In this document: positions 1 through 64,000 of the stretch, one piece after another
Layout: the number at the start of each line of letters is the position of its first letter
How positions within the stretch are numbered: position 1 is the first letter of the stretch
Assembly (NCBI GenBank): GCA_951394045.1
Contig: OX595986.1
Location: 4,555,534-4,619,533 of the forward strand
Direction: 5' to 3'
DNA length: 64,000 nt
Source of the DNA: Nitzschia sp. DOCU1
Taxonomy: Eukaryota > Bacillariophyta > Bacillariophyceae > Bacillariales > Bacillariaceae
Notes under the pieces: generated by a model
Databases searched by the model: none
Told to the model about the DNA's origin: nothing
The model's input: only the letters and a program-made list of their open reading frames with translations
Made by a program: the position numbers and the translations under genes

Positions 1-560
1 GCTCTCTGTTTTGTCCATCAAGCGTTCCGAGTGTGGATGTGGATCTCGGTAAGATCGTTTTGGTCGATGTGGTCCATTTTTAGGTAGAGGCTAAGGATAC
101 ATACATATCATATATTACTAATAGAGGTACGCCCAGGTTGAAGGTTCATACCTTCAATTTGTCCGAAGGAGAGGAGCTAATTTCATCCGGCAAGACGCCG
201 TCTGTCACAGCGGCAGTCGCAGTCCACGACCAGCAAGAGAAAAGCCGCCCATCACATGATGCCACGGCGCGGGCGATGACAAAATGGGAGCCATCAAGAA
301 AGCTTTCCTTTTATCAATCCAGCACTAGAGTGACTGTTCTCTGTGTTCATCACCATTGAACCCCAACCAGCAGTGCCCATACTCCGTTCTTCCTTTCAAG
401 ACCAGAGCAAAGATCTTCCATTTTTGATCCACTCTACGAATTGTCCGTTCTCTAGCCAGATTCCTTGTTACTGCTATTCTCCTGAGAAGCCATCCCCATA
501 AAACGAAATTAAGCGGAGCTCTTGCTGGTTGCCTGCTCGGGGGTTACAATTGAATGCAGG
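1..560. other. intergenic, no supported gene
   Basis: Only short, composition-driven reading frames are present. The last part should hold the promoter and 5' UTR of the Ser/Arg-rich protein gene that starts at 561. I see no RNA gene or repeat here. Confidence 0.5.
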
Positions 561-1850
561 ATGTTGGAAACACAAGACTTAATAGAGCCATCCTCGATCT
601 CTACTTCGACCTCTTCATCGTCAGCAGAAAAGCGCTCGGTTCGATTTCAGCTGATTGAGTTGATTGAGATTGCTATTGTACTTGGAGACAATCCTTCGCT
701 TTCCACCGGAGGACCTCCGATGTCTCTGGGGTGGGACCCGGTTCGTAGGTCCGAATTTGATTTGGACCACTATGAGAAATACAGACCGAAACGTAAAGAA
801 ACGAGGAGAGAATTGATAATATCTGGCAAGAAGAGAACAAAATTGTAAGTTGTAATGAGCACACAATGGGAAGGCTACACCAGGATAAGGATCAGAATCT
901 CACACTCTTGCTGCGCCAGCTTTTTGCGATGTGGATATTCATTGCCGGAGATTGAGGAGGCCGCAGCCATTTCGTTAAATTATCGAAAGCAAATGACAAT
1001 AACTAAACTCATGGATCCCCCGATTGTGATGAAGGACAAAGTCAAGAATCGATTTGCTAGTTGCCATGAAACAGAAGCACCAACGCAGAGACAGAGAATA
1101 TCCAGAAGAAATTCAAATGAGCCGCTTGTTATGCCACGGAGAGAGCCGGATTACGATCATATCTACCCTTCGAGTTTATCTAGGCAACAACAAAATCTAT
1201 CTGGCGACGCGATGAATCCAGCGAGGTTACGAATGCAGCGGAGATTGTCGAACTTTGAACCTAACAACGGGTTGGTAAGGAAATTGTCGAATGAAAAATT
1301 GGTCGCTCCGACGCGGACGATATCTCCAAAAAAGAAACGATTTGAACGACGGAATTCACCGACGGCTGAACTAGAGCCCCCAACTTCGCCCATTGCAGCC
1401 ATGGGTTTGCTGCCTGCCGACGGAGAAGAGGCTCCGCTAAGGCTTCCGTCGCGACAAATATCTCCCAACAGTATGGGGAGAATGTTGAGGCGTCACCATT
1501 CAGCACCGCTTGTCGCATTCCAGGGGTTAAGAATCCCGGTTCGTACCACGTCACCGAACCCAAACGCAATGTCGCCGAATCCGTTATCGCCTCAGAAGGA
1601 AGCAAAACTCAGCAAGCGATTCCAAAAAGAGTCACTCTTGGATTTGGAAACTCCTCTCGTTTCAATTGGCAGTAAAAACCACGCCCCTTCCTTCCCCGCT
1701 CGATCGACTACTCCTTCCCCGCCACCTTCGCCCCCACCAGCAGAACGGCCTGGCCGATCGCCCTCAAGCGCATCACCGTTAAAGCCACGTCGACGACTGT
1801 CGCCTCCAGTTGAGCTTCAGACGGAAGTGACCCCAAACAGAAGATGCTAG
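561..1850 (+). CDS. Ser/Arg-rich diatom protein with N-terminal conserved domain
   Basis: Two exons, 561-844 and 920-1850, give a protein of 404 residues. The 75-bp intron opens with GTAAGT and the join restores the frame; a second acceptor near 882 is also in frame and cannot be excluded. The first ATG of the open frame is at 561. Residues about 27-125 form a compact region beginning VRF and running through LGDNPSLS to GYSLPEIEEA, a pattern I associate with uncharacterised diatom proteins. The rest is disordered, rich in Ser, Pro and Arg. It holds at least six R-R/K-x-S sites (RRNS, RRLS, RKLS, RRNS, RRHS, RRLS), the pattern of basophilic kinase targets, and a proline-rich stretch near the end. 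Function is unknown; a phosphorylated regulatory or scaffold protein is my inference. Confidence 0.65.
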
Positions 1851-2055
1851 TAAATACTCGGGAGTACGATTGAATGACGGTAGTAGCTACCTTTCTTATG
1901 GCTGAAATAGCGAAGAATAGTACATTGATGAGTTACTACTGTACTCCAGACTAGAGTACTGCTTTTGCTATTACGTCGCTCTATCTCCTTTTAACACAGC
2001 TTCGTGCAAAAGACTGGGGCATTAGAGTATCAACTCGTTATTCTTATTTATGAAT

Positions 2056-3279
2056 CTAGCTAGAGTCGTCGCTACCATAGTTGACGTCTCGGGACAGTGG
2101 ACTTTTGCTTCCGATCCACTCAAACCCCAAAGAGTTCATCTTGGCCACTCTCCCGGGTGTCAAGTGAGACTTTTCTCCACGAAGATACAATGAGTGTTGC
2201 CGTCTCTGCGACTTCACCCAACTGCCAAGCTTCCCCTTTGATCTCGGTACATTGGCGTGCCCGTACTTCATTTTGAAGGCAACGAGCTCCATGAATCGCT
2301 CTTCCCATGACGACGAGTGGACATCCCATACAAAGTTCAAGTCGTTCAACTTCTGTTCGCGCTCTTCTGTCAGGGTGGAATGCTCGCCGGTTCGCTTCAG
2401 CTTGTACTGATAGCGTTGGCGCTTGCACCAACGAGCAAGCGACGGCGACGCCTCGAGACGTGTGGGTACATGACAATGACCGTGTTTTCGAACGAAGCTC
2501 TTCAGTTCTTCGAAGCGATCGTCCCACCTGTCCTGCTGGACAGGAGAGCCGGGCTTTTCGTAGCGGTGAGTTGACCGTGAAGACGACGCATGGGACTGAA
2601 CTGAGTTTCCGGTAGCACTGATGTCGTCTGTCCCAGAACTACTTGTTCGAAGCGTGGTTGCGGGGCTTCTTGCCATGGACTTTGTATCAACATGCTGATC
2701 ATTGTCCATTATTCTTGAATGTTGAGACGATGAACTTAAGGTCGGCAAGGCAGCAGCACTAGACCCTCCTTCAAAACTTCCCTGCTGCGGTGGGTGATGT
2801 AAGGTCGCCGTAAGTCCAGCATAGTAAGTACCACCCTCGTTTGGATGTGGTGATGAATATGTGGAAGTATTTTGCTGCTGCATGGAAGTTTCTCCAGTTT
2901 GTACCAGCGGGGAGGCAAAGCTCCTGAAGAAAATATCTCTGAATTCATTGAGATAAGCAAGTCTCTGCTGTCGTTCAGTTTGCCCAAGCAAGTACGGGAG
3001 TGGTAGTTGACGGACAACTTGGCATGCCGATGGATCAATAGGATCAGGATCAACAACTCTCGAAAAGATATGAATGCTTTCCTGATCACTGCCGTCGTTT
3101 CTACGAGATCGGTCACTAGCATTTTGCCGCTGGGCGGCAGCGATTTGTCTGCCGTACTCTTGCCGAAATCTGTTTGCATTGAAGTCAGGGCTAAAGTCCT
3201 TTTCCTCCATTCTCCTAAACGAAAAGTAATGTGTTGGCTGGATTGGATCTAGTAGCATAGTTTGGTCAGGATTTGCCAT
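2056..3279 (-). CDS. protein with two helicase-associated (HA) domains
   Basis: Single exon, 407 residues, starting at an ATG at 3279. The first 245 residues are low complexity, rich in Ser, Gln and Thr. Two helicase-associated domains follow, at about 250-320 (from DRWDDRFEEL) and 322-390 (from SSWEERFMEL). Each has the family layout: W-x-x-R/F at the start, a central GHCHVP or GHANVP, then a W-x-x-x-Q-R segment and an L-x-x-L/G-F-x-W end. HA domains were named from some bacterial helicases, but diatoms carry many proteins with HA domains and no helicase core; DNA binding and transcription roles have been suggested. There is no helicase motif here. The gene stands alone on the minus strand, with 1.8 kb of gene-free DNA upstream. 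Confidence 0.8.
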   Translation of the reverse strand: MANPDQTMLLDPIQPTHYFSFRRMEEKDFSPDFNANRFRQEYGRQIAAAQRQNASDRSRRNDGSDQESIHIFSRVVDPDPIDPSACQVVRQLPLPYLLGQTERQQRLAYLNEFRDIFFRSFASPLVQTGETSMQQQNTSTYSSPHPNEGGTYYAGLTATLHHPPQQGSFEGGSSAAALPTLSSSSQHSRIMDNDQHVDTKSMARSPATTLRTSSSGTDDISATGNSVQSHASSSRSTHRYEKPGSPVQQDRWDDRFEELKSFVRKHGHCHVPTRLEASPSLARWCKRQRYQYKLKRTGEHSTLTEEREQKLNDLNFVWDVHSSSWEERFMELVAFKMKYGHANVPRSKGKLGSWVKSQRRQHSLYLRGEKSHLTPGRVAKMNSLGFEWIGSKSPLSRDVNYGSDDSS

Positions 3280-5063
3280 GAAAAAGTTGTTGCATGGAGC
3301 GATCGTTTTAAATTATGTCCATACTCCAACTCACATCCGATGATGGCCAAACATAGTTTGGCCCCCCTACGTACACACATCACATGCCATACTGGGTCGC
3401 ATGGAAGAAAAGCAATCATACAAAAAGGTGGGCGAGGAGATGCGTTCTATCGGAAAGCGCGGAACGCTCCCCCTCCCAACTTGACAACATGGGAGGCTTA
3501 TTTCGAGATCCACGTCATGGTTCGTTCCCTATGGGGTCATAGGCAAATGGTTCGCGTTTCGGTATGCAACTTCGCAACATTTGATATGCTCACAGCGCTT
3601 CAACAGCTATCAAAATACTTATGCGTTCCAGTGGTGCCTAAACAACAGCTGCTAGCGATTAATGGTTCAGCATTTTTGATATCCGGGATCGAGGTGGTGC
3701 CACCATGTTGTGGGGGGAGCCTTCTATTTGTGGACCTCGGCGACGACCAGCGTCTCTCATTTCCCGTGTTGTTGGACTGCCAACCTCCGCATTGACACAC
3801 CCAGTTCAGAAAGAAGGTCCAGTTCCATCGGGGGGTTCTTCGGTAGAATCAATCAATAAGGCTATTTATTTAATTTTCTAGAAAAGGGCTATAATCGGTT
3901 CGTCAGGTTCGTCAAATAATTAATCCCCCAAAAGCGCAGAAGCTTCTTCGCCCGTCGTTGCGATCTGAGAGCGCCATCGGAACTGGGAGAGCGCGATAAA
4001 GAAAAAATGGTACTTCAAGAAACTACCGGTAGCAACAAGAACAACAACGTCGTGCAGATGCTGCTACCATTTCCGATCGTCTCCAATGGAAATATGTCCA
4101 TTGTTGAAGCATCATAGAAATGGAAGCCAATTCGAACTCGACAGCGTTCCGTGGAACCTGAATGACCGGTTCGTGTCTATACCGCTTGGTGCGAAACTAG
4201 AAGAAGCAAGAACAAGTTAACCCCACCATCAGAGAAGAATCGGCATGCGAGAGCTACTAATGACAGGTGACAGTGTGAGATTCGGGTAACAACTAGCGAT
4301 GAGTCTAGAGCTAGGATCCTGTGATTCTGTGTGGTGGCTAATAAGTCACAGATCCTTCGGCTCATACCCGTTTCACTGGGAAACCAAAGATTCGCGGGAG
4401 AAAATGAGAAAACCAGCAAGAACAAACAGCATCTTGTTCTTCTTTCTTATGCTTACCGCTGCGTCATCTTGCTTCGTCCCGGGAAGTAACTAGACCCCGT
4501 CTACCACCTTCCGATCAATCTACTAGTATGTAGCTGCCCACTAGTAGTGCACAAGAACAACAAATAGAAGAAAGTGGCCCTGACTCGCCGGACGAATCCT
4601 CAGCAACAACCGCCAACACCAAGAACTACTAGCATGCCGACGACCTGCGACGGATGCTGCAGATTCGTTCCACCAGCATCATGCGGGTATGCAGTGGTGC
4701 ACCAATCCCAAGACCACTGCGCGGTGCTGCCCCCGGTTAAGAGAGGAGCCAGCATGGTTGTGATAGCAGTCGTAGTAAGTGCGTGGTGCCGCAGCAAGAA
4801 GGAGGAGGCAGGGCGAGTTGTTTGACCAGCACGACAGCAATAAATCTGCTTCCTTATTCTTCCACGGTAGACTACAAGGATGGGAATGGTGGTGATATGG
4901 ATCTAAAGTTCTTGCGGTGCTGCTGGTGGAAGTATTCGTCGCCGTATGACCTCATGATCGTCGTCCTCAAGAATAAAACACCCCCATCATTCCATACTAC
5001 TACTACTGCAAGGAGCTACAACGACAGGCACCACTAACATCAAAAGCTCTTCTTCCTTTATCA
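3280..5063. other. 1.8 kb gene-poor region
   Basis: No reading frame here resembles a protein. The sequence is rich in short CAA/AAC, CTACTA and CTAGTAG runs. The end near 3300 should hold the promoter of the HA-domain gene and the end near 5060 the 3' UTR of the kinase gene. Confidence 0.45.
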
Positions 5064-6320
5064 TTAGACAACTTCTGTCTCAAAACGCTTCGATGTTGTA
5101 TCGTCCGCCGTAGATATCCGAGTGTCCACATCCAAACGAGCAGTGGCCGTATCCTTTTTCTTCTTCTTGGCCTTGATCTCTGACGCTCGAGAAGGAACTT
5201 CGCCTTCATTATTCTGAAGCTCTTCCACCTGATCATCGAGAAACACAGCGATTTCATCAAAGTCGGGGCGACTGTTCGAATCAGGGTGCCATGCTCGATT
5301 CATCAAGTCTGACCACGACATGGGCCACGATAGTTCGACTCGAGGGCGTTCCCCCTTTCGAACGACCCTGTCGGCATGCATTCGAGTCGAGAATCCCGCA
5401 AACGGGGTTTGTAGGGAGCAGATTTGCCAAAAGAGAATGCCAAAGGAAAAGGAATCCACGCGCTGGCTGTAGGGCTCGCCGAGAGCCACTTCCGGCGCCA
5501 TGTATCGCAAGGAGCCCGTGTTTCCCGTCATGAAATACAAACCATCGTGCGTCTTACAGGTTGGATCCAACCGCTTGGCTAATCCAAAGTCGAATAGTTT
5601 GAGTGTACCCCCCGCGTCGAATCCAAGATTGTCCGGTTTGAGATCCCGATAGACCACTCCGTTGGTGTGCAAATAGTAAATCGCATTGGCGATGTCTCTG
5701 GCTGCCGACATTCGCTCCAGCCACGTCTTATAGAGAAAGTGTTCTTTGGCACAGCAGTATCCAAAGGGCCCCATCCACATGCCGCTGTTCTCGCCGACTT
5801 CCTTGCGCCAGTGATTGAACTTGCGGTCCAGCGTACTCACCAAGCGGTCCAGCACCACAAAGAACCTGGACTCATGAGGGTCCGAGTTCGCCATGGCGCG
5901 CATGGAAATGATATTCGGGTGACTCAGCACCGAGAGAAACTCGGCCTCAATGGCTAAATCCACAATGCCCTTGACGTATTCCTCTTCCGGCAAGTCCGTC
6001 CGCAGCGTCTTCATGACGTAGTGATTCTCTCGGATGGAGGCTGCAAAATCAGCCCTGGCTTTGGACTCCTTTTCGCCCGTGTCATAGACCTCTTGTAAGT
6101 CAATGTTTTCAATTTTGCAAACTATCGAAAAGCCTCCTTGCCCCACCATTCGACCCAACTTGATTTCTGAGCGTCGGAGTCGCCAAGCATGGTGAGAGGA
6201 GTGAATGTTATTGGAGCGTTAACGTTGCCGCACCGAGAAAGACTCACCTGATAACGCAAAGAGCGGCATTGTGTCGCCCAAGCCCGTTGCTGTGGGACTT
6301 TTCACTCCAGGATCACTCAT
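5064..6320 (-). CDS. protein kinase, probably Ser/Thr
   Basis: Two exons on the minus strand, 6320-6248 and 6166-5064, joined across an 81-bp GTGAGT...CAG intron, give 391 residues. The start is the ATG at 6320; the long frame alone begins at a TTG and lacks the strand before the glycine loop, which exon 1 supplies (SEIKLG). The kinase core runs from about 26 to 330. The glycine loop is GQGGFSIV near 33-40, the ATP lysine is K77 in VMKTL, the catalytic loop is YRDLKPDN near 195, DFGLAK is near 216 and MAPE near 245, so all catalytic residues are present. The usual HRD histidine is Tyr. A 35-residue insert lies between the glycine loop and the lysine. The tail has a run of lysines that could be a nuclear signal. 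The group looks TKL- or STE-like, but I cannot place it. Confidence 0.85.
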
Positions 6321-7088
6321 GCTTCAAAGTTCACGTGGAGAATGAATCAGATATCAACAGGAAAGTAGAGAGGAAACGAGGTTGCGGTAACACTCTCCTT
6401 GGCCGTCTGCCACCATGGCTACCGGCGGCAGTCGCAATGGAATTTGCGGCTCGTGTCGGTGGCCTTGCCGGTGTGGTGCCACACCTTTTTTGCCACCAGA
6501 AAAGCGCGCTGGGCGGCCTCGTTCAAAGCTACGCGACGCCGTATGAAAGCGTCCCGTAGACACGACTCGCGAAAGTTTTAAACGTTCCAAAACATAGACT
6601 CGTTCGATTTCAATGGGTGGATGGACTCGACTGACTCGACTCATTCGAAAGGGGTCCATTACTCCTATTGCGCTTGTTAACGAATACTATCCTACACGAC
6701 AGCAGGAGTAGCAGGCCTCCTTACAGTGACTTTACTACTACTCTACTACGATTCTTTATTTACTATAGAAGAGGAGATTAGTAGTTGTAGAAATAGAACA
6801 ACATCAGTAGACTGGTTGGCTGAGAACGGGCGCAAGTCTTCTCATATGTGTTCTGAACTCCACGAAAAAGATATTCAACTCGAAATGTCTATAAATTTAT
6901 GAAAGCGTATCTAGTTTCGAATACAAAATCGCCAGACCCAGAGCGTTCTGCAAATCCCCTACATGCATGCATGCATCCATCCAAGAACCATTGCTTCGCC
7001 GCCACAATACACTCCTTGTCGACAGCCGTCATAATACTTGCCAATCGTCCACGCCCAGTCGTCATACGCAATCGCAGTAAAGCACAAC
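6321..7088. other. intergenic region between two minus-strand genes
   Basis: It holds the kinase promoter at the low end and the 3' flank of the oxidoreductase at the high end. A short ATGC/ATCC simple repeat lies near 6960-6985. No coding sequence is supported. Confidence 0.4.
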
Positions 7089-8957
7089 TTAAAGTCTCGA
7101 GCGCACAGCCGGATTATCGTCACTTCGTTGTATCAACGAGAAGGGATCAGCGACTTTCAACACTGACGCGGCACATAGGAGGCCACCGGACATGGCGCTC
7201 ACAAAGCCAGCGGTAGCGACATCTTGTCCCGTCAAGAAGAGACCCGATACTTCGGGTACCTTGGGACGCAATCGCAGGTAGTGCATGCTGGGCTCAAAAC
7301 GTTTCATATTGTGATCCAGACCGTACATGGCTCCGTGCTCACTACCAATGAAACGAGACATGGTCAACGGAGTTCCCACCCGAAAGTGATCCATACCCTC
7401 CAGTCCCTTGGGGAGAGTGGGACACTCCGCTTCTAGAACCTCAACAACTCGCTGCCAAATCTTGTCGGCAAGACGGGTTTTCATTTGCTCGTACTCCTTG
7501 CCCTTATTGGATTCGTAGTTGGCAAACCACGAGTAAGGACACATAGCACAGACTTCAATAACAGACTTGCCAGGATATGTTTGCGACCAGGATTTGTCGT
7601 GTAGGCATGAGAATCCGACAAAGATCGGTCCCAAATGCAATGCCTCACCCTCCATAGTCTCGTCGATCGAATCCTCGCCAAGGGCATACTGGATCGTCAT
7701 CTTTTCTACCTTTTCTGAGTTGCCCTTCAAATCGTTCGACGGATGAATGAAAATTCCCCCGCATTTTGGTAAATTGAAGGTTTCAGGATCCCCCGAAAGA
7801 CCAACGAAGAGGCTCAGACAAGTTTGTGCGGGATGCAACTGTTCTGTAGAATGCTTTGAGGTGTGATCGTCGTTCAGGTTGAGCTTGATCATTCCGTGCG
7901 GCAACAAGTGGGTCGCGGTATTGACAAGGCCTGCATCGGACACTACAACCTTTGCCTTGATGACTGTACCGTCGCTCATTTCCACACCCTTTGTGACATT
8001 AATCTTACCATCCTTCTCCACAATGATGCGTTTGACATTGGCGCACACCATTACCTGTCCTTGGTTAGCCTTCAGGGTCTTGATAATCTTGCTGGCAATC
8101 GTCGATGGACCACCGTGAGGGTAGAAAGCGCCATAACGATAGCTACTAACAAGACCAGCATGCATGATGAAAGGAGAGCGGCTTGGGTCAGTTCCTAGGT
8201 CAACGTAGTTGCTAGCAAGGAGGCCTTGAAGCTCTTTGTTGTCAGTCATCTTCTCCAAGGCCTCCTGCAACGAAATAGTTGCCCACTTGCTGTAGCCCCC
8301 GTCTATGTACTTGTGTACACCAGTCCAAATCAACAATTGGACAATCGGGAGTGGAAGGCTTTTAAAGAGAAAGGATCGAGAAAAGGCACTCTTAGCCTCC
8401 TTAACCGAACGAAAGTATTCGTCAATGCCCTTTTCCTCCTTTGGGAACTTTTCCAACAAGTATTTGCGGAAGGCTTCGTGGCTTGTGCACCGTTCATAGT
8501 TTGCAGACGGAGCGCCCAAAATCGACCTTTCATAGGGCTCTAAAACAAGTGAACACAAAACATTAGCAACGCAATAGCTTTCTTACAAAAGAGCAATGCT
8601 GGAATCATTGAGTCTGCTGCTGTGCCTACCTTCGATTCGATCCCAAACGACGGGGTCGTTCTTCGGTGTCAGAGTGTCTAGAAGTTTCTTGAAATTTCCT
8701 CCCTCGTTCATGTTGCCAACATAATGGATACCAGTTCCAAAACGGTATCCTTCCGATTCAAAGGTATGGGTACATCCGCCAGCTGCCCAGTGTTGTTCTA
8801 GGACCAAAACCTTTTGACCCCGTTGCGCCAGCAGGGACGCCGTCGTCAAACCGCCTATGCCGCTTCCAATCACGATCGCATCCCAGACCATATCGGGATC
8901 AACGGCCTTTGCTTCATACTTGATGCAGTCGCCCAAGTGAGAATCCCACTCTTCCAT
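7089..8957 (-). CDS. retinol saturase / carotenoid isomerase-like FAD oxidoreductase
   Basis: Two exons, 8957-8630 and 8539-7089, with a 90-bp GTAGGC...TTTAG intron, encode 592 residues. An FAD-binding Rossmann start lies at residues 27-55: G31-S-G-I-G-G36 followed by E in VLVLEQ and AGGCTHTF, the layout of the phytoene desaturase/CRTISO/RetSat family. RFGTGIHYVG near residue 75 and LFLTGQDVATAGF near 555 match the RetSat branch (all-trans-retinol 13,14-reductase) better than plant CRTISO. The family uses FAD to reduce or isomerise polyene double bonds. No plastid signal peptide is visible at the start, so a plastid carotenoid role is not supported by the sequence. The substrate in diatoms is unknown to me; a polyene or retinoid-like substrate is inferred. 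Confidence 0.85.
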
Positions 8958-10136
8958 GGTTATTTGTTGCTATTGCTTCTGATATTTGCTTTTGTGATTT
9001 CCCCAGGCAGTCACCGTGCTAACAACTTTTCCTTCGCCATCTTTACAGGATGAGAAGACGCCGTGTCATGTCTCACTCAACCCCACCCCGCGTTCATGTA
9101 ATCGGTTGAGAACAGTTCTCATTCATTTGACTCGTGTGTTCCCATATTCTACTCCACCCTTGCCGACATCTATTTCACCATGGCTCGTCATGATAAGGGG
9201 GTACTAATGCTAACAGTTTGACAATGAACCCAACATCGCCGAATAGGATTATGGCAGATGTTGAGCTTTTGTAATAGCGGCACCATCGTCGCCTTTTCTG
9301 ATGCCGTTCGTCGCTTTTTGTCGACCCTGCGATGCGTCTCCTACTATGTACAGAACAGTATTCTCTAACTGTAGCTACGGTACCAGCTACAGAACTGTAG
9401 AGCGCGCCGGCTCGAGCTCGCGTCAGTCGAATTTCCACTGAAAGCAGTCACACAAGTCGAATCGTACGTCGGACGACGACGGACGAGTGAGTGGATATCG
9501 GCATTTTTTGCCCCGCCACCCAACAAATCACCATCATCTCATCTTGTCGACACTTTATTTTACTACCATGTTCCATTGACCGTATCTTCATGGCAACTAT
9601 CTGCGACATCTTTGTATGCTAACAAGGGCTCGAAATGGTCTCCTATCTTCGTTGGCATCGCACGGATCTTTTCGACGACATGAATGCCCGATGATCACAC
9701 CGCTGTTCGGAACAGCCCGAGGCCCCGTGCAAAGGACGGGACGCGAGAACCACGTGCCATGTGCTGCCTGGACCAAGAAAGCATCATCGTGTGCTAGGAA
9801 TCATACTGAAGTCTACTGGTATATCTGAAAGACTTGGATCCACCTGCCACACGTGAAGAACGCTGGAGATGCTGCTACTCTAAAGGTAGCATTCAGGAAA
9901 CATCAGAAAAGGCGGTGTCAATACTATGGGAAACTCTACTATTGCTGCTATCAGACGCACAATTTCAGTGATACTTGGATCACTATGAATTATTATGAGT
10001 GGTATCTACATAACACACCACTTGTCCGCCCACCGCTCGAACTCGTCAACAAACCGATAACAAATTTTCCAGCCAAAAATCCCTGATGATTCTTGGCCTG
10101 ACAAACACACACCAACACGTGTGAATGACGAGATGC
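8958..10136. other. 1.2 kb intergenic, no supported gene
   Basis: Short frames only, with no conserved motif. The low end is the promoter and 5' UTR of the oxidoreductase. The high end is the 3' flank of the small secreted protein gene. Confidence 0.4.
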
Positions 10137-10406
10137 TTAGCACCTAATATCGTCACTGCAGCACAATCGGCAACTCAAATCGCGGCTCTTGTTGGGCATG
10201 TCCGAAGTAGTAGTGGCCACAGGCTCGCCATCGGAGGCGCCGCGAACCTGACGCTTGTTGCCGGTACTACCGACCGAAGCTTCAGGGGCAGGAATATCGA
10301 CGACGTTGGCAACAGGAGAAGCATCCACGACATTGGTTTCGGGATTGACTGCTTGTCCAGAGACAAGAAGGGCGGCAAAGAGGGTGGCGAAAGCAGAGAA
10401 CTTCAT
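10137..10406 (-). CDS. small secreted protein with Cys-rich C-terminus
   Basis: The ATG at 10406 opens an 89-residue protein. The first 19 residues form a textbook signal peptide: MKFS, then a hydrophobic stretch rich in Ala and Leu ending SGQA. The predicted mature part is about 70 residues, Val/Ala/Pro-rich and disordered, with a basic NKRQVRG segment that could be a processing site. Four cysteines lie in the last ten residues (CRLCC...C). The longer open frame upstream is composed of the duplicated 5' flank and is probably not coding. I do not recognise a family. A secreted or cell-wall peptide is the plain reading; a plastid destination is unlikely because the AF-P type cleavage motif is missing. 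Confidence 0.55.
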   Translation of the reverse strand: MKFSAFATLFAALLVSGQAVNPETNVVDASPVANVVDIPAPEASVGSTGNKRQVRGASDGEPVATTTSDMPNKSRDLSCRLCCSDDIRC

Positions 10407-10508
10407 CTTGGAGAGTGAGTAGAAGTAGTAGTTGCGCGAAAGTCGTCGAAACGAAATTGTGAGCCTTTCTGGAATGTTTTTTGGAGTTGCAATGTGTTGA
10501 GAAGGTTT

Positions 10509-10808
10509 GGTTCGAGTGCGGGAGGAACTGGTATGAACTAAACGTGAATCTACATGGAGAAGGGCTGGGATTTCTATTTTGAGAAGCTTTTGCAAATCAA
10601 AGATTGTGTTTCGTAAAAATAATACCAGTAGTTCTCGTTGAGTAAAGCTTCTCAAATTGCTTGAGTCGAGTCATTAGTTTGGTTCGAGTGCGGGAGGAAC
10701 TGGTATGGAATAAACGTGAATCTACGTGGGAAAGGGTTGAGATTTTCCATTTTGAGAAGCTTTGGAAATCAAAAACTGCCGGTCGTGCTCGTTGAGGAAG
10801 CTTCTCAG
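10509..10808. repeat. direct duplication in the 5' flank of the small secreted protein gene
   Basis: Two copies of a segment beginning GGTTCGAGTGCGGGAGGAAC lie at 10509-10650 and 10681-10808, a period of 172 bp. Shared blocks include the AACGTGAATCTAC segment, TTTGAGAAGCTTT and the AAGCTTCTCA end; the copies differ by scattered substitutions and small indels. They sit 100-400 bp upstream of the ATG at 10406, in the likely promoter. Confidence 0.8.
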
Positions 10809-11117
10809 ACACCAAAATTCATACTTGCAAATGACGACGCCTCGGTACTCCACGTACAAGCCAATTAGTACATGTGGTACCTCAAATGAATAGTTTAGTA
10901 ACTAGGGTCAGATGCAAGCGCTAACAGTCGAGGATGCATGGCCTTTCTAAGCTGTCGGGGGTACTACTATTAGTGAGTATTCTTGTCCACCACGATTCTT
11001 CTTGATGTTATTATTGTCGAGACGATGCGCTACTCGGTCGATTTTGACTTTGTCGTCTTTCTATTCTGGTAGAGTATAGTAGCTCTAATTACCTATTTGA
11101 GTTCAAACGTTTCGCTT

Positions 11118-12497
11118 TTACTTTTTATAGGCTCGCATAAAGAGAATCAAAAAGTTCAATATTAAGAACGTCTTGATGATGAGCGGCCGATTGCCCTTTT
11201 TGAGCGTGTACAGAGTGGTCAATTCCTCTTGGCCGGCTATAATATCGGAATGCGCCGCCTCGACATCATCCTCGATCTTTTCCAGTACTTCTCCCTGTTG
11301 ACTTATCAAACTCGACATTTTGCCAAAGAGTTGTCCGAGTTCACCCAGCATGGTTTCGGCCTGTTGTGCATCATTTAAGCGTTGTTGCGTTTCGCGCTGC
11401 TGTTTGCGCTGTTGGATTTGTTGATGAACCTTTTCTTCCTCCTCTTCTTGTTGTTGTTGCATACTATAATCGAACGTAGTAGTTGTTGTGGAAGCGACTG
11501 TTTCTCCCTTGCGCTGTCGCATGCCAGTGCCGCCGACAATTCCCATGGAGGACGGCGACGCTCCATACCCGCCCCCACCATATCCACCGCCATAGCCGCC
11601 TCCCCCGTAATACGAAGACGTTGCCGACGACGTTGGTGCCGAAGAGAATCCATTCTTCGATACGGCAGAAGCAGTAGCCGTATTCGCTGTTCCATTGGAA
11701 TAGTGGCCATTTGAGCTCACACTAGAATGAGGAGCAGCAGTACTAAGTGGCCCATTGGCTGGCGCCGTAAAGAGTGGGTTGTCAAACAAGGGCGTCGCTG
11801 TATTGCGCGAGGCATTGTGCCGCCGAGGCCCCACATTTGTTTTCTTTTTCGCCTTTGGATCCACTAGTAATTTCTTTCGTTGTTGTGCTTGTTCGGCTAG
11901 CACGTCCCCCCTGACTTTGAGACAGGACTGCAGTTGCGTCGAATAATGATTGGCGACTTGTTGAAACCACTGCACGACGAATTCCCAGTGCCGTGTGGCG
12001 TGCTTCGAGCGGCGGCGCGTCTGCAAGAGCTGCTGGCAAAAGTCGGTCAACTCCTGAGTGTCCTGCTCTAATTGCTGCACCAATGTCGCAATTTCTTGCG
12101 TCGGATCGTTGGTGTGGCCGCGTCGTCGCACCAATACTTGCAGCTGTTTCAGTCCATACTCCATAGCGCGCAGTAACGTCAGGCCTTCTTCTAGTATGAG
12201 AAGCGAAGGAGGTGGAGGGCCAGTGGTATCGGCAAGTTGAAAATCGGGCTTGGGAGGGGGCGGCTGGTCAGGAAATTGCTGCTGATGAGCTTGGAGCTCA
12301 ATCTTCCACGCGGTTTTGCAACAAGAAAGCAACTCATTGGACCGCGAGACGGCATGATTGAATGACGTCGATGTAGAGCTTTCGCTGCCATGGGAAGGCA
12401 CCATCATTGCATAATCGTTTGATAGTGAGTCTATTGAGATATACTCGTATCGTGTTGTTAGTGGACAATGACCATCGTCCCGCCCGCATGGTGCCAT
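11118..12497 (-). CDS. Qa-SNARE, syntaxin-5 (Sed5)-like
   Basis: Single exon, 459 residues, ATG at 12497. The C-terminal quarter carries the diagnostic part: a SNARE coiled coil at about 365-430, with the register ETMLGELGQLFGKMSSLISQQGEVLEKIEDD and the central zero-layer Gln in the LISQQGE segment. A basic linker and one membrane span at about 438-455 (FLILNFLILF) follow, ending in a short basic tail. ELGQLFGKM...QQGEVL is most like syntaxin 5, which drives ER-Golgi and intra-Golgi fusion. The N-terminal part has helical, Gln-rich stretches suited to an Habc domain. The linker is unusually long and low complexity, with a GGYGGG-type tract around 295-310 and a Gln/Glu run just before the SNARE motif. 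Confidence 0.8.
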   Translation of the reverse strand: MAPCGRDDGHCPLTTRYEYISIDSLSNDYAMMVPSHGSESSTSTSFNHAVSRSNELLSCCKTAWKIELQAHQQQFPDQPPPPKPDFQLADTTGPPPPSLLILEEGLTLLRAMEYGLKQLQVLVRRRGHTNDPTQEIATLVQQLEQDTQELTDFCQQLLQTRRRSKHATRHWEFVVQWFQQVANHYSTQLQSCLKVRGDVLAEQAQQRKKLLVDPKAKKKTNVGPRRHNASRNTATPLFDNPLFTAPANGPLSTAAPHSSVSSNGHYSNGTANTATASAVSKNGFSSAPTSSATSSYYGGGGYGGGYGGGGYGASPSSMGIVGGTGMRQRKGETVASTTTTTFDYSMQQQQEEEEEKVHQQIQQRKQQRETQQRLNDAQQAETMLGELGQLFGKMSSLISQQGEVLEKIEDDVEAAHSDIIAGQEELTTLYTLKKGNRPLIIKTFLILNFLILFMRAYKK

Positions 12498-12902
12498 CGT
12501 CTTGGTGCGTTGCGGCAGAAGGGGGTGTTTCTTTGGGGCTGTGGCGAAGAAGTGAGAGGGGGGTTGTCGAACCCCCCTAATTAGTCAAATGACTCGACCG
12601 AGTCGTCAGTTGTTGTGGCATTGTGCCTACTGTAGCGGATTGCTCAAAACTCGTCCTAGTAGAGTACTGTCTGTACTGTACTTTGAATGATACTGGTATC
12701 TATGATACGTAATGTCCAAGCAAGTAGAAACGAGTTACTTCAGTCAGATGTGGAACTAGTATCGTAGTAGCAGGAATAGTGTATGTAGCAGGCAATGCGC
12801 CCATAAAAAATCGCTGTAAAAGTTGTATTCTATTATTAGTATGAAACTATCTCAAGATGCGCGTACCAGCTTCCATGGATCATTCACAATCGCTTGCGAG
12901 TA
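12498..12902. other. intergenic region
   Basis: About 400 bp between two minus-strand genes. It carries the SNARE promoter and the 3' flank of the armadillo-like gene. No coding frame or RNA gene was recognised. Confidence 0.4.
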
Positions 12903-14677
12903 CTAGAAGGCGCCTAAATTGCGAGTCCCCAAAGGCAAAGAGCCCGACTTGCGATTTGGTGAGGCAAACAATGCTTTGGCTGGTAGTCCGACAAACGTGC
13001 AGTCATTGGACCCGTGGGTGGCTGGGGAGAGATTCTCGTCTGCGCCTTCTTCCTCGTCAAACGCCTGCTCGCGTCTATCAATGTACGAAAGCAAAGCTTC
13101 CGCTTTCGCAGCGACCTTCTCTGTTTGAGACGCGGAGAGGTGGCCCAGCCATTCCTTCAATCTTTTGTCAATGCCAAATTCGCCTTCGGCTTTCTTTCCA
13201 ACAACTGCCCCAATAGCCTCCAGAATCAGGAGAAGAACTCGTTGCTGCTTCACAGTTTTCTTCATGTAATCCGTAAAAGACTCAAGTACCTTAGCACGTA
13301 CTAGCTGGCGCACTTGTTCGGGGCTCCCGCGAATGCACAGGTTCGCGAGCGCTAACAATGCTGCGGCACTCGTGATGTTCGTTCCCCCCTGAGCAATTGC
13401 CAGAATTTCGTCGACAAGGTCTGCATTTTCTATCAACAGTGTGATCTGATTTGGGGTCCCCTTCATCGCCATGGCATTGACGAGTCTACAAGCTGCAAGA
13501 ACCACACTTCGATGTTCCGTGGGCTTCAAGTACTCAACAATATGCTCTGGTGCTTTTAAATCGAAGGCAATGAGTCGGTGCGACTCGGACACTTCAGTAA
13601 CGTTCTTAAGGCATTCCATAGCCGACCGCTTTGAGCCATTTGTAAGACACGGCCACCTGTTTTTGAGGATAAAAACAAGCTTGTAGACAACTTCAACGGG
13701 CACAAGAGCGCAGAGCTTCTCATCGGCCGATAGGTGCTGAAACACCTGGACAAGATTGCAACCAGCTGATGCCAATTCATCACCATTCTTGAACTCATCG
13801 ATCCAGTAGCAAACGTCTGTCAACAGATCGTGCAAATATTTTGCTACACCCTTCGCGTGATGGCGAAATGTTTCGCAATGGCAAAGTTGGGCAAGAGCCG
13901 ACGTGGCAGTGTTTACCACGGAAGGTGACCACGGTTGCTCCATAATATTGCTCCTGAGAAAAACATGATACATTCGAACGTTAGATAAATAAAATGTCAA
14001 ATCGAATAGACTCATCGTTCAAAGCTTACAGAGATGAGAGGGCGATGCCGAAGTTGTCCCCTCGGTCCACAACACGAGTCACGCTGCAGAGTTTCTCAAA
14101 ACAAGCCAGAGCATTCTCCCGAAGACGTGTCGAGGATTGCGGCGACAAGTAAAAAAAAAGTTTTACCATGAAGATTTCAGCCAAGTATTCGGCTTCACTG
14201 GTCCCAGCGATCTTGGTGAGCACACGAAGTATATTGACTTTCAGATCGTCGGTGCATTTGGGCAAAGTTTCCACGAGGAGGACCACACCACCGTAAATTT
14301 TGATGTCACTGGCCACACGGGATGCATTGTCTCCAGCTTCACGTAGCACTTTGTCGAAATACTCGACCGATTCCATGGCTTCGATTGGCGATCGAAGTGC
14401 TGCCAAAGTTTCCGTAGCCCATGCTATGGGGGTTTGTTCCAAGTCCCCCTGTCTCTGAACAGGTGCACAATAAGTCGCCAAAGGCGGGCCACACCCCGAA
14501 CAATCGGGACGAACAGTATCAATCTTACGCCGCTTTCGCAACGACCTGTCGATGACACATGGACGTTCGTCGTCTTTCAAAAAAGAAATGCACGTGAGAT
14601 GAAGCGTCGAAAGAACAACACAATTATGAATGCGACAGTTTGGAGCACTCACCTCGAGAATGTTTCATCGTAACCAT
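12903..14677 (-). CDS. armadillo/HEAT-like helical repeat protein
   Basis: Three exons, 14677-14653, 14573-14030 and 13953-12903, restore one frame of 539 residues. The first exon codes only eight residues (MVTMKHSR) and ends at a GTGAGT donor. Near residue 18 is a basic cluster, RSLRKRRK, that could be a nuclear signal. From about residue 60 to 480 the protein is a run of helical pairs with the Leu/Ala spacing of armadillo or HEAT repeats, for example SAAALLALANLCIRGSPEQV and AACRLVNAMAMKG. The tail is acidic (FDEEEGADE) and then disordered. It lacks an importin-beta-binding domain, so it is not a second importin-alpha. It is most likely a scaffold or adaptor; partners cannot be inferred. 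Confidence 0.7.
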
Positions 14678-15292
14678 GATAGGAGTCAATGTGAGTACGA
14701 AATGATGTATCAAGAACGATGGAGCAATCTTGCAGCTGTGTTTGGAAATGTGTTCGTGGTTTTGCTTTTTCTGTGTCGGTGTTGTGTGAGCAGATTGAGG
14801 GCCGACTGTCGCTCCGAGAGCGATGCAGGCGGTTCTGGCGACTCCAACACGACCAGTCCCAACCGACAGCGTGCGCCGGCATGGTAGGGTGGCCGGCGAC
14901 TTCCTTACGTAGAAAATGTACGTAAAAATTAATGTGGAAGAAGTTGAATCTCGCGTGACTGAGAAGAAAATCTCAGCTTGGCGACTGTACGCCAAAATCC
15001 AAAAAATAGATGAGCGATGCCACTCGTACCTGGTATCGCACGTTCGTTGTCATTGCCAATCTCGGTGACTGGAGTGCGGACGGACGATTTCATCGTCTGG
15101 TAGCTAGCTAGCCCTTACTTGTCCAAGAAAGTCTCTCGCGACGGCTGAACAAGTCCTCCGAACCGACGATTGCGAAACACATTTCTTTTATGCGACGAAC
15201 ATAGAATTGGTGCACGTCATGCGTGGTAGGCGGTCTTGGACTCCTTGGAAAGTATTCATCTACTTTAAATCCAGCGTGGGAAGCGTCTGGTG
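14678..15292. other. intergenic region
   Basis: About 600 bp between the armadillo-like gene (5' end) and the 3' end of the secreted-protein gene at 15293. An open frame runs upstream of 14677 but has no ATG before MVTM. Nothing further is supported. Confidence 0.4.
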
Positions 15293-16285
15293 CTACGCAT
15301 CCGCTACCACGGCAGTTTCAAAATCGATCGAATACCCGCCTTTTGCCAAGATCGCCGCAAACTCTGCAGGTTCATAGGGATAATTGATTTGGGCCATTTC
15401 TTTTGACACACCAAAACGAGCCTTTCCCTTGCATTGAAAAGGCGGCCCAAGATCTGCCGAAGTAGGTCGGTTGTCTTCACCCGAACGTACGGCCTTGCGG
15501 ATGGCTTTCCAAAAGTCCTCTTGTGCTTCGGGTGCCAAGAAGGCAAACGATTCCGAGTCGACGCCATCTTTACCATCGTTAGCGGCGCTGCACGAGTCGC
15601 TGGAAATGACGCCAGCCCATGTAGCTAGACTTTGAGCAAAGTTTGTCACCTCAGTGCCATCTTCCATGGTGTATAATACGGGAGACTCCACATGGCTGGT
15701 GGGATTGTACCAGGCAGCTGTGACAATTGGAAACGCAATATAGTTCGAGTCTGTTTTGCCTTGCTTGGCAATTTCATGTTGCGCAATATACTTGACAACG
15801 GGGCTGGTCTCTCGCACGGTCAAATCAACCAATCCCAAATCCGGAGCGATGGATAGAAATCTGGGTTCCTTCATTAAAATCGTAATGAACTGCCTGGTAT
15901 CCACAAGATAGATCCAATATTGATTTGCGTGCTCGTAGCATCCGCTTGGATAAACATTGCAGTTGATGAGAGGCTGCCCGGGTTCTGGCGTATATTGGCG
16001 CCAATCCGGTTCCATAACATCTAGAAAGGATTTGTAGCCTCGAACAAGAGCACGGCCTAAGAAGACAGCTTGCACTTCGTCGTCCTGACCATGGTGATAA
16101 TCCAAATTCTTGTGGTCAGGAAAGCCGGCTTGCAATCCTCCCGAGACCCCAACGATGATATATTGCTGGCTGCATTCAAAAGCGCGAGAGCAGCCCAAGA
16201 TGAATGAAAACATTATGTGGAGAACTAACATCATCGACAAAGATTCGCGACGTAAGCAGTTGCGGGGGCAACCTGGATACTGCAT
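15293..16285 (-). CDS. unknown secreted or endomembrane protein
   Basis: Single exon of 330 residues from an ATG at 16285. A second pair of methionines at residues 18-19 (MMLVLHIMFSF) starts a good signal peptide ending near CSRAF, so the true start may be there. The body is a globular domain rich in Tyr, Trp and Pro. It has several cysteines (INCNVYPSGCYEH, SSDSCSA, QCKGK), which suggests disulfides and a luminal or extracellular home. AF at the predicted cleavage site recalls plastid presequences, but the following residues do not look like a transit peptide. I do not recognise the family. It is divergent from the hydrolase gene at 16977, about 690 bp away. Confidence 0.6.
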   Translation of the reverse strand: MQYPGCPRNCLRRESLSMMLVLHIMFSFILGCSRAFECSQQYIIVGVSGGLQAGFPDHKNLDYHHGQDDEVQAVFLGRALVRGYKSFLDVMEPDWRQYTPEPGQPLINCNVYPSGCYEHANQYWIYLVDTRQFITILMKEPRFLSIAPDLGLVDLTVRETSPVVKYIAQHEIAKQGKTDSNYIAFPIVTAAWYNPTSHVESPVLYTMEDGTEVTNFAQSLATWAGVISSDSCSAANDGKDGVDSESFAFLAPEAQEDFWKAIRKAVRSGEDNRPTSADLGPPFQCKGKARFGVSKEMAQINYPYEPAEFAAILAKGGYSIDFETAVVADA

Positions 16286-16976
16286 GGTCGAGGATCTTTT
16301 CCAGGGAGAGCAGAAGTAACTGTCTTTATGATATGCAGATCCAGTCAGATTGCTGGTCTACCGTACTCGAAGAACTACCGGTAGGTCTCTGAGAATCTGA
16401 GACAATCGACTGAAGTCTCGGTTGCACCTGAGCACTGGATGCAAGGTGACCTTTTCTCTTGCGACGACGATGACGACGACGACGTTCAAGGTCGGGACGA
16501 TCTTTTTCGGTCATCCTTCTTGGACACGGGGTTGGGATTGGTTGATGTGCGTCACTTGATTTGTTCTACTTTAACAAAGATATATTATGCCCTGGTCGCA
16601 AACCTCCGTTCGCAAACCGAGAAGCAACACATATTGATGGCGCTCTCAGCATTCCAACTTCCGCCAAAGATCGACGTTCTATGCTCTTCCCGCCCCCTCC
16701 TCATTCATCATCAATTCTGCTTCGTTCCTCCTTCCGTTCGTCGCCAAAGAACAGGATACTTCTTGTTCTCACCGAAGACGAGACGCGCGCTGAATTAAAA
16801 GCGGGAGGACGAGATGCAAGACACATGGCCATGACGCGGATGCTCATTTTTGTGAAAATTCTGGAACATCTATTGTCAAAAGAACTGAAGGGCAGCTACC
16901 ACCACAGTCAGTAGCCAGCAAATAACACACTCCCTTGAGCTTCAGCAGCTGCACCAACACGAAGGCGGCGATAAAA
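16286..16976. other. divergent promoter region
   Basis: Between the secreted-protein gene (-) and the first isochorismatase-like gene (+). Open frames here are low complexity, including a GAC repeat coding Asp near 16463-16484, and look like chance. No gene is supported. Confidence 0.4.
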
Positions 16977-17756
16977 ATGAGCAGAATTATTACTATTCCG
17001 ATGGAGCCTCGAGAGGCTCTCGTTGATTTCGATCATACTGCGATGGTGATTATCGATATGCAACGGGACTTTCTCGAACCCGGTGGCTTTGGGGACCTTT
17101 TGGGTAACGATATCAGCAAATTGCATCGAGCTATTGAGCCTTGCAAGAATATGTTGAAAATTTGTCGGTCGCTTGGGATGCTTGTAATCCATACTCGCGA
17201 AGGCCATCGCCCTGATTTGGCTGACCTCCATCCTTTCAAGTTTCAGCGGCCGGGAAGCAAGAATCCAGGTGTTATTGGAACCGAGGGCCCAAGTGGTCGA
17301 ATAATGGTCCGTGGAGAACCCGGGCATGATATCATACCGGAGCTCTATCCGATTGCAGGAGAACCTGTTCTTGACAAGCCCGGAAAAGGAAGTTTCTACG
17401 CAACAGATCTGGAATGTATTCTGAAAGCCAGACAAATCACAACGCTTCTAGTTTGTGGCGTCACGACCGAGGTCTGTGTTCACACGACCATTCGCGAGGC
17501 TAATGATCGTGGGTTCTTCTGCATCTGCGTCTCTGATTGTTGTGCATCGTACTTTGATGAGTTTCACAGTATGGCCCTCAAAATGCTTGTAGCTCAGGGG
17601 GGCATCTTTGGGTACGTTATCGAATCGACGCCCCTGATAAAGTACATGGAAAACCTTTTAAAGGATGGCGGTGACGAGGATTTATCGAGTGGTAAGAATG
17701 TTCCAAGTTCTTGCGACAAGGATCAGTCGTTTCCAGCAAAGCGATCTAGATTTTAA
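16977..17756 (+). CDS. isochorismatase-family cysteine hydrolase, copy A
   Basis: Single exon, 259 residues, ATG at 16977 preceded by AAAA. The full isochorismatase-fold triad is visible: D27 in VIIDMQRDF, K137 in DKPGKGSF and C167 in GVTTEVCVHTT. The VTTEVCVHTT and [10 protein letters not shown] motifs match the branch that includes biuret and ureidoacrylate amidohydrolases and nicotinamidase relatives. An amide C-N bond in a nitrogen-salvage compound is the likely target, but the substrate cannot be read from sequence. A C-terminal tail of about 35 polar residues (DGGDEDL... to KRSRF) is an extension. A related enzyme lies 570 bp away on the other strand, so the two genes are convergent. 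Confidence 0.85.
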   Translation: MSRIITIPMEPREALVDFDHTAMVIIDMQRDFLEPGGFGDLLGNDISKLHRAIEPCKNMLKICRSLGMLVIHTREGHRPDLADLHPFKFQRPGSKNPGVIGTEGPSGRIMVRGEPGHDIIPELYPIAGEPVLDKPGKGSFYATDLECILKARQITTLLVCGVTTEVCVHTTIREANDRGFFCICVSDCCASYFDEFHSMALKMLVAQGGIFGYVIESTPLIKYMENLLKDGGDEDLSSGKNVPSSCDKDQSFPAKRSRF

Positions 17757-18322
17757 TAAGATTTGCAGGCAGGAGGGCTAAATTTGCATAGCAACAATGA
17801 AATCGGCACTACTTCTTGAGCGACTCTATATCAGTGTTTCGGAAGGGAAAACGGCAGTACTTAGTGCACCGCGTTGCGGTTCATCATGATATCTACGAAT
17901 GTTGTACCAGAATGCCTGTTTCAATCGCTAAAAAGTTTCTAGAGAGCAGTGGAAAACATTCAGCAAGGAGATCTAGATATAAGTTGATAGAAGCCACTAC
18001 AATACTTGGTTGATGCAATGAAACTCTCGGAAGTGGCAACGGTGCCAAACGCCTACAGGTGCTAGCGCGACGAACGAGATTGGCAACAGGGTTCGTCCAA
18101 GTCATAGATGACAATGACATTATCTATTTCTAGTCGTGTAGGAGGTCTAGAGATTTACAGAAGCGACTGCTCTTAATTCAATAAACATGGGGTCACGGTG
18201 CCAAACGCACAGGCGTGCGTTTGATTCAAACTGCCGGGGCCGCTTGATTCTAACGAATGGTAGTGGCGAAAAAGGATCATCCTCGTCAAGCCAAGACTGC
18301 TAGACTTCACAAACAAGTAATA
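17757..18322. other. intergenic region with possible gene-tail fragments
   Basis: Two stretches, about 18010-18055 and 18188-18212, resemble the 3' coding end of the neighbouring copy B gene (around 18335-18380): all share GGAAGTGG or GTGCCAAAC-type words. They look like decayed fragments from local duplication. No open gene remains. Confidence 0.35.
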
Positions 18323-19085
18323 TTACTTGAGTGCCTCGATGAGCTTTTCGGAAGTGGTGACTGCGCCAAACACACCACCTTGCTTTTGAATCATACTGAT
18401 TGCCGCAGCATGATTAGCTGGATCCGTCGCGGCACAGCAATCTTCCAACAATAGACATTCGTAACCCATATCATTACCGTTCCGCATCGTCGTGTGTACA
18501 CACACGTCCGTCGTCACACCAGCCAAGATGATATTGCAAATGCCTTTATTGCGTAAAATCAAATCCAACGAGGTTCCGACAAAACTACCTTTTCCTGGCT
18601 TGTCAATGACAATTTCAGAGTCCAACGGCGCCAGCTCTGGAATAATCTCCCAGCCTGGTTCACCCTTTACCAATATCCGACCACAGGGCCCACAAGTTCC
18701 AATACCAGCTCCGATTTGCTGGGATCGCCATAGCTTGTTGGGTGGGCAATCCGCCAGGTCGGGTCGATGGCCCTCTCGCGTATGTAACACATGGTATCCT
18801 TTTTCGCGAAAAACTTTCAGCACATTCTGGATCGGGACAATGGGAGCACGCGTCAATGAAACATCGTATCCCATCGAATCCACATAGCCGCCTTTGGAGC
18901 AAAAGTCCACTTGCATATCCTGGAGATCACGTTGGAGCAACATGTCAGGGATAAACGCCGCGTCGACGACTCAAATGACAACAAGGGAACATACTTACGA
19001 TGACGATAATGCAAGTGTTCTGGGGGGTCAGATTGCCATTATATGGCCACTTGTAAGGAACGCTGTCAACGTACGTTTCCGTCAT
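18323..19085 (-). CDS. isochorismatase-family cysteine hydrolase, copy B
   Basis: Two exons, 19085-18999 and 18919-18323, separated by a 79-bp GTAAGT...CAG intron, give 227 residues. Exon 1 codes 29 residues ending CIIVI; the intron falls just before the catalytic Asp (DMQVDF, residue 30). The Lys (DKPGKGSF) and Cys ([11 protein letters not shown]) of the triad are present, as is the [12 protein letters not shown] motif. It is clearly a paralogue of copy A in the motifs but diverged elsewhere and has no C-terminal extension. The spliced model fills the otherwise missing first beta strand, which supports it. Probable amidohydrolase of the biuret/ureidoacrylate type; substrate unknown. Confidence 0.85.
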
Positions 19086-19862
19086 GGTGAGGTATTTCAG
19101 CTTTTTTTGTTGTCGAGCAACTATCGATGATGACATTACTACTAGGATCCGACTTTGACGACGGAAGATGGAACAACTCATGCGGGACGTCGATGTTGGC
19201 TTTTTTGGATCTTTGCGCACGCGTCGCCGCCGAAAAAGAACTTCAACTATCATCACAAACTTCCGTCTTGATCTTGCGAGGTTTACATAGGGCAGTGAAA
19301 GTCTGCAGTGAACTGTGCGCGCTCTTATTTCCCGATAGTGGACAAATCCCGATAGTGGACAACTTGTGTTCTCACATTCGGATGTTAAGAAAGACAACAA
19401 CTAATGGGGATCACGGTATACGTAGAAATGTGTAAGATTGGTACATGGGAATGAGTATTCTACTCCTTAAACATTCTACATGTCCAATCATGGGGCATAT
19501 TAGGAATTTCATAAGCTGCTCCTATGCCTCTATTACCGGATTGTACGCCTTATAACAATGACGGCAGCAGGTCTTCTTTCCGCAATCACAGTATCTTCCG
19601 ATAATTTTTTGGGAAGAATGGACCGAATGACATGCTCTCCTGTGATTTCACTTGTCGGTGCGCAAAGCAAGGCTGGATCGTTCAACCCAAAGGGTATCCG
19701 TCGTGTTCTGTTGACTTTCGTCGTGAATCTCGCCGCTGGTTGCCAGGCAGGAGGGGGCGAGTTGCTTTTGTCGAAATCATCACACTTTTTCTGTTGGACG
19801 ACGACCATCACCTCTCTTTTCGGAAGAGCTTCAAAGTATTTCCCGCAACATTTTCATCCACC
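19086..19862. other. upstream region of permease copy 1
   Basis: The part from about 19405 to 19862 is a diverged version of the flank upstream of permease copies 2 and 3, sharing GGTATACGTAGAAATGTG and the TATCTTCCGAT...GGGAAGAATGG block. It is therefore the permease promoter and 5' UTR. The part before 19400 has a short open frame without recognisable features. Confidence 0.5.
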
Positions 19863-22210
19863 ATGGCTGAAGCCCCAACAACGACGGAGCAGCCCAAGCT
19901 CCCCATCCCGCAGCTGATTGTCAAGGTGCGAAGATAAAATCCGAGTTGTGCTGATAGAACCCCTTGTCGTCGGTTGGCTCACCCCTTCGTCTTTTTATCT
20001 TTTCTGTGTTGATAGCACATCAAAGAATTCTTCGCTGGTCTTTCCATGACTGGAGGAGATTTGGGCTCTCTCTCCCAGCTTTTCTTTGATAACTTGTCGA
20101 CCTTGCTCGGAGCGTTGTTCGCCACTCAGGCCCTGACAACGTTTGGTGACATTGCTGTTTCCAAACAAACCATGGATGAATACGTCTGGGGAAAGATCGT
20201 TCCCGGTGTCGGAGTTACGCTACTTGCCGGAAACGTTTACTACTCCTGGATGGCGATCCGCTTGACAAACTCGTGTGGTCGTCAGTACACCGCTCAGCCC
20301 TAGTAAGTATCGCGATGACGACTGCATTTTCCTCATTTGGAGGTCCCCCCTGTCAGTTATCTCACTCGACGTTGTACCTGATTCTATGATCAACAGTGGT
20401 CTGAACACCCCCGCCGCCTTTGCCTTTGTCTTCAACGTAAGTTGCCAAAAAGTCGTATGCTCAAGAATGCTTTCCACCTGACGTCGTCTAACGCCGCCAC
20501 CGGGCCTACTTTGCAGATCATTTACGCTGTTTTCTTCGCCGAGGGGGGTGGGGATGAAGCTTTCATCAAGGGATACAAGGTTGCCCTTGCTGCCAACTTT
20601 ATCACTGGGCTTATCTCGGTTGTCCTCGGATGTTTCGGCCGTCTGATCCTCAAGGTTGTCCCTCCCGCCGCGCTGCTCGTACCCATTGCTGGTATCGGCT
20701 TTGCCTTCTTGGGTATCGAACAAGTCTCGTACAGTATTGCAGCTCCGATTGTTGGTTACTCTGCAATGATGTGGGTGTACTTGGGATGGTATGCCGGTGT
20801 CCGTGTTGGATTTGGAAACTGGCGCTGCCCCGAGGCCCTTCAAGTTATTTTGATCGGAGTAATCTTGGGATGGGCGACCGGTCTCAGTAAACCCGAAGAT
20901 GTCACTTCTGCCGCCAAGCTCGTCAAGTGGTGGGGTCCCACGTGGACTGCTGGAGACATGTTCAGTGATTTCGGCCTCGTCACGGATTACCTCGGTATTG
21001 TCATCCCAATCGGAATTAGTGCTGCTGCGACTACACTCATGTGTCTGGTGTCTGCGAAAGAAGCTGGGTAAGTAGATTGTGTGCCCCTGATTTGTTTCAC
21101 GTCGGTCGCCGATAATCGATCACTCTCTGACCGTCTACTCTGCATTTTCATCTGCGTCCATCAACATAGTGACCCTTTCCCGGTCCGCGAAACCATGATT
21201 GTCGACGGAATCGGGACCTGCATTGCGTCATTCTTTGGAAGCCCTTTCGGAACTGTCGTTTACATTGGTCACCCTGCTCACAAGGCCTCTGGTGCGAAGG
21301 TCGGATACTCGCTTGCCAACGGTTGCATTTATTTGTAAGTTGGGTTTCAGTTTGTTCTGGTTGCGTTCGCCTTACTGGCACATTGCTCACTTTTGCGATA
21401 CTTTGCAGCATCCTGTCCTGGTTCGGTGTTTTGGCCTTGATTCAATCCCTTGTCAACCAAGCTACCATCGGTCCAATTGTACTATTTGTTGGACTCATGG
21501 TCAACCAGGAAGCCTTGGACTTCATGCCCAGCCGCCACTACGCTGCCTACGTGATTGGTTTGTTCCCGTCTGTCTACGACTGGGTCACCAACGTTGCAGA
21601 TCGTGCTCCACTCACCAACGATGGCACATATAACACCAACTCTCCCGGAACAATGGGCTGGATTGGTGTGTTGGCGTGGAAGCGTGGCGCTCTATTGGTT
21701 TCTATGCTTTGGGTGGCGATGCTTGTCAACGTCATCGATCGGCAGTGGAAGATTGCGACTATTTGGGCCACCATTGCGGCTCTCTTTGCCTGCTTTGGTA
21801 TCATTCATGTACCCTCAGCTGGCTTCAAGAACTTCGATGCTCCGTTCTGGGAGCAGTGCGTTGAAGGACCAGATGGAACGGCGGAGTGCTGGGATTTCGC
21901 TGAACAGTGGATGTTCATGTTGTCGTACTTCGTTTTGGCCGGAACATTTACTCTCATTGGTTTCGCCGCCAAGTTTGACAGTACCATCGAAGAACCCATC
22001 GATGACGAATCTCGTCATGCTTTTGACGACTGGTTCAAGGAAGCCAAGATTGATACCACGGTGCACCGCAATAAGCGCATGTCTGTCGATGATGCCAATG
22101 CCATGAGCTCCGTTGATGCTGAGAAGATGTTGAATAACCTGAATAAGGCGAACGCGGAACCCGAAAAGTCGGAGGAATCCGACAAGGATGCTGCAATGGA
22201 GGAAGCTTAA
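19863..22210 (+). CDS. NCS2/AzgA-like permease, tandem copy 1
   Basis: Six exons (19863-19925, 20016-20302, 20397-20436, 20517-21067, 21170-21334, 21409-22210) join in frame to 635 residues. The protein is a multi-pass membrane transporter with many hydrophobic helices from about 25 to 550. The segment DGIGTCIASFFGSPFGTVVYIGHPA has the shape of the AzgA (hypoxanthine/guanine) and xanthine-uracil permease families, so a nucleobase or similar anion is the best-guess substrate. The tail from about 560 is charged and cytosolic (Glu/Lys/Ala-rich, with KRMS). All introns begin GT and end AG. This copy differs from copies 2 and 3 at several residues upstream of about 21555 and is nearly identical after that point. 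Confidence 0.8.
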
Positions 22211-23849
22211 TTCGCGCGTCTCCAAACCTGCAATTCTTTAGCAGGGCATCTTGTGACGCTCACAGCGCAGGCAGCAGAAATGTGATTTGCGTCTTTTTAT
22301 GTTTTTGATTTTGGATATTTTAATCGATTTGTATTGACGTTGTTGAGGCTTGTAGATCAGAGTAGTAACAGATGGTCACACTTTTTTCGAAGCCTCGAGC
22401 CGACACGTTCGGAGGTCTTCTTCTTCGCTTTGAAACGCGTTTCTGGGAGGAGAACCAACCATTATGACGCTAGCAGGGAAGACGCAAACTTCCATACGTC
22501 GTTGCTGTTGTCGCAAACTGGCTTTTCAGTTTTTTGGTCTTTCCTTGTCTATTTGAACAGCATTTCGGCCTTCATGCCGTGGCGCGCAATACATAGTAGT
22601 GGCATGGAACTATTCAGCCCCAATCGTCCGCAGCGCAGTGGTGCGGCTCCATCACATGCGCACGTAGTCGATCAACACCTTCACGTTCATTCTTCGTCGA
22701 TTTCGAATTGACAGGCTCGCATATTAGTCTTGGACTTGTTGAGCGAATCGGCAGTCGCCCTAGCATGGCGACTTCTTGGGGCCCTTGAAAGAATAACGGA
22801 GGTAAGATGTACATAAATTTAACCTCACTTTTGCTTAGAACAATCACCAGCAAGCAAATGTCGGGGTGGTCTGGAAATGCACTGGTTTCTAGCAATACTA
22901 GGAGCTTTTTGTGCTAAAAAGAATAGTTCCAGGGCTCACCGCCGGCATATCAGCATGATCAAAAGGAAAAAACTGGTACTTCAGGCAAAAGTGTGTGAGG
23001 TTTTCATGTTTTCTTCCGCCTCGCCGAGGAACAGAATTGAGGCCCCACTACGATACTTCCGCCTCGCCTCATCGAAGAATCTACTAGTAGTAGGGACTCC
23101 ACGACGACCGGTACCTGGTATGTTTCCCTCATAGTACGATACTAAACTGGACTATCGTTCTATGATAAGAATCCCAAATCCATGTGTGATGGAAAACAAT
23201 TATGTAGTGGGAATCAGGAGTGGTATACGTAGAAATGTGTAAGATTAATACTGCGACTCAATATTCTGCTATTTAAAAAATTCGACGTCTAGTCCTGGGG
23301 CATATTCGGAAGTGTTAAAAGGCTGCTTCAAATCCCCTACTAGAGTGTATGACACATCTTTGAGAAGACTGCAACAAGCGGTATCTTCCGAATTTTTTCA
23401 GGAAGAATGATCGCAATGTGGATCGTTGTACTAGAAAAGCGTATGGGATATCCCGTCTATGATCTTTTGACACTCGTCACGCTCTTTGCCGGGGTGAGTT
23501 GCTTCGAATCCCCTACTACGTACCGGTAGAATGTAAAACACACCTTTGTGAAGCGTGCAACTTCTTACACCCATTGCGGTATCTTCCGATTATTTTTTGG
23601 GAAGAATGGACCGAATTACATGCTCTCCTTTGATTTCACTTGTCGGCGCGCAAAACAAGGCTGAATCGTTCAACCAAAAGGGGATCCGTCGTGTTCTTTT
23701 GACTTTCGTCGCGAATCTCGCTGCTGGTTGCCGGGAAGGGGCGAGTTGCTTTTGCCAAAATCATCACACTTTTCCTGTTGTTGGATACCGACCATCACCT
23801 CTCTTTTCGGAAGAGCTTCAAAGTATTTCCCGCAACATTGTCATCCACC
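22211..23849. repeat. spacer between permease copies 1 and 2
   Basis: This 1.64-kb spacer is almost identical to 26193-27831. It begins with the permease 3' UTR, continues with non-coding DNA, contains a decayed importin-alpha tail (about 22855-23040), and ends with the promoter of copy 2. The promoter holds an internal direct repeat: 23325-23425 and 23505-23612 share CCCCTACTA, GCGGTATCTTCCGA and GGAAGAATG blocks. Open frames in it are simple copies of one another and do not look coding. Confidence 0.8.
22855..23040 (-). pseudogene. decayed 3' fragment of an importin-alpha gene (spacer 1)
   Basis: Read on the minus strand, it lines up with the last ~180 bp of the importin-alpha gene at 30880-31090. 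Shared blocks include GTCTGGAA...TGGTTTCTAG, CACCGCCGGC..ATCAGCA and GAGGTTTTC...CCGCCTCGCCGA. The intact gene reads GEAGIDDENLAPGT where this fragment reads GEAEENMK followed soon by a stop. Distance from the permease stop (about 650-700 bp) equals that at the intact locus, so it is a co-duplicated neighbour tail. Confidence 0.65.
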
Positions 23850-26192
23850 ATGGCTGAAGCCCCAACAACGACGGAGCAGCCCAAGCTCCCCCTCCCGCAG
23901 CTGATTGTCAAGGTACGAAGATCATATCTGAGTTTTATCGCAAGGACCCCTTGTGGTCGGTTGGCTCACCCCTTCGTCTTTTTATCTTTTCTGTGTTGAT
24001 AGCACATCAAAGAATTCTTCGCTGGTCTTTCCATGACTGGAGGAGATTTGGGCTCTCTCTCCCAGCTTTTCTTTGACAACTTGTCGACCTTGCTCGGAGC
24101 TTTGTTCGCCACTCAGGCCCTGACAACGTTTGGTGACATTGCTGTTTCCCAACAAACCATGGATGAGTACGTCTGGGGAAAGATTGTTCCTGGTGTGGGA
24201 GTTACGCTATTTGCCGGAAACGTTTACTACTCTTGGATGGCGATCCGCTTGACAAACTCGTGTGGTCGTCAGTACACCGCTCAGCCCTAGTAAGTATCGC
24301 GATGACGACTGCATTTTCCTCATTTGGAGGTCCCCCCTGTCAGTTATCTCACTCGACGTTGTACCTGATTCTATGATCAACAGTGGTCTGAACACCCCCG
24401 CCGCCTTTGCCTTTGTCTTCAACGTAAGTTGCCAAAAAGTCGTATGCTCAAGAATGCTTTCCACGTGATGTCGTCTGATCCGCAAACGAACCTACTTTGC
24501 AGGTCATTTACGCAATTTTTTTCGCCGAGGGGGGTGGCGATGAAGCTTTCATCAAGGGATACAAGGTTGCCCTTGCTGCCAACTTTATCACTGGGCTTAT
24601 CTCGGTTGTCCTCGGATGTTTCGGCCGTCTGATCCTCAAGGTTGTCCCTCCCGCCGCGCTGCTCGTACCCATTGCTGGTATCGGCTTTGCCTTCTTGGGT
24701 ATCGAACAAGTCTCGTACAGTATTGCAGCTCCGATTGTTGGTTACTCTGCAATGATGTGGGTGTACTTGGGATGGTATTCCGGTGTCCGTGTTGGATTTG
24801 GAAACTGGCGCTGCCCCGAGGCCCTTCAAGTTATTTTGATCGGAACGATCTTGGGATGGGCGACCGGTCTCAGTAAACCCGAAGACGTCACTTCTGCCGC
24901 TAAGCTCGTCAAGTGGTGGGGTCCCACCTGGACTGCTCGAGAAATGTTTGAGGATTTCGGCCTCGTCACGGACTACCTCGGTATTGTCATCCCAATCGGA
25001 ATTAGTGCTGCTGCGACTACACTCATGTGTCTGGTGTCTGCGAAGGAAGCGGGGTAAGTAGATTATGTGCCCCTGATTTGTTTCACGTCGGTCGCCGATA
25101 ATCGATCACTGACCGTCTACTCTGCATTTTCATCTGCTTCCATCAACATAGTGACCCTTTCCCGGTCCGCGAAACCATGATTGTCGACGGAATCGGGACC
25201 TGCATTGCGTCATTCTTTGGAAGCCCTTTCGGAACTGTCGTTTACATTGGTCACCCTGCTCACAAGGCCTCTGGTGCGAAGGTCGGATACTCGCTCGCCA
25301 ACGGCATCATTTATTTGTAAGTTGGGTTTCTGGTTGTTCTGGTTGCGTTCGCCTGAGTTGCATATTGCTCATTTTTGCGATACTTTGCAGCATCATGTCC
25401 TGGGTTGGTCTTTTAGCCTTGATTCAATCCCTTGTCAACCAAGCTACCATCGGTCCAATTGTGCTATTTGTTGGACTCATGATCAACCAGGAAGCCTTGG
25501 ACTTCATGCCCAGCCGCCACTACGCTGCCTACGTGCTTGGTTTGTTCCCGTCTGTCTACGACTGGGTCACCAACGTTGCAGATCGTGCTCCACTCACCAA
25601 CGATGGCACATATAACACCAACTCTCCCGGAACAATGGGCTGGATTGGTGTGTTGGCGTGGAAGCGTGGCGCTCTATTGGTTTCTATGCTTTGGGTGGCG
25701 ATGCTTGTCAACGTCATCGATCGGCAGTGGAAGATTGCGACTATTTGGGCCACCATTGCGGCTCTCTTTGCCTGCTTTGGTATCATTCATGTACCCTCAG
25801 CTGGCTTCAAGAACTTCGATGCTCCGTTCTGGGAGCAGTGCGTTGAAGGACCAGATGGAACGGCGGAGTGCTGGGATTTCGCTGAACAGTGGATGTTCAT
25901 GTTGTCGTACTTCGTTTTGGCCGGAACATTTACTCTCATTGGTTTCGCCGCCAAGTTTGACAGTACCATCGAAGAACCCATCGATGACGAATCTCGTCAT
26001 GCTTTTGACGACTGGTTCAAGGAAGCCAAGATTGATACCACGGTGCACCGCAATAAGCGCATGTCTGTCGATGATGCCAATGCCATGAGCTCCGTTGATG
26101 CTGAGAAGATGTTGAATAACCTGAATAAGGCGAACGCGGAACCCGAAAAGTCGGAGGAATCCGACAAGGATGCTGCAATGGAGGAAGCTTAA
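23850..26192 (+). CDS. NCS2/AzgA-like permease, tandem copy 2
   Basis: Six exons (23850-23912, 24003-24289, 24384-24423, 24503-25053, 25152-25316, 25391-26192), 635 residues, with the same exon sizes as copy 1. Compared with copy 1 it has, among others, Leu for Ile in PKLPLPQ, Gln for Lys in VSQQTMD, Phe for Leu in TLFAGN, Ser for Ala in WYSGVRV and REMFEDFG for GDMFSDFG. Compared with copy 3 I find a single coding difference: Val here, Ile there, at the first codon of exon 4. Intact reading frame and splice sites suggest it is expressed. Same transporter assignment as copy 1. Confidence 0.8.
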
Positions 26193-27831
26193 TTCGCGCG
26201 TCTCCAAACCTGCAATTCTTTAGCAGGGCATCTTGTGACGCTCACAGCGCAGGCAGCAGAAATGTGATTTGCGTCTTTTTATGTTTTTGATTTTGGATAT
26301 TTTAATCGATTTGTATTGACGTTGTTGAGGCTTGTAGATCAGAGTAGTAACAGATGGTCACACTTTTTTCGAAGCCTCGAGCCGACACGTTCGGAGGTCT
26401 TCTTCTTCGCTTTGAAACGCGTTTCTGGGAGGAGAACCAACCATTATGACGCTAGCAGGGAAGACGCAAACTTCCATACGTCGTTGCTGTTGTCGCAAAC
26501 TGGCTTTTCAGTTTTTTGGTCTTTCCTTGTCTATTTGAACAGCATTTCGGCCTTCATGCCGTGGCGCGCAATACATAGTAGTGGCATGGAACTATTCAGC
26601 CCCAATCGTCCGCAGCGCAGTGGTGCGGCTCCAGCACATGCGCACGTAGTCGATCAACACCTTCACGTTCATTCTTCGTCGATTTCGAATTGACAGGCTC
26701 GCATATTAGTCTTGGACTTGTTGAGCGAATCGGCAGTCGCCCTAGCATGGCGACTTCTTGGGGCCCTTGAAAGAATAACGGAGGTAAGATGTACATAAAT
26801 TTAACCTCACTTTTGCTTAGAACAATCACCAGCAAGCAAATGTCGGGGTGGTCTGGAAATGCACTGGTTTCTAGCAATACTAGGAGCTTTTTGTGCTAAA
26901 AAGAATAGTTCCAGGGCTCACCGCCGGCATATCAGCATGATCAAAAGGAAAAAACTGGTACTTCAGGCAAAAGTGTGTGAGGTTTTCATGTTTTCTTCCG
27001 CCTCGCCGAGGAACAGAATTGAGGCCCCACTACGATACTTCCGCCTCGCCTCATCGAAGAATCTACTAGTAGTAGGGACTCCACGACGACCGGTACCTGG
27101 TATGTTTCCCTCATAGTACGATACTAAACTGGACTATCGTTCTATGATAAGAATCCCAAATCCATGTGTGATGGAAAACAATTATGTAGTGGGAATCAGG
27201 AGTGGTATACGTAGAAATGTGTAAGATTAATACTGCGACTCAATATTCTGCTATTTAAAAAATTCGACGTCTAGTCCTGGGGCATATTCGGAAGTGTTAA
27301 AAGGCTGCTTCAAATCCCCTACTAGAGTGTATGACACATCTTTGAGAAGACTGCAACAAGCGGTATCTTCCGAATTTTTTCAGGAAGAATGATCGCAATG
27401 TGGATCGTTGTACTAGAAAAGCGTATGGGATATCCCGTCTATGATCTTTTGACACTCGTCACGCTCTTTGCCGGGGTGAGTTGCTTCGAATCCCCTACTA
27501 CGTACCGGTAGAATGTAAAACACACCTTTGTGAAGCGTGCAACTTCTTACACCCATTGCGGTATCTTCCGATTATTTTTTGGGAAGAATGGACCGAATTA
27601 CATGCTCTCCTTTGATTTCACTTGTCGGCGCGCAAAACAAGGCTGAATCGTTCAACCAAAAGGGGATCCGTCGTGTTCTTTTGACTTTCGTCGCGAATCT
27701 CGCTGCTGGTTGCCGGGAAGGGGCGAGTTGCTTTTGCCAAAATCATCACACTTTTCCTGTTGTTGGATACCGACCATCACCTCTCTTTTCGGAAGAGCTT
27801 CAAAGTATTTCCCGCAACATTGTCATCCACC
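26193..27831. repeat. spacer between permease copies 2 and 3
   Basis: Near-identical repeat of 22211-23849, shifted by 3982 bp; one visible difference is GCACATGCG here against TCACATGCG in the first spacer. It holds the same permease 3' UTR, decayed importin-alpha tail and duplicated promoter block. Confidence 0.8.
26837..27022 (-). pseudogene. decayed 3' fragment of an importin-alpha gene (spacer 2)
   Basis: Second copy of the fragment in the first spacer, 3982 bp downstream and essentially identical to it. It shares the same stop and the same loss of the DDENLAPGT segment, so it decayed before the most recent duplication. Confidence 0.65.
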
Positions 27832-30174
27832 ATGGCTGAAGCCCCAACAACGACGGAGCAGCCCAAGCTCCCCCTCCCGCAGCTGATTGTCAAGGTACGA
27901 AGATCATATCTGAGTTTTATCGCAAGGACCCCTTGTGGTCGGTTGGCTCACCCCTTCGTCTTTTTATCTTTTCTGTGTTGATAGCACATCAAAGAATTCT
28001 TCGCTGGTCTTTCCATGACTGGAGGAGATTTGGGCTCTCTCTCCCAGCTTTTCTTTGACAACTTGTCGACCTTGCTCGGAGCTTTGTTCGCCACTCAGGC
28101 CCTGACAACGTTTGGTGACATTGCTGTTTCCCAACAAACCATGGATGAGTACGTCTGGGGAAAGATTGTTCCTGGTGTGGGAGTTACGCTATTTGCCGGA
28201 AACGTTTACTACTCTTGGATGGCGATCCGCTTGACAAACTCGTGTGGTCGTCAGTACACCGCTCAGCCCTAGTAAGTATCGCGATGACGACTGCATTTTC
28301 CTCATTTGGAGGTCCCCCCTGTCAGTTATCTCACTCGACGTTGTACCTGATTCTATGATCAACAGTGGTCTGAACACCCCCGCCGCCTTTGCCTTTGTCT
28401 TCAACGTAAGTTGCCAAAAAGTCGTATGCTCAAGAATGCTTTCCACGTGATGTCGTCTGATCCGCAAACGAACCTACTTTGCAGATCATTTACGCAATTT
28501 TTTTCGCCGAGGGGGGTGGCGATGAAGCTTTCATCAAGGGATACAAGGTTGCCCTTGCTGCCAACTTTATCACTGGGCTTATCTCGGTTGTCCTCGGATG
28601 TTTCGGCCGTCTGATCCTCAAGGTTGTCCCTCCCGCCGCGCTGCTCGTACCCATTGCTGGTATCGGCTTTGCCTTCTTGGGTATCGAACAAGTCTCGTAC
28701 AGTATTGCAGCTCCGATTGTTGGTTACTCTGCAATGATGTGGGTGTACTTGGGATGGTATTCCGGTGTCCGTGTTGGATTTGGAAACTGGCGCTGCCCCG
28801 AGGCCCTTCAAGTTATTTTGATCGGAACGATCTTGGGATGGGCGACCGGTCTCAGTAAACCCGAAGACGTCACTTCTGCCGCTAAGCTCGTCAAGTGGTG
28901 GGGTCCCACCTGGACTGCTCGAGAAATGTTTGAGGATTTCGGCCTCGTCACGGACTACCTCGGTATTGTCATCCCAATCGGAATTAGTGCTGCTGCGACT
29001 ACACTCATGTGTCTGGTGTCTGCGAAGGAAGCGGGGTAAGTAGATTATGTGCCCCTGATTTGTTTCACGTCGGTCGCCGATAATCGATCACTGACCGTCT
29101 ACTCTGCATTTTCATCTGCTTCCATCAACATAGTGACCCTTTCCCGGTCCGCGAAACCATGATTGTCGACGGAATCGGGACCTGCATTGCGTCATTCTTT
29201 GGAAGCCCTTTCGGAACTGTCGTTTACATTGGTCACCCTGCTCACAAGGCCTCTGGTGCGAAGGTCGGATACTCGCTCGCCAACGGCATCATTTATTTGT
29301 AAGTTGGGTTTCTGGTTGTTCTGGTTGCGTTCGCCTGAGTTGCATATTGCTCATTTTTGCGATACTTTGCAGCATCATGTCCTGGGTTGGTCTTTTAGCC
29401 TTGATTCAATCCCTTGTCAACCAAGCTACCATCGGTCCAATTGTGCTATTTGTTGGACTCATGATCAACCAGGAAGCCTTGGACTTCATGCCCAGCCGCC
29501 ACTACGCTGCCTACGTGCTTGGTTTGTTCCCGTCTGTCTACGACTGGGTCACCAACGTTGCAGATCGTGCTCCACTCACCAACGATGGCACATATAACAC
29601 CAACTCTCCCGGAACAATGGGCTGGATTGGTGTGTTGGCGTGGAAGCGTGGCGCTCTATTGGTTTCTATGCTTTGGGTGGCGATGCTTGTCAACGTCATC
29701 GATCGGCAGTGGAAGATTGCGACTATTTGGGCCACCATTGCGGCTCTCTTTGCCTGCTTTGGTATCATTCATGTACCCTCAGCTGGCTTCAAGAACTTCG
29801 ATGCTCCGTTCTGGGAGCAGTGCGTTGAAGGACCAGATGGAACGGCGGAGTGCTGGGATTTCGCTGAACAGTGGATGTTCATGTTGTCGTACTTCGTTTT
29901 GGCCGGAACATTTACTCTCATTGGTTTCGCCGCCAAGTTTGACAGTACCATCGAAGAACCCATCGATGACGAATCTCGTCATGCTTTTGACGACTGGTTC
30001 AAGGAAGCCAAGATTGATACCACGGTGCACCGCAATAAGCGCATGTCTGTCGATGATGCCAATGCCATGAGCTCCGTTGATGCTGAGAAGATGTTGAATA
30101 ACCTGAATAAGGCGAACGCGGAACCCGAAAAGTCGGAGGAATCCGACAAGGATGCTGCAATGGAGGAAGCTTAA
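27832..30174 (+). CDS. NCS2/AzgA-like permease, tandem copy 3
   Basis: Six exons (27832-27894, 27985-28271, 28366-28405, 28485-29035, 29134-29298, 29373-30174), 635 residues. It is copy 2 displaced by exactly 3982 bp with almost no changes. The repeat breaks down about 120 bp after the stop, near 30300, where the unique flank leading to importin-alpha begins. Same transporter assignment as copy 1. Confidence 0.8.
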
Positions 30175-30905
30175 TTCGCGCGTCTCCAAACCTGCAATTC
30201 TTTAGCAGGGCATCTTGTGACGCTCACAGCGCAGGCAGCAGAAATGTGATTTGCGTCTTTTTTATGTTTTTGATTTTGGATATTTTAATCGATTTGTATT
30301 GACTTGTTGAGGGCTTGTAGATTGAGTAGCCGCATGATGCTGTATGAATTGAAAGTGTTCAGCTTTTGCTTTGAGAAGTCATCGATAGGGCGCGGCACCC
30401 TTTGAGTGTGGCTTTTCGCCAGATGCACCAAGAGCGTTTTCGCGCAGATGGAAGCACGGAGTCTGCACATACGGACGGTCGGTCGCAGAATCAAACCTGT
30501 GACTGCCAGGTGACCGTCTCTTAGCTCCGTCCTTTCAAGGTCAACAATGACACACAAAGGGCGGCCACTAGTGCCACCAGCATCACGTTGCTTGTTGTGG
30601 GGTGGCCACAGATTCCTGTCTCTACTACTACAACAATAACTTTTGAAAACTAGGAGTACCATAGCTATTACAAGATTTTCATTGCTTCAATTTCTTTCTG
30701 CTGCATTCAAGGGAACGTCCGATTCTAGCATGCCGAAGATGTATATATGTGACGAGAATAATGATCTAAGTCTCAGTTTAATTCGGTTAGCTAAATCTCT
30801 GGTGGTGGTGTTCAGCTTAGCTCGGCTATCCTCGTAGGAATCCCGATGTATGTACGCCATCCCGGTGGCATTTAGCAGCAGGTGAATGTCGTCTGGAAGT
30901 GGTTT
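30175..30905. other. region between permease copy 3 and importin-alpha
   Basis: The first 120 bp match the permease 3' UTR of the other copies; then the sequence is unique. It holds the 3' ends of two convergent genes and no coding frame that I can support. Confidence 0.5.
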
Positions 30906-32743
30906 CTAGACAGCTTGTCTGTTGGAAATGGTTCCAAAGTGAAATGTAGCAGGAATGACCGCCGGCCCATCAGCAGGAAAGAGCTGCTTGGGGGAAGTAA
31001 TACCAAAGGCGAAAGTACCGGCGTCCGTAGTGCCAGGTGCGAGGTTTTCGTCGTCGATTCCCGCCTCGCCGAAGTATGTCTCAATGATTTTGACTGTCTT
31101 TTGGTAGACAGCGTTGCTAGGATGCTCCTGAAGTCCTTCGAGATGATCGATTCCGTTGTATTCATCGAACATGAGAGCGAAATCTGCACTGTGTTTCTCA
31201 CCAACATCTAAGATTCGCTCAATTGCATCCAAGACTGTGCTCAAAATGACGGCGTCGGCGTTCTTCAGGCTCAGAACTTCGGCCAAGGGCTGTAGACCTT
31301 GAAGCTCGACCAAGTACTTCACGTGCTCGTCACCCCCGGTCGTACAAATGTTGGAAAGGGTCCACAGGGCTTCTTTCTTTGTCTCCCAAGTAGAGTTTGA
31401 TGCAATGTCAATAAGCTTTTGCATCAGAGAAGTGTGCTGCATAAGACGAGTGATTTGGTTGGCAGTACCAGCGGCAATATTGGAAGCAAGCCAGCACGTC
31501 TCCTTCCGGATGGTTCGCTACGCGACGAAAAGAGATCGTTAGGTGAGATTTTCAAGTGCACGGGAATGGGAACAGCCTCGTTGTTGAAAAGGTATTTTGA
31601 ACACTTACTCTTGGGTGCTCGAGAAGATCGTTCAGGTACTCAATGATACCAGCGTCCACGACGGCTTGTGTTTGAATGTCGCTTCCAGTCACAAAATTTC
31701 CGAGACATCGAATGGTCGGTGTCAAAAGTGGAGACGACAGATCTCCCAGGAATTCAACGAGTTTCGAGGTGACGCCAGTTTTCATGACGCACTCGATACG
31801 TTCGTTTGGACCATCCGAGATGTACGACAACGCCCAAACAGCATCGACCATGACATCGGTAGACGTTTGCTGCAGAAGTAGTTGGTGCAGGGGAGCAATG
31901 AGGGGTTCCACGTAGGCAAGGTCGGGGGAAGGCTTGCCGCGACAAAGGTTGGAAACAGTCCATGTTACATTGTTCAAGAGCGACACACTGGCTGGCTGAG
32001 CCATATTGAGAAGAAGTGGCTCAATGATTCCGCTGTGAAGAAGGAAGTCGCGAAACTCTTGCTTGTCGCCTGCAATATTTCCGAGACACCAAGCGGCTTG
32101 CTCTCGAACATCTGGGTTCTCGTGGCGAAGCAACTGGATCAAGGGTTCGACAGCTCCTCCTTCTACAACGACATGGGTCTTCGACGTCGACGCAATGTTG
32201 GTCAAAGCCCAGGCAGACTCAAAAATCAAGGTAGCAGCTTGCGGGTTGGCAGTGAGATTTCGGACCAAATAGCTTAGCACTCCAGCTTCCAATACAACAT
32301 CGACAGGGGGGTCGCGTTCGACGGAGAGAATTCGGCGGAATCCACGAGTAGCCTCGACAATCTCTTCCATTGTTGCAGTCGAAGAAACCAAGACGTTCTT
32401 GAATTGAGGGAGATCCTCGACTGTAATGCGCTTCGTCATGTTGCTCTCCATTGCGTCGGATCCATCGGCACCAGGCACCATTGTCATTTCAGTCTTGTCC
32501 ATCCCCATACGGCGCTTGCGAAGTTGATCCTCCTTCTTGCTCTTTCGAATTTGCTTCGTAGTCTCCTCGCGTCGACGACGCCCATCTTCGTCGCCGATAG
32601 TCTTTTTGAAAGCAGCTCGTCGTTCTGTTGGGAATGGGAAGAAAGATCATCCAATTGGGGTCAGACAGGCTCAATTCACAAACACAATTTGCCAACGCCA
32701 TTGCCCAGCACTACGATTCAGACATACCAGCTTCGCGAGACAT
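30906..32743 (-). CDS. importin subunit alpha
   Basis: Three exons, 32743-32728, 32624-31609 and 31517-30906, give 547 residues. Exon 1 codes only MSREA plus one base. The importin-beta-binding domain follows (ERRAAFKKTIG, GRRRREE-type basic clusters, residues about 1-60). Then come armadillo repeats from about 95 to 490 with the family signature W-A-L-x-N-I (SAWALTNIAS, AAWCLGNIAGD, VTWTVSNLCRG, AVWALSYISDG), whose Trp/Asn array binds nuclear localisation signals. An acidic atypical tenth repeat and a tail that should bind the export factor CAS end the protein. It carries NLS cargo into the nucleus with importin-beta. The 3' end of this gene was copied into the permease spacers. It is divergent from the RPC11 gene. 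Confidence 0.93.
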
Positions 32744-33236
32744 GATACAAGTTTGATGAAGTAAGGTTATCGAGGTTGTTTGCTTCAGAATGAATCGGAC
32801 CGGGAAAAGTGAGTGCATTGGTGTGCGACAACTGACGATGATGTGTTGGAGTTTATTTGCGATGAGGCACCTGGCAAACGATCGTTCTCGCCAAACGCGG
32901 TCATGTGTTTCACATGTCTTTTCGTGGCGTTGCGCCGGCATCGTTGGCCGGATGGCGTCGGTAATTAAGCTAATATTATCGCAAGCGTTATTTTCAAAAT
33001 TGACTTCATTTTCGAGCGTTTCGTCGACGGTATAGGTACCATAAGTACATACCAAGATCTAAATTTCTACATTTGTATGTACCTACTCTGTCCATTTTTG
33101 TGGTCCATCCAAATGATGTGTCCCCCGACGATGATGCGATTGCGGGGTGGGCTCATTCTCTTACCAGTAGAGGTTGTCTTGCCCACTGAACCCTTTGCAT
33201 CATCCGCTTTCCATTCTATCGATTCATCAACTTAAG
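32744..33236. promoter_or_regulatory. divergent promoter, importin-alpha / RPC11
   Basis: 493 bp between two divergent start codons, both belonging to housekeeping genes. No specific element was recognised. Confidence 0.45.
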
Positions 33237-33569
33237 ATGTGGTTCTGCCCCTTAGATGGAACTTTGCTTCAAGTTCGGCACACCGAAAAGACATCCAACG
33301 CGTCAGGTTATTTCTTTTGCGCCACATGCCCCTATTCGAGTCCGATCCGCACCATGGTAACCAAGAAAGCGTTCCCTTCCCGCAAGATGGTTGACGATAT
33401 TCTTGGTGGCGCCGCAGCCTGGGACAATGTTGACCGCACCATGGCCGTTTGTCCCAATTGCAACTTTACTGAGGCGTACTTTATGCAGATTCAGATTCGA
33501 TCAGCGGACGAGCCCATGTCGGTTTTCTACAAGTGCGTCAAATGCAACCACCAGTGGAACGACAAATAA
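33237..33569 (+). CDS. RPC11: RNA polymerase III subunit RPC11 (TFIIS-like)
   Basis: Single exon, 110 residues, ATG at 33237. The C-terminal zinc ribbon is intact: CPNC, then QIRSADEPM, then CVKC followed by HQW. The RSADEP hairpin with its acidic Asp-Glu pair is the signature of RPC11, which stimulates RNA cleavage by polymerase III and is needed for termination and reinitiation. The middle segment DDILGG...WDNVD also matches. Length equals the yeast and human proteins (about 108-110). One oddity: the N-terminal ribbon reads CPLDG where the family has CPxC, leaving only three cysteines with CATC downstream. Confidence 0.92.
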   Translation: MWFCPLDGTLLQVRHTEKTSNASGYFFCATCPYSSPIRTMVTKKAFPSRKMVDDILGGAAAWDNVDRTMAVCPNCNFTEAYFMQIQIRSADEPMSVFYKCVKCNHQWNDK

Positions 33570-34511
33570 TGCTCCTTTTGCGATCCATTTAATCGCCTGC
33601 TATCTATCGCTTTTGTCTACCAACATGGCATTAGGATGTTTCATTTTGGGGCGTTGGTGTGACGTCGGCTGTCGCCTTGATCCTGATGACTCGACAACCT
33701 TGAGCGTTACAAATACTACTTTCATATGTGATTGGGGGAATCGGTGGTATCTTTGATGAATCTTCTCCCGTGAGATGTACCGTCGTTTCCATCAAGTCGA
33801 TTGGTACTGGAGAGAAGTAGGGACTGCAAGAGCGCCAGGTGAAAATGGTCAATGGAGTGAATTCGCTCCCTATCGTCTATAGAGTTGACAGAGAATAGTT
33901 TCGAATCAACATATAACACAATAGATTTATTCTTGAGAAGCGCATTCGTCTAGCGGTAGTAGTTCATCCATGTCATAGTATCGGTTTAAAGCTACAAGGA
34001 TGCTGTTCTCCCACCAAGTCGGCTGAACAAAAGTTCATTCTAGTAGCAACACTTACTTTGGTTTGAGACATAATCGCTAGAGCTAGCTTGTTCGATTGCT
34101 TCCACGGTTATTGTTGCTCATACAGCATTATTCCCTGCGTCCACTTCGAACTATTTGCTCCACGTAGCATCGTCGCCGTGCGTGCGTCTCACCACCACCG
34201 GTATGAATGCGTCGACTCTCTCGACCGGTCCTTCATTTGATCTCCACGTGTTGCGTGATGATTGAAAGGCGGTGTCACGAAGGTGTCAACCATCATCTGC
34301 CTGCCGGGCGCGTCGACGAATGCATTCTTTTGCTTCTCTTGACGGCTGCCGGCGGCATCTGATGCGAACCCTCCGCGAAAACAAGATCCAAGCGCACAAC
34401 AACAAAATAAGCGAACAAAGTCGAAGATCATCTCCCTATTCCTCACAAATTCCGACGAGACAACAGTCTGCAATTACAATACTCAGTTCTAATAACAAGA
34501 ACAGCATCACC
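33570..34511. other. intergenic and 5' leader of phosphoglycerate kinase
   Basis: No separate gene is supported. The last ~190 bp form an open frame in phase with the kinase, with an ATG at 34320 that could add an N-terminal presequence; see the PGK entry. Confidence 0.45.
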
Positions 34512-36020
34512 ATGGATTCCATGCCACAACCCGCCCCCGGCCAGGCCCGCAAACGCAACATTTTTGACGTCTTGGAGCAACTCTCCAGCGATGACGGCGC
34601 CAAGAACATTTTGGTGCGAGTCGACTTTAACGTTCCCATGAACGCGGATTTCGTCATTACGGACGATTCGCGAATCCGAGGTGCCTTGCCTAGCATCCAA
34701 GCCATTCTCAAGGCCAAGCACAATGCCATCCTCATGAGTCACATGGGCCGCCCCAAGGCCGTCCAAAAGGGCGAAGATACGGACGGCAAGCAGCGCAAGG
34801 CACTTTCACTCCAACACGTCCAACAGCGTTTGAGCGAACTGGCGGGAGTCCAGGCTCAGTTCGTTGATGACTGCGTGGGTGACAAGGTCAAGGCGGCCGT
34901 CGCTGCGCTGCCCAAGGAGGGAGGCGCCGTTTTGTTGCTGGAGAATCTCCGCTTTTACAAGGAAGAAGAGAAGAACGGCGAAGATTTCGCCAAGTCGCTG
35001 GCTTCCATTGCGGACGCCTACGTCAACGACGCCTTTGGTACTTGCCACCGAGCTCACGCCAGTGTGTCGGGTGTGCCTGCCTTGTTGCCCAAGGAAAAGT
35101 GCGGTGTGGGCTGTTTGGTGGCCAAGGAAGTGGCCTTTTTGGACTTTACGAGTTTGGCAGAAAGCGAAGTCGTCGCTGCCGGTAAGTTTGTGACAGGAAG
35201 AAGAAGAAAGATCGAATTGCACGTAATCGTCGTCGTCTCATCATGCTGGGTTATTTTTGTTTACTTCTCATATACCAGTCATTGGAGGATCCAAGGTCTC
35301 GACGAAATTGCCCGTCATTCAGGGTTTGTTGAACCAAGTGCACATCCTGGTTTTGTGAGTGTCGTGTGATTTCATTCTGGAACATAGGTGGTTGTCATCG
35401 ACTGGGGCGTCATAGTTCTCACTTTTTCTTCTTTTTCTATATTTAAAATATTCAGGGGCGGCGGTTTGGCCTACACGTTTGCCAAGGCCATGGGAGTCAA
35501 CATTGGCACTTCTCTCTGCGAAGAAGAGATGGTGGAAACTGCCAAGCAACTCATCAAGGAGGCAGAATCCAAAGGAAAGAAGCTTATCGTGCCCGTGGAT
35601 GCAGTTTGCTCAAAGGAATTCCCAAAGGGCGAGATGAAGCTGGAAGATACCAAGACCTTTGACATGGTACCCGGTGGAGGAATCGAAGACGGATGGATGG
35701 GATTGGACGTGGGTCCCAAGACGTCAGCTTTATTCCATGACGCGTTAAGTTCGGCCACCAAGATCGTCTTCAACGGTCCCATGGGTGTCTTTGAGATCCA
35801 ACCCTTTGATATTGGAACAAAGGCGATGGTTGATACCTTGGAGGCAGTTACCAAAAAGGGCGCCGTAACAGTGGTGGGTGGAGGAGATTCCGTGGCTGCT
35901 CTAGAACAATTCAACAAGATGGACGTGGTCACGTATGTTTCCACTGGAGGTGGGGCAACACTTGAATTACTCGCTGGAGATGTTCTTCCAGGAGTCGCTG
36001 CAATTTCCGACTTTGCCTAA
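34512..36020 (+). CDS. PGK: phosphoglycerate kinase
   Basis: Three exons, 34512-35181, 35279-35354 and 35456-36020, give 436 residues. The chosen ATG lies in a strong CACCATGG context. Family landmarks are all present: VRVDFNVPM near 38, SHMGRPK near 78, LLENLRFYKEEE near 140, NDAFGTCHRAHAS near 175, VIGGSKVSTKL across the first junction, and GGGDSVAALEQF with STGGGATLELL at the end. The enzyme transfers phosphate between 1,3-bisphosphoglycerate and ADP in glycolysis. The frame stays open upstream to an ATG at 34320, adding 64 residues rich in Arg, Asn and Ser. Diatoms have cytosolic, plastid and mitochondrial PGKs, so a mitochondrial form starting there is possible. No plastid AF-P presequence is visible. 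Confidence 0.93.
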
Positions 36021-36120
36021 ACACATTCTTTATGCGAAATCCAACCAAACAAATTTTAACGGCAAGCACCGAGTACATAGTTTGACAATAAAACGATTTA
36101 AAAGAGATATTTTTAATAAT

Positions 36121-37455
36121 CTAGAGATGCTCACGAAACGTCCTTTTGGATTTTGAGGGCTCGTCTTCCTCTTTTCGGTCGAAGCAAACCGGGAGAGCCT
36201 CGGGATGCACTGGTATTGTCCCAAGCCAACGGAGGTACGGATCGAATTCGGCCTTGAGCCCGGCCTCATTGCTCTTGCGGGACAAGGAAAATTCATGTGG
36301 TAGGTGCATAACAAAGCCCCGGGGTAGTTGCCAAAGACGGTATCCGAAATTTTGGAGCAATATCCGAATCCAAGTAATCTTGTTGTGCCCCCAGCCTTTG
36401 AAAATCTCAGGAAACTTGGGAGGAAAATCCCTGCAAACCCGAAGTGCCAAATAGGGCTCGTAAAAGGGACTTTTCACGCATTGGATGGAAACGACAGAGG
36501 ACTGATTTTGAAGCCACATGTCGTACATTGTTGTTCCGTGATACCGGTTCTGACCACGAACACTTTGAAATCCCCGATCGACGCGGGGTCTCTCTTCTCG
36601 ATCCACCAAGGCTACAATGTCCGAATGGCGTTTGGGAATACTCTTCCATTCGGATTCCAGGCATGCTATAATCTCCGCTTGCGTTTCCATTTGGCAATTG
36701 GGAATGTAGGTAAAGGCGGGCATGACGATTGCAGCTTTGGTGTCCTTTGCCAAAACTTCGGCTGTGGTCAACAGATCGTCATGCAACCCTTGAGAAATCA
36801 AAAAGTCGGAATCGATATATGCCGCATGCGTCGTATGAATGGATTGAAGCGCCAAGTTTCGAAGAGTATTGACCGGATACAGATTTATGGAACTTTGAGG
36901 GCTCGCTTGGAAGATTGTTACGTGCATTCGAGACAGATCACAGGCTAGCTCCACCTCCAACCGATTTCGAACTAGTTCGTGCTCGTTGTGCTTGGCGTTG
37001 GGTGGTAGATAGATTGCAATTGCAATCGGAAGAGGCGAGGGCCATCGTTCGCACTGATGTTTCATGATCCAAAGTCGATCCATGGAAGCTTGAGTCACCA
37101 AAGTGAAGGAAACATCAGACGGTTGCAAGGGGATACATTCGGGCATTGCAGTAAAATATTCAAACGTAAACTCGGGTATGGAGGTAGGCAGTAGATCATT
37201 TTCGTGAACAACGGTAAAGCTGCTCCTTCCCGTCTTTATCGGTGGGGTCACTGATGACACAGATTCGAGTGTTTTCGTGGTGACGGTGGCATTGACACCC
37301 TGAAACGAATATGGAGAACTAACCCATCCACTGGGACGCCTCACAAGTACCCCTACCGATATTCGCAGAACCAGTACAAACCCCAAGACACGAAGAATAA
37401 GCATTGTACAACTGGAAGCTGCCCCCCGCGTTTTGTGACTCTTGGGTGCGACCAT
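36121..37455 (-). CDS. LARGE/GT49-like type II membrane glycosyltransferase
   Basis: Single exon, 444 residues, ATG at 37455 (the frame extends further up only through a non-ATG). A short basic cytosolic tail precedes one membrane span at about 18-37, so it is a type II Golgi protein. The catalytic domain shows the GT49 layout: YPVNTLRNLAL, a DSD metal-binding motif in AAYIDSDFLI near residue 214, then a GHNKITWI segment near 385 and LPHEFSLS. GT49 enzymes such as LARGE and B4GAT1 add xylose or glucuronic acid in animals; the diatom acceptor is unknown. The start codon lies inside a 75-bp tandem repeat. It is divergent from the thioredoxin reductase gene. Confidence 0.82.
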   Translation of the reverse strand: MVAPKSHKTRGAASSCTMLILRVLGFVLVLRISVGVLVRRPSGWVSSPYSFQGVNATVTTKTLESVSSVTPPIKTGRSSFTVVHENDLLPTSIPEFTFEYFTAMPECIPLQPSDVSFTLVTQASMDRLWIMKHQCERWPSPLPIAIAIYLPPNAKHNEHELVRNRLEVELACDLSRMHVTIFQASPQSSINLYPVNTLRNLALQSIHTTHAAYIDSDFLISQGLHDDLLTTAEVLAKDTKAAIVMPAFTYIPNCQMETQAEIIACLESEWKSIPKRHSDIVALVDREERPRVDRGFQSVRGQNRYHGTTMYDMWLQNQSSVVSIQCVKSPFYEPYLALRVCRDFPPKFPEIFKGWGHNKITWIRILLQNFGYRLWQLPRGFVMHLPHEFSLSRKSNEAGLKAEFDPYLRWLGTIPVHPEALPVCFDRKEEDEPSKSKRTFREHL

Positions 37456-37597
37456 GCTAGGATCTGCCGCCAGTTTCAAACGTTTGGACCGCTCAAGTCT
37501 TGTCGGCTCCCGTCTTCAAAGGGCGACCATGCTGGGATCTATGATACCGTCAGCTTGAACTCATGGACCGCTCAAAGCGTGGCTCCCGTCTTCACAC
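37448..37597. repeat. two-copy tandem repeat over the GT49 start codon
   Basis: Units at 37448-37522 and 37523-37597 (period 75 bp) share GCGACCATGCT.GGATCT, GACCGCTCAA and GGCTCCCGTCTTCA. Both units carry an ATG in the minus direction; only the one at 37455 opens the glycosyltransferase. Confidence 0.75.
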
Positions 37598-38036
37598 TGT
37601 CCTTTTCTCTATCTATTGTCCCCGGAGGTAGCGTGAGACACTTGTTTTGAGAGAGCGAGCAGTGGCAAAACACAAGATCTTGGCGGGAAATTTCGGATGA
37701 GTGAGGAGTCACTTCCCCTCTTGACTTTGTGACTCTTCCAAAAGGGGGGAGTATTCCCCCTCTTTAAAATTCTGAATTGTACGTGAGACCCAGTAGCGTT
37801 CCTACGGGTTTCGATCGCCTTCCTGACTCACACGTCAGCGCCAGCCTCTCCCTCCAAAAACTGATCTCACGCCCAAACTCATTTCTCTCTCACCCCCAAA
37901 GACTGACGCTTTCGTCTTTGTTGCTGTTGCACTCCAATACAACAAAAGGAGTCCTTTCGACTAGAGTACTGCTCTTGCTCTTGGCTATTGAGTGGATATC
38001 CGACTGCTATAAGGCGACGAAAGTAGAAAAGGAACC

Positions 38037-40155
38037 ATGGCATCGCCTCATATCCTGCATGTGGCGGGCATGCAATCCTGTACGTTTGAACATGGCGCAG
38101 AACGCACACATCACTGGATTCACCACAGCAATGCCTCACAAATGTTCTTTGTTTTCTACTTGTAGGCGGCTTTTACAAGCGCATCACATCTTGCTTGTCG
38201 TCTCTGAGTTTGTTGTTTCCAAACCGCGTCAAAGTGGTCGAGCACGACTTTGGAGATCGCACAAAATTCCGTGAGTGGCTTGTGGATGGAGGCTTTCGCA
38301 ATCACTTTAGCGATCCAGTGGGCAAGGAACACGTTGCATGCCCTGTGGTGTGGTTCGGGAAGAGTGCCACTGCGCCCTCGACCGACACTACGAACGGCAA
38401 CAGTCCCGATCCAGCGGATATTGAAAAGTATCTAGGAGGACATGACGCCACGTTGGATTGGTGCCGAGAATTTATGCAGCCGGCTGCTCCCGCCAAGGGA
38501 CCTTGGAACAGGGTCGATGCGACCATGGTAGATGACGGACACGTGGCAGATCATTCCTATGAGTATGATCTGGTGGTTATTGGAGGCGGATCAGGTGGTA
38601 TGGCGGCTGCCAAGGAGGCGGCAAGTTTGGGCGCTCGCGTGGCCTTGTGCGACTTTGTCAAGCCGTCGCCGCACGGAACCACGTGGGGTTTGGGCGGAAC
38701 CTGCGTCAATGTAGGTTGCATTCCCAAGAAACTCTTTCATATTGGAGCTTCTCTCCGAGAAGTCATGAATGTGGACTCCAACTTTTATGGAATCTCTGCG
38801 GGCGAAACAAAGCCAGATGAAATGGGCCAGTTGGCAACCCCCACAACGCAAGTCCACTGGGACGTTGTCAAGGGAAACATTCAGAACTATATTCGTGGTT
38901 TGAATTTCAAGTATCGAGTGCGTCTGCGAGAAAAGTCCGTTCAGTACCTCAACAAGCTTGCCTCTTTCAAAGACAAGCACACTGTGGAAGTAGTGGACAA
39001 GAAGGGACGCAGCAGCACTATTACTAGCTCTCGATTCTTGGTAGCCACTGGTGGACGTCCAGCTCCGATTGACTGTGAAGGTGGAGAGCTTGCGATTTCG
39101 TCTGATGACGTCTTCTTCTTGGAAAAGGATCCGGGGAAGACGTTGTGCATTGGTGCCTCTTACATTAGTTTAGAGTGCGCTGGTTTCTTGGCGGGCTTTG
39201 GCAATGACGTGACCGTAGCCGTCCGTTCCATTTTGTTGCGCGGCTTTGATCGCGAGTGCTCGGATAAAATTGGTGAATACATGAAGGATCATGGTGTCAA
39301 ATTCAAAATGCAAGTGACTCCTACCAAGATGGAAAAGGTAGACGGAGATCAAATCAAGGTGACCTTTTCGGATGGAAGCAGCGATACATATGACACTGTG
39401 TTGGGAGCCATTGGTAGACATGCAGATACCGACAAGTTGGGATTGGATGCTGTAGGCATCAAGACGAACCCTTCCAACAAGAAGATTTCCACCAAATTTG
39501 AGCAGACGACGACTCCCAACATTTACGCTATTGGTGATGTTATGGAGGTGAGTTGAAAAAGTCGCAGGTGTGTGGCTGGTTCTATTGCAAATATTAGTTG
39601 CTTTCTTGCTGATTCATTTATGTTATTGTTGCAATTGTCTCTCTCTATCTCTCCTCTCGCCAGGGCTGCCCCGAGTTGACTCCTGTCGCCATTCAAGCCG
39701 GTATCAAGTTGGCGCGCCGACTGTTTGGAGGATCCAAGGAACCCATGGATTACATCAACATTTGCACCACTGTCTTTACTCCGATTGAGTACGCTTGTGT
39801 CGGTTTGTCGGAAGACGACGCGATTGAAAAGTTTGGCGCGGATGGCATTGAAGTATACCATCGCGAATTCATACCTTTGGAGTGGTCCTTGTCGCAGAAT
39901 CGTCATGAAGCGTATGCCTTTGCCAAGGTTGTAGTTGACAAGTCGAAAGAAGAAAACGTCTTGGGTATCCATTACGTAGGTCCCAACGCCGGAGAAGTCA
40001 TGCAGGGCTATGGTGTTTCGATGAAACAAGGATTGAGCTTTAAGGAATTGACGGATACAGTTGGCATCCACCCCACGTCTTCGGAAGAGATTGTGACGCT
40101 TGCGGTGACCAAGAGCAGTGGCGAGTCCGCCTCTGCTGGCGGATGCTGAGGATAG
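38037..40155 (+). CDS. selenocysteine-containing glutaredoxin-thioredoxin reductase (TGR-like)
   Basis: Three exons, 38037-38079, 38166-39547 and 39664-40155, give 638 residues if the UGA at 40147-40149 is read as selenocysteine. Residues 1-125 form a glutaredoxin-like domain: HVAGMQSCGFYKR with a single active-site Cys, CPVVWF with the cis-proline, and YLGGHDATLDW matching the IGG-D motif. The reductase follows: FAD motif GGGSGG near 143, redox disulfide GGTCVNVGC near 193, NADPH domain around 310-345, AIGDV and ELTPVAIQAG, and the interface helix HPTSSEE. The end reads GGC-UGA-GGA-UAG, that is Gly-Cys-Sec-Gly-stop, exactly the redox tail of animal thioredoxin reductases. This domain order is that of thioredoxin-glutathione reductase. 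It would reduce thioredoxin and perhaps glutathione using NADPH. No targeting sequence is visible, so it is probably cytosolic. Confidence 0.88.
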
Positions 40156-40190
40156 GCCCTTCGAGAACCCGTTGTGGGTTCTTGAAGGGC
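40156..40190 (+). promoter_or_regulatory. 15-bp hairpin right after the Sec codon
   Basis: The arms 40156-40170 and 40176-40190 pair over 15 bp with one G-U wobble and a 5-nt loop (GTTGT). It starts six bases after the UGA and directly after the UAG. Its position resembles Sec redefinition elements, stem-loops just 3' of some UGA-Sec codons. A structural role in 3' end formation is the alternative. Confidence 0.6.
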
Positions 40191-40299
40191 TCCCGTTGGA
40201 GCAATCCAGCGAGACATAAAAATATCTGTTGGCGTGTTGCGTATTCCATGCGCTGTAACGACGTATGGGGCGCTACAACAAGGTGCCAAGTAACACGGT

Positions 40300-40362
40300 C
40301 GTTGACCTGAATGACAGCTCAATGTGCCCATAGGGTGCATCCTAGCTTGAAAATGGTTGACG
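40300..40362 (+). promoter_or_regulatory. candidate SECIS element in the 3' UTR
   Basis: The fold has an 8-bp basal helix (40300-40307 with 40355-40362, two wobbles) and an internal loop. The core is ATGA (40311-40314) opposite TGA (40348-40350), followed by AGCT pairing with AGCT and an inner 8-bp stem closed by ATA. The order basal helix, AUGA/GA quartet, upper helix is that of eukaryotic SECIS elements. It lies 160 bases after the UGA, a workable distance. The conserved unpaired AA in the apical loop is not clear, so this is a candidate only. Confidence 0.5.
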
Positions 40363-40482
40363 CAAGGCCGCGTTGTTTGAAATCTTTGGATTGGGTTATT
40401 AAACTTATAAAGACTATGTATTTCAAAACTTTTCGTGACAAGATCTACACTAGTTTCACAACATTTTCATGACTGTTGGATA
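40363..40482. other. short region between convergent genes
   Basis: Only the 3' flanks of the reductase and the DEAD-box helicase; nothing else was recognised. Confidence 0.4.
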
Positions 40483-42273
40483 TTAATCCCACAACTGCCC
40501 ACTTTCAATCGTTTCCTTGATGAGAGCATCCTTGGTTTTTTTCGTACGCTTGTCCTTTCGAAACGAGTATAGATCTTCGTCTGCTTCCTTTTCTCCCAAT
40601 TCTGAAGTCGCTGCAATCGTAAAGCTATCCAACTTTTTGCCCATGACTTGTCGAGCAATGGGAAGCTGCCATCCATAGGCAAAGACTGTCGAAGCACCCT
40701 GCCGACCCGCACGCGCCGTTCGTCCTACACGACGAACATACTCTGCTGGATCCTTGGGAAAGTCAAAAATGACCACATGATCCACTGGCGCCGCATCAAA
40801 GTCGACTCCGCGTGCCGCTCGATCTGTACAAATCAAAATATAGTCGACCTCTTCCTCAGCAACATCTTGTCTGCCTTTGGAAAAGACTTCTAGATTGGCA
40901 TTACGACTTTCCGGAGTCATGGCATTGTGGTAGGCTCCGACATGGTAGAGAACTCCCTTTCGATCTCGTCGTCTGAGCAAGTTTTCGACATCTCGACAAG
41001 ATTCCACTGTATTGCAAAAGATCAACGTGCGTCGACATCGCACTTGTCGTAATGCTTGCAACAGTTGCTTGGCCTTGATATCAAAGCAGAGTGCTTCATC
41101 TCTATTACTTTGCGACGGCACGGATACATCCACCAACCGTTCCTTGAGTGAGGGTGCCACACGATGCAATCCAGGTCCCCGCACTTGGACCACACCCGGA
41201 AACTCTGCTTCGACTGTTTTAACAATTTGATCTGGCAAGGTGGCCGTCACAAAGACAAACTGTGTTTGTTGTACATTTGACACGGCAGAAGCCACTGTCC
41301 GCAGTTGCGGTCCAAAGGTTTGATCAATCAACAATATATCCACTTCATCCAAGACAATGGCTTGTAAATCGCTACTCAAATCCAATCCCGAATTGCGAGT
41401 CCTTAAAATGGTCGAAACACGACCGGGCGTCGAAATGAGGACGTCAATCGGTGTTCGTTGGATGCGTCGAATTTGATCCCGAATGGACGATTGGAATTTA
41501 CCACTGGCGGTTACGACCATGGTCGAAAAAGGAACCGCAGTCGATATTTTACAACACACGTCACGAATTTGATCCGCAAGTTCGGCGGTTGGAGCCAAAA
41601 TCAATACTCGAGGCGCCCCTGGCGTTTTGGAGGGACCTGTATTCGAGAGAGCACGCTGCAGCAATGGCAATAGATAGGCCAAGGTTTTTCCACTTCCCGT
41701 TTGTTCTGCAATAATAGTGGACTGTCCCGACAATAGTTGTGGCCATGCCATGGATTGAATTCGTGAGGGACGAGTAATGCCGGCACCTTGACAAAGCGGC
41801 AAGAACAGATCGCTGTCTGCCATTTTCAAGGATGGATCTTGCAGCGACTTTTTCGAAAAGAAATGTGCGTTGGTATCCGTAATATCAGCTTCTTCTTGTA
41901 TCGGCGTTACCATAATATCCGGTCTTTGCGTCTGCTGCTGCTGCCGCCGCCGAGGGAAATCATTTCGGTCGTTGGGCGTTCGTCGACTTGTTGTTCTTCG
42001 TGGTGGTTGAGAATCTTTACGTGATGCTGATGCTCCTCTGCTGTTACGATAACTTGACGGTTCCCGATTTTGATCAAATGAATCCGAATCCTCATCATCA
42101 TTGTCGTCATCTCGATACGACTGCGTGCGTCGATTTCGTCTCGGAGGAGAAGTCGATACAAAGAGTGGATCGAATCGATGCGTACGTGCCGTCGCCGCTC
42201 CAAACACTGGAAATGCCTCGGATGAATCAATGTACTGAAACGCCAAGAATGTAAAGACCACAGCCGCCAACAT
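40483..42273 (-). CDS. DEAD-box RNA helicase, probably plastid-targeted
   Basis: Single exon, 596 residues, ATG at 42273. The N-terminus is a signal peptide ([15 protein letters not shown]) ending SSEAF-P; a Phe at the cleavage site followed by an Arg/Ser-rich stretch is the bipartite presequence of diatom plastid proteins. Disordered Arg/Asp/Gln-rich sequence runs to about 115. The helicase core follows: Q motif around RPSRIQ, motif [10 protein letters not shown], Ia PTAEL, Ib TPGR, motif II DEVD instead of DEAD, motif III TAT, and in the second domain motif V RAARGVDF and motif [10 protein letters not shown]. It would unwind or remodel RNA with ATP, probably in plastid ribosome assembly or mRNA handling (inference). 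It is divergent from the TFIIB-like gene. Confidence 0.87.
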
Positions 42274-42650
42274 TGCGATATTAAAGGCTGTCTTTGTTAC
42301 GTTACAGAAAGAACAGGTCAGGACAAGAGTATACTAGGGAGGCTCTCTACTATTGCAAAAGAAGATGGAATGGAATCCTTCACATCATCCGTCGTCTCCA
42401 ACGAACATCATGCATGCTTTTTTGATGGCTGTCGTGTCTACGGACGACGACAGACGCACTTCGGTACGAGCGACAGCAAGACGTTCGACTCCATGGACAA
42501 CCAGCAGTTTTCAGTCCCCCCAAAACGTGACTCACGGTATTCTGGCGCTCCATTCATTCATTCGTTTCGCCGTACAAGAACGAAAAAAAAGTTACGAATG
42601 GAATAGAGATTCTCACTTTTCATGATTGTAAACATCCTATACGGTTGACC
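42274..42650. promoter_or_regulatory. divergent promoter, DEAD-box helicase / TFIIB-like
   Basis: 377 bp between divergent start codons. No specific element was recognised. Confidence 0.4.
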
Positions 42651-44717
42651 ATGGTCCCCTGGTCATCCCATCCAACGAAACAAATAGCAGAAGCAGGGAT
42701 GGATCCTTGTCGTTTCTCTGTTGTCGTTGGGTCGTCGTCGTCGTCGTCCTCGCCATCAATCTCCTTGAATGGTCCCGACTCTCCGCCGGTACTCTACAAT
42801 CCTTCACAACAGCAACAAGATTATTACGATCAAGACGAAGATGAACGTTGTCGATCTTGTCATGTCATGGCAATGTATACTGACTGGCCTCAAGGAGATC
42901 GTGTCTGTACGAATTGTGGAGTCGTGGCCGAAGGACACGTGCGCGATACACGGCCGGAATGGAAGGATTTTAATGACGCGGATGATTTAGCCAAGGGATT
43001 GGCGTCGGGAGCACGTAGTGGACTTGTGGCTGTCGACGAATCCAAATATCTGGGTGGTCTTCAACCAACCACATTGAGCAAACATGCCTTCGGAGGAGAA
43101 ACTAATACTAATGGAGGTTACGGCATGACGAGAATCCGGAAACGACTCAAGTCAACCAACAAGCGTTTGGATCAAATGATGGAAAAGATTCACACGCAAG
43201 CCTTGAAGGATGCTAAATTGGATCGAACAATTCGATTGAAACGAAGAAGAGAGGGACAAGACGATGGAGACTCATTGTCTTCTTCTGTAAGACCCGAACT
43301 GGAACATTTAGTCTTGCAGGAAGAAGAGGACGCCCATCGATTGCACGCGGCATTGTACGCCGAAAAATGGTCGTTGGATCGAGCCTTGTCATTATACGGT
43401 CAAGCACACGAGCAGCGGCATGTGTCCGATGAAGAACGAGAAGACTTGTTGGACAAATTGGATAGTACACTCCGCAAAGCGTCCGAAGATTTGTATACAG
43501 CCTACTCCATGATTACCAAGGCGTCCCGAGAATTGGAGTTGCCGGAACGGGTCCAGACCGAAGTGGCTCATCGGCTGGTACGATTTGTCACTCGAAAAGA
43601 TGGAATACGGATTCCGGGTGTAGCCAGTCGATTGAGCCAAGAATCTACTGCTTCGGTCACGCAGCGAAAGGAAGCTGCCAGGCAACTTAAAGAATATAAT
43701 CTTCGAAAGCAAGCGGCAGCTCTGGGGGCAGCGCTCTTGTTCTTGACGTCGAGATCGTTGGGATGGACGAGAAGTATTGCGGAAATATGCTCTTCGTTTG
43801 CCAAACATGACGATTACAGTCATGTCAAAGGACAAGCCTTGATTAAAGCCAAACACGTTTCCAAGGCCATGAAAGATATTCAGCAATGCTTTCCCGAATA
43901 TGCCAAACACACATCACTCACGGGTATTGCCGCCGCAGCTTCAGGTGCTGTCAGAGATACCGTAGCAACAGCCAACTTTGCAGAACATTCTCTTCGAAAA
44001 CTACAACTTCCACCAGTGGCGGAAGCGTCGATTCGAACATTGTTGATTCATTTGAGGGACGAACAGTTGAATGCGGGACGGCACGCGGGTACCAAATTGC
44101 CCACACTCTGTGCCAGTATCGCGTTTCTAGTTTGCATGGCCGGATCTGCCATGCAGCGCTTGGCACAACAGCACCAGCTGTCGTTACAAACCAAGGGAAC
44201 ATCTTCCGTTCGTGCCACTGAGATAAAACCCAGAATGGAACATGTGGCTCCCGTGAAGAAAGAAGAGGACGAGTCCAACAATAACAGCAGTAGCGACGAC
44301 GACGACGATGATGATATTCTGGGTATTAGAAGCAATGCCAAGAAACGGCGACTCAAGACGGATGAAGATGACGAGGCCTTTGATGTGTTCACCCATGCTG
44401 CTATTGTAGCCGATCCTACCGAGAAACAGGAATACGAACTCCGGAGAATGTGGGACGCTTGGGCGGAACAAATGTCATGGTCACGGTCTGTGGTGGAATT
44501 GGAACAATCGTGTGGAGTCTCTCGTACGGCAATTCAGGATTTCTACAAGAACGAAATATATCCGCGACGGAACGAATTATTGCAGTTGCTATCGGATGCT
44601 GTCCAAAGTCCAGATTCAACAACTACAAGAGATCCTCAGTCCTTACAAGAAGCGCCTTTGGCACCCATACTACTGGCTCATATCGCTACAGCTGCCGCTG
44701 TCATGAATGCGCGATGA
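42651..44717 (+). CDS. TFIIB-like general transcription factor
   Basis: Single exon, 688 residues, ATG at 42651. A zinc ribbon lies at about 68-92 (CRSC...CTNCG followed by VVAEGHV). The B-reader/linker region follows with RPEWKDF, matching the S-E-W-R-x-F of TFIIB. Two cyclin-like repeats can be placed at about 265-380 and 440-515; the second has ASIRTLLIHL and KLPTLCASIAFL. This order is that of TFIIB and Brf1, which bridge TBP-DNA and RNA polymerase. The protein is about twice the length of TFIIB: the extra length comes from a charged insert at 160-265, an acidic Asp run near 560 and a C-terminal helical domain ending in YPRRNELLQLL. The lack of a Brf-homology block favours a TFIIB rather than a Brf1 role, but this is not certain. 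Confidence 0.8.
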   Translation: MVPWSSHPTKQIAEAGMDPCRFSVVVGSSSSSSSPSISLNGPDSPPVLYNPSQQQQDYYDQDEDERCRSCHVMAMYTDWPQGDRVCTNCGVVAEGHVRDTRPEWKDFNDADDLAKGLASGARSGLVAVDESKYLGGLQPTTLSKHAFGGETNTNGGYGMTRIRKRLKSTNKRLDQMMEKIHTQALKDAKLDRTIRLKRRREGQDDGDSLSSSVRPELEHLVLQEEEDAHRLHAALYAEKWSLDRALSLYGQAHEQRHVSDEEREDLLDKLDSTLRKASEDLYTAYSMITKASRELELPERVQTEVAHRLVRFVTRKDGIRIPGVASRLSQESTASVTQRKEAARQLKEYNLRKQAAALGAALLFLTSRSLGWTRSIAEICSSFAKHDDYSHVKGQALIKAKHVSKAMKDIQQCFPEYAKHTSLTGIAAAASGAVRDTVATANFAEHSLRKLQLPPVAEASIRTLLIHLRDEQLNAGRHAGTKLPTLCASIAFLVCMAGSAMQRLAQQHQLSLQTKGTSSVRATEIKPRMEHVAPVKKEEDESNNNSSSDDDDDDDILGIRSNAKKRRLKTDEDDEAFDVFTHAAIVADPTEKQEYELRRMWDAWAEQMSWSRSVVELEQSCGVSRTAIQDFYKNEIYPRRNELLQLLSDAVQSPDSTTTRDPQSLQEAPLAPILLAHIATAAAVMNAR

Positions 44718-45910
44718 TCACGTCATTGTCATTGGATGAATGCATCCAATGATTCTGCCGTTCCAGGAAGCGCCCCTCAAGTAACAGTACGCATAGGCAT
44801 CGGGCTGCTCTGGCGGGCCCAATTGTCCCTACTAGAAATCGTCCCGAAGCGATGGAGCAGAAAGGCCGCGGTAGAACAAAAGCGGACGGTCTTTGTCCTG
44901 GTTACGATGAGTATTAGACGCCTCTCAAGCTAGCTAGATTATCTTGGCCGATTAACTGCTTCTTTCCCAACGGTGATTAAATCAAGGACCCTCTAGAGTA
45001 GTATCGTAGACATCTCGATTATTAGCCACCAGCATAGTAGTAAGGACCAGGACAAGAGGCTAGGTATTGTGATAGGTACAGATAACACCTTTTCTCCTTC
45101 GTCGTCTGGCACGCGTGGTGGAACCATGCGACACAAGACGCAGCAGAAGAAGGGAAAGAGGGAAAAGGGTTTCCCGCGTTCGTTCTCCTTATGAAGAGAG
45201 GGCATAGTAATTCTTTCGATCGCCAGATGGTCCATGCGCCTTTCAGAGTCCTTCCAAGACGATTTCAGGGAGAATTGCACGTTCGAACCGAACCCCCTCT
45301 AAAAGAAACACGCTTCGGCCGGTAGCACGTAGAAAACATCATGAAAGGTGGCAGGTTTCTCGTTGGATCGAGTACTCCAAAATACGTGTCAGCGACATTT
45401 CGCAGCTTTTGGCGCTCGCTCGCTGCCTACGTAGCGCAGTCATCGCCGCATCTGGGTAATCTGGCGGCTGCTCTCGCTAAAAAGGATATTGCGTGTGTTG
45501 TATGACAACATGCCTCCCCCCATCGCTCGTCGATCAGCCCACCAGTTAGCGCAGCATCGCCTGTTCCTGAAGGGGATTGACAGAAAAGTCATTTCAACAA
45601 CATCCCTCCTCCTCCGTGTTATATTTCACTTTCTTCGAGCATTTCTCTTACATGCCTTGACCGTCCATGAGTTTTTTAGATCAGCGGTGTCCCAATCGAT
45701 GGAATCCTCTCCCTCCTTTTATTGCGAATGCGTAGATCGAGTGATTGATTGAGTTGAGCCTCTTGGTTGATGCCTCATTGCATAACTTGCAGCGATTAAT
45801 TGTCCGTACAGCCGATCGGAGTCCCTTCTCAACTACGTGACAACATCCTTACATTCCTGACTGCTCAGAAGTTTTTAGTGATGCCTCTTTTTGATTGTGC
45901 TAACCTGGAA
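44718..45910. other. gene-poor region
   Basis: The start is the 3' flank of the TFIIB-like gene. No reading frame resembles a protein. The last 120 bp, from about 45815, look like a weak, truncated first copy of the tandem repeat that follows (CAGAAG.TTTTTAG). Confidence 0.4.
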
Positions 45911-46410
45911 AACCTTCCGCGTGTGGTTTTAAGTCCACTCCTAACCCGTGTCCGTACCGCAGAGGCCCACAGTCGTATCTCTTGACAACTCTGACATTTT
46001 TACCATTCAGAAGCTTTTTAGGGCCCTTTTGTTGATTTTTGTCTTGAAAACCTTCCGCGTGTGGTTTTAAGTCCACTCCTAACCTGTGTCCGTACCTCAG
46101 AGGCCCCACAGTCGTATCTCTTGACAACCCTGACAGTTTATCATTCAATGAGTTTATTAGGTCTCGATGCGGTGGCTTTTTCTTTTTTCTCTTAAACCTT
46201 CCGCCGTGTGTTTTAAATCCACGAGCTCACCTTGTCCGTATCGCAGAGGCCCCACAGTCGTATCTCTTGACATTCTCTTACAGTCTATCATTCAATGAGT
46301 TTATTAGGTTTCCCATTTGGGGGTTTTCTTTTTTCTTTTAAACCTTCCGCCGTGTGTTTTAAATCCACGTGCTCAAAGCCTCACAACCAGTGTCCGTACC
46401 ATTTGGAGGA
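45911..46410. repeat. four-copy tandem repeat, about 138-146 bp per unit
   Basis: Units start with AACCTTCCGC at 45911, 46049, 46195 and 46341. Each runs through GTGTG.TTTTAA.TCCAC, TGTCCGTACC, CAGAGGCCC.ACAGTCGTAT, TCTCTTGACA and CATTCA..AG.TT..TTAGG. Units 1 and 2 resemble each other most, as do units 3 and 4; the fourth is cut short. The repeat is not a known tRNA or snRNA to my eye. Confidence 0.85.
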
Positions 46411-47306
46411 CCATTTTGCTTTTACTTTTCCTGACTCTTTTGGCCACGTTATCAAGTTTATTAGGAATCGGATATGGGGTTTCGGGACTCGCGTGCGTTC
46501 GATTCGAAGGAAATGGAGGGGAGCGTGAGTTCGTGAAAGCAGGGTGGTGTATTGTTATCTCAGGTGGATGGCTTGCTAACTTAGCCGGATTCCCGTTGCT
46601 TACTGTGTAACTCTGGAACCCACCAGAATCCAGCGGAAACGCAGCCTTTTGAGTCGTATTCCTAACTACTGCCCTCGCCACTTCTTGAGGCATCGCAGGT
46701 CTGGCGCCGCATCCTTGGTAAGAGGATGGCTGCTGATGCGGCGCCAGGTCGCAATTGCATTTTGGATCAAAACGCAATTGTGACCTGGCGTGGTATCAGC
46801 AGCGTCCCGGACGGGACTATCATTTCTACTAGCAAGATCGATTGAGCGGTTCGTGTGTGTGTGTGTGTGTCTGACCGCGACTGAAAGGTGTGTTGGGCTG
46901 CAAACGGCTGGAGTTCGGTGGCTTTTATCATTAGAATCAACAGGGGGTCGGGGAGAAGCCGTAGTTTGGAGTCCTAGCTTAGATGGGTTGTGGAATTCTA
47001 CTATTGTAAGATTGATTTGTGGCAGTATCAATCTATTCCCGGATATTCATTCGCCAGACGCCTCGATGGCCCAACGTACAGATATAGCATGATCATTTGT
47101 AAACCGGCGTTTCGGTGGCTCCTTGGGATGGGCAAAACGAGTACTCTACGCCGTTCTAGTCGCTTGGCACGCAAGCTTCGCAGGCCCCCAGCCCCTGGTC
47201 AGAGGTCATGGATTCAGATGGGACTTCATACAATGGAAACTGCGAGTCCGCAAGGAGCATCAAATCACCTTCACATTGTGGGAACACGCTTATAATCCAA
47301 TGGCCT
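46411..47306. other. gene-poor region with inverted repeats and a GT microsatellite
   Basis: It contains the double inverted repeat at 46701-46788 and nine GT units at 46853-46870. No protein-like frame was found. Confidence 0.5.
46701..46788. repeat. two adjoining inverted repeats
   Basis: First stem: 46701-46713 with 46735-46747, 13 perfect bp of CTGGCGCCGCATC type. Second stem: 46744-46763 with 46769-46788, 20 bp with two mismatches and a 5-nt loop. The two share the CCAG word, so the middle arm could pair either way. It could be a small foldback element or a structured RNA. Confidence 0.75.
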
Positions 47307-48117
47307 TTAAATGCAAATAGTGAGCAAGTTGTTGAGTACCGTAGTCAATCCATTGTCTGATTCGCATTCGACTCTACACATACCTAGAATATCCATCAAG
47401 TCCTTTTCTCGTCCTCGAAAAAAGTGATCTGCCCCCTTCAAGACTGCTCCTGTCGTTGATTCTTGGCGCATCGACTTGACAACCTCCATGAATGCCGTCT
47501 CCGAAGTGAAGTTATCTTCATCTCCAATGACCAGGAGCTGCGGAATATCAGGTCGTTTCCGTGCTTGTTCCAAGTGATAGTTGCCATTAAAAAGGAAAAG
47601 CCAGTGACGCACGCCGATCGGCGGGGCGATGGAGGCTACTCCAATCACTTGTGGAATGCTCGCACTAGCGCTTGCTGCAATGATGCTGCCATACGAATAC
47701 CCCACCAGGAGCAATCGGATCGGAGCCGTACTTTGACGGCGACCGTGAAAGTTTCCTTTTAACAAAAATTCAGCAGCCTCTTTCACTTGCTCCACTGCAA
47801 GAAGTCAAACATGATGACGCCGAGTGAGAAATTCCGACTCGATGGCAATGCTAGCAAAGATACCTTCCAAATGACAGTCCCCTACCTTGTCTGTGTCCTC
47901 GCCCGATTTGAGAACCACAAAAGTCGAATCGTAACGTTGTTACCTTGAGTCTCTGGAACCAGAATACAACGCCAAGTACAACATTGTTATTCATATTTCC
48001 ACCCAGAGGCCCCCAAGGATGAGTGACAATGACGGCAAGGGGCGAATGGAAGTCGGCAAGTTGCGCCTTTGCACCACTTTCCGGCAGAGTGACGGGCTTT
48101 TCATCTCGCGAAGGCAT
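47307..48117 (-). CDS. alpha/beta hydrolase
   Basis: Two exons, 48117-47886 and 47794-47307, with a 91-bp intron, give 239 residues. THPWGPLGGNMNNNVV near residue 33 and TTLRFDFCGSQIGRG near 60 match the oxyanion and early-strand region of a family of small alpha/beta hydrolases (YqiA/CAZ-like). The nucleophile elbow is GYSYGS, and ADHFF near the end supplies the His; the acid is probably in GDEDNFTS. The catalytic triad is therefore complete. The last 25 residues after DILG look unlike the family and could be intron read-through, but no clean alternative splice was found. Substrate unknown. Divergent from the sulfotransferase gene. Confidence 0.75.
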
Positions 48118-48542
48118 TGCAGATATTTACACCTTGACAGTCTCAGACATCAATCGAAAGCCTTATTGCAATAAACCTCTAAGAGTTGAAGAGTAACGAT
48201 AGCATTCGGGGCTTCGTTTTAGTGATGGTGGTGTGCCGCTATCATCGCTGTCCCATCGCCGACAGAACGAAAACGAAGGGAAAGAAGGCTCACGAGAGGT
48301 GGGGCCAGCGCGCTCGAACGGATAGTACGTGAACGATGGTCGAATGGGTCGCACTAATTTTGATCAGATGGGTCGTTTTCAAATGACCCGAAATCTCGAG
48401 AACTTGCATCCACACACAAGAAGGAAAAGACTCAAGCTCGTTTTGTTACTACAGTCGTTCAACATGTCTGGATGGTTGCTCCAAGATCGATCAGACTGAT
48501 ACTGAATGTTCAATAAAAGCATTTGGCATCGGCAACTGGGAA
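48118..48542. promoter_or_regulatory. divergent promoter, hydrolase / sulfotransferase
   Basis: 425 bp between divergent start codons. No specific element was recognised. Confidence 0.4.
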
Positions 48543-49970
48543 ATGCCACAGGATGCTGTCAGTTGGATCACCCCGCGGCGTCTCTATCTTGTTTTCGTTG
48601 TGAGTGTCATCATCGCGGCATGTTCCGTTGGCCAGTCCATGATGGGACGATTGTCAGTGCAACTTTTTGGGAATGATCAAGGGGGTTCGGCTTCACTGCT
48701 GGAACCAATAATCTTGAATCGACAGCACAATCATACTGCAACGAACATCACGGGGGACTCGTTGCACCAGTTGCCAGAATCAACGCCCGTAGTACCAAGC
48801 TGGGCCACTCTGGCCGAGCCCCATCTGAACGAGACAAGATTACTGCAAACGGGGCACTTTGACCGCATCGCTGCATCCTTAGCACGAGCATATCCTGACC
48901 ACAATTCGCCCGAAATCTGTACCTTGAGACGCCTGGAACGTGCCCCCAAAAATTCGACCTATGCATACTTACAACCGGTGGAAGGCTTGTTTTATAACAA
49001 GGTTCCAAAAGCAGCTTCGAGTACATTGGCAGGAATCAATTTGAGAATCGCCTTGCATTGGGGGCATCGTTTACATGCTGCTGGCTTACCGGGAAACACA
49101 ACTCTTGGCTGGGATACTGCCTGCACACGCAAGCAAGCTCATGTGATTGGGGCAGGACAGTACTATGGCAATCGAGCACCACAACAAAGCTTCTTGTGGG
49201 GATCTATTCGAGATCCAGCGGCACGAGCCCTAAGTCGAATTTATTTTTATCATATTTCTCAAGCGGGACTTCCTGATATTGATAGAATGATTCTCAAGCT
49301 TTTGCAAAAGGCTTTCAATCCACAGAGTGGGACGGTCACCAAGGGCAAGGGGGGGTTCCAACTTTGCTATTTGACCTTGGAACCGGAACTAGAGGATTGG
49401 TTTTTCTACAGACGACGATTCCCCACTATCGTAGAGCGAATCGATGTGCTCCAAGAACGAGTTCGCAATGTCATACAACAATACGATTTTCTGGCTGTAA
49501 CGGAACGTATGGACGAATCGATTGTGGCATTGCAGCTCATTCTCGGCCTTCGTATGGGCGATGTGCTATCGGCGTCTTCGGCCAAGACCGGGGGGGGCTT
49601 TTACTTCCAGGCCAAGCCGGATCGGTGCATTCCGATCCAAAAGACGAAGCGTTCTCCAGCGGTCAACGAATACTTGGAATCGGATGAATGGCAGGCGATT
49701 ACGGCAGGTGACTATCTCTTGTATGCTGCCGCGAATCAAAGCCTTGACTTGACCATTCATCGTTTGGGTAGGAAGCGCTTCGATCGAGCATTACAGATGT
49801 ATCGAGACGCGCAACGTATCATTGGGGAAGAGTGTGCTTCGGAAACCTATCTGCCTTGTTCCGACAACGGCACGGTTCAAATCGCACTTTCTGCCTCCAA
49901 TTGCTACAGTAATGACGAGGGATGCGGTTATGCTTGCATTGATCGGCTTGTCCAAGAGAGAGGGTGGTGA
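48543..49970 (+). CDS. Golgi-type sulfotransferase-like membrane protein
   Basis: Single exon, 475 residues, ATG at 48543. One membrane span at about 14-33 after a short tail makes it a type II protein. NKVPKAASSTLAG near residue 150 is the 5'-phosphosulfate-binding loop of carbohydrate sulfotransferases (K-V-x-K-x-x-S-T). WGSIRDPAARALSRIYFY near 220 is the 3'-phosphate-binding motif (R-D-P-x-x-R-x-x-S). It would therefore move sulfate from PAPS to a glycan in the Golgi. Eight cysteines in the second half, several near the end (CASETYLPC, CYSNDEGCGYAC), suggest a disulfide-stabilised luminal C-terminus. Sulfated polysaccharides are common in diatom walls and mucilage, which fits, but the acceptor is not known. 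Confidence 0.8.
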   Translation: MPQDAVSWITPRRLYLVFVVSVIIAACSVGQSMMGRLSVQLFGNDQGGSASLLEPIILNRQHNHTATNITGDSLHQLPESTPVVPSWATLAEPHLNETRLLQTGHFDRIAASLARAYPDHNSPEICTLRRLERAPKNSTYAYLQPVEGLFYNKVPKAASSTLAGINLRIALHWGHRLHAAGLPGNTTLGWDTACTRKQAHVIGAGQYYGNRAPQQSFLWGSIRDPAARALSRIYFYHISQAGLPDIDRMILKLLQKAFNPQSGTVTKGKGGFQLCYLTLEPELEDWFFYRRRFPTIVERIDVLQERVRNVIQQYDFLAVTERMDESIVALQLILGLRMGDVLSASSAKTGGGFYFQAKPDRCIPIQKTKRSPAVNEYLESDEWQAITAGDYLLYAAANQSLDLTIHRLGRKRFDRALQMYRDAQRIIGEECASETYLPCSDNGTVQIALSASNCYSNDEGCGYACIDRLVQERGW

Positions 49971-50355
49971 CATAATTGCACGGAAAGCGGCACAGCTTAA
50001 AAGTAAAGCTTAGATAAACGTTTTGCAAAAATCGGTAAGGATCTCACAAGTGATGTAGTCGTTGCTCGTAATCAATGTATGGCGAATAGCTCAAAGGTAC
50101 ATTTAGAAAACCCCTACCACGAACCATACGCGCTTTAAAAAGCTGAAAGGGTCCAATATTACAATTCTAGAGTTCCTCGCTCGCCTGCTTTCAGAAATGG
50201 GGCTCGATGAACGTGCTTGTTCGAGTAATGAATTAATGAGCTATGTATTTTAGAGTGTTAAATAGAGTTTTTTCCTCGATTTCGATTCATCTCCAAAAGC
50301 GTACTCTTCAATAGACTTCATAGTCTGAGTCAGTCGTATTTGAGTCTGGTTATAC
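49971..50355. other. short region between convergent genes
   Basis: 3' flanks of the sulfotransferase and receptor genes. It includes the word CAGACTTGTGATTCCCGGAAGGATCCT at 50358, which recurs in altered form near 54888 (CAAACTTTTGAGTCCCGGAAGGATCCT), so the two flanks of the receptor gene share a short repeat. Confidence 0.45.
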
Positions 50356-53300
50356 TCAGACTTGTGATTCCCGGAAGGATCCTGAAACCTCATCGGCACG
50401 TTTTTGGACGTCGTTGAAATTGAATCTTTTCGAACGCATAGCATTAATTAAGGACGATCGCCGCCGTCCTACTTCTCGAGTCATCGCCTCTCGCTTTCTT
50501 TTCACTGAAACTTTGAACTTGATGTTACCGATATACTTGCCGTCCTTCACCAAGCGCTCTTCAATTGACAATGTACGTTCTTCCATTTCTCCATTGACGG
50601 TGGGGACCATGTTCATCGCTGAGCCTAGCAAGTCTTTCACGTTCAGCACGACCGTGCCCAGAAAATCGTGGCGTCCAAGAACCTTCTCGTAGTTCATCAC
50701 TGCTACAAAGATCATGCCGTCTTCAAACAAAAAAGTCTGCTTCAACCCCAGCGTGATACTCTCGCCCTTCCAATATGGATTCATAGTCTTCGGGATGTAG
50801 TCAGTACGCGGCCAACTCTTTCCTTTCCACAACTCCCGTAGAAAATCCCAGGCGTCCTTATTTTCAGCGTACAAAGGTGCTCCATCCCAAAGAAGCATAA
50901 CGTACGGATCAGCCTTGCCGTGAGTGCTGATATTGATTGCAGGCAAATCGGAGCACCGAATCTTGTGAAACTCAAAAGTAGTATCCGAATCGACGCGCAG
51001 CGTGTCCAAATCTTGATTGGGCATGACACAAAAGGCACCGCGGATGGGCTTGTGGTCCGATGTTATGAAGTCGGGGCAGGCTTCATAGGAGAGGGCCTTC
51101 AAGTGGTCCTTCAGTCCAGGAGACGACCGAAACAGGATTCGGTCCGTCCAGCTAGGAATACGTTGGCCCTTGTAGTTGATACCAGGTTCTCGCTCCACCT
51201 TGAACGTCGGTTGGAAAGGACACATCAGGGTTTGAAAGCCGGCAAGGAAATCTTCATTCTTCAGTCCCTGCTGCAACTCGTCCAACGAGTAGAGAGTCGA
51301 CAATGCGCCTGACTCAATAAGGGCCTTGGCCGAGGCCACGTTCTCTTCATGAGAATGCTTGTTTTCGAAACGAGTTCGAAAGTTCAAGTCGCCCAGGAAG
51401 AAAGTATGATGACTCGAGGTTCCTACGTCAAACTTCGAAGATAACTCGTACGTCTTGGCTTCTCGAAGGATGGATCGAATATTGTCGCAACGAGCCTTGT
51501 AGTACGAGTCGCCTTCATGGGCCGCCAAGTGTGCCGTCACAAACGAAATGCGCGTCTTCTTGAAATAAACTGTGGCGACGATTCCCCCCTTGTTGGCCAA
51601 CATGTTACCAATACCCGTATTGGCCCCACTGATCTTGACATCGATTACATTCTTGGCGACATGTCGCGTGGCCCACAAATGAAGTCTCATCTGGCCTCGC
51701 CGCTCGTCACAAATTTGAAAGTAGTTGTCTCCCAATACATTTTGCACCATTTCTCGTAGTTGTGCAGTATTGGCCTCTTCCAACGCATTCAGTACTTCTT
51801 CCTCGGTAATCTCCGCGCTCTTGGTCGACGACGCTCGAAGATTGGATTCACTCCATGTGGCCTCTTGCATTCCGATCGCGATCAATCCAAACGTTTGGAA
51901 GAAATCCAGATTGGGAGGACTCATGTCTTCTTCCAATGGCTGGAGATAGTCACAGTTGCCGCCGGGAGGAATCCAGGCTTCCAATGATTCAGGCGTCGGT
52001 GCCTTGTTCCCCAAGTTGGCCGAGCACACCAAAATTGGAAGCGCCTTCGGTAGGAATCGGACAGAACCCAAATTTTGTACATCTTCAGTCTCGGCAATAG
52101 ACGATGCTCTTGCCACCGTCGATGAAAGCATTCCTGGTTTGTAGGCGTTAGGGGCTTGACGCGCAGCAAGCACCTTCGGGACCACGTAGATACACATTGC
52201 CGCCAAGCTATCCAAGCTGAAAACGAGACTCATCATCGTTTGGGTGACGCTGGAAGGGAAAGTCTCTTGAATATAGAAGATTGCCGTCACCCCACGCAAG
52301 CAAACGAACAAGGAGTGGGAGTAGACCATAACAGCCAAACTCTTAGATTCGTTCAACTGCGCCATGACGGCTCGACCCTGAAAGGCCAAAAATGCAGCAA
52401 GAATCAAAAGAATCGCTTGCCAGGCAAAGGTGAACAGCCGCCAAGCCTCGCTGTTTGAAGCGCATCTGAAATCGTATTCCACAACGGCGCCATCTTCTCC
52501 CGATGTCTCAAGTGACCGACTCTCTTTTGGCTCAGAAGGATCTATAATTGTCCAAGCAGTCATAAACGCCACAACGAATGCAACGATCACGACTACCTTC
52601 AGTATCATGGCCCGTCGTTTAACTTGAATCCGTTTCTGGTTTTTGGCGTAGGATCGAACCAACTGGTTGATCTTTGACGTCTTGACTAGAACGGGCACCA
52701 GCTCGATGGTGTATCCCAACATCAACAGCCACACAGAAGCCATACAGAAGGTGTCTTGAGGTTCCATGGTAGTCAACACAGCCCCGGCGCATATCAGTAA
52801 GAAGCCCATCAAAATGAATTCGAGGAATACCGGCTGCGCAAATACCATAGCTTTGGTATTGCGATGTCTGTAGACAGCGAAGAGAAGCCAAATAGCAATA
52901 CCGCCCACAACATAAGCCACAATTCGGGCCGTGAGCAAGTACCACGCCTTGAAATCACTGCGAGACTTTAAATCTCGGGGATACCCTTTCGGGATTGCGC
53001 TCTTTAGAGACCCGAGATTCGCTTGCACCCATCCACAAACGGCAGCTCGGGCGTCATTCCCCATCGGATCCACATTGGTAGCTTTCCAGGCCCGAATAAT
53101 CGCATTCATTTCTAAGGTAGTTATCTGAATGTTCTTGATGAACTCATATGCCGGCGATTGATCCACGTCCGGCAACGTAGAGGTATGCTCTGGCACGGCG
53201 TGGGCAATCAAGCGTTGCAACGCTTGGGTATCAAGCGCACAAGACGCGATACTGCTATTGCCTCGTCTCACATCATACGATGGATCGCAACGGGCGGCCG

Positions 53301-54651
53301 AGTCCGGTCGTGCCACCAAGCATTCAACTGTAGCAGCTGGAAGCGTAATGTGCAAAAACTCATAGTCGGACCCTTGAAATGCTGCAAAAAGTGGCACGAG
53401 ATCGAACCAGGTCAAAATGATATGACTACGAGTGGCATTTGCGGCTTGGTATATTTGAGTCATTTGCGATTCAGTGTATCCACCCACCGGCTTCACCGGT
53501 CCATCGCGGGATAAACCCAGGATATTGTTCCAGTACAGTTGTGCGTCAATTGGCGCCGACCACGTACAGGGCCCTGTCACAATGTGACCAGTACAAGTGT
53601 TGGGGTTCAGAGTGCAATTGTTGGCATCCGTAGCATAAAAATATCCAGTGTACAAGCCTTCGGCAAAGTACAAATCGTCTTCGGGTTCCGTGGGAAAGCG
53701 GGCCGCGGTCTCGGTAGCCTCCTGACATCGCGTCTCAGAGACATTCCGGCAATAGTCCACCCACGACATCGGTCGTAGAAACGTCTCAGCTAGAAGCTGC
53801 CGATTTTCTTCTCCCGCCATTCCATACCAAAAGCCAAGCTGAGGAACTTCACGCGCGGTTCGGGATGGGACGTAGAAACCCGATCGTCCTAGCAATCCGT
53901 TGCCCGATGACGGTTCGATTGTCCGATTCAGTATCAAGGGTGTATACTCTGTGATTTGCCCCTCCCATACTTCGGGTAAGATGTCAACACACGGAGCTGT
54001 CTTATTCGAACAATCGTTGCGTTTTCGCTCGTTGACAGTGGTTTTTTGCTCTTGGCGGTTTTCAGGGATACCCGCCGCAGCGTTGGCTTGCCCCAAGGCA
54101 TGATAGGGATAAGCTTCTTGGGAGTAGATGAATTCGTTGTCTTGGCTGTAAAAGCTAGCCATGGGAGTATGCGATGAGTTGAATCCTACGGTCGATGGAA
54201 CATGCACCAGTTCAGATAGTACAATTTGATAAATCCACGCCAAAATGAACGAGGATTCCCAGTTGGCATTATGAATGCGAATCTCAGGATACAAATCATT
54301 AAATTTCGAGAGTATGCAGTTCTCAGAGGTGTTTTCGATGATTCCCCCTTTGTCGTTCTTCTTCATGAACCTAATCTCATCCGAGTTGCACACTCTCTTG
54401 GGAAATTTAGCATCCTTTTCACCATCTTCGTCCATTATCAGGCCAGTCAAACACCCCTGTTGAAATGGATTCGAACACTTCTTCGTTTCAGGCAAGCACA
54501 CGGTTGTGGGTAACTTGTACAAGGCTTGACAATCAGCGTCGGTTTCGCACGACACCGATGCTTTGGCCATTTTAAAATGGCGAAGCCCAAAAAAACTAAT
54601 CCAAAAAATCATTTTGGACGAGCAGCAAATCCATTTCCTGGAAGTAAGCAT
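50356..54651 (-). CDS. class C GPCR fused to inositol-polyphosphate 5-phosphatase and C2 domain
   Basis: One uninterrupted exon of 1431 residues, ATG at 54651. Residues about 1-560 are an extracellular part with many Asn glycosylation sites and paired cysteines, preceded by a hydrophobic start. Seven membrane spans lie between about 565 and 833, with class C features such as the TMEPQDTFCMASVWLLMLGYT segment and a YVVPK seventh helix. The cytosolic part is an inositol-polyphosphate 5-phosphatase, about 870-1210: NKGGIVATVYF, TAHLAAHEG, GDLNFR near 1087, PSWTDRIL near 1165 and SDHKPI near 1200 carry the metal-binding and catalytic residues. A C2 domain (KADPYVMLLWDG, NPYWKGE) fills about 1218-1390. 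The protein should sense an outside ligand and remove 5-phosphates from phosphoinositides or inositol phosphates at the membrane. Confidence 0.9.
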   Translation of the reverse strand: MLTSRKWICCSSKMIFWISFFGLRHFKMAKASVSCETDADCQALYKLPTTVCLPETKKCSNPFQQGCLTGLIMDEDGEKDAKFPKRVCNSDEIRFMKKNDKGGIIENTSENCILSKFNDLYPEIRIHNANWESSFILAWIYQIVLSELVHVPSTVGFNSSHTPMASFYSQDNEFIYSQEAYPYHALGQANAAAGIPENRQEQKTTVNERKRNDCSNKTAPCVDILPEVWEGQITEYTPLILNRTIEPSSGNGLLGRSGFYVPSRTAREVPQLGFWYGMAGEENRQLLAETFLRPMSWVDYCRNVSETRCQEATETAARFPTEPEDDLYFAEGLYTGYFYATDANNCTLNPNTCTGHIVTGPCTWSAPIDAQLYWNNILGLSRDGPVKPVGGYTESQMTQIYQAANATRSHIILTWFDLVPLFAAFQGSDYEFLHITLPAATVECLVARPDSAARCDPSYDVRRGNSSIASCALDTQALQRLIAHAVPEHTSTLPDVDQSPAYEFIKNIQITTLEMNAIIRAWKATNVDPMGNDARAAVCGWVQANLGSLKSAIPKGYPRDLKSRSDFKAWYLLTARIVAYVVGGIAIWLLFAVYRHRNTKAMVFAQPVFLEFILMGFLLICAGAVLTTMEPQDTFCMASVWLLMLGYTIELVPVLVKTSKINQLVRSYAKNQKRIQVKRRAMILKVVVIVAFVVAFMTAWTIIDPSEPKESRSLETSGEDGAVVEYDFRCASNSEAWRLFTFAWQAILLILAAFLAFQGRAVMAQLNESKSLAVMVYSHSLFVCLRGVTAIFYIQETFPSSVTQTMMSLVFSLDSLAAMCIYVVPKVLAARQAPNAYKPGMLSSTVARASSIAETEDVQNLGSVRFLPKALPILVCSANLGNKAPTPESLEAWIPPGGNCDYLQPLEEDMSPPNLDFFQTFGLIAIGMQEATWSESNLRASSTKSAEITEEEVLNALEEANTAQLREMVQNVLGDNYFQICDERRGQMRLHLWATRHVAKNVIDVKISGANTGIGNMLANKGGIVATVYFKKTRISFVTAHLAAHEGDSYYKARCDNIRSILREAKTYELSSKFDVGTSSHHTFFLGDLNFRTRFENKHSHEENVASAKALIESGALSTLYSLDELQQGLKNEDFLAGFQTLMCPFQPTFKVEREPGINYKGQRIPSWTDRILFRSSPGLKDHLKALSYEACPDFITSDHKPIRGAFCVMPNQDLDTLRVDSDTTFEFHKIRCSDLPAINISTHGKADPYVMLLWDGAPLYAENKDAWDFLRELWKGKSWPRTDYIPKTMNPYWKGESITLGLKQTFLFEDGMIFVAVMNYEKVLGRHDFLGTVVLNVKDLLGSAMNMVPTVNGEMEERTLSIEERLVKDGKYIGNIKFKVSVKRKREAMTREVGRRRSSLINAMRSKRFNFNDVQKRADEVSGSFRESQV

Positions 54652-55192
54652 CGTTGAACTTCTAACACAGTTATCTTCTTACTTCCTTAGAACAAGGCAA
54701 GTCAAGTGCTTTTATTGATGCAGCTCCTTGTATCCGGGGGGCTTTCTTCTTCGTTCCGATCCGCTGTTGTGCATTCGTGCAAAGAATGATTTCAAAGCGA
54801 GAAAAATGTACGATACCTGGTAGATTTACATGATACCTATGTTAGGTCAACTATGACATAGGTACAGACAGTCAGTACGGTTATACTCAAACTTTTGAGT
54901 CCCGGAAGGATCCTTCTACTATTGACTTCTTCACAATAAGTCCGAGTCCTGAATGGCAGTGTTAAATCGTAGTATTCGAACCGGACACCAACATCATGTT
55001 CGGGCATACGAGCACCCCCAATGCGCTTCGTCATGCTCGAGCATACGAGCACCCCCTTCCACTTCGTCCAACGATCGATTGCAGTAAAATAGCTCGCTTT
55101 CGTCGCTTCCATCGCTCTCGAGAGCTAATAAAGACACATACAAAAGGTAATACTTGGCCGTGGGGATACAACAGATTCCACATGCCGTTAAT
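54652..55192. other. divergent promoter region with short repeats
   Basis: Between the receptor gene (-) and the ankyrin-like gene (+). It contains a 2-copy short repeat, GCATACGAGCACCCCC, near 55004 and 55040, and the receptor-flank word near 54888. No gene was recognised. Confidence 0.45.
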
Positions 55193-56320
55193 ATGATTCG
55201 AAGACCACGCTACGATGTGACGGCAGTCTTTTTGAGGGCCGTCGAAAATCCCGAAATGGAACTGTCAGAGTTCCGACAGGCAGTGAGGGGCATGAACCGA
55301 TATGCTCCTTGCGAGTTTACCTCTTGTCGAGGCATTGCGGAATTGTGGATTGGCCATCTTGGAGGCAGCGGCGACAACAGCAATGACACCGACCACCACG
55401 GTCACGATCCCCTTTGTCTTCCAAGGGACCACAACCAGCAACAGCCTTTTTCGGACAGTCTCCTTCTAACCATGGAAAAGACGCGCTGTATCTTTCTGGA
55501 ATCGGATGCACTACAACAACCATTCGGAGGAAGCAGCCAGGCACCTCTACCTCTGTTGCATACCATGCTACACTGGGGAGTACCGAATTTCCTGATATAC
55601 TTGGTGGCACAGATTTATCCACAAGAATTGCATATGCGCCATGGCAAATCTCCACTTCAGATTGTGGCCGACTGGGCAGGAACACAAGACATGGCGTTTG
55701 CTTGGAGGGATCTGGAAAAGGCTTTTTGGTCCTACTGCACCGCCGCTCCTATTAGTACTAGTGTCGAGACGACGAGCAAGGATAATCATCAGGGATCAGA
55801 AGAAGGACGGTCGTTCCAGCCAACTGTATCGGAGCTTATCATGAAGCGAAAGACGCCCATCGCCTTGCTTTCTCACCTTATGTCAACATTCAGAAGAGCA
55901 GAAGACGAATCTAATGACAGTTCTTCCTCATTACAGTTAGCTCCTGCTATTGAGAGTTTTCTTCACGGCATGGCTCACAAGGGAAGGGCTTGGATTTGTT
56001 ACAGGAATTCTCCTTATTCTGGAAGAGGCGCCAGCAACAGCAACGAAACATTCCAAATGACCAACGAACTCTTGGGGGATTTGGAATGTCTCATCAAGCT
56101 GGCACCAAGTGTCTTGGCACGAGCCAAGATTCCATTTCGTACTCAGGAACACGACCATGAAGTAGAAGAATGGTTGCCAGCATGCATGGTCCCTGCTACC
56201 TATGACGACCGTCCATATGTTGGCTACGACGATGAGGCCCACAATGTGCTTGTCCTCAATCTTATTTACTTTACACTCCGCCAAGATCCATCAGTTGCTC
56301 TGGCTAGTACTAGCTGCTGA
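55193..56320 (+). CDS. ankyrin-like diatom protein
   Basis: 375 residues from the first ATG at 55193 to a TGA at 56318-56320. The middle holds one clear repeat-like segment, LHTMLHWGVPNFLIYLVAQIYPQELHMRHGKSPLQIVADWA (about residues 120-160, given here only as its start LHTMLHWG and end PLQIVADWA). Its L-H...GxP...L...P..L..R...G..PL spacing is that of ankyrin-like repeats common in diatom proteins. The rest is helical and variable, with Asn/His/Ser-rich inserts. The frame continues after the stop, without a shift, into the DnaJ zinc-finger ORF. Either this is a separate gene or the two are one gene whose stop lies in an unrecognised intron. Confidence 0.55.
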   Translation: MIRRPRYDVTAVFLRAVENPEMELSEFRQAVRGMNRYAPCEFTSCRGIAELWIGHLGGSGDNSNDTDHHGHDPLCLPRDHNQQQPFSDSLLLTMEKTRCIFLESDALQQPFGGSSQAPLPLLHTMLHWGVPNFLIYLVAQIYPQELHMRHGKSPLQIVADWAGTQDMAFAWRDLEKAFWSYCTAAPISTSVETTSKDNHQGSEEGRSFQPTVSELIMKRKTPIALLSHLMSTFRRAEDESNDSSSSLQLAPAIESFLHGMAHKGRAWICYRNSPYSGRGASNSNETFQMTNELLGDLECLIKLAPSVLARAKIPFRTQEHDHEVEEWLPACMVPATYDDRPYVGYDDEAHNVLVLNLIYFTLRQDPSVALASTSC

Positions 56321-56335
56321 TCAGCAGCAAGCTTC

Positions 56336-56995
56336 ATGTCGTCGTCTTGCTCTGGCTATTGCCCTCGTCCTCCTCCTCCTTTTGCTGGTTCCTCTCGTGC
56401 CAACAGCCACCAGCAACGGGGGGATGCGAGGATGGAGACTTGCAGTCATTGCAGTGGATATGGAACAAAGGATGTCACGAGCAAAATATCAAATTGTCGT
56501 CATTGTGGTGGATCAGGACACACAATGAATTCATCGCAAATGCGAGAGACTTGCCCTGCTTGTTTGGGCACCGGGTCCGCCATTGCTAATCCGTGCGGGA
56601 GCTGCCATGGTCTGGGTATGCAGGAGACAACCACGTCGGTCCAAGTCGCCATCCCGAAGGATGTGAAGAATGGATACCTTATGCGTTTGCCGGGCAAAGG
56701 GGGCGCTGGTCCCAACGGAGGCCCAGCTGGCGACCTCTACGTTTGCTTTAAGATGCCAGGTGCTTCAAAGAAAACAAAAGTAGAGGAAACGACCAAGACT
56801 CCGCAAAAAGTCGTTGCCAACACCGCGGTTGCTACCACCACCACCAACAAAAACAACAAGGAAAGTGCGGCAACGCCAGGAGGGGATGGGCCCCACCCTT
56901 TATCTCATCAGGCACAGCCTTGGTGTGTTATTGCCATAACCTCGGAGTACGATTGTACTACGATAGTGTTGATCATGGTCCCTCGGTATAAGTAG
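56336..56995 (+). CDS. DnaJ-type zinc-finger protein without J domain
   Basis: 219 residues in the same frame as the ankyrin-like ORF, 15 bases past its TGA. Four CxxCxGxG motifs (CSHCSGYG, CRHCGGSG, CPACLGTG, CGSCHGLG), residues about 35-100, make a complete DnaJ zinc-binding domain. IPKDVKNGYLMRLPGKGGAGPNGGPAGDLYV follows and matches the first part of a DnaJ C-terminal substrate domain (starts IPKDVKNG). The remainder is a Lys/Thr tail and an unrelated end. No J domain or HPD motif is present, so it cannot stimulate Hsp70 in the usual way. Such J-less zinc-finger proteins occur in plants and diatoms. The true start is uncertain; ATG 56336 or 56432 are the candidates if it stands alone. Confidence 0.6.
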   Translation: MSSSCSGYCPRPPPPFAGSSRANSHQQRGDARMETCSHCSGYGTKDVTSKISNCRHCGGSGHTMNSSQMRETCPACLGTGSAIANPCGSCHGLGMQETTTSVQVAIPKDVKNGYLMRLPGKGGAGPNGGPAGDLYVCFKMPGASKKTKVEETTKTPQKVVANTAVATTTTNKNNKESAATPGGDGPHPLSHQAQPWCVIAITSEYDCTTIVLIMVPRYK

Positions 56996-57429
56996 TATCA
57001 TACAGTCAGCACGCGCCACCACGCGTCGACTCGTGACCAGCTATTTACCGGTAGATAGTAGGAACAATAGAGTAATGATCATCACTCTACTAGCAAGTAT
57101 ATGGTTAGTTGTGATGGACACTCTTAGTATCACTCTAGTAGCTATGATAAATGAGTATAACTACCGGTAGCCGTCCTTCTGTACGGACTCGAGTGCTAGC
57201 TACTGGTGGCCTTCGGGGCACTTGCGGAGCGCGGTGCACCGGAAACCTCGCTGCGCTCGGGTTAATCAAAACCTCTTTTTACAAAAACCCGCCTATTGGC
57301 AAAATGATGCGGAAAAGAATGCCTGCTGCTGCTGCCATTCCATCAAATATTCCTCCTGTCTCTTTTTTTTGAAGGTGGCGAGACTTCAGTTAAATCAACC
57401 AATCACATAAGTCATGAAACATTGAAGGC
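56996..57429. other. intergenic region
   Basis: About 430 bp, rich in ACTCTACTAG and CTACCGGTAG words. Promoter of the catalase-like gene; no coding frame supported. Confidence 0.4.
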
Positions 57430-58710
57430 ATGGTTATCCCAGACATTCCGATTTCCTTGTCAGCCAAAGAAAAGGTAGATGTCCTGTGGAAGCATATTCA
57501 GGGCGAATTGGATCTAGTAGCCAATGGTGCCTCCGGCGGCGGAGTTCCCGTGGACGTCAGCGGAAAACGGCAGTGGCCTTCGTACAACGAAGTCTTGCAA
57601 GATATTCGAAAGAGTGACTACAACGAAATCCTAACGTGTCCTCTCGACTTGCATCCTGGCAAACCCCAGAAGAGCAAGCCCAAGATGGAGTTCAAGATGC
57701 CATTGAACTTGTCGACGCACAAAAAAACTCAAACCTCAGAACCACCGCATGCGAAAGCATACACACGGAAGAAGACGATATGTGCTCAAGGCGTCGTGTG
57801 TACCGCCAAAATGGAGCTGTTCGATTTCCCCGGAGAAGGAATGAAGGGCCGACCGTATACGGGGCTACTGAAACCTGGAAATACCGTGGAGCATTGCTTG
57901 GTTCGACTTTCATCGGCACTGCAACCGATGGATATAGGGGGTAACACACGAGTGGCAAGGATGATGTTCGGAGAAAAGCTCACCTCGGCTAAGATTTTCC
58001 CTGGGGTTGCCATCAAATTCCTTCGGTCAAAGCAGCACTCAGGCAATGCGCTCTTTTTGGGGTCTAAAGTGGGTCAACCTGAAGACGACTTCTTTGCTCA
58101 TTGTCTCTGCAGCCAAATCACCTCCCGAATCCCGCCGACATTGAAACCGATTCTTCACATGTTCAGACGCTACTCACAACTACCTACAGCTCTAGGCCTC
58201 TCTGACCTTTGCGTGTACGACGCTGACGGAGAAATGGCAGCGGACCTCAACTTTCCATTTTGCTTAACTTTACGTCCTCGTGTTCGTACCAAGATCAACC
58301 TGCTGGGACGAGATCTCACGGAGGCAGACGACACCAGCGACTCGGAAATTTTGGATTCCTTTCTGGATGACCTTCACATGATCCCCAAGGGAACTACTCT
58401 TTATGACATTTTTGCGAGCCCAGACCCTAAGTCAGTCGCAAGTGGCCACAAGTTGCAACGAATTGGCCGCATCGTTTCGACTTCAGCCATGAAAGAATCA
58501 CCCCACGACGATGGTCTGTTTTTCCGCCACCAGAAAAAGGACGAGGACTTTACCTTGCGACCTGATTGGAAAGAAGATCTGAATACCAAAGTGGTGCTAA
58601 AGGATGGTAGCAAGGGAACTGCAGCAACACTAGCCGGCTGGGAATTATTTGAAAGCCAGATTCTCGCTGGTGGATTCATCGATTTTGAGAAAGCTTGTAC
58701 GCCTAAGTAG
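57430..58710 (+). CDS. catalase-superfamily-like protein
   Basis: Single exon, 426 residues, ATG at 57430. AQGVVCTAKMELFD near 120, RPYTGLLKPGNTVEHCLVRLSSA near 145-165 and PGVAIKFLRSK near 200 have the layout of the heme-dependent catalase fold as it appears in divergent catalase-like proteins (start A-x-G, Y-T-G-x-L, R-L-S-x-A, A-I-K-F-L). The canonical catalase distal His is not obvious in this frame, and length is shorter than a typical catalase. No targeting signal is seen. It may bind heme or a lipid hydroperoxide; a true catalase activity is not supported. Confidence 0.5.
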   Translation: MVIPDIPISLSAKEKVDVLWKHIQGELDLVANGASGGGVPVDVSGKRQWPSYNEVLQDIRKSDYNEILTCPLDLHPGKPQKSKPKMEFKMPLNLSTHKKTQTSEPPHAKAYTRKKTICAQGVVCTAKMELFDFPGEGMKGRPYTGLLKPGNTVEHCLVRLSSALQPMDIGGNTRVARMMFGEKLTSAKIFPGVAIKFLRSKQHSGNALFLGSKVGQPEDDFFAHCLCSQITSRIPPTLKPILHMFRRYSQLPTALGLSDLCVYDADGEMAADLNFPFCLTLRPRVRTKINLLGRDLTEADDTSDSEILDSFLDDLHMIPKGTTLYDIFASPDPKSVASGHKLQRIGRIVSTSAMKESPHDDGLFFRHQKKDEDFTLRPDWKEDLNTKVVLKDGSKGTAATLAGWELFESQILAGGFIDFEKACTPK

Positions 58711-58791
58711 TAGAAATCAAGAACTAATTTTGGTATTGCGACACTAGCATTGCCCTTTCAAGATCTTTCAAGCCACTATACTCCTAGCATT

Positions 58792-61130
58792 CTACTTCTT
58801 CACAAGTTTGTACATTCCATCCGGTCCGCATTCGAGCTTGTCCTGCTTGCAGAGGTGTTGCAGCAGTCGACTGAGTTGCTGCGGAGTCTTGTTGTACTTG
58901 ATATCAGAACCTGTGACAAACATCTTGAGAGTATTGTGGATGCGTTCCAGTGGCAATTGACCATGTGTGTTCAACATTCCACAAATATAACTTTCGTATA
59001 TGGCAAGGTCCTCTTCTTCTTGCGCTGCGACCGATACAGCCTGTGAATGGTGCCCGTCTTCGTCCATAGGCACAGAATGATCGCCATCTCCCCCTGCCAA
59101 TAGATACTCGCGGGTCGCAACGACATACGTAGATGGGGGATGCAACTGCAAGACTCTGTGACCGATCCAATACCCCATCCGTTTCTGGATTACGTGCTCG
59201 GGTATGCCCGTCTCATTCGACAGCTCTTCAGCAGTCCATTCGTCCTTGTCCTCAAAGTGCGAGATCAAAGTTGCTAACAATGGCGCCACAGTAAAATCGC
59301 GAGTCTCGACTGTAGTCGTCCCATCCTCGGATTCCTCAAGGACATCTAGTTCAAGTTGAACCGTTCCGAGTTGGTTGAGCCACACCAGTCGACGAGGATT
59401 TTTAAGTCGAGCATATTCTGCGCCAAATCGATCCAAGCCAGCTTGAAGGCGTGGGTGGTGCTTGAACTGCTCGTTTTGCAGGGCAGGCCAGAAAATATGC
59501 GAGACAATAGCGGCATCAACAATTGTAGGATCTTGAGCATCGGCTTCGTCTGGTTGCAACTGTTGTCGATGGCGCTCTTTGGCTTGCAGAGTAGTGTGGA
59601 TATTGGTGACGACACGTTTACTATCGTCCGTATCCTTGATCATGATTTCGCAATTGCGCATGCTAAGTTCACCGAAGCGCAACTTGAGCAGCTCGAGCGT
59701 GTGGACTTCCTTGTCGGTATTGAAATCCAAATTCGCCAGCAGCTTGTCCGCCAACATGAGTCGGTACTCATTGACAAAGAGTTCTTTGCTGCCATAGATA
59801 CTAACCAGCATGGAAAGAATATCGCCGCCGTTTCCGCTGCTACCTCCACCCAAACCGATGTTGGCAAAGAATCCGCTCTTTTGTTTGCTGATGGGAGGTG
59901 GAGGCTGCCATTCGAAAGTGGGTTCTTCCTCTTCGTCGTCAGAATCTGCAGCATTGTGTTCGAGTGGCTTTGCGTCTTGCCGTCGCAATTCTTCGTAGAG
60001 TTCTCCGCCTACTTCGGCATCCGTCAAACTTGTAATGATGCATCGAACGGTATTGTGACGGCGACGTAAATAGCTGCGCACTGGTTCGGCCACCACTTGC
60101 AAGAGTCGATCTGACGGATCGATTTCTCGCAACACCCGGATCGTGTTGATATAAACATCAATGATTTGATGAGTTCCCGCACCAGGATGATTCAAGCGTC
60201 GAATCAAACTTTCTTTCAGTGCTTCTCCCAATGAGGAATGCATCTTTGTCTGTTCTAGAACTTGCTTAAGTTCAATGACAGCGGGATGAGAATCCGGATA
60301 ATCCGCCACCAACTCGAAGATTTCTTCGTTGCGAACCAAACAATAGCACTCGGCGCAAGTAAACTGTATCTTGAGTGTCCATTCATCTTCCTCAAATCGT
60401 TCAGCGCCTACACAATCTTGTAGCCAGGGAAGAACCACCGTCTCCTGATACTCTTTCACTTGCTGGAACAGACCCTCGGATTCAAAGTCCTTGGAAATAG
60501 TAACCCGGACCCAGTTCAGAATAGTATCGTGCAAGGCGGCGCCTAGAGGTTGCTGCAAGAATCCCTGAGGACGGATCCACCCCAAAAGTCTCAAGTTGCG
60601 AAAAAATGTCAATTCTTTCTCGTCCTTGGACTCGTCCCCCGGCGCATCCTGTCGGGCCACCAAAGAACGCTGAAACAGTTTTTGAAAGGAGCGAAGTAAC
60701 TGCACGTCAGCTCGAGCCATAATCGCAGCCGTCATGCACTGGCGACGAGATTCTTTCGGGTCTGATGAAAAGGAACAAGCCAGTTCTGGGGATTCATTCT
60801 CAGCATTCTATTTCACAGTAAGAAAATACAAAGTAGCATCGATGAGAAAGCGAATCATTGGCCTTGTTAGGCGGCAAGCCCTGCTTCGCATTCAGCATTC
60901 GAACAAAAACTAAAACTCACCCATCCCTCAAGAACCCCACAAAGCCAATCAACGCGTTCCGGCAATGCTTTCCAATTCATCGAGGGTCGCTTCGTGGATG
61001 CATCATCGTCGGGCATGCCCAAAAACTGCAGGGCAGCCATTGTGGATGGACGGGTCTCAAAGGCATTCATTCGCTCTTGCGCCTGGTTCCATCGCTCTTC
61101 ATAAGTCGCAACATGGATCGAATTCGACAT
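58792..61130 (-). CDS. APC2: anaphase-promoting complex subunit 2 (APC2)
   Basis: Two exons, 61130-60921 and 60807-58792, with a 113-bp GTGAGT...TAG intron, give 741 residues. The cullin-homology region covers the second half: DILSMLVSIYGSKELFVNEYRLMLADKLL near 330-360 (start DILSMLVS) is the APC2 version of the cullin core, followed by LKLRFGE and ISHFEDKDEW. The C-terminal winged helix (from ICGMLNTHG to the end YKLVKK) is complete; it binds the RING subunit APC11. An acidic DSDDEEEE run and a Gly-rich loop are inserts near 290-320. APC2 is the cullin-like core of the ubiquitin ligase that drives anaphase and mitotic exit. Divergent from DCN1. Confidence 0.9.
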
Positions 61131-61711
61131 TTCGGCTGTCGAGAGAGGGGCCGTGGGGTGAAAATTGAGTTAATCAAAGACGCCAAGGATGGTGGCGTTG
61201 TAACGATAGGCGTGTGTGGCCGCCCACGCCATGGTCGAAAAGGAGAAAAATGACAGCGAGCGCGCGTCGTCCCGGTTTTGTGATCGTTTGAGTCATTGTC
61301 CGTGAAGTATCCGTCGGCGCGGCCGGTGTCAATTTTGTTCGGTCGCCGACCGCGATGCTACCACAGCGCGGCGCCGCGCAAGAAGCAAGATGAGAGGGTC
61401 CCTCTATTTCGGCTCATCATCGTCTCTCGCGGTGGGAGACTCACGTCAACTCCCTGAAGATAGGCTTCTCCGCCATTATTATCACTTTTGTTCATTAACC
61501 TCTCTGCTGTGTGACGAAGGGTCAGTCGTTGCTGTTCAACGGCGAGCTCATTGACATCTCTCGCTCTTCCGCGGCTTTGAAACGCTCTTTGTCGTGAACG
61601 GGGTGTCGACGATTGCGCCTACGCCTACGCCTCTCGGGTCCTGCCTGCCAGCAACATTAATAAAACAAAGGTCGCTTTGACCCAGTTTCGTACAGAACGC
61701 TCAGGAGCTTT
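61131..61711. promoter_or_regulatory. divergent promoter, APC2 / DCN1
   Basis: 580 bp between the two start codons, GC-rich in the middle (GCGGCGCCGCGC near 61370), with short CCTACGCCTACGCCT repeats near 61616. No known element was assigned. Confidence 0.45.
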
Positions 61712-62532
61712 ATGCCTAATCCAACGGGACGAAATTCTAAAAAACGAACGCGCAACATGTGGAATTCATCGGGGGGCTCCCGTGGAAGTGGAATCTCGAA
61801 GAAACGAGGCAGCAGCAGCAACTACAATCGCGCAACTATTAACGAAGAGGCGGCTGAAAAGCTCTTTGACGAGATTGCCGACGAGGATGATCCCATGGTG
61901 GCGGGAATGGAAGGAATATCCACGCTATGTGAAAAGCTCGGGATCGATCCCCTAGAAGATATCCGTATCTTGGTGCTCTTGTGGAAACTAGGGAGTAAGG
62001 AAAAGCCGGCGCAAATTTCCAAGGAAGAGTGGATGTCGGGATGTCAAAAACTTCAAGTAGATTCTGTGGAGAAAGTGAAAGCCCTGCTCCCGTCTTTGGA
62101 TACGGGATTTCTGGATCGATCAGAATTTCGGGACTTTTACAAGGTACGATCTAGTCGTCTGACAGCACCCGTAATGCACTCCCTTTTCGTATCGACATTG
62201 ACCCCTCACTCACCTTCACACGCTTCCCGTCGCAGTTCTGCTTTCGCTTCAACCTTCATAGCACACATCGAACGCTTGATAAAGAGATGGTGATTGCCTT
62301 GTTGAATATGATTTTGAAGGGACGCATTGCGGAGGACCGATTGGAAAGTTTTTGCACCTTTGTCGATACTCAAGAGTCATACACGCGTATAACTCTGGAT
62401 CAATGGACTTCCTTTTTAGATTTTTGCTACGAATGCGAGGATTTGAGCACTTATGACGAGTCCAATTCGGCCTGGCCCGTTCTCATTGACGAGTATGTAG
62501 AATTCATGGAGGAACAGCAAAAGAAGAAGTGA
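61712..62532 (+). CDS. DCN1: DCN1-like cullin neddylation factor
   Basis: Two exons, 61712-62143 and 62236-62532, phase 0, give 242 residues. The first 40 residues are basic and disordered, in place of the UBA domain of the yeast protein. The potentiating-neddylation domain covers about 45-238: LFDEIADEDDP, GIDPLEDIRILVLLWKL, KEEWMSGCQKL, ITLDQWTSFLDFC, and the end WPVLIDEYVEFMEE, which matches the D-E-F-V-E-Y cullin-binding tail. DCN1 helps the E2 UBC12 to transfer NEDD8 to cullins. The lack of a UBA domain resembles several animal DCUN1D forms. Divergent from APC2. Confidence 0.9.
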
Positions 62533-62711
62533 AGTACTTATGTGGAGCCCCGTGTAACGAAAAAGGAAACTATTGTGTTTCCGAAACAAATTTCAAAACT
62601 AGTTGTTTAATGCTAGAGTCGTAATGGTGAGTATGTAATATAATGTCGAGTGATTGTGCTATAAGAAATCTTGTCTAGCTAGTAGTGCTACCACAGGAAT
62701 TATCTAGGACT

Positions 62712-63304
62712 CTATTCAGATCGCCCTACTTGCTCCTTCAAAAATCGCTGCAGCTCGCTTTCGTTCGAGCCACAATACGTCCCTAGTACCTTGTCCCCTT
62801 GGACCACCAAAAAGGTCGGCATCATGGCAACGTTGTATTTGCTAGCAATTTCGTCGTAGTCATCCACATCCACAGTAAAAAACTTGGCCTGCTCGGCATA
62901 GTGCGATGAGAGTTTTTCATAAAATGGCTGGACCTTATGACAGGGTTTACACCAGCTATGGAAAAGATTAGCAGCTGGAGGTTAGAAGAATATACATGAC
63001 ACGCATGACGGTACCTCGACAATGCTCACCTTGCAGTAAACTTGCACACGACTCGTTGCGTGGGATCATCCAGCAGCTTCTGAAACTCTTCTTCTGAAGT
63101 TAAAGTCTTGACGGCGGATGGTCCAACTGCGTTAATCAATTCACTGCCCTTTTCTTCGGCTATCGATACGTGAAGTGCATCGGCCACGGCCTTGGGGAAA
63201 AGTCCCATTTGTGCCAGTCGGACAACAACCCATTTCAGCGCGAGAACCACCAATGGTACGACTGCTGTGTAGGGGACGCAGACACCTCCAATGCAAATTA
63301 ACAT
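62712..63304 (-). CDS. membrane-anchored thioredoxin-like protein
   Basis: Two exons, 63304-63030 and 62955-62712, with a 74-bp intron, give 172 residues. A hydrophobic segment opens the protein (MLICIGGVCVPYTAVVPLVVLALKW), acting as a signal anchor. After a 35-residue linker, the thioredoxin fold runs to the end, with the active site WCKPC created at the exon junction, the FTVDVDD strand, MMPTFLVV with the cis-Pro, and GSNESELQRFL. It is a dithiol oxidoreductase, tethered to a membrane with its redox site on one face. Which compartment is not clear; a longer upstream frame exists but is low complexity. Divergent from the partial gene at 63744. Confidence 0.82.
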
Positions 63305-63743
63305 GATGGGACGAATGTGAAAGTAAACAGTCTCCGGAAAGAATTCGTTGTGATGAATCGGATATGGATGCTGATGGTGTCTGTTGACCACAACAATGGC
63401 ATTCCTTCCGTGGGTGTTGTTGTTGTTCTTCGTCTCTGCCCACCACATCGAGAAGACGACGCACGACGACACTCGCTTCACTCGATTCATTCGAGGGAAA
63501 TCAGAAAAACAAGGTGAAAGAAAATGTGTGTGTGTCTGTTTCGATGTTCGCCCCCAAATGACTCAAACGATCTTCGGTTGACAACGTCGCAAAGTAGTAT
63601 GGCTCGAGTCGTCGGCTTCGACGCTTCGATTGATTCATTCTTTTTCTTATTTTCATTCGCGACCTTTGAACCTCATCTGGCATCACCCATCACTGCTCCT
63701 TATTTGCCACACAAAGCTACTGTAGTTTGTTCCGCCTACACCC
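63305..63743. promoter_or_regulatory. divergent promoter, thioredoxin-like / partial gene
   Basis: 439 bp between two divergent start codons, with a GTGTGTGTGTCTG run near 63524. Other frames here are chance. Confidence 0.4.
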
Positions 63744-64000
63744 ATGAGCAATAACTTCGCAGACAATCCCTCAGCCTCCGAACATGTGCCTTTGACAAAG
63801 GAAAATTGGTGGGATATGATTCCTGGCCGAAAAGAAGGGGGTGCTAAGCTTCTTCAGCGATGCGTTGAATCGTTGTATTGGCCGGTGGATTTTGCCACTA
63901 ACGTCCTTTTGGCATACAAGGATTTCTTGGAGTGTAAGGCGTCAATTAATGACTGGCTTGGTAATATGCTGGAGCCTCCTTTTCTGGTCTTTCAAATGTG
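63744..64000 (+). CDS. unknown protein, 5' part only
   Basis: An ATG at 63744 opens a frame with no stop to the end of the window (85 codons). The protein begins MSNNFADNPS and continues polar, with Trp-rich ENWWDMIPGRK and then ESLYWPVDFATNVLLAYKDFL. I do not recognise it. The rest lies outside the window. Confidence 0.55.
   Translation, partial: MSNNFADNPSASEHVPLTKENWWDMIPGRKEGGAKLLQRCVESLYWPVDFATNVLLAYKDFLECKASINDWLGNMLEPPFLVFQM

Follow-up and report, generated by a model that had tools for sequence, protein, structure and literature searches.

Can a receptor carry its own phosphoinositide phosphatase, what would such a receptor sense, and would its seven helices control the enzyme? Whether a G-protein-coupled receptor (GPCR) can drive an enzyme that is covalently joined to it, with no G protein in between, is presented as an open question for the GPCR-bigrams in a review (PMC6033456), and the locus analysed here raises it for a diatom.

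A receptor and a phosphatase in one reading frame

The locus lies in a 64-kb window, the whole stretch of DNA analysed. The preliminary description had located the open frame at its exact coordinates, leaving the strand unstated; it is read from the minus strand, from an ATG at 54651 to a stop at 50356 (Table 1), and the plus strand of the same interval holds many stops. The length then given, 1431 codons, agrees with the 1431 aa counted from the first ATG, the frame extending over 1440 codons from stop to stop. A Pfam scan of this protein identified 7tm_3 (residues 578-826, 113.3 bits, cut-off 33.5), Exo_endo_phos2 (residues 918-1204, 155.8 bits, cut-off 27) and C2 (residues 1227-1342, 32.5 bits, cut-off 22); structural modelling predicts 7TM and SHIP-like folds. 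The union of a class C GPCR, a 5-phosphatase and a C2 domain in one protein was thus rightly recognised, as was the class of the 7TM part.

Table 1. Features of the receptor-phosphatase gene, in window coordinates.
Feature	Residues	Coordinates	Strand	Basis or conservation
Whole gene, 1431-aa receptor-phosphatase, single open frame including stop codon		50356..54651	-	ORF, Pfam
Hydrophobic N-terminus, probable signal peptide	1-30	54562..54651	-	Judged by eye
Ectodomain, predicted OpuAC-like type II substrate-binding fold, cysteine-rich	31-565	52957..54561	-	hhalign
Trp131, aligned weakly to Trp35 of the DmpX cage	131	54259..54261	-	W in 128/129 ectodomain rows
Trp229, aligned to Trp84 of the DmpX cage	229	53965..53967	-	W in 131/132 rows
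Trp415-Phe416, aromatic pair	415-416	53404..53409	-	Column 415 W in 123/131
Class C seven-helix domain	578-826	52174..52920	-	Pfam
Linker	836-870	52042..52146	-	Identity to the other fused type begins just past it
Predicted inositol-polyphosphate 5-phosphatase domain	871-1212	51016..52041	-	
GDLNFR motif	1087-1092	51376..51393	-	D, N, R invariant in 52/52 rows
PSWTDR motif	1166-1171	51139..51156	-	P, D, R invariant in 52/52 rows
SDHK motif	1198-1201	51049..51060	-	All four invariant in 52/52 rows
C2 domain, modelled as packing against the phosphatase in the manner of SHIP1/2	1213-1395	50467..51015	-	
Tail, low model confidence	1396-1431	50359..50466	-	pLDDT <50 from residue 1394

The frame is more than chance, because the full architecture recurs, each time in a single frame, in two paralogues of this genome (three copies in all), and in a comparison with the copy that is 86% identical the four domains of at least 180 codons have dN/dS values of 0.11-0.33. 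Rfam gave nothing within the window. Among the proteins listed by the database search, 57 others combine 7TM and phosphatase domains; they come from NCBI, JGI, ENA, EukProt and MMETSP sources. It is extremely improbable that two neighbouring genes were read through or mis-assembled here: chimeras can occur among gene models and metagenome contigs, and one relative, P0007, which carries a PF07690 transporter domain besides, looks like a merger, but the frame is open at three loci of one assembly, the relatives come from several sources, transcripts included, and the domains are constrained and separated by linkers of similar length. The linker, taken as the gap between domain models, is 43-75 residues in 39 proteins of the window gene's type (type A) and 49-71 in 18 of the other main fused type (type B). 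P0040, a single metagenome contig that could be chimeric, has a longer one of 130 residues. Two separate transcripts had been named as the outcome that would count against a fusion; three MMETSP transcripts (P0033, P0044 and P0055) are single ORFs spanning the 7TM-phosphatase join, an answer that covers the family and not this gene.

Head, helices and tail

The fold search results were filled by 7TM matches, and the ectodomain was compared by profile. Aligned by hhalign with a pooled set of 11 bacterial OpuAC-type proteins, 132 ectodomains gave a probability of 95.7% over 285 columns and a score of 71.8, against a maximum of 21.8 in 30 column shuffles; this probability is that of the pooled set only, single OpuAC subgroups giving 0.2%, 66% and 84%, and E. 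coli ProX alone or a ProX-only profile 0.2%. The window ectodomain itself matches no Pfam family, and so has no OpuAC match over cut-off; those of P0202 and P0210 exceed that cut-off across 69-76 residues. ANF_receptor, the type I ectodomain of GABA-B and mGlu receptors, had no Pfam match. The ectodomain thus aligns with the betaine/DMSP-binding protein type and appears OpuAC-like, the GABA-B/mGlu flytrap being unmatched.

Aromatic residues of the ectodomain are kept across the family rows. We compared them with RnDmpX (PDB 7YLE), reported as an OpuAC-type betaine/DMSP substrate-binding protein (PMC10030565). The alignment score is negative around the pairing of Trp131 with Trp35, and Glu113, an acidic ligand-binding residue of DmpX, aligns to a variable ectodomain column. 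Column 416 (n=131) holds W in 71, Y in 35 and F in 17 rows, the window gene having F, and aligns with the Trp of the ProX-type Y-x-W-x-P stretch. The likeness to OpuAC-type proteins consists in a near full-length profile match and these aligned aromatic positions; unlike them, the diatom ectodomain has about 500 residues with added cysteine-rich parts, is fused to a receptor, and has a putative ligand.

A Cache/mGlyR-type ectodomain was ruled out for the window gene. Among the fused proteins scanned, Cache-type matches occur in type B (13 of 13, over cut-off in one, P0054), and the type-B ectodomain did not match that of the window gene in a profile comparison (0.18%).

The 7TM part is of class C by its 7tm_3 domain and by its fold. 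C636 and C730 are invariant in 50 rows and form what we take to be the helix 3-loop 2 disulfide. The preliminary description held that such a receptor would bypass G proteins, a view that the coupling residues do not bear out. Port et al. (PMC3727952) list for class C a lysine in helix 3, a second basic residue at the end of that helix, an acidic residue in helix 6 and a PK motif in helix 7. In type A, K657, E/D768, P825 and K826 are each present in 41 of 41 rows; 83 unfused receptors have K/R in 83, E/D in 79, P in 81 and K in 80 at the same sites; and in type B all 16 rows have K, D and P, but 14 of them have R in place of the PK lysine. Position 660, whose placement as the second basic residue of helix 3 is uncertain, is K in the window gene and basic in 9 of 41 type-A rows; here again the unfused receptors resemble the fused ones. 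The genome has one G-alpha match over cut-off and five PI-PLC-X matches. These findings are those expected if the receptor signalled through G-alpha in the usual way, the tethered phosphatase acting constitutively as a local remover of PI(4,5)P2 that shapes or ends PLC signalling and is not switched by ligand. We regard this as unlikely, though a serious contender: one module is found on different class C heads with similar linkers in the two main types, which suggests receptor control, but constitutive tethering would explain this too.

The motifs reported for the tail (GDLNFR, PSWTDRIL and SDHKPI) are all present in the 1431-aa protein, and 19 of the 21 active-site positions checked are invariant in 52 rows. 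By its catalytic motifs and its modelled fold the tail is a predicted inositol-polyphosphate 5-phosphatase. The phosphatase and C2 domains superpose together on human SHIP1/SHIP2 over about 400-430 residues at 20-22% identity, and the packing of the two would be SHIP-like; the AlphaFold model may reflect training on SHIP. The tandem of phosphatase and C2 is shared with SHIP1/SHIP2, its packing as far as the model goes, whereas the diatom protein had no SH2 domain in the Pfam scan and is tethered behind a 7TM domain. Constraint is strongest in the phosphatase (dN/dS 0.11, versus 0.33 for the ectodomain), a pattern that would suit a membrane-bound 5-phosphatase with little sensing, the 7TM part serving mainly as an anchor. 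We consider this quite improbable, as the ectodomain and the 7TM part are also under purifying selection, their cysteines, aromatic and coupling residues are kept, and the heads have been exchanged for other complete receptors.

One tail behind unrelated heads

Separate phylogenies of the two parts, for which the preliminary description had called, gave different answers. The fused phosphatases form one clade in a clean tree of 63 of the 212 extracted rows (32 of 41 type A, 14 of 18 type B, P0040 and 16 unfused), from which 12 other fused rows, mostly partial, were left out; alignments A1 and A2 included 49 and 51 of the 57 fused relatives. In a larger tree (143 of 212 rows) the fused clade has an SH-aLRT of 98 and also holds 16 of the 71 rows labelled unfused. 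Front ends were inspected for 7 of these 16. P0218 begins within helix 7, and P0223, P0232, P0241 and P0243 begin at or within the phosphatase domain, so that these five look like fragments; those of P0236, a transcript, and P0249 are ambiguous. Some unfused-labelled rows in the fused clade may be truly separate phosphatases.

The 7TM parts of the fused proteins are not one clade (clean tree, 58 of 142 rows; AU p = 2e-5, an optimistic value since the groups were named after seeing a tree, and long branches separate the heads). In a larger 7TM tree (109 of 142 rows) type A also takes in a single unfused row, P0130, whose C-terminus seems, by eye, to be frameshifted. To judge from sequence, unrelated class C receptors of two kinds, and probably of a third, thus share one tail; their heads are OpuAC-like, Cache-like and SBP_bac_3-like. 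The same enzyme behind unrelated receptors in related diatoms suggests plug-in sensors with one signalling output. Absent from the preliminary description were the OpuAC-like character of the ectodomain, the likeness of the phosphatase-C2 pair to SHIP, the breadth of the family and the replacement of one receptor head by another.

A proposed mechanism and its relatives

The best explanation, which we hold to be rather probable, is an osmolyte-sensing class C receptor that controls a tethered SHIP-like 5-phosphatase-C2 module. The receptor would sit in the plasma membrane, its OpuAC-like clamshell binding a small extracellular solute, most likely a betaine- or sulfonium-type osmolyte such as glycine betaine, choline or DMSP. 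Closing of the clamshell would alter a 7TM dimer and thereby control the module, held at the inner leaflet some 40-75 residues past helix 7, which would strip the 5-phosphate off PI(4,5)P2 and/or PI(3,4,5)P3 beside the receptor. The genome has one PI3Ka match; PI3K_C2 gave none there, nor in any control. G-protein signalling may run in parallel, and receptor control of the enzyme is not the sole reading, because fused and unfused receptors are alike at the class C coupling positions.

One might speculate more broadly, with the chances about evenly balanced, that raphid diatoms have a modular receptor system: a single SHIP-like phosphatase/C2 output, fused several times over or given new heads, would now serve three or more unrelated class C receptors, whose heads are of bacterial type (OpuAC-like, Cache-like and SBP_bac_3-like). 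Extracellular solutes, perhaps DMSP or betaines, would then be translated directly into a local fall in 5-phosphorylated phosphoinositides, and the system would parallel, in a eukaryote, the sensor swapping of bacterial chemoreceptors and sensor kinases. For orphan diatom receptors an OpuAC-like head would point to specific candidate ligands (betaine, choline, DMSP), and it would connect algal phosphoinositide signalling with the marine economy of osmolytes and DMSP. As nature has placed the same tail behind different heads, whether the receptor drives the enzyme is testable by head swaps in the laboratory.

Both GPCR-INPP fusions and OpuAC-headed class C receptors are already in print. GPCR-INPP bigrams are described from oomycetes and Nannochloropsis (van den Hoogen et al. 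2018, PMC5784254; review PMC6033456), the former account limiting them outside oomycetes to Nannochloropsis. They share with our protein and its 57 listed relatives a 7TM receptor that has an inositol polyphosphate phosphatase behind it in one polypeptide; by their description, the diatom protein differs in its class C 7TM, its large OpuAC-like ectodomain and its SHIP-like C2 pair. Six glutamate-family receptors of the fungus Allomyces macrogynus have OpuAC ahead of 7tm_3, an arrangement like ours as described by Krishnan et al. (2012, PMC3251606), whose account mentions no enzymatic tail at that point, whereas the diatom protein has one; the same paper gives Cache_1 for TP_7830 of Thalassiosira pseudonana. 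GABA-B and mGlu receptors resemble the diatom protein in 7TM fold and coupling residues, and differ in lacking its OpuAC-like ectodomain and enzymatic tail. Among unfused diatom receptors of the same 7TM class, Port et al. (2013, PMC3727952) report ABC-transporter-like (sugar) N-termini in three from P. tricornutum, name a Cache 1 domain in their Figure 4 and describe C-termini that resemble no known protein, unlike the tail described here. For each receptor head type, unfused 7TM relatives are present in this genome.

The fused gene and its family

The preliminary description had read a single-exon class C receptor, joined to an inositol-polyphosphate 5-phosphatase (IPPc) and a C2 domain, at positions 50356-54651. 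These coordinates are correct. The gene is read from the minus strand, from an ATG at 54651 to a stop codon at 50356-50358. Its frame, of 1431 amino acids from the ATG and 1440 codons from stop to stop, contains no internal stop and requires no intron. The domain search proposed at that stage recovered all three domains with Pfam matches above cut-off (see table). By sequence comparison, the closest solved structure is GABA-B2 for the 7TM part and INPP5B for the phosphatase, with INPP5E and SHIP just after.

Domains of the fused protein and genes neighbouring it in the window
Feature	Position	Strand	Remark
7tm_3	residues 578-826	minus	Pfam, above cut-off
Exo_endo_phos2/IPPc	residues 918-1204	minus	Pfam, above cut-off
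C2	residues 1227-1342	minus	Pfam, above cut-off
APC2/cullin gene	window 58792-60807	minus	neighbour of receptor gene
Gal-3-O-sulfotransferase-like gene	window 48387-49970	plus	neighbour of receptor gene; weak match

In the genome (52 Mb, 63 contigs), contig C2 carries all three fused copies found, each a single open frame: the window gene, L017 (an 86% copy) and L018 (a 50% copy). The window gene aligns with L017 in the coding region only, and the flanks show no alignment. Between these two copies, the Nei-Gojobori dN/dS was 0.33 for the ectodomain, 0.30 for the 7TM, 0.11 for the IPPc, 0.22 for the C2 and 0.28 for the whole gene; in the comparison with L018, synonymous sites have reached saturation. 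Constraint thus acts on every part, being strongest in the enzyme and weakest in the sensor.

A protein search gave at least 57 fused relatives with 7tm_3 and IPPc (P0002-P0058) among the best 120 of 167 matches. Their named sources include Seminavis robusta, Cylindrotheca closterium, C. fusiformis, Nitzschia sp. Nitz4 and a Bacillariaceae MAG, which we take to be raphid diatoms. With our own domain profiles, 69 retrieved proteins had both domains (partial ones counted, the window's excluded). Single MMETSP transcript ORFs span the join in P0033, P0044 and P0055, which answers the possibility of two separate transcripts for the family, though not for the window gene itself. The fused receptor-phosphatase is a real family. 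One fused protein of S. robusta (P0029) carries the database name '72 kDa inositol polyphosphate 5-phosphatase'; as it is filed as a phosphatase, its receptor half is unnamed in public databases. A JGI metagenome fragment (P0217) covers 64% of the IPPc-C2 query at 97% identity; judging by this match, the window species or a close one is present in a public metagenome.

Phosphatase tail and receptor heads

A second set of fused proteins (type B, P0041-P0058) has the phosphatase-C2 part in common with the window protein, but not the remainder. Among the rows measured, identity to the window is 15-21% in the 7TM and 15-19% in the ectodomain; in five type B rows it climbs to 35-75% over residues 880 to 1239, which puts the border of the common part within the linker. 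Cache-type matches were found in all 13 type B ectodomains scanned (one above cut-off), and P0040 has a third kind of head, with a sub-threshold SBP_bac_3 match. The gap between the domain models is 43-75 residues in 39 proteins with the window-like head (type A), 49-71 in 18 of type B and 130 in P0040. Both types occur, among the matches listed, in C. closterium and in C. fusiformis.

Separate phylogenies of the two parts, a check set beforehand, placed the phosphatases in one clade and the three 7TM heads apart, in trees with fragments within the fused clade and long branches, and with P0040 known from a single contig. The careful phosphatase tree (63 rows) unites the fused phosphatases in a single clade (100/99). 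Diatom-type IPPc-C2 proteins that lack a 7TM fall outside it, and the majority of them begin 28-50 residues ahead of the domain; the P0040 phosphatase is nested in type A (83/86). In the careful 7TM tree (58 rows), type A (99/97) adjoins P0123, an unfused receptor found through its ectodomain (100/98), type B (94/96) groups with L001, an unfused receptor of the window's genome (100/100) that terminates about 110 residues past its 7TM and lacks a phosphatase, and P0040 groups with the unfused L002, L003, L005, L006 and L007 (100/98). A single 7TM clade was rejected by the AU test, both for types A and B (p = 2.3e-5) and for A, B and P0040 (p = 0.0016). As the phosphatases form one clade while the 7TM heads lie apart with unfused relatives, we conclude that a class C receptor and a phosphatase-C2 gene became fused, and that afterwards either another head took the place of the first or fusion happened again.

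The sensor and its possible action

The window ectodomain itself had no Pfam match. Among its relatives, OpuAC (glycine-betaine-binding) matches appeared in 7 of 21 ectodomain rows (Pfam, E up to 1); P0202 and P0210 passed the curated threshold, over stretches of 69-76 residues. A PDB profile search returned one weak match, 7YLE (E 0.035). The available part of PMC10030565 describes 7YLE as RnDmpX, a DMSP-binding protein with a ligand cage of four tryptophans. With hhalign, a clean profile of 132 ectodomains matched 11 pooled bacterial OpuAC-type proteins with a probability of 95.7% over 285 columns (template 39-324 of 335, score 71.8), subgroups of the 11 taken alone giving 0.2%, 66% and 84%. 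As controls, 30 column shuffles scored at most 21.8, and none of the profiles made from the IPPc, the 7TM or the C2 part reached 0.3%.

W229 (W in 131 of 132 rows) is aligned with DmpX Trp84, and W131 (128 of 129), in a weak stretch of the alignment, with Trp35. A third cage tryptophan belongs to a Y-x-W-x-P stretch and is aligned with column 416, where 123 of 131 rows have an aromatic residue (the window protein has F); this column adjoins W415 (W in 123 of 131). W364 (118 of 131), gapped in the alignment, may be the fourth. The profile match and the aligned cage aromatics make an OpuAC-like clamshell likely and a cationic osmolyte plausible as candidate ligand class, even though the ectodomain alignment lacks conservation at the position of Glu113, the acidic contact of DmpX.

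A bound solute would probably shut the clamshell, and its closure would probably rearrange the class C dimer; the phosphatase-C2 pair, directly beneath the membrane, would probably strip 5-phosphates from nearby PI(4,5)P2 or PI(3,4,5)P3. These lipids are plausible candidate substrates, PI(3,4,5)P3 more tentatively, because PIP5K and PI-PLC matches were found in the genome. The main rival, which we consider rather unlikely, is the usual G-protein signalling by a receptor to which a constitutive phosphatase is merely attached.

Comparable known proteins and genomic surroundings

Two of the sources used here are Krishnan et al. 2012 (PMC3251606) and Port et al. (PMC3727952). OpuAC and Cache heads on class C receptors are already known, since PMC3251606, in the part available, has both: six receptors of the glutamate family with OpuAC domains in the fungus Allomyces macrogynus, and one with Cache_1 in Thalassiosira pseudonana. 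The corresponding part of PMC3727952 describes class C receptors of diatoms whose ectodomains are binding-protein-like or Cache, and whose C-termini have no known relatives. A 2025 survey (PMC12716839), as excerpted, states that no GPCR outside the metazoans was found to have Cache, which is hard to reconcile with these two papers. GPCR-INPP bigrams are reported from oomycetes and, beyond them, from Nannochloropsis only (PMC5784254; PMC6033456, in their accessible sections). A diatom GPCR-phosphatase fusion is not named in the accessible sections of PMC7335047 and PMC9694693, nor was one found in the literature searched, in which subscription journals and preprints were thinly covered. In architecture the fused diatom family is of the known GPCR-INPP kind; its evolutionary pattern is unusual.

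Class C receptors are many in the window's genome and G-alpha is one: at least 59 7tm_3 matches (exon pieces, a lower bound) against a single G-alpha match above cut-off. L045 (128-3895; genome C11:781700-786000), a class C receptor frame of 1256 amino acids with a C-terminal DEP domain (62.3 bits), is a second kind of receptor plus signalling-domain protein; oomycete GPCR-TKL bigrams with DEP domains are described in the accessible text of PMC5784254. Another class C receptor frame, L044 (1046-5200; genome C6), has at least 1385 amino acids, and the long region C-terminal to its 7TM matched no Pfam family.

No functional connection of the neighbouring genes in the table to the receptor was seen. 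Elsewhere in the window, at 21170-30180, a 3982-bp unit stands in near-identical head-to-tail repeats, in which the same 345-codon frame occurs at 21173, 25155 and 29137; its product has no Pfam match and, judged by eye, looks like a multi-span membrane protein. Either the unit was amplified recently or the repeats are a product of the assembly.
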